Shown here one piece after another: positions 1 to 20,890 of a stretch of 20,890 nt of DNA. Position numbers and translations under genes: made by a program. The stretch is from the IMG/VR virus record IMGVR_UViG_3300024346_000632, positions 1 to 20,890 of that record; one strand, written 5' to 3'. The notes below the pieces were generated by a model. It searched no databases. It was not told the origin of the DNA and was given only the letters and a program-made list of their open reading frames with translations. Position 1 is the first letter of the stretch. The number at the start of each line of letters is the position of its first letter. The stretch is from a virus.

Positions 1-733
1 AGTTACTGTTAATACTTAAATGTATATCTGGATTAGGGTTTTCAATAACGTAGTCAAGAACTTTAAATGTGTCTTTACACAGTAAAGGCTCGCCGCCTGT
101 TACTCTAAAATGCTGTAGCTCTCTATAAACTGTGGGCCACCATTTCCAAAATGCTTCCACATAAGGATTATATTGATTATGCGGAATAGGCATTTGGTCA
201 ATTTGTTTAAGTCCTGCAATGTCATTAAATTTACCGTGAGTAGGATACGGGCCGTGTTGCTTGACTTCTTCCATCCATAAACTACTAACCTGCGGACTGC
301 AATAGCTACATTTAAAATTACAAACATTACTAAAACTAACTTCTAAATAGCTAGGAGCAACATCCTGATCCCACGGCATATCTTTAATTTCATCTAAGTG
401 CGGCTTTGCCCATACATCATAACTTTTGTAAATTCTATCACTAAGTGCATCGGGTGCGCTGTCTTCTACTTTCCAGCAATAATCACATTCTTTTGGTCGT
501 ACGCCTTCTAACATTAATTTACGTTGTTCTTTTTTGAACTTTGTATTATGCAATGCGCTGGGATTAACAGCCAGTTCGTCTAAGGGAATTTTGTGCGTAG
601 TGGGATGGTGACAACTGTGGTTGTGGCCTGTTTGTAAATGCAGAGTTACTTGCTTCCACTTGGCAATACAAAAACTAGGACTAACATCGTTAATCTTTTG
701 TTGAAATGCAATGATATCTTTATTGTGTTCCAT
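1..733 (-). CDS. Radical SAM protein (twitch/SPASM-like), partial at left edge
   Basis: I translated this frame by hand from the ATG at 733-731. It runs 244 codons without a stop and leaves the window, so the C-terminus is missing. Residues 138-145 carry the radical SAM signature CxxxCxxC (Cys138, Cys142, Cys145), which binds the 4Fe-4S cluster that cleaves S-adenosylmethionine. Residues 213-217 read GGEPL, the usual GGE motif contacting the methionine part of SAM. Ahead of the core are Cys22, a Cys-His-His-Pro at 41-44 and a CxxCW at 83-87. Similar upstream cysteines occur in phage and bacterial 'twitch domain' radical SAM proteins, where they may hold extra metal or structure. The start lies one base after the TAA of the 735-1706 gene, so it is the last visible gene of the glycosyltransferase cassette and probably translationally coupled. 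The substrate is unknown. The superfamily call is secure; the subfamily is less so. Confidence 0.9.
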   Translation of the reverse strand, partial: MEHNKDIIAFQQKINDVSPSFCIAKWKQVTLHLQTGHNHSCHHPTTHKIPLDELAVNPSALHNTKFKKEQRKLMLEGVRPKECDYCWKVEDSAPDALSDRIYKSYDVWAKPHLDEIKDMPWDQDVAPSYLEVSFSNVCNFKCSYCSPQVSSLWMEEVKQHGPYPTHGKFNDIAGLKQIDQMPIPHNQYNPYVEAFWKWWPTVYRELQHFRVTGGEPLLCKDTFKVLDYVIENPNPDIHLSINSN

Positions 734-734
734 A

Positions 735-1706
735 TTAATTTATTGAGTTATCTACTTGATTTTCTTTAACCTGAGCACCAAGTCTCGGTGGGTTAATCCA
801 ACTTTCCTTAAACATTTTACTGCCGTTGTAGTCTAATTCTGCTACTTCTAATCCTAGATTAGTGCGTAGAGATTCACCTAATTTAAAAATTTCATCTTGT
901 AATTTTTTCTTATCATATGTCCAACCTGTGGTCATGCATTTTTCATTGCCGCCTTCAAATTGTGGCTGTACACTTTCTTTCCAAAATGCATCATGCCATT
1001 CGAAGTCTCGGACTAATGTAAAATCAAAGTCTTGTCTAGCTAAATTGGACATGTAACATCCTAGTCTAGTGCCGTACATTGCCCATAATCCGTTGTCAAT
1101 ATCTGAACCTACGCTGGCCCATACCAATAATCGTTTATAATTTCTGTCATGTACACGTTCTTTAAGTCTACGTGGATCAACAGTAACTCCGCCTTCTAGG
1201 GCCAGCTTAACACCTTCACGGAAGCCTGCTCTGTATGCTTGATACGCACTGGCGTTATTATGAACATCGCTGTAGATGTTGTTCATTTGATGATAATAAA
1301 TGTCCCAACAAAAGTCTACCTGCGCCTTAGGATCTTCTGCGGCTTCGTGTGTACGCATTTGTTCTACAACATGCTTTGGCCACAATTTTAAACCACCATT
1401 GCCATAGACTAATCCATTAACAGCGTTCTTTCCTGCCCATGATATAACATCATGCCTATTAATCTTTGTCATGTCCAATTCAATGGTTAGAAAGTCATCG
1501 CGAACTATGTTGTCAGCGTCAACTGTAATAAATCTATCTGTTTCAGCGGCGGCGGCGGCGGCTTTGTGTGCCGCGTCAAAGCCTTTAACTCCGTGTACAC
1601 GTTTGGCCCATGGTGCTTTATTGCATAAATCTGCAAAATTTTTATCTGCGTTTGGTTCATCGTAGCTTAAAAATATAATGTCAAAACTAGTAATAGGTGC
1701 AAGCAT
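735..1706 (-). CDS. Glycosyltransferase-like protein with DxD motif
   Basis: This protein of 323 residues begins with a Rossmann-like strand and the phrase FLSYDEPNADKN. It then has VKGFDAAHKA and the motif VDADN at residues 62-66. A hydrophobic strand ending in DxD is the hallmark of GT-A-fold glycosyltransferases, where it binds the metal and nucleotide sugar. I recall similar proteins from marine myoviruses and some bacteria annotated as glycosyltransferase-like, but the sugar and acceptor cannot be read from the sequence. Residues 49-54 are six consecutive alanines, encoded by a GC-rich triplet run at about 1546-1562 that stands out in this AT-rich DNA. The C-terminal half is rich in Trp, Tyr and His. 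The start ATG lies inside the end of the upstream gene (20-base overlap), and the stop is one base before the radical SAM start. No signal peptide or membrane segment is visible, so it is probably cytoplasmic. Confidence 0.72.
   Translation of the reverse strand: MLAPITSFDIIFLSYDEPNADKNFADLCNKAPWAKRVHGVKGFDAAHKAAAAAAETDRFITVDADNIVRDDFLTIELDMTKINRHDVISWAGKNAVNGLVYGNGGLKLWPKHVVEQMRTHEAAEDPKAQVDFCWDIYYHQMNNIYSDVHNNASAYQAYRAGFREGVKLALEGGVTVDPRRLKERVHDRNYKRLLVWASVGSDIDNGLWAMYGTRLGCYMSNLARQDFDFTLVRDFEWHDAFWKESVQPQFEGGNEKCMTTGWTYDKKKLQDEIFKLGESLRTNLGLEVAELDYNGSKMFKESWINPPRLGAQVKENQVDNSIN
1546..1562. repeat. GGC triplet microsatellite encoding polyalanine
   Basis: Five perfect GGC triplets plus a partial unit lie inside the 735-1706 gene. 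On the coding strand they read as GCC alanine codons, giving six alanines just before the DxD strand. Uniform GC-rich codons are unusual in this AT-rich window. The length is a multiple of three, so slippage would change protein length without breaking the frame. Confidence 0.7.
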
Positions 1707-2667
1707 TTTCTTCCTCGGTATGTAAGTGAAGATAGTTACAAAGTAATCTAACTTCTTTATCTGAACTTAATTCTATTTCAAATTGATTATAATTATTAAG
1801 TTGTTCGCTGTTTAATTTAATTGAGCCTAGCATCTTTGCCGGATCATATTTCTGATAAAAATATAAAATAAGATCATCGCTTAATCTAAACGAATGTATA
1901 TCATTTATTGTGCTTTGTAATTTTAACACATTTCCATGTTGTTTGTAAAGCAAATTAGGCTTGTATTCAAAATTATTTGTCATTGGTTGTTCAAAAGACT
2001 CGACGCCCACGGATATAATTTGGTTGTCGTTGTAATATAAAAACCCAATCTTTTTCAGTTGTTCAGCATCATCGGGCAACCATGGGCATTTATAAGTTAT
2101 TTCGTGTTCTTCAAATAATTGTTTCGTAGAGACAGTAAATTTACCCAGTAACCTTGATGGTTCATTTTTTTCAGTGCAATATATTTCTATGTATGCTGGT
2201 AGTTCTTCTAAATCTTTTTCCGTGAGTTTTTCTATTGAGAAATTAAACTTAAAAACATCGTCGTCAAAACGTATATGTACATTTTTAGACACAACATCAC
2301 ATACTAAATGAATATAAGAATGTTCAGTGGTAGTAGCAAAAATAAAATCAAATTCAGTTTTAAGACGCTGTTTATGTTGTGCTAGTTCTAATAGACCTGT
2401 ATCATGATTTTTTTTAATTTGTAATTTGGATAGTGATAATTTATTATTGAATATTTTTGTTGTTAGCTTAGATGGATTTACTTTAATAATGATATTTCGA
2501 CGAGAAGATGCTGATATTTCTGTGGGAGAAATCCCAGCAATATTATATGTTAGACGATCATATTCTACATAAACTTGTTGTTCGTTGTTTAAATTTCTTT
2601 TTTTAAGAACACTAAGCTGTATATCAAATTCATCATCCTCGACGATATCTTCTAAAAAATCGCTCAT
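1687..2667 (-). CDS. Unrecognised protein with duplicated beta-rich unit
   Basis: I do not recognise a family for this 326-residue protein. It begins with an acidic stretch (residues 1-16, many Asp and Glu). The remainder alternates short hydrophobic and polar stretches in the way of beta-sandwich proteins. Two segments look like copies of each other: around 155-210 with EPSRLLGKFTVSTKQL, and around 260-310 with DPAKMLGSIKLNSEQL. Each is preceded by a hydrophobic strand and followed by an Ile/Phe-Glu-rich strand. This suggests an internal duplication of a beta domain, perhaps a binding or structural module. It sits between two glycosyltransferase-like genes: its ATG abuts the stop of the 2668-3483 gene with no gap, and its end overlaps the next gene by 20 bases. 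It is therefore part of the same coupled cassette. A C2-like or carbohydrate-binding fold is possible but unproven. Confidence 0.7.
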   Translation of the reverse strand: MSDFLEDIVEDDEFDIQLSVLKKRNLNNEQQVYVEYDRLTYNIAGISPTEISASSRRNIIIKVNPSKLTTKIFNNKLSLSKLQIKKNHDTGLLELAQHKQRLKTEFDFIFATTTEHSYIHLVCDVVSKNVHIRFDDDVFKFNFSIEKLTEKDLEELPAYIEIYCTEKNEPSRLLGKFTVSTKQLFEEHEITYKCPWLPDDAEQLKKIGFLYYNDNQIISVGVESFEQPMTNNFEYKPNLLYKQHGNVLKLQSTINDIHSFRLSDDLILYFYQKYDPAKMLGSIKLNSEQLNNYNQFEIELSSDKEVRLLCNYLHLHTEEENACTYY

Positions 2668-3483
2668 TTATTTTTTTAAATTCGAAATTGCTTCTTCGGT
2701 TAACCAACCACACGATTCATATTTAACTAGTCCTGATTGTACAAAATTTTCAATTTTAAGAACTCCGTCGTCATTGACCCAATAGGTTAAAAATTCGCTC
2801 CAACGCCTAGTCCAATTATTGTTAACATAATTATTTTCTTGCTTTGATAAATCTATACAATGCATAAAGTCAAATGTAGAAATTTTGCCACTGGTTATTA
2901 TTTGCAACAGCGACATTACCCAACTATTCCATATAAATTTAGGAAATGAAGGCATCTCATGTTCTTTATCTACGAAAAAATTAATGTAGTCATCTTGATC
3001 ATAATTGGCACATAGTATGGCGGCTAGACCAAAGATGTTATCACAGCCTTTATCTTTATTAAAAAATATAGCATTAGGAATACTAGAAAGCCCAAAACTT
3101 TTTAATTCTGTGCTTGCAGTATTGTATAATGTGGGATTTATAATTTGTCCGTTAAACAAATAACGATTCTCGGGTAATACAATGGAATCTAAGCCTCTAA
3201 GATTTTCCCATACTATAGTGTCAAATGCTGTTAATAGTTGATCCGGCAATAATGCAATAGTCTTGTCATATGGACTGGCTAATAGAGCTTTAAAATAACC
3301 CAAGGTAGGATTTTCTTCGTTTGAGTAGATAACATCATCTGCTTCTATAAATTTAATATCATTGTCGTTGACAATTACACTTACTGGACGATATGGGTCT
3401 ATTTTTCCAATACTGCGAATTAATAGTTCCACTTCAACTTGATTGTCCATATTAGCATTTACTATTAAATAACCTTCACTCAT
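2668..3483 (-). CDS. Degenerate glycosyltransferase-like protein lacking DxD
   Basis: This 271-residue protein appears to be a diverged paralogue of the 3476-4372 product. Both share an N-terminal strand, a helix, and the sequence Ser-Pro-Tyr-x-x-Thr leading into a hydrophobic strand. In the neighbour that strand ends in MIDVDYIV with a DVD metal site. Here the equivalent place (residues 70-82) reads SPYDKTIALLPDQ, so the first Asp of the DxD is missing. Later segments with paired aromatic residues and a Trp-rich C-terminus also recall GT proteins. It may be inactive, may use another mechanism, or may serve as a regulatory or binding partner of the active enzyme. The start ATG overlaps the end of the upstream gene by 8 bases and the stop abuts the next ATG. 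Gene reality is firm; the glycosyltransferase relationship rests on my eye alignment. Confidence 0.68.
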   Translation of the reverse strand: MSEGYLIVNANMDNQVEVELLIRSIGKIDPYRPVSVIVNDNDIKFIEADDVIYSNEENPTLGYFKALLASPYDKTIALLPDQLLTAFDTIVWENLRGLDSIVLPENRYLFNGQIINPTLYNTASTELKSFGLSSIPNAIFFNKDKGCDNIFGLAAILCANYDQDDYINFFVDKEHEMPSFPKFIWNSWVMSLLQIITSGKISTFDFMHCIDLSKQENNYVNNNWTRRWSEFLTYWVNDDGVLKIENFVQSGLVKYESCGWLTEEAISNLKK

Positions 3484-4372
3484 AGATTAACTCCTTGAGT
3501 TTAGGATAGTGTCTTAGAATTGCCATTTTATTCATCAAGTGTATATTTTCATTTGACACTCTACTACAGATATTTTTCCATAGTTCTTTAGGATCAGGAC
3601 ATAATAAAACATAGTCACTAAGTGATTTAAATTCTACAATGTCATCAATTTGTTCACTGAATCTCATTGCTTTTCCTGGTAGCTGTGATACAATATTTCC
3701 AGTGTCATGCCCGTTTAATATATGTACAGCGATACTGGCTGCATAGTCGGTTCTAAACAATACCCCCGGAAACTTATACAGCCATTTATAATATTGATAA
3801 TTCTCTTTGACATGTTGCCATATACCAAAGAATAATTTGGCTACTTCACTGTCGTTTCGCCAATATACAACTGTGCTCCACCACATGTCTATACCGTCTG
3901 GATGTAATTTTTGTTCCCAGATACGAGGTTTATAATTTCTAACACTAACAGCATCTTTATACATTGCTAATTCATAGTCTGTGTCAAATATAACATCTAA
4001 ACTATCATTGCCTACAATGTAGTCAACGTCTATCATCAAAGTTTGTTCGTATGGACTTTTTTGAAAGATACTGTGTTTATTTTTATTATTAAATTGCGTA
4101 CTAAATTCAGTCCAAGGACTGTCCCTGTGCATCCTAGTATTGCGTTCATGTTCTATATCTTCGACAATGATATGATCAAACGTATCAGCAAGTTGATCCA
4201 TGGACAATTCTATTTGCAATGCATTATATGTATTCAAATCTGTGAGTAACGTCACATGATTGTTTTTCATGTGACGTTTTACATTTGATGCAGCCACAAT
4301 GGCTAATTTTTCGTAGTCAATCTTGCCGTTGTTATAAGCAATCAACAAAACCCCTTTATTGAATTTAGGCAT
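3476..4372 (-). CDS. Putative GT-A glycosyltransferase (DVD motif)
   Basis: This protein of 298 residues resembles GT8-like or other nucleotide-diphospho-sugar transferases. The N-terminus has a beta strand (residues 7-12, VLLIAY) and a helix with AIVAASNVKRH. Residues 106-120 read SPYEQTLMIDVDYIV, where the DVD at 115-117 is the expected metal and nucleotide-sugar binding motif after a hydrophobic strand. Downstream are a Trp-Trp-Ser at about 164-166, aromatic-rich segments and Asn-Gly-His-Asp near residue 219, compatible with acceptor and second metal contacts. No signal peptide or membrane helix is seen. The gene overlaps its upstream neighbour by 8 bases and its downstream neighbour by 8 bases. 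It would transfer a sugar to an unknown acceptor, such as a virion protein, a host surface glycan or DNA. Confidence 0.75.
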   Translation of the reverse strand: MPKFNKGVLLIAYNNGKIDYEKLAIVAASNVKRHMKNNHVTLLTDLNTYNALQIELSMDQLADTFDHIIVEDIEHERNTRMHRDSPWTEFSTQFNNKNKHSIFQKSPYEQTLMIDVDYIVGNDSLDVIFDTDYELAMYKDAVSVRNYKPRIWEQKLHPDGIDMWWSTVVYWRNDSEVAKLFFGIWQHVKENYQYYKWLYKFPGVLFRTDYAASIAVHILNGHDTGNIVSQLPGKAMRFSEQIDDIVEFKSLSDYVLLCPDPKELWKNICSRVSNENIHLMNKMAILRHYPKLKELIYE

Positions 4373-4718
4373 TTAATCCAACCAGTCCTTTAGTGTCTCG
4401 CTGTTTTCTTATTTTTTCATAGCTATTGTAATATTCATTGAGTGCTTCGGTGTATGCACTAAACAACTTGATATGAAAATCTTCTAAGGCTGTTATTAAA
4501 ATCGGATTCTCGTTATCATCAATAAACACAAATTGTTCAACATTTTTATCTAATAAGTGTTGAACAAAATTAATTAGTTCAAGGGTCGCCGTAAACATTG
4601 AATTTGAATATCCAATGGTTAACATGGTATTCATCCGTTGTTTTAGATTTAGTTTTTGATTGTTTAAAGTTAAGCGGTAGTTGGAGAACTCCAATGCCTC
4701 TTTTAGTTTGTCATCCAT
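4365..4718 (-). CDS. Small helical protein, first gene of the cassette
   Basis: I do not recognise a family for this 117-residue protein. Most of it looks alpha-helical, with two charged amphipathic regions at residues 1-35 and about 85-112 around a short hydrophobic core (FVFIDDNENPILI). This suggests a small assembly or adaptor protein. It is the first gene behind a late-type promoter (TATAAATA at 4754-4747). It has a good ribosome site, GGAG, five bases before the ATG. Its end overlaps the glycosyltransferase start by 8 bases, so the two are coupled. A role as a tail chaperone, a minor virion part or a partner of the transferases is equally possible. Confidence 0.65.
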   Translation of the reverse strand: MDDKLKEALEFSNYRLTLNNQKLNLKQRMNTMLTIGYSNSMFTATLELINFVQHLLDKNVEQFVFIDDNENPILITALEDFHIKLFSAYTEALNEYYNSYEKIRKQRDTKGLVGLNA

Positions 4719-4731
4719 TTTGACTCCATTA

Positions 4732-4743
4732 TATACTAGTATA
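4732..4743. repeat. Perfect 12-bp palindrome TATACTAGTATA
   Basis: A perfect palindrome lies between the late-type promoter at 4747-4754 and the GGAG ribosome site of the 4365-4718 gene. It covers the expected transcription start. It could be an operator or a weak hairpin at the 5' end of the mRNA; an AT-rich palindrome of this size could also be chance. Confidence 0.45.
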
Positions 4744-4746
4744 ATG

Positions 4747-4754
4747 TATTTATA
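4747..4754 (-). promoter_or_regulatory. T4-type late promoter TATAAATA
   Basis: On the minus strand this is an exact TATAAATA, followed by CATTA. It matches the core of the T4 late promoter read by polymerase carrying the phage late sigma factor gp55. It lies 28 bases upstream of the ATG at 4718, which puts the expected start site in the untranslated leader. It would drive the cassette of glycosyltransferase-like and radical SAM genes separately from the fibre genes upstream. Confidence 0.7.
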
Positions 4755-4772
4755 TTAGCAAAATGAAATATC

Positions 4773-5792
4773 TTACGGAGTTGTTGCTGTTCCAGAGTAG
4801 GTTGGTTGTGTAATAGAAAATGTTGCACTTCCGCTGGTTTTTGTTGTTGCTTTATTGCTTTCGATGTGTAAAGTATGATTGCCATTTACTGCTGATGTGT
4901 CAGCACTATTCAATACTACACGAAGGACTAATCTAACTGGTCCCGTGATATAATTACCATTTGTTGCAACAATAGATCCATATACTTTTATATTTTTAGT
5001 TGAGCCTCCATAGCCGTATCCATAGCCATATCCATAACCGTTGCCATATCCATAACCGTTTCCGTTTCCATACCCGTATCCATACCCGTATCCATACCCG
5101 TATCCACCACCGCCACTTCCGTTGCAAATTAGTAATAACTGCTCTGAAGAGTTCAAGTCTCTAAAGCCTTTGTTTTCACTGATTAAGTTAACCGTTGTGG
5201 AAATTGTATTTGTTAATTTTAAACTTACAACACCAAACCTAGCATACAATGATTGCCAAAGTGCAGATACTCCAGAACCTGTGCCTGCCAAGGTCAAATT
5301 AATACTTCCATCGCTGTTAAAGAAATAACGGGCTTTATCGTAGGTATCAAACTGTAGTGTTACGGTATAAGTTAGACAACTATCCCAAGCAGTGCTTCTA
5401 ACTATAGAACCTAATGTAGATAATGCACGTTGTCCTATTGCCGAAGTATTATGTCTATCATCAATATCAGTTGCAACAGTTTCTATATCATTCCAAATAC
5501 TTGCTGTGACTTTTTGGCCTATAATAACTCTATCCAGTTCATATAGGCTTCCTGTGTGTTCGGCGCCTAAATTAATTCGGTCAATCATTTCATTGACCAG
5601 GGCCGCTGTGATTCTAGTACCGGTATTAGCAAGGTTAGCAGATGTATTTCCCCAGCCGTAGCCCTGTCTTATTTTGTCACTTAATACTGTTCTGGGGATA
5701 CTACTAGGATAAATGTCGGCGAATACTTTGTTGGTATTATTAACCAACACATTATAGTCACTAGCTGTGATTAGTTGACCTTTTGCTGCCAA
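4773..5792 (-). CDS. Tail fibre or adhesin-like protein with Gly-Tyr tract
   Basis: This protein of 339 residues starts at TTG (5792-5790), one base after the TAA of the upstream gene, with GGAG nine bases ahead. No ATG gives a better fit. The N-terminal 130 residues are polar and helical, with paired phrases such as LITASDYNVLVNNTN and KVTASIWNDIETVATDI that look like repeats of one small domain. The middle is beta-rich. A run of 16 Gly-X dipeptides (13 Tyr, 3 Asn) follows, preceded by Gly-Gly-Gly-Gly and followed by Gly-Gly-Ser. After it comes another beta segment ending in Thr/Pro-rich residues. Glycine-rich runs are known at the receptor-binding tips of T4-like fibres and in gp38-type adhesins, so a host-contact role is likely. 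It follows two other structural genes and precedes the glycosyltransferase cassette. Confidence 0.72.
   Translation of the reverse strand: MAAKGQLITASDYNVLVNNTNKVFADIYPSSIPRTVLSDKIRQGYGWGNTSANLANTGTRITAALVNEMIDRINLGAEHTGSLYELDRVIIGQKVTASIWNDIETVATDIDDRHNTSAIGQRALSTLGSIVRSTAWDSCLTYTVTLQFDTYDKARYFFNSDGSINLTLAGTGSGVSALWQSLYARFGVVSLKLTNTISTTVNLISENKGFRDLNSSEQLLLICNGSGGGGYGYGYGYGYGYGNGNGYGYGNGYGYGYGYGYGGSTKNIKVYGSIVATNGNYITGPVRLVLRVVLNSADTSAVNGNHTLHIESNKATTKTSGSATFSITQPTYSGTATTP
5010..5105 (-). repeat. 16-unit Gly-Tyr/Gly-Asn coding tandem repeat
   Basis: Ninety-six bases encode sixteen Gly-X pairs in the order six Tyr, two Asn, two Tyr, one Asn, five Tyr. The first part is three exact copies of a 12-base unit, GGATACGGGTAT on the coding strand. 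The rest is the same 6-base theme with changed third bases (GGT, GGC, TAT, AAC). The unit length is a multiple of three, so gain or loss keeps the frame and would only alter the length of the adhesive tract. Confidence 0.9.
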
Positions 5793-5793
5793 T

Positions 5794-6735
5794 TTATCTT
5801 ACTCCGACCGCAACTTCTACCGTACTAATACCATCGCTAATTTTATCATCTAATGCTCTGCCAATAATGTTTATTGGATTATATTCATTTGTTGCCATGC
5901 CAACACCTTCAACTTCACTAGAAACAATGCGTTGACCTTTACGTACTGTGCCTTTTACTAAACAAGGTACACGACCTTTAAGTGCCACAGGGTAAGCGTT
6001 TTCTTGCATTTTCATTTTGCTGTTTAATAAGAAACCCGGAGCTGTTGATATAATACCAAATACTTCTTCGTCGTAGGCTTTAATTGTTTTTGTAATTTCC
6101 ATTTCGCCGCCAAGGCGCACAATGTTACCGGGAACAAGTTCTACGTCACTTCTATATATCTCGGCCATGTCGGCAAACTCTGCTTCCATAGCACGGCCAC
6201 GAATTTTAAAGTTACCGTAATTAGAGGCTCCAGATGGATCACCATCGTTCATATTAATACCACAGCCAATAACTGGAAATGTTCCGGCCAATCCAGTATC
6301 TGCGTGTGGAATATATGTGCCAGCATCACTACTGATAATAGCAACGATTGTGCCTGTTGTTGCAGTTAAAGATGAACCTACATGTATTTTCATAGCACGG
6401 TGAAATATTCCCGAAGTATCTTTAATCAATGCTGTACTAAATCCTTCAACTGGGCCACCAATCAAATCAGTGCCGCCAATTGGGTTCCACTTAACACCAT
6501 CGAATACGTAGATGACTCGTGAGTTACTGTTCCACCAAAATTGTCCGGTAATAGGATTTGAAGGTTCAACGGGGTTGCTGAAGTTTTCCAGCATTTGAAC
6601 TAGATTTTCTGCCATTATTTCGCCGTATGCGGGATAATTTTTACCCAACAATTTAATAGGAGTAGTAATATCTACTTGTCTATCCGAAACGATTGTTAGT
6701 CGTGTGCCGTCTGTTTTTGTAACATCATATGCCAT
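5794..6735 (-). CDS. Tail fibre/structural protein with Peptidase_G2-like part
   Basis: This protein of 313 residues has an N-terminal phrase with NYPAYGEIMAENLVQMLENF and then NPITGQFWWNS, typical of phage tail-fibre attachment regions in marine T4-like phages. Residues 60-80 include a Trp-rich beta region (FWWNS, VFDGVKWNP) common in tail proteins. The C-terminal half has EAEFADMAEIYRSD, then VELVPGNIVRLGG, and EEVFGIISTAPGFLLNS. This order resembles the C-terminal Peptidase_G2/autoprocessing domain of phage tail spikes, though the catalytic residues cannot be confirmed by eye. It has a ribosome site (AAGGAA) ten to eleven bases before the ATG and a late-type TAAATATA further upstream. It probably forms a fibre or a fibre connector on the baseplate. 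Confidence 0.75.
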   Translation of the reverse strand: MAYDVTKTDGTRLTIVSDRQVDITTPIKLLGKNYPAYGEIMAENLVQMLENFSNPVEPSNPITGQFWWNSNSRVIYVFDGVKWNPIGGTDLIGGPVEGFSTALIKDTSGIFHRAMKIHVGSSLTATTGTIVAIISSDAGTYIPHADTGLAGTFPVIGCGINMNDGDPSGASNYGNFKIRGRAMEAEFADMAEIYRSDVELVPGNIVRLGGEMEITKTIKAYDEEVFGIISTAPGFLLNSKMKMQENAYPVALKGRVPCLVKGTVRKGQRIVSSEVEGVGMATNEYNPINIIGRALDDKISDGISTVEVAVGVR

Positions 6736-6755
6736 TCTTCAAAATTCCTTTATCG

Positions 6756-6763
6756 TATATTTA
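6756..6763 (-). promoter_or_regulatory. Late-type promoter-like motif TAAATATA
   Basis: On the minus strand the gap between the 6770-7381 and 5794-6735 genes contains GGTAAATATA. It shares the TAAATA core with the exact late promoter at 4747-4754 and ends about 20 bases before the ATG at 6735. Two bases differ from the full TATAAATA, so it is a weaker call. Confidence 0.35.
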
Positions 6764-6769
6764 CCTATT

Positions 6770-7381
6770 TTAATTTACTCTAATCCGCAAAGTATAGATA
6801 ACTTGAATCACTCTGTTAGCTGATTTTTGCACAGGATCAAATACAATATGACTCAACAAGTATCCTGTATTTTTACCATCACTGCCCCTGCTTTTTAAGC
6901 CTAATTCATTAAAAATATAATCACCGTTGTATTCAGCAGGACTGTCAATTAAGTTATTTTCACTACTTGAATTTGGTTCATTTTCTTCTAATGTACATGT
7001 AATTACTAGATCGGTGTAGTTTAAACCAGTTGTATGACTAACTACTACTTTATTATTGATAGGATCTATGTTGTTTGTCGTATCTATAGTATCTACCACT
7101 TTAAAGTAAGTGGCATTGTATAAACCGGCTTCTATGCCTGTTGATAAGTTATCAGTTACGTCATTATACGTTATGTTCCCAGTTTCATCTATGATTAATC
7201 CGCCATTGCCAAAATGCATTTCATAGACATATGAATCATTGTTACCTTGAAGCATTTGTGCTAGTATCAAAGTCATTGTCTCAGGATTGATGGCATTATG
7301 CTTAGAAACAAGAATTTCTTTGGTTTTAGGATCCCAAATTTTTACATGTCCATCAATATTAATATGTGTCGAATCTATCAT
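6770..7381 (-). CDS. Phage structural protein, probably peripheral baseplate
   Basis: This protein of 203 residues starts with INIDGHVKIWDPKTKEILV and continues HNAINPETMTLILAQML, then MHFGNGG. I recall this combination (a short 'GHV.I.D..tgEvL..k.NAI' start followed by 'FGNGG') from structural proteins encoded beside baseplate genes in myoviruses; the exact function is not established to my knowledge. The rest is beta-rich, with many Asn, Asp and Thr and a C-terminal strand (VIQVIYTLRIRVN). The ribosome site AGGAA precedes the ATG by about six bases, and the late-type motif TAAATACA lies upstream in the 41-base gap after the giant gene. It is followed by fibre-like genes, which fits a protein linking the baseplate to the fibres. 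Confidence 0.7.
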   Translation of the reverse strand: MIDSTHINIDGHVKIWDPKTKEILVSKHNAINPETMTLILAQMLQGNNDSYVYEMHFGNGGLIIDETGNITYNDVTDNLSTGIEAGLYNATYFKVVDTIDTTNNIDPINNKVVVSHTTGLNYTDLVITCTLEENEPNSSSENNLIDSPAEYNGDYIFNELGLKSRGSDGKNTGYLLSHIVFDPVQKSANRVIQVIYTLRIRVN

Positions 7382-7397
7382 TTTATTTCCTGTATAC

Positions 7398-7405
7398 TGT
7401 ATTTA
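7398..7405 (-). promoter_or_regulatory. Late-type promoter-like motif TAAATACA
   Basis: On the minus strand the short gap after the giant gene reads AGTTAAATACAGTATACAGG. The TAAATACA stretch is shared exactly with the promoter at 4747-4754 and with the gp25 upstream region. It ends 16 bases before the ATG at 7381, with AGGAA in between. The first two bases of the T4 consensus do not match. Confidence 0.4.
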
Positions 7406-7422
7406 ACTGTTTCTTTAACTAC

Positions 7423-10400
7423 TTAGTTAAAGACTATTGTATCACCTGCTTCGTCGCCACCGATGCCAATTGCTATTTCTGTGTCATCAACGCTTAATAA
7501 TTCATCGAATGATATGCCATTAATTTCAATTAATTGTTTAGTTATAGACGAGCTACGAATTTTATCTCTGTAACTCTTAACACTGGAATAAAAATCAGAA
7601 ATAACTACAACATCATCGCGATGTAAAGTGTTTGTTCGTATTAGATTAGATCCGCTTATATTAATAGGTTCGATGGTACTTGATTTTTGTAACCAATCTA
7701 CATTGACTTGTTCACTTAATACGTATCTAAACATTGCACAAGTCATTTTTGAATAACTTGTATTATATTCGTTAATAAAAATGTCATTACGGAATGCTTC
7801 CATTAAAGCATAGAACACAGAGTTTAAATCAAAATCCCAAGGAACATTTATTTGGTCCCATTTACTTCCGTCCCATGTGCCTTTTGTGCTAAACAATTCG
7901 TCACTTAATTTAATGGCGCCGCGTCCTGCATCTGCATCTGCTGTTCTGTAAACTACTTTAAATCCTCCCAATGAGTCTTTTTCATAAATGGAATTATCTT
8001 CTAATACTTTTATATACGAACTAGCAGTTACGTATGATGAATACAATTCAGCCAATGTATTAACTGTTAGGCTTATAGCCTTGGTTGCATCATAATCTGC
8101 ACTTTGATAATTTGTGTATGTCCAATATTGTGTTAAGTCGATGGTTGTATCAAAAATTGTATACGAAGTTTGATTTAAAATATTACCCCATTGAGACAAT
8201 GAACTTATATCAACATTTAATAATAATTGATTGACTTTTTTAACAAATGTACGTCTAGCTTCAATGATATCTTTAAACCAGCCCTGTGGATAAGGTCTAA
8301 TATCATTGCCTAACTGCGAGTATCTGTGCAATTTAATCATGTCAGGTACATTTTTAGTAATGTCAAATTTAAATTTATTGGCACTTACATATTCGGCGCC
8401 ATAAATAATCTGCCATTTAGAACTGTCAAATGTTCCAGTAGTATGTGTGTGGCATACATAAAATGTAGTATGGTGTAACACCATATCTCTAGGATGATAA
8501 GCTGTTGCTGTATTATAGTTTACATAAGGTGCGGTTGGCTGATAGTGTATGCCGCCTGCAATACTATCACGGAAACGAACATGGATCCATTGTGGAATAG
8601 TTTCTGTGTTATTTGCTTCTGATACAAACAACCATTGTTGATGCTTTTCTTCGCCTTTAAGTTTCTTCTTAATTTGAACTACTGTGCTAGAATTATTTAA
8701 AAGATGGTCTACACCCTTGAGCATAATGCTGTTATTGTTAATAGGTGCATACCATGGCAGGCCAGCGGCACTTGGGTTTAATAATACTTTACTCAACTGT
8801 CCTGTAGAATAAACTCGTATTGCTTTACTCTCTTGACTGATTGTTTCTTTATTTTTAACCCAGAAATAATATACATTGTAAGTTTTACCATTGACATAGT
8901 CTTGTTCTTCTACCCAATGATAATTATCTTTACCAGAAGTCTTATCAATATACGCTTGACCTGTGGCACGTTGCCCAAATGCCGTACTATTTGATTCGAC
9001 TAGTTTGTTCCATTGAGTAGGATGCACGGGACTCTTGGTCCATTCGTAGATATCAGGATTAGCACCGTTGACAGTTGTACCCCAGTATCTAGCACGGGCA
9101 GTGGCCGAGCCACTTTCATAATCACTGAACTGTGTGGTACTTGTATCCCACCAACGGCGGCCGATATATTCTTCATACCAGCCTAGACTTGCGTATGCAC
9201 TCTTATATTCATCTGTGGTGCGAGTATATTTTGCAGGATCAACACGACTTATAACATCAATGTCATCTTTGAATGCCTTTGGCAAGTACAGTTTTCTTGG
9301 ATCAAATAATTCTAACTTGGCCAGAACTTTATTGGCTTCATAGTCATATATTGCTAGGTATTCTATGTCACTGTGGTCCAATGGCAATGAGTCTTCTTTA
9401 ACTAATGTTTTAGTTATTGTATCGGTTTGCGTAATTTTATAAACTTTATAATTGCCAAAATCAAAACTAGTGTCACCTGTGCTGTTACCTAAACCATCGT
9501 CGATGATAGCAATGGGATAACTAGCATCGTATCCGCTGGGAGTAAGCGGTAAAGAATTAGTAATTCCAAACGGATTGTATTTCTTTTTCCAAGCATATCC
9601 GTTTGTATCAGCATTGGCTCCTGTGACAGCGTTTAGTTCAGTGATGTTTTTAAATCGTATAGGTTTAAAAACAAATACTTTTCCTGTGGTAATTGTTTCT
9701 GTTATTCTAGTATTGATATAGAATTTAAAAGTATCTTCCACTGATTCAATTTTCCAAATACCGTTGGCATTGGCGTTTACAGAACCAGCATTTACTATCA
9801 ATACATAATCACCAACTTGTGCTCGATGTGCAACGTTACATGATATTCGTGCTTGACTGGTATCTGTTAATCCAGTGCATACTTCATTGACAGATATATT
9901 TCTATCGATAGTCTGCAATACTTGCCATGTTGCAGGAGTAAACATACTATTACCAGAGGATGTTATATTTGGATTAGGCTTACTGTAATTATTAATAAAG
10001 ATGTTGGGCAAATGCGGCTCGTCGATTGCTGTAAACTTATCGCTGTTGTTTATCCATGTGTTAGGACTAACTGTAGTTAATGCGTAATATAAATAGCCGT
10101 TATAACGAACTAATGCATCTTTCTTATATGAAGTTGTTGCAGAGTATGCGGATATGTTATACAATTCTGCAAAGTTTTTATACAATTCAGGAAGATCTTC
10201 TAATGTTGCTACACTATAATTTGCGTCGCCTGCAATAATAGGACCGCTGGTTTTTAAATCAGTGTATGTTCTGTTTAGTGTAGAAAAACTTAGATCTTTG
10301 CCGTAGGGCTTGTAAACCCATTTTTGCGATGTATGATTTATATAGTGAATATAAGGATCTGTTTTATCTGCATTTTTTGTTACAAAACTAATTACCTGCG

Positions 10401-13400
10401 GATTTCTACTTACATCATCTGAAGATAATTCAAATTCATAAAATTCTATATTTTTAGTATTGCCAAATTCTCCAACACGAACCATGTATTCTTCCAAGGG
10501 TGTTGTTGATGTACCGTCGGGATGTGTTAATGGTTCTAGTCCTGTGAATACTTGTTTAGTGCCTTTGGTATAGGTAATAGCATTTTTAAATAAAGTTTCT
10601 ATTTCTTCTTGTAAGAATAGTTGACGAAGCTCGGGATTTCGATTCAATCCAAACTGCGATCTGCTTGCTTCTAGTATAGTATTATTTTCAACTACATTTT
10701 CAATGTCTAATAAATTTCTGCCTACTTCACTGAGCGTATCATAGTTAGGTATAATAGAATTGCCACTGACAACATATCCGGGAACAAAATATGATCCGTT
10801 CCATGCTTGGCTCTTTTTGCCGCCTATTACAAAACTTTGCTTAGTTGTACATTGATCCGGTAAAAAGTATATGTCATCAAATACACTTGTAGGATCTAAG
10901 TGAACCACTGATTCGTATACTGCAAATGTTAATTTAATGCCGGATATTGGATTTGTTGTATCTTTAGTTTTAATTGTAATAACATCGCTACGGTCCACTA
11001 ATAAATCTTTACTGAACAATGGTTTATTTTTTCTATCAACACATTGTCCAACATTATCATTAGTACCTTCTAAGTTTTCTAATTGCCCGTTGGCAATAGA
11101 TAAAACAATGCCAGATGCCGCAGGATTTAAATCAATATAATTGCCAGGAGCAATAGAATCATTACTCCAAAATATAAATTGTGTTGCGCTTAGTTGCCAA
11201 TTACGCAGATCATAAGACTCTACGTCGTCGAATTTAAATCCTTGTGCTTCTAAATATTTTCCGTAGCCAACGATAACATCATATATTTCTTGTCTGCTGG
11301 TAAATTCTTGTCCGTATGCTATTGTACTAACTAATGTAGAATACACATTCTTTTCTTTAACTACTACATTGCCAATTGTTTTTGCTGTTGTCGAACTAGT
11401 CAGCAATGGTGCATAATAATTAAAGAAGCCCTGTTCATTGGTAAAACCATGAAGTGAATAAGCAGTTCCGTTCCATATTACTCGCATTGCAGAGTAAAAT
11501 ATTTCATTGCTGGAATAATGTTTAACTAATCGAACTGCATAATTTTCTTCTGGCACAAACAAAGTTTTACGTTGACTTGCAATACTTGTGCTTTCTATTC
11601 TAATATTATTCTTGTTACTGAATCCGTTTAATAGAAATTCTTTATTAACAACTATATTGTTGAACTTATCTATGACACTAGACTTAAAGTCTTTATTGTT
11701 TAATGCACAAAACTCTGAGTATAAACTTTCTATACCGGCGGTATAATTTATAGCACCATCTACTACTTGTCTATGGTAGTAGTGATTAATATCACCTTGT
11801 AACCAATTTGTAGTTGTTCTATCTAATTTAATGCCCCATTGATTTGTTATTGTTTGACCTGGCACCCAGTTCGCATTAACATATCTAGCAGGACTAGCTA
11901 AGAATTTTAATTTAGCTTCTGAGGCCACACCACGATGCGTGTTTAAAAATACATTTTCATAGGGGCCTTGCTCTCCTATTACCCAATCTCGACTACTGTC
12001 CATTCCATATGCACTTAGCCATGCCAAGTCAAGAGGTGCAATTAAATTACCATTAATGTCGACAGGAAAATCTTCTGCATCATTTACATTGCTAACTCTA
12101 GCAAAGAAAGGATTGATATTCGGAGTATTGGGTGTACTAGTGTTGCCTGTACGTAATGCTTTTTCTAGAGCAATACGTTTAGCACTATTCGTCCAGCTAT
12201 AATGTGTGTCCCACCATGTTGGCTTTAATGTATAGCCCAGCATTTCCCATGGATGTGTGTGCGGTCTATCTGTGTCATATAAATATTTGTATATAGCTCT
12301 CCATGATCCAGTAATTGTATCTGCGCCATCACCCGAGCCCAGTTGATAGATTAACGTAAATGGATCTGTGTCGTCGTGGGCAGTATTAGACATTATAAAA
12401 ATGTTATTTTCTGCCATCCATGTCAGTGCTTCTGCATTTACCACAGAACGAGTTATTGACCATGGATAACGTCCGGATCTAAAATATCCCGGTTGATCTT
12501 CCAATAAATTAGCATTACTGTTATTTTCAACGTCATATGAAATACTACTCCATACTGCTTTTTCATATTCAAATAATAATTGATCTATTGTATTATTAGG
12601 ATAGCCTGAGCCGTCGACCCCGTCTTCTAAATATAAACGTGTTCCATCGTGTCTGCATAAGAAATATTTTGTATCTGCGTAACTACTATCAGCATATATC
12701 TCAGGTTGATATACTGGGCTTAGTCCAATCTTTGCTAGACTTGCAGGTATTTTAGAATTAAATTCATCAGTCCATTGTCTAATTGTAACTGTGTCACCTT
12801 GTATGTCACTGCTGAATTCAATGTTAGTGTAATGTGAATCTGCAGATGTTAGCGTATAATCTATGCCGCGCAATAATATTTTTTTGTTTGAAACAATATG
12901 TAAAATAGTTTCTTTGCCTGCACGATGACTAATCGCATTGGGTATAGATACTGTAGGAGTTGCAGTTAATGTAGTTTCAGTATAATTAATAGACTGCCCC
13001 CAACCCAACATGTTACTATGATACCAAAAGTTTTCATTGTCTGTTTGATTTAAGAATATCTGTTTTACTGCTAAATTTAAAACATCTAAACTAGATATTG
13101 TTGATATATCATTTTTATTAATAACTTGCTCTAGTTCATATTTTAGTTTATTTAAAAACATGTCATAGTGCTTGCCTTGTTTAATTAAAATCTCACTAAA
13201 ATCATAAGGTAAATTAGTAGCAACAATGGCAGCTTTGGCTAATGGATTATTATGCTTTAATAATGTGCCGCCGCCCATGCTGGAACTAATTAATGATGCA
13301 TCTGTTTGCAATACTTCTTTAGAATTGGAAGTATTTGATTTTAAGTTAATAGCATGTTGGTACAATGAGTAATAGTTAATAGTACTTAATTTTTCATTCA

Positions 13401-15801
13401 GTGGATTGGTTGTTAAACTAAGAGGTGCAGTTTTGCTAGTCGGTGCTGTGAGTATAGTGTCAATACAAATTTTATCACCATACTGAGATTTTGAATCTAA
13501 AATAGATGTTGATATTATTTGCTGATTAAAACTTAAAGATCCATCTGCCAATGTAATGTCATTTAATGTATAATCATAGCTTTCGTAAATAGGATTTGTT
13601 TTATCTCTGAGAAAAGCAAATTGTAAAAATCTCCATTTATATAAAGGACGAATAATAGCTGACTTGGTTACATTATTAGCAATCCACGATAAACGTGTAG
13701 TATCTACGTTTAGTATATTATCAATATATCCTGTGCCCAGGTCAATACTAGATGAAAGATTTAATTCAATTACTCCGTTACTTACTCCGTTATTTGTACA
13801 GTAAGGGTCTTCGAGTAATACTGTAGTAGAAATATTATTAATTATTTCGTTGCGATAAAATGTTATGCTGTATGGCAAGTCGTGACAGACTATTTTAAAC
13901 GTGCCACCTGATATTAATGGTAATACTTGCTCTAATGTATGGAAACCTCGCTTACTAGAAAATCTAACTAGCCCGTGACCTTCTACATTATAATAGAATT
14001 TTAATTTTTCTTTATCATCATAGAATATATGTATGGTATCAAATCCAGAAGCAGTTGGAATTATTTCACCGCTCCATTGACTTTCAGTGTCATTATCAAA
14101 GAACAAATCCTGTGTTTGTCTTGTTATATCTACACCTCGGCGTGGTTGATAGAACGATATAGGAGTTGCTGACAAAAACTTATAACCAAAAGGTCCTATA
14201 ATACCAATCTCTTCTCCAGAAGTAATATTGTTATAATAAAAAGTTTTATCTACATCTGTTGTAAATTTTAATTGGTTAGGGCTAATATTAATAGGATTGT
14301 TTTCATTAATTATATCAAAGTCAATACTACTAATCGAAACTAATCTGTTTAATTCATAATCCAATACCGAGCCTGCGGCAAAATCTAAAATAGTACCACC
14401 TTTAAAGTCAGTTTCGTTAAATGTTTCTAAGTTAATTCCTGTGCTGGTATAGAATTCAAACTTAGGGCATTGATTTTTTGTTGTTTTATTTTGTGCAAAC
14501 TGCCATCTAGAATTTTTATAAAGTAACCTGTAATATCTTATATCAGAATCGACAACTACTAATGCGCCGTCACCTGATACTACACTATTTGTCAGCGTAA
14601 AGCTGGCGTTAGTAACGGGATTGGCCACGGTGTATATACCAGGACTGTTTTCAAATACCAAGCGATCACCACTAACTAATGTGTAACCATACAAATCTTT
14701 GATTTTGGATTTGCCTACGTAATCAGATATTGATCCTGTCAGCATTGTCGCAACGGTATTTTTAATATTATTTGGCCAGTTATATAATCTTGTATATCTA
14801 TTAAACGTAATAATAGGACGTTTTGCTTTATTTGCCGCAGTTACAATGTTACTAACTGACGTGTCTAAAAAATCTGCAACGGTTTTGATTAAAGTTATAT
14901 TATACCAATGATCAATGACACCCCAATGATTTTCATTGGCAATATATTTGTCCATGGTAATATATTCTGGCTCGGACGTAACAATCTGACTGCCGTCCCA
15001 TACTTCGCTGTCCCATTTAATTGATGGGGCATCTACAAACGGATCAGTTTTATCCCATGGACGTTTTTTAAGATAACTATTTGGAATTCTTTTATCAATG
15101 TTAGTAGTTCTTAATAATCCTATGCTTTCTCCTACACCACTGACAAAATAAGTTTTAGGTAAATCGACATCAGCTGTAACATATTCAGAATCAATAAAGC
15201 CAGTAAAATAAATATTCATACCAGTTTGCAATGTCAATGATTTACCAGTTATATCATCTACAATAGTAACGGTGGGTTTGCCTAGTATATCGTCAACTAC
15301 AGAAAATTTATTTCCGCCACCAGGTGCTTGATTTAAATGAATTCTCATCGCCGGTAAATCATTGGCTACCCAATAATACAAATAATAATCTGTTAAGCGA
15401 GCAGGAATAATGGGCAAGTCTAAAATGTTAATATCTTTATCAAGTTGAATACCATCATTTAGTTCCAACCCTTTTACTCTAAAATAATTTTCAATGTCCA
15501 AGTAACTAGTCTTACCTAAATAAGCATCTGTAGAGTCTCTCATAACTAACATGTTGTTAGCTTGACTTTCACGGCGAACTTCATCTTCTTCTACTTTAAA
15601 GAAATCCGTGACTTTATTTGTTGCACTTCTTAAGCCAATAGTTTCTTTGAAATTTGATAACTGACCTTTACTGGTCATTAAATCCAAACTAGAATCTAAC
15701 ATCTTTTTGTTAGGTTCCGTGACAAATACCTGCGGTAAAAGATTTACATTTTTAACCTTTTTTGCAGTTATTTCTGCTGGCTTTTTAGTTTGCTTGCTCA
15801 T
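7423..15801 (-). CDS. Giant baseplate/tail structural protein (gp7 position)
   Basis: This 2792-residue protein occupies the place that gp7 and gp8 fill in T4, directly after gp6. T4 gp7 is about 1030 residues, so this is far longer. The N-terminal 130 residues are polar and helical; a conserved-looking core follows with PARLTDYYLYYWVANDLPA and a beta region. Later parts are beta-rich and highly modular. Two segments look like small CBM5/12-type aromatic modules: about residues 1883-1927 (Y..TTSYKKDALVRYNGYLYYA..., then W) and about 2420-2467 (Y..ATAYHPRDMVLHHTTFYVC..., then W). Between them, about 1980-2048, is a beta barrel-like unit with VGDYVLIVNAGS. The last residues are Asp/Gly-rich. 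The start ATG overlaps the gp6 stop as ATGA, so translation is coupled. A baseplate wedge protein fused to host-binding modules is my reading; homology to T4 gp7 is not shown. Confidence 0.75.
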   Translation of the reverse strand: MSKQTKKPAEITAKKVKNVNLLPQVFVTEPNKKMLDSSLDLMTSKGQLSNFKETIGLRSATNKVTDFFKVEEDEVRRESQANNMLVMRDSTDAYLGKTSYLDIENYFRVKGLELNDGIQLDKDINILDLPIIPARLTDYYLYYWVANDLPAMRIHLNQAPGGGNKFSVVDDILGKPTVTIVDDITGKSLTLQTGMNIYFTGFIDSEYVTADVDLPKTYFVSGVGESIGLLRTTNIDKRIPNSYLKKRPWDKTDPFVDAPSIKWDSEVWDGSQIVTSEPEYITMDKYIANENHWGVIDHWYNITLIKTVADFLDTSVSNIVTAANKAKRPIITFNRYTRLYNWPNNIKNTVATMLTGSISDYVGKSKIKDLYGYTLVSGDRLVFENSPGIYTVANPVTNASFTLTNSVVSGDGALVVVDSDIRYYRLLYKNSRWQFAQNKTTKNQCPKFEFYTSTGINLETFNETDFKGGTILDFAAGSVLDYELNRLVSISSIDFDIINENNPINISPNQLKFTTDVDKTFYYNNITSGEEIGIIGPFGYKFLSATPISFYQPRRGVDITRQTQDLFFDNDTESQWSGEIIPTASGFDTIHIFYDDKEKLKFYYNVEGHGLVRFSSKRGFHTLEQVLPLISGGTFKIVCHDLPYSITFYRNEIINNISTTVLLEDPYCTNNGVSNGVIELNLSSSIDLGTGYIDNILNVDTTRLSWIANNVTKSAIIRPLYKWRFLQFAFLRDKTNPIYESYDYTLNDITLADGSLSFNQQIISTSILDSKSQYGDKICIDTILTAPTSKTAPLSLTTNPLNEKLSTINYYSLYQHAINLKSNTSNSKEVLQTDASLISSSMGGGTLLKHNNPLAKAAIVATNLPYDFSEILIKQGKHYDMFLNKLKYELEQVINKNDISTISSLDVLNLAVKQIFLNQTDNENFWYHSNMLGWGQSINYTETTLTATPTVSIPNAISHRAGKETILHIVSNKKILLRGIDYTLTSADSHYTNIEFSSDIQGDTVTIRQWTDEFNSKIPASLAKIGLSPVYQPEIYADSSYADTKYFLCRHDGTRLYLEDGVDGSGYPNNTIDQLLFEYEKAVWSSISYDVENNSNANLLEDQPGYFRSGRYPWSITRSVVNAEALTWMAENNIFIMSNTAHDDTDPFTLIYQLGSGDGADTITGSWRAIYKYLYDTDRPHTHPWEMLGYTLKPTWWDTHYSWTNSAKRIALEKALRTGNTSTPNTPNINPFFARVSNVNDAEDFPVDINGNLIAPLDLAWLSAYGMDSSRDWVIGEQGPYENVFLNTHRGVASEAKLKFLASPARYVNANWVPGQTITNQWGIKLDRTTTNWLQGDINHYYHRQVVDGAINYTAGIESLYSEFCALNNKDFKSSVIDKFNNIVVNKEFLLNGFSNKNNIRIESTSIASQRKTLFVPEENYAVRLVKHYSSNEIFYSAMRVIWNGTAYSLHGFTNEQGFFNYYAPLLTSSTTAKTIGNVVVKEKNVYSTLVSTIAYGQEFTSRQEIYDVIVGYGKYLEAQGFKFDDVESYDLRNWQLSATQFIFWSNDSIAPGNYIDLNPAASGIVLSIANGQLENLEGTNDNVGQCVDRKNKPLFSKDLLVDRSDVITIKTKDTTNPISGIKLTFAVYESVVHLDPTSVFDDIYFLPDQCTTKQSFVIGGKKSQAWNGSYFVPGYVVSGNSIIPNYDTLSEVGRNLLDIENVVENNTILEASRSQFGLNRNPELRQLFLQEEIETLFKNAITYTKGTKQVFTGLEPLTHPDGTSTTPLEEYMVRVGEFGNTKNIEFYEFELSSDDVSRNPQVISFVTKNADKTDPYIHYINHTSQKWVYKPYGKDLSFSTLNRTYTDLKTSGPIIAGDANYSVATLEDLPELYKNFAELYNISAYSATTSYKKDALVRYNGYLYYALTTVSPNTWINNSDKFTAIDEPHLPNIFINNYSKPNPNITSSGNSMFTPATWQVLQTIDRNISVNEVCTGLTDTSQARISCNVAHRAQVGDYVLIVNAGSVNANANGIWKIESVEDTFKFYINTRITETITTGKVFVFKPIRFKNITELNAVTGANADTNGYAWKKKYNPFGITNSLPLTPSGYDASYPIAIIDDGLGNSTGDTSFDFGNYKVYKITQTDTITKTLVKEDSLPLDHSDIEYLAIYDYEANKVLAKLELFDPRKLYLPKAFKDDIDVISRVDPAKYTRTTDEYKSAYASLGWYEEYIGRRWWDTSTTQFSDYESGSATARARYWGTTVNGANPDIYEWTKSPVHPTQWNKLVESNSTAFGQRATGQAYIDKTSGKDNYHWVEEQDYVNGKTYNVYYFWVKNKETISQESKAIRVYSTGQLSKVLLNPSAAGLPWYAPINNNSIMLKGVDHLLNNSSTVVQIKKKLKGEEKHQQWLFVSEANNTETIPQWIHVRFRDSIAGGIHYQPTAPYVNYNTATAYHPRDMVLHHTTFYVCHTHTTGTFDSSKWQIIYGAEYVSANKFKFDITKNVPDMIKLHRYSQLGNDIRPYPQGWFKDIIEARRTFVKKVNQLLLNVDISSLSQWGNILNQTSYTIFDTTIDLTQYWTYTNYQSADYDATKAISLTVNTLAELYSSYVTASSYIKVLEDNSIYEKDSLGGFKVVYRTADADAGRGAIKLSDELFSTKGTWDGSKWDQINVPWDFDLNSVFYALMEAFRNDIFINEYNTSYSKMTCAMFRYVLSEQVNVDWLQKSSTIEPINISGSNLIRTNTLHRDDVVVISDFYSSVKSYRDKIRSSSITKQLIEINGISFDELLSVDDTEIAIGIGGDEAGDTIVFN

Positions 15802-18800
15802 CTACTGATCCTAATGTTACTGTCTGTAATTTCGTTGATAACAATAATATCGCTTACTCCCGCAACACTGGTCACAACTTCGTTTCTATCTGGTTGTATT
15901 TGGAATAAAGTTCCAAATCTACCTTCTGCACTTAATGGAACTATGACAACGCTGTTTAACTCTGATTTTAGTGCTGTGTGTATGTACGCTGCCAATTCTG
16001 TAAAATAAAATATTTCACCAAAGCCAAAGTTACCTGGCGTAAAGAATGTATCTATGGCCGCAGTAACTTTACTTTTAATTTCACTGTCAGTAATTTTAGT
16101 TTTTAAACTCTTAACAACTTTAAATTGTGCTTGGAATTCAGGATCTGCTAATGTTCCAAACAGAGGTTTAAACTTAACAGGATGAAAGATAACTTCGTCG
16201 GTCATCATTTTATATTCCGATAAGTTACTAAAGTTTTCACGTAGTTCTTCACTAGTAGGCGGCAATGGTGCAACTACGTTGACATTATTTTTCTTTTTCC
16301 AAGCAACGTATTCATCATTATATGTTTTAGTTAATACATATGCGTCTATGATGTTAGTTAAACTTGGATTCAATGTTTGGTCAATACTGGTATTGTGTTC
16401 CCATTTAAATGCCAAGTTCATTTTGCCACTGACAGTATCTACTATTGTTTCACTGGTGGTAAGTGGGGCAGGAATGTCATATGAGAAATCACCTTCTTCA
16501 TAGTTTATCAATGCTATTTGACTTGTGCCAACAATGTTTAAGAAATGTTCTGGATCATCTGGCAAGAAGTCGTTGTTTAAATCTAATGGAGTAATCTTTA
16601 CTTTACTGTTATCAGTATAGCCGTCATCATAGACATAATATCCGCTGATACGATATTTTTTAAGTACTGCTAGTTTACCTGCATTGTCTAATGTAACTAA
16701 ACTAATATAGTCATCGCTGACTGCTTTAAAATTAGGATTAAATGAAGCGGCAAAATTAATATTGTAAAAACGTATTAGTTCTTCACTGCCAAACATATAA
16801 TCTAATTGTCGAGTAGTAATAGTCCATCCGTCGCCAGTTCTACTAAGATTAATTAGCCAGCCGGTTGTGTTACTTGCAGAATCATAGTCTGAGATTTTAT
16901 CTGCATTTGTTGTAATGATTGTCCACTTGGGCGTGATGTTATCAAACTTAAGAGCAAAATTTTCTTTGGCGTTTAATTTTTCTATAATCAATTCACGTGT
17001 CATTGTATCAAATACTCTAGAAAACGGTGGAAGTATTTCCACCACTCTATTGGTAGTAGTCAATGAAGCATTAATTTCAACAGGGCCGTGTCCGCTAGGC
17101 AACAATCCGGTATATACATAATTTATATTTTCAATACCAAGGCCGTCACCTCGAATGTCTGTTATAGTAACCCATTTAGTTGAACCTGTGCTACTTTCAA
17201 ATTTAACCAATGCTCCGGGGCGCATTGCTCTTAGCTCGCCACCTGTTGTAAACCCTAATTTCATAGGAACGGTGGCTGCCAATGACTCAGAAATAAAACC
17301 ATTGCTTGATGTTAAGTCATTATAGGCATATCTCCAACGATAGTCACGAACCTTATATGCTCTGGATCCTGTTGCATGAGCGACCGGCTTTCTTGCTATA
17401 TTTGCCGGATCAGTTAAATTGTTTGGATCATATTGTTGCGCTCTTAACACTCCAGTAAATGTGTTACCAGTAATTCCACGGTATGTAAACAATTCATCAT
17501 CAATTTGTAACATGCCGCCATCTATATCAAAATTGTCGTAGGCATTGAGAGTGTTAAGGCTTGCAACTGGAATAGTTATAATAGTAGATGTTGCATCAAT
17601 ATCAATAGTAGTAGTTGCGTAATAAATTGTTTTTTCTAATTTAACACTGGGGAAATATTTTGTACTTGCAGTTCCAGTTATACCTTCTAGGTTTAATTTA
17701 CCATAATAAAAGTTTAAAAGTCCAACATCTGTTAATTGTTTTTCTATGTACTCGTCTAACAAATCAACACTGCGTCTAGAAGCATCATCTGCAATGTAGG
17801 TATTTTTAATAGAGTCGCTTTTATACATATAACCATCATCACCAAATTCAATTAGTGGACGACTCTTGCCAGTGGGATCGCTTAAATCCACGTAACGACT
17901 GTGTCCACTGAATGTACGGTTTTCGGTTTTCATAATCAACACGTCGTTGTTTAATGTGGGCAAAAAGCCGTTATAGTCATCACCGGTGACCATTCTATTT
18001 TTACTATAGAATGCTTCGGGTGCATTACGTTTAATTTCATCAACTGTTTCACTGGGCAATCCAGTGATCATGTTATCTTGTAATTCTAATGTCAGTGTCA
18101 ACGTTTGACTTTGATTATTTGCATTTGTGTAACCAATGTTAAATGTAATATTAGTAATTTCTCCTGCTTTAATTCTAACAAAATCATTTTCTGCAATACG
18201 ATACCAAACTTTTATTTGTCCTGTTGGCACATTTGTAAATGAGCCATCACCAAACTTAATACTTGTAATGTCAGCATCGCTGTAGATAACTTCATACAAA
18301 TTGTTTTCGCTGCCGCTGTATTCATTTAATACAATATTAGAAAAGTTCAAGTCACTGACTTTCTTCCAAGATTTTAATATTGCTCCAGTGTCATCTATTG
18401 ACTGAACATAAAAATCTTCTTCGCTGATGTTTCCTGTGTTAGGAATGTCTATAGTTAAATTAGCTGTGGGACTGAAAATCTGCTGTATAGTACTAACCAA
18501 TGATCCCTGCTTGGCTAAAAAGAAAAATCCTGTTTTAGTGCTGCCAACGCCCTTGCCATCATTTCTATACATAATACTAAATGCACTATCTAAGTTAGGC
18601 TCGGATTGTGTTAGCGTACCATCTGTGCTGATATCAATAGGTAGTATATCAAAATTTAAATTTAACCCGTCAACGTTACTACTGATAGCATAATTTGTTA
18701 GCAATTCTGTGCCAAGGTTATTAAAATTATATATTTCAAATAAGTTACCAGTGTCTGTGTTTGTGCTACGCTTTACAGGAGTGCCAAATTGATTGTTGGA

Positions 18801-19295
18801 ATTAAATGAAGCATTCATTACTTTTGTAAAACGCTCGTATTCTAATTCGCTGGGATCGGCGCCCCACATAATTGTCTTATTGGATAAATTTACACCACTG
18901 CTGTCCAAAATTTGTTCAGAAGTATTAACTGCTACAACCTTCATAAAACCCTGTGCAGGACGAACACGTTTTGGCTTGTAACTAAGCATACGTGCAATAC
19001 GTAATACACTTTCACGCTTTTCTGCTGTGTCTAAAATGTTTTCTCTGGCATTCAAGTCCATACGGAATGCTAGGTTCTGACCTACATACGCTACTAAGTC
19101 AACTAAGGCGATAAACTCGCTGTTCTGTGTATAGTCGTTGAACTCTTCAGGATAATTAAATTGAACATAATCAATCATTGACTGACGCAACGTGTCGAAG
19201 TCATAACTACGGAACTCTGCGTTTTTAAAACTAGAATATACTACTGTCCAGTCTTCTGCTCCGTATAAGTTTTCTTGTCTAATTGCCTTTGGCAT
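15798..19295 (-). CDS. 6: Baseplate wedge protein gp6, long form
   Basis: This protein of 1165 residues begins with a region very typical of gp6 in T4-like marine phages: SSFKNAEFRSYDFDTLRQSM, then YPEEFNDYTQNSEFIALVDLVAYVGQNLAFRMDLNARE, all within residues 20-85. Near residues 428-441 is NRMVTGDDYNGFLP, the 'vTg.DY' motif shared by gp6 and the wider baseplate J family. The C-terminus (about 1080-1150) has a helix-strand domain ending in a likely wedge contact. T4 gp6 has about 660 residues, so there are large insertions. One at about 560-720 has beta strands and a YRWRYAYND segment. gp6 dimerises and joins wedges into the ring around the baseplate hub together with gp25. The ATG follows the gp25 stop by 11 bases with AAGGA as ribosome site, and the stop overlaps the giant gene start by four bases. 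Confidence 0.93.
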   Translation of the reverse strand: MPKAIRQENLYGAEDWTVVYSSFKNAEFRSYDFDTLRQSMIDYVQFNYPEEFNDYTQNSEFIALVDLVAYVGQNLAFRMDLNARENILDTAEKRESVLRIARMLSYKPKRVRPAQGFMKVVAVNTSEQILDSSGVNLSNKTIMWGADPSELEYERFTKVMNASFNSNNQFGTPVKRSTNTDTGNLFEIYNFNNLGTELLTNYAISSNVDGLNLNFDILPIDISTDGTLTQSEPNLDSAFSIMYRNDGKGVGSTKTGFFFLAKQGSLVSTIQQIFSPTANLTIDIPNTGNISEEDFYVQSIDDTGAILKSWKKVSDLNFSNIVLNEYSGSENNLYEVIYSDADITSIKFGDGSFTNVPTGQIKVWYRIAENDFVRIKAGEITNITFNIGYTNANNQSQTLTLTLELQDNMITGLPSETVDEIKRNAPEAFYSKNRMVTGDDYNGFLPTLNNDVLIMKTENRTFSGHSRYVDLSDPTGKSRPLIEFGDDGYMYKSDSIKNTYIADDASRRSVDLLDEYIEKQLTDVGLLNFYYGKLNLEGITGTASTKYFPSVKLEKTIYYATTTIDIDATSTIITIPVASLNTLNAYDNFDIDGGMLQIDDELFTYRGITGNTFTGVLRAQQYDPNNLTDPANIARKPVAHATGSRAYKVRDYRWRYAYNDLTSSNGFISESLAATVPMKLGFTTGGELRAMRPGALVKFESSTGSTKWVTITDIRGDGLGIENINYVYTGLLPSGHGPVEINASLTTTNRVVEILPPFSRVFDTMTRELIIEKLNAKENFALKFDNITPKWTIITTNADKISDYDSASNTTGWLINLSRTGDGWTITTRQLDYMFGSEELIRFYNINFAASFNPNFKAVSDDYISLVTLDNAGKLAVLKKYRISGYYVYDDGYTDNSKVKITPLDLNNDFLPDDPEHFLNIVGTSQIALINYEEGDFSYDIPAPLTTSETIVDTVSGKMNLAFKWEHNTSIDQTLNPSLTNIIDAYVLTKTYNDEYVAWKKKNNVNVVAPLPPTSEELRENFSNLSEYKMMTDEVIFHPVKFKPLFGTLADPEFQAQFKVVKSLKTKITDSEIKSKVTAAIDTFFTPGNFGFGEIFYFTELAAYIHTALKSELNSVVIVPLSAEGRFGTLFQIQPDRNEVVTSVAGVSDIIVINEITDSNIRISR

Positions 19296-19306
19296 AGTTT
19301 ATCCTT

Positions 19307-19687
19307 TTATCCAATTTCTCGTTCTGCGGTCAAGTTTCTGTTAAACACCGCTACTAATTCTGTTTCTGTGGCTGTTGGAACATATCTCAATATAATTGAC
19401 ACTATAATAGTATGCTCATTGTCTACTACATCTAAATTTAATAAATCTAATCTAGGATCTTTAGTTACAATACGTAGACAATCTGCTCTGATAGCATCTA
19501 TGATTTCGTCTGTCAAAGGATCAAACAGTAAATCCCATACTATGCTGCCAAACTGCGGACTCATCAAACGCTCGCCTTTGCGAGTATACAACTCGTTGAG
19601 CAGATCACGCTTTGCGAGGTCTATATCATAGAGTTTGAAGTTTCCCCATGTTTTATCAACAGTACTATAACCTTTGAATTTTCTCAT
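19307..19687 (-). CDS. 25: Baseplate wedge protein gp25 (GPW/gp25 family)
   Basis: This protein of 126 residues is close in length to T4 gp25 (132). It starts FKGYSTVDKTWGNFKLYDIDLAKRDLL, then ERLMSPQFGSIVWDLLFDPL, then helix and strand segments ending VFNRNL. This is the characteristic gp25 order: a small alpha/beta domain that, with gp6 and gp53, forms the wedge core and starts sheath polymerisation. The usual 'FEP' of the conserved EPR region is FDP here, a conservative change. No clear Shine-Dalgarno site precedes the ATG, and the late-type motif AATAAATA lies only five bases before it. The alternative of a later start is unlikely because the N-terminus matches the family. It is followed by gp6 after 11 bases and preceded by the HNH gene's terminator. 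Confidence 0.93.
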   Translation of the reverse strand: MRKFKGYSTVDKTWGNFKLYDIDLAKRDLLNELYTRKGERLMSPQFGSIVWDLLFDPLTDEIIDAIRADCLRIVTKDPRLDLLNLDVVDNEHTIIVSIILRYVPTATETELVAVFNRNLTAEREIG

Positions 19688-19692
19688 ACATG

Positions 19693-19700
19693 TATTTATT
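19693..19700 (-). promoter_or_regulatory. Late-type promoter motif AATAAATA next to gp25 start
   Basis: On the minus strand this is AATAAATA followed by CATGT and then the gp25 ATG. It differs from TATAAATA in the first base and shares the 10-mer ATAAATACAT with the promoter at 4747-4754. If it works as a late promoter, transcription would begin at or next to the ATG, implying a nearly leaderless gp25 mRNA. Confidence 0.5.
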
Positions 19701-19733
19701 ATGAAATAATGTATGTAGATAATGAATCAATGA

Positions 19734-19754
19734 AAAAGGCACATAGTGCCTTTT
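19734..19754 (-). terminator. Hairpin terminator after the HNH gene
   Basis: A perfect 9-bp stem with a 3-base loop (AAAAGGCAC, loop, GTGCCTTTT) begins two bases after the HNH stop codon (TAA at 19758-19756). On the minus strand it ends in a run of five T. It should end HNH transcription before gp25, and since both arms are A/T-flanked it could work in both directions. It separates the early-looking HNH unit from the late structural block. Confidence 0.85.
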
Positions 19755-19755
19755 G

Positions 19756-20295
19756 TTATCCTGTTGCCGTTAGCTTACTATCGTAGCCCAAGTATTCTGC
19801 CCATGCCGGATCACGCATTTGATAGGGATTATGTTGTTTAACAACTTTAACCATTTGCCAATAGCTGGGTTCTTTGGGTTTAATCATGGGCTCAATTACT
19901 TTGGCACCTTTGAGCCAATTACAAGTACCACAGCAAGTAACTAGATTGCTCCATGAACTGTTGCCGCCCTTACTTTTAGGCGTGACATGATCTAGCGTCA
20001 AGTCTTTGGCTTGAAACTGGTCTCCGCAGTACTGACAAGTATAGTTGTCGCGTAGATAAACCATTTTACGGTTAAACAATACTTTGTGTTTTGGTCGTAC
20101 ATAACGTTTAGTCATTATGATACTAGGCACGGGTATTGCTAGTTTTTGACTGTGGACTACCCAGTCATCGTGCTCTTTGATCACAGATACTTTGTTTAAA
20201 AAAACAAGTTTAATGGCCATGGTCCAATCAACGACACTGGGCGGCAGCATGGATAATGGACTACCATCGCTGTTCAAAATTAATGTATCGCTCAT
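19756..20295 (-). CDS. HNH endonuclease, bacterial-type
   Basis: Taken from the ATG at 20295, this encodes 179 residues. A GTG further up (20346) lies close to the promoter -10 hexamer, upstream of the expected transcript, so it was not chosen. The N-terminus (LILNSDGSPLSMLPPSVVDW) and the middle (IPVPSIIMTKRYVRP) match a widespread bacterial HNH family with an 'LVLNAD..PLS' start. The nuclease core at about residues 87-126 has CxxC (Cys87, Cys90), the catalytic Asp-His (102-103), Asn117, and a second CxxC (Cys122, Cys125) for zinc. It probably cleaves DNA. It has its own consensus promoter and terminator, and no split gene is visible next to it, so I do not call it an intron-encoded homing enzyme. 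A packaging, recombination or free-standing homing role is possible. Confidence 0.88.
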   Translation of the reverse strand: MSDTLILNSDGSPLSMLPPSVVDWTMAIKLVFLNKVSVIKEHDDWVVHSQKLAIPVPSIIMTKRYVRPKHKVLFNRKMVYLRDNYTCQYCGDQFQAKDLTLDHVTPKSKGGNSSWSNLVTCCGTCNWLKGAKVIEPMIKPKEPSYWQMVKVVKQHNPYQMRDPAWAEYLGYDSKLTATG

Positions 20296-20335
20296 ATTTT
20301 TATTTAATCTTATCGGCCAAATAGGCGTAAAAACT

Positions 20336-20364
20336 ATTATACACACTTAAATATATATTGTCAA
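20336..20364 (-). promoter_or_regulatory. Consensus sigma70-type promoter of the HNH gene
   Basis: On the minus strand TTGACA (20364-20359) is followed by a 17-base spacer and TATAAT (20341-20336). Both hexamers are perfect consensus and the spacing is optimal. The start site should be near 20329, giving a leader of about 34 bases before the ATG at 20295. This supports early expression by host polymerase. Confidence 0.88.
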
Positions 20365-20372
20365 CTATGACA
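20359..20372. repeat. Inverted repeat TGTCA-ACTA-TGACA at divergent promoter
   Basis: A 5-bp inverted repeat with a 4-base gap overlaps the -35 hexamer of the HNH promoter and lies about 25 bases before the plus-strand gene start at 20390. Its position between divergent genes is what an operator would have, but its short length makes chance possible. Confidence 0.35.
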
Positions 20373-20389
20373 GTTTTTAGGAGACTGCA

Positions 20390-20599
20390 ATGGACATCGA
20401 TTCACTCGAACATCATATCAGAACTGTGGATAACAGACATACTCAATTAGCAAGACAAATCGAACAACTTACGTCTCATACAAGTTGGGATGAGTTTCAA
20501 GTAGAAACACTTAAAAAAGAAAAACTCAAACTCAAAGATGAATTAACAATTTTGTATCGAAAACGACACGAACTGACACAAGAACATCACTTTGAATAA
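20390..20599 (+). CDS. YdcH/DUF465-like small coiled-coil protein
   Basis: This 69-residue protein on the opposite strand from the structural block has an unusually clear ribosome site (AGGAG eight bases before the ATG). It is strongly charged and helical throughout. The pattern of a His/Leu-rich first helix, a short loop (SHTSWDEF) and a second helix with LKKEKLKLKDEL matches the YdcH (DUF465) family: about 70-80 residue bacterial helical-hairpin proteins with a conserved 'lKk.Kl.lKDe' helix. Members are common in proteobacteria and their function is unclear. In this phage it may be acquired from a host. The stop codon is directly followed by the -35 hexamer of the next promoter. The promoter of this gene itself is not obvious; a TATATT at 20354-20359 has no good -35 partner. 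Confidence 0.82.
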   Translation: MDIDSLEHHIRTVDNRHTQLARQIEQLTSHTSWDEFQVETLKKEKLKLKDELTILYRKRHELTQEHHFE

Positions 20600-20628
20600 T
20601 TGACACAAATTCAATAATATAGTATAAT
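20600..20628 (+). promoter_or_regulatory. Consensus sigma70-type promoter
   Basis: TTGACA (20600-20605), a 17-base spacer, and TATAAT (20623-20628) form a perfect consensus promoter. It begins immediately after the stop codon of the 20390-20599 gene. The start site would be near 20635, about 24 bases before the ATG at 20659. Such strength is typical of phage early genes read by host polymerase. Confidence 0.9.
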
Positions 20629-20655
20629 ACTTGCTTGTACCACACAAGCGAGTAT
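20627..20655 (+). repeat. Inverted repeat at start site, operator or 5' hairpin
   Basis: Twelve bases pair with twelve around a 5-base loop (ACCAC), with a single T-G wobble in the middle: the arms are at 20627-20638 and 20644-20655. The inner perfect part is GCTTGT/ACAAGC. It overlaps the -10 hexamer end, the expected start site and the probable ribosome site GCGAG. It fits either a repressor operator or a 5' mRNA hairpin that protects the transcript or masks translation. Confidence 0.7.
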
Positions 20656-20658
20656 TTT

Positions 20659-20890
20659 ATGAATGTAGCAAATTACAAACAAAAATATGCAAAAACGGGT
20701 TCAAGCAAATTAGTTTTTCTCAAAAAAGACAAAATTAATAGCACCCATAAATGGGTAGAATATGCTTTAGATATTATAGATATGTCTTCTTTGTTAATGC
20801 AAACAAATAATTTAAAAGACAAATATGCATTAATGGATGCATTAGATACTGCACAACGTAAAAAAGATTGGCATTATCGTCAGGATAACT
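20659..20890 (+). CDS. Unrecognised small protein, partial at right edge
   Basis: I translated this frame by hand from the ATG at 20659. It stays open for 77 codons to the window edge, so the C-terminus is missing. The N-terminus is basic (KQKYAKTGSSKLVFLKKDK), followed by a mostly helical segment with EYALDIIDMSSLLMQ and a charged stretch with MDALDTAQRKKDWHYRQ. No family is recognised. It has a consensus promoter with an overlapping inverted repeat directly upstream and a modest ribosome site (GCGAG, seven bases ahead), which supports that it is real. The location and strong promoter suggest an early phage protein. Confidence 0.72.
   Translation, partial: MNVANYKQKYAKTGSSKLVFLKKDKINSTHKWVEYALDIIDMSSLLMQTNNLKDKYALMDALDTAQRKKDWHYRQDN

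Follow-up and report, generated by a model that had tools for sequence, protein, structure and literature searches.

The 20,890 nucleotides of the window analysed here (20.9 kb) are a genome fragment of an uncultivated T4-like phage. The cassette is encoded entirely on the minus strand, neighbouring genes being separated or overlapping by 0–54 bases, in the order gp25, gp6-like, a 2792-residue protein, F9, F5, F4, F6, F1a, F1b, X, F2 and a radical SAM gene (Table 1). The tight, one-strand arrangement of a fibre-like protein followed by glycosyltransferase-like and radical SAM genes, as given in a preliminary description of this DNA, is thus confirmed. Upstream of gp25 we find an HNH endonuclease-like gene (positions 19756–20346) with weak similarity to the HNH region of IscB. 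Among the virion genes, F9 was detected in 9 of 11 cultured phages tested, and F5 contains a Peptidase_G2-like stretch (weak, below cut-off).

Table 1. Position of the virion genes, the fibre tract and the genes behind the fibre in the window.
Feature	Position	Strand	Remark
Baseplate wedge gp25	19307..19687	-	PF04965, 2.5e-8
Baseplate wedge gp6-like protein	15798..19295	-	
2792-aa virion structural protein, jumbo-phage type	7423..15801	-	relatives in cultured jumbo phages
F9 virion protein, common to wider jumbo-phage group	6770..7381	-	phrog_11259, 8e-56
F5 virion protein, upstream of fibre	5794..6735	-	PA5oct counterparts gp358/gp359
F4 fibre-like virion protein, 339 aa	4773..5792	-	TTG start immediately after upstream stop
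Gly-Tyr/Asn tract, F4 residues 230-261	5010..5105	-	apparently expanded loop at conserved Tyr
F6 conserved small protein, 117 aa, behind fibre	4365..4718	-	58/59 F2-anchored loci
F1a GT8 (glycogenin-like) glycosyltransferase with DxD 'LMIDVDYIV'	3476..4372	-	profile vs PDB
F1b GT8-like paralogue, 271 aa, DxD lost in window lineage	2668..3483	-	profile vs PDB
X, 326-aa beta-rich protein with partial duplication, flanked by F1b and F2	1687..2667	-	132 X genes in position, sizes vary
F2 divergent, predicted GT-A glycosyltransferase with DxD 'ITVDADNIV'	735..1706	-	AlphaFold2 pLDDT 90
N_Twi_rSAM, twitch-domain radical SAM protein	2..733	-	truncated at contig start; opens the variable payload

The fibre protein F4 comprises a helical N terminus and a β-sandwich, which bears a Tyr/Gly loop. 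Its AlphaFold2 model has a pLDDT of 85 overall and of <50 in the tract, which is predicted to be disordered between two strands, and a fold search against the PDB returned no confident match among solved structures. The F4 homologue of phage PA5oct, gp360 (HMM 1.2e-54), is annotated ESI-MS/MS. The tract consists of 16 Gly-X pairs (13 Tyr and 3 Asn) and contains Tyr-Gly-Asn twice, a recount that agrees exactly with the earlier figures. Its DNA is a degenerate 12-bp tandem repeat of 8.3 copies, and its length varies among close relatives. Across the family the fibre loop is hypervariable: in the majority of homologues it is short and 'SGxYxxN'-like, retaining one near-invariant Tyr, and the remaining ones carry (GY)n, (GGY)n, (SGY)n or GEY repeats. 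Tyr-Gly-Asn is absent from the fibres of most relatives. Tyr makes up 15–24% of loop residues versus 4% elsewhere, with no enrichment of Phe, Trp or His. Judged by this comparison of homologues, the Gly-X tract arose by expansion, within one lineage, of a Tyr-holding fibre loop.

The two DxD-containing glycosyltransferase-like proteins and the paralogue lacking the motif, reported before, correspond to F1a and F2 and to F1b, respectively. Glycogenin is the sole family matched among solved structures by the F1a and F1b profiles, DxD region included: it accounts for 19 of 19 PDB matches of F1a (best E=0.005; E=0.014 with a 66-sequence profile) and for all those of F1b (glycogenin-1, E=2.7e-7). 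Both proteins hence resemble the GT8 nucleotide-binding domain, F1a more weakly than F1b. As the similarity is confined to this N-terminal part (∼100 residues), it does not reveal the acceptor; in contrast to glycogenin, F1a and F1b are two separate proteins, and their acceptor would be another protein. Asp-115 and Asp-117 of F1a are invariant in 66 sequences. The DxD position of F1b reads 'ALLPDQLL' in the window, a loss that appears lineage-specific because 'LDAD' is retained in most orthologues from other phages. An F2 profile search against the PDB gave nothing meaningful, and the predicted fold was therefore needed for its assignment. Foldseek paired this model almost exclusively with GT-A enzymes or nucleotidyltransferases, every match being weak (best E=4e-3), and F2 is thus predicted to adopt a GT-A-like fold with weak individual structure matches. 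A profile built from single-unit relatives of X hits the window protein two times (7e-12 and 3e-5), which fits the duplicated β unit noted previously, or else an extended one.

The radical SAM protein N_Twi_rSAM is cut off at 244 residues in the window, compared with 466 residues in L003. It scores above the curated cut-off of family NF033640 (220.9 bits, cut-off 170, E=2.8e-65), and its CX3CX2C motif and N-terminal twitch Cys are invariant in 34 sequences. Matches to named maturase families are weak and all below cut-off. To our knowledge, no function has been described for NF033640.

Locus scans were run from three anchors, radical SAM, F2 and F9, the latter being used because the fibre alignment is too variable for a scan. 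All three return one core, F4-F6-F1a-F1b-X-F2. Where F2-anchored loci extend far enough upstream, F4 and F1 are found in 59/59 and F6 in 58/59 cases; a radical SAM gene lies ≤5 genes downstream of F2 in 33 of 63 F2-anchored loci. Scanning from F9 yielded 40 loci with both fibre and GT8 and 5 with neither. In five further loci with a fibre only, the sequence ends ≤429 bases from the fibre, and the single locus with GT8 only has an unrecognised 690-residue protein in the fibre position. Glycosyltransferase genes are thus linked to a virion protein gene. The earlier proposal of a cassette that modifies the fibre or other virion proteins is supported in its sugar part, as the glycosyltransferase core follows the fibre essentially always and ties these genes to it, and is not supported in its radical-made bond (see below). 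No cultured phage bearing the cassette was found, and tblastn searches of cultured phages with the radical SAM protein, a glycosyltransferase and the window fibre did not find close relatives. Phages lacking an adjacent radical SAM gene (L101:8883–9425 and relatives, F182) have extra F2 paralogues behind F2, together with a protein with weak, below-cut-off similarity to Asp/Asn β-hydroxylases.

We find the loop Tyr in 146/146 non-redundant fibres linked to glycosyltransferases (200/200 in a separate HMM alignment, redundancy included). L013 and L014 lack the GT8 core, and their loop is reduced to 'SGA', with no loop Tyr. Neither of the two records (46 and 139 kb) contains GT8, though G018 still has F2 paralogues elsewhere. 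PA5oct and MIJ3 share the gene order of the baseplate-fibre module up to gp360, but F6, GT8 and F2 were not found there in searches that detected positive controls, and the Tyr loop of gp360 is deleted. Seven further cultured jumbo phages with F9 gave no F4, GT8 or F2 (three controls detected). In a fibre tree built without loop columns, L013/L014 are nested inside the clade of the window, and two separate changes are needed, both forced by well-supported branches (∼6 fibres without downstream sequence were scored as GT8-linked). By these alignments and searches, GT8 and the loop Tyr are absent together in two independent lineages, L013/L014 and PA5oct/MIJ3. Both go in the predicted direction and no contrary case was found, the events being few (n=2).

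Since the fibre keeps its loop Tyr with GT8 and loses it without GT8, the virus probably decorates this fibre protein with sugar. We give an even chance to the reading that the core F4-F6-F1a-F1b-X-F2 is dedicated to glycosylating the tail fibre, with the loop Tyr as the predicted acceptor. Animal glycogenin, a GT8 enzyme, glucosylates its own tyrosine (tyrosine O-glucosylation). By analogy, a GT8 enzyme of the core would start the glycan by linking a sugar to the loop Tyr, F1b and F2 would extend it, and F6 and X may assist. Gly-Tyr, Gly-Gly-Tyr or Ser-Gly-Tyr expansions would then multiply acceptor sites, so that the flexible loop would bear a brush of glycans, and the radical SAM gene would be part of an exchangeable sugar island downstream of the core. 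GT8 acting on the loop Tyr would be the simplest single account, for which we infer chemistry, sugar and order of steps. As a counterpoint, the loop Tyr may be structural or receptor-binding and may have been lost along with the loop.

Phage enzymes glycosylate capsid proteins in the mycobacteriophages Che8 and Rita (Freeman et al. 2023, as cited in PMC11256854). As described there, phage-encoded glycosyltransferases likewise act on their own virion, a modification demonstrated in mycobacteriophages and read from genes here; capsid proteins are modified in that system, whereas ours would involve Tyr of a tail-fibre loop and GT8 enzymes. We found no report of tyrosine-linked fibre glycosylation in phages in the openly licensed literature. 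The cassette can now be stated as one testable claim, namely that a named Tyr loop of a named virion protein is the acceptor for named enzymes. If true, tyrosine-linked glycosylation would occur on phage tail fibres and be common in uncultivated giant phages, and glycosyltransferase genes beside fibres, usually taken as host-surface modification, would have to be read differently.

Host-surface modification is the main rival to fibre glycosylation, and we regard it as a tentative possibility. The glycosyltransferases and the island would remodel a host surface polysaccharide and block competing phages, and adjacency to the fibre would reflect a shared late operon or a host-recognition cluster. 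GT8 enzymes are also common in LPS synthesis. A host-surface role is the published view for the host-recognition clusters of pelagimyophages, which resemble our locus in placing tail fibres, GT8 genes and radical SAM cassettes behind a T4-like baseplate and have been interpreted as modifying the host O-chain (PMC7029224). Jumbo-phage surveys likewise interpret similar clusters, including the polysaccharide clusters of jumbo cyanophages, as polysaccharide modification (PMC7824862). The fibre-GT8 core was not found in searches of HTVC008M and P-SSM2, and no paper joining radical SAM, jumbo phages and glycosyltransferases was found.

The region downstream of the core, which resembles surface-polysaccharide synthesis, also speaks for a host-surface role. 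In the nearest long relative (235 kb), the radical SAM gene opens an island behind F2 that holds a glycosyltransferase, a shikimate-dehydrogenase-like gene, a set of sugar-metabolism-like genes (carbamoyltransferase, NTP-transferase/APH, cupin, GatZ-like and GDSL-like), along with another block of radical SAM genes. The 235-kb record G013 has ∼15 N_Twi matches (9 above cut-off) and 17 Radical_SAM matches, most radical SAM matches lying in one block at ∼143–166 kb (L332/L333, L004 contig); the 90-kb record of L003 has 14 radical SAM matches. A host-surface role leaves unexplained, however, why an invariable GT8 core stands behind one fibre family while the downstream content varies, and why the loop Tyr and GT8 were jointly lost twice.

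The island gene content favours sugar or glycan chemistry for the radical SAM protein, and this abundant N_Twi family thereby gains a genomic context. Most likely the protein is an exchangeable island part whose substrate is a sugar or glycan and not the tract, which is the weakest step of fibre glycosylation as proposed here. An extended version of that proposal, which we consider rather unlikely, is that in a large, uncultivated jumbo-phage group a glycogenin-like pair builds a Tyr-linked brush that is lengthened by tandem-repeat slippage of Tyr codons and diversified by the island (at most ∼15 radical SAM genes, glycosyltransferases, GDSL-like), creating a variable viral glycome.

Alternatively, the Tyr/Gly loop could bind the receptor like the glycine-rich distal adhesins of T-even-like phages, with Tyr contacting host sugars and the enzymes acting elsewhere. 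Aromatic residues often bind sugars, and a hypervariable, Gly/Tyr-rich loop of predicted flexibility would fit such a role, which we nevertheless judge improbable: the enrichment concerns Tyr and none of Trp, Phe or His, short loops keep their near-invariant single Tyr, and its joint absence with GT8 is left unexplained.

The radical-made bond in the Gly-Tyr tract that had been suggested for this locus is unsupported. Among non-redundant F2-anchored loci, a radical SAM gene is near 13/18 long-loop and 15/29 short-loop fibres (Fisher p=0.23, in a test that treats related sequences as separate, so that significance is inflated, if anything), and the co-occurrence check proposed with that idea thus reveals no significant association between Gly-Tyr fibre and adjacent radical SAM gene. 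N_Twi is found downstream of many fibres with short, tract-free loops (25 rSAM-anchored and 15 F2-anchored, non-redundant), records G015 (385 kb) and G016 (363 kb) combine a short loop with radical SAM, and five fibres with (GGY)n-type loops have no radical SAM gene nearby. G001, a tract phage without an adjacent radical SAM gene, has six N_Twi matches elsewhere; because some tract phages carry N_Twi elsewhere in this way, independence at whole-genome scale is shown in one direction, radical SAM without tract. The enzyme hence shows no consistent co-occurrence with a Gly-rich repeat as in RiPP-like systems, and we rejected the pairing as unsupported, with radical SAM genes behind tract-free fibres and Tyr-rich loops without an adjacent one. 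That the enzyme crosslinks or epimerises the tract is accordingly very improbable, despite its auxiliary-cluster type domain, as in peptide maturases, and its presence near most long-loop loci, given also that L013/L014 keep radical SAM after losing the loop and that Tyr-Gly-Asn is missing in most relatives.

Close relatives of N_Twi_rSAM are concentrated in Bdellovibrionota genomes (L172–L246), with tandem arrays in L200, L202 and L206; several other matches in this set resemble phage contigs binned into MAGs. The Bdellovibrionota neighbourhoods are mixed, with few glycan genes, and proved too weak to assign a radical SAM substrate. The G013 phage encodes MetK, a methionine adenosyltransferase (L334:7065–8165, TIGR01034 469 bits), which is located outside the island in the 235-kb genome and could be a source of S-adenosylmethionine. 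In other N_Twi_rSAM contexts (L055:7525–8982, F12), the gene next to it encodes a GT7-type galactosyltransferase fused to a LamG-like lectin domain.
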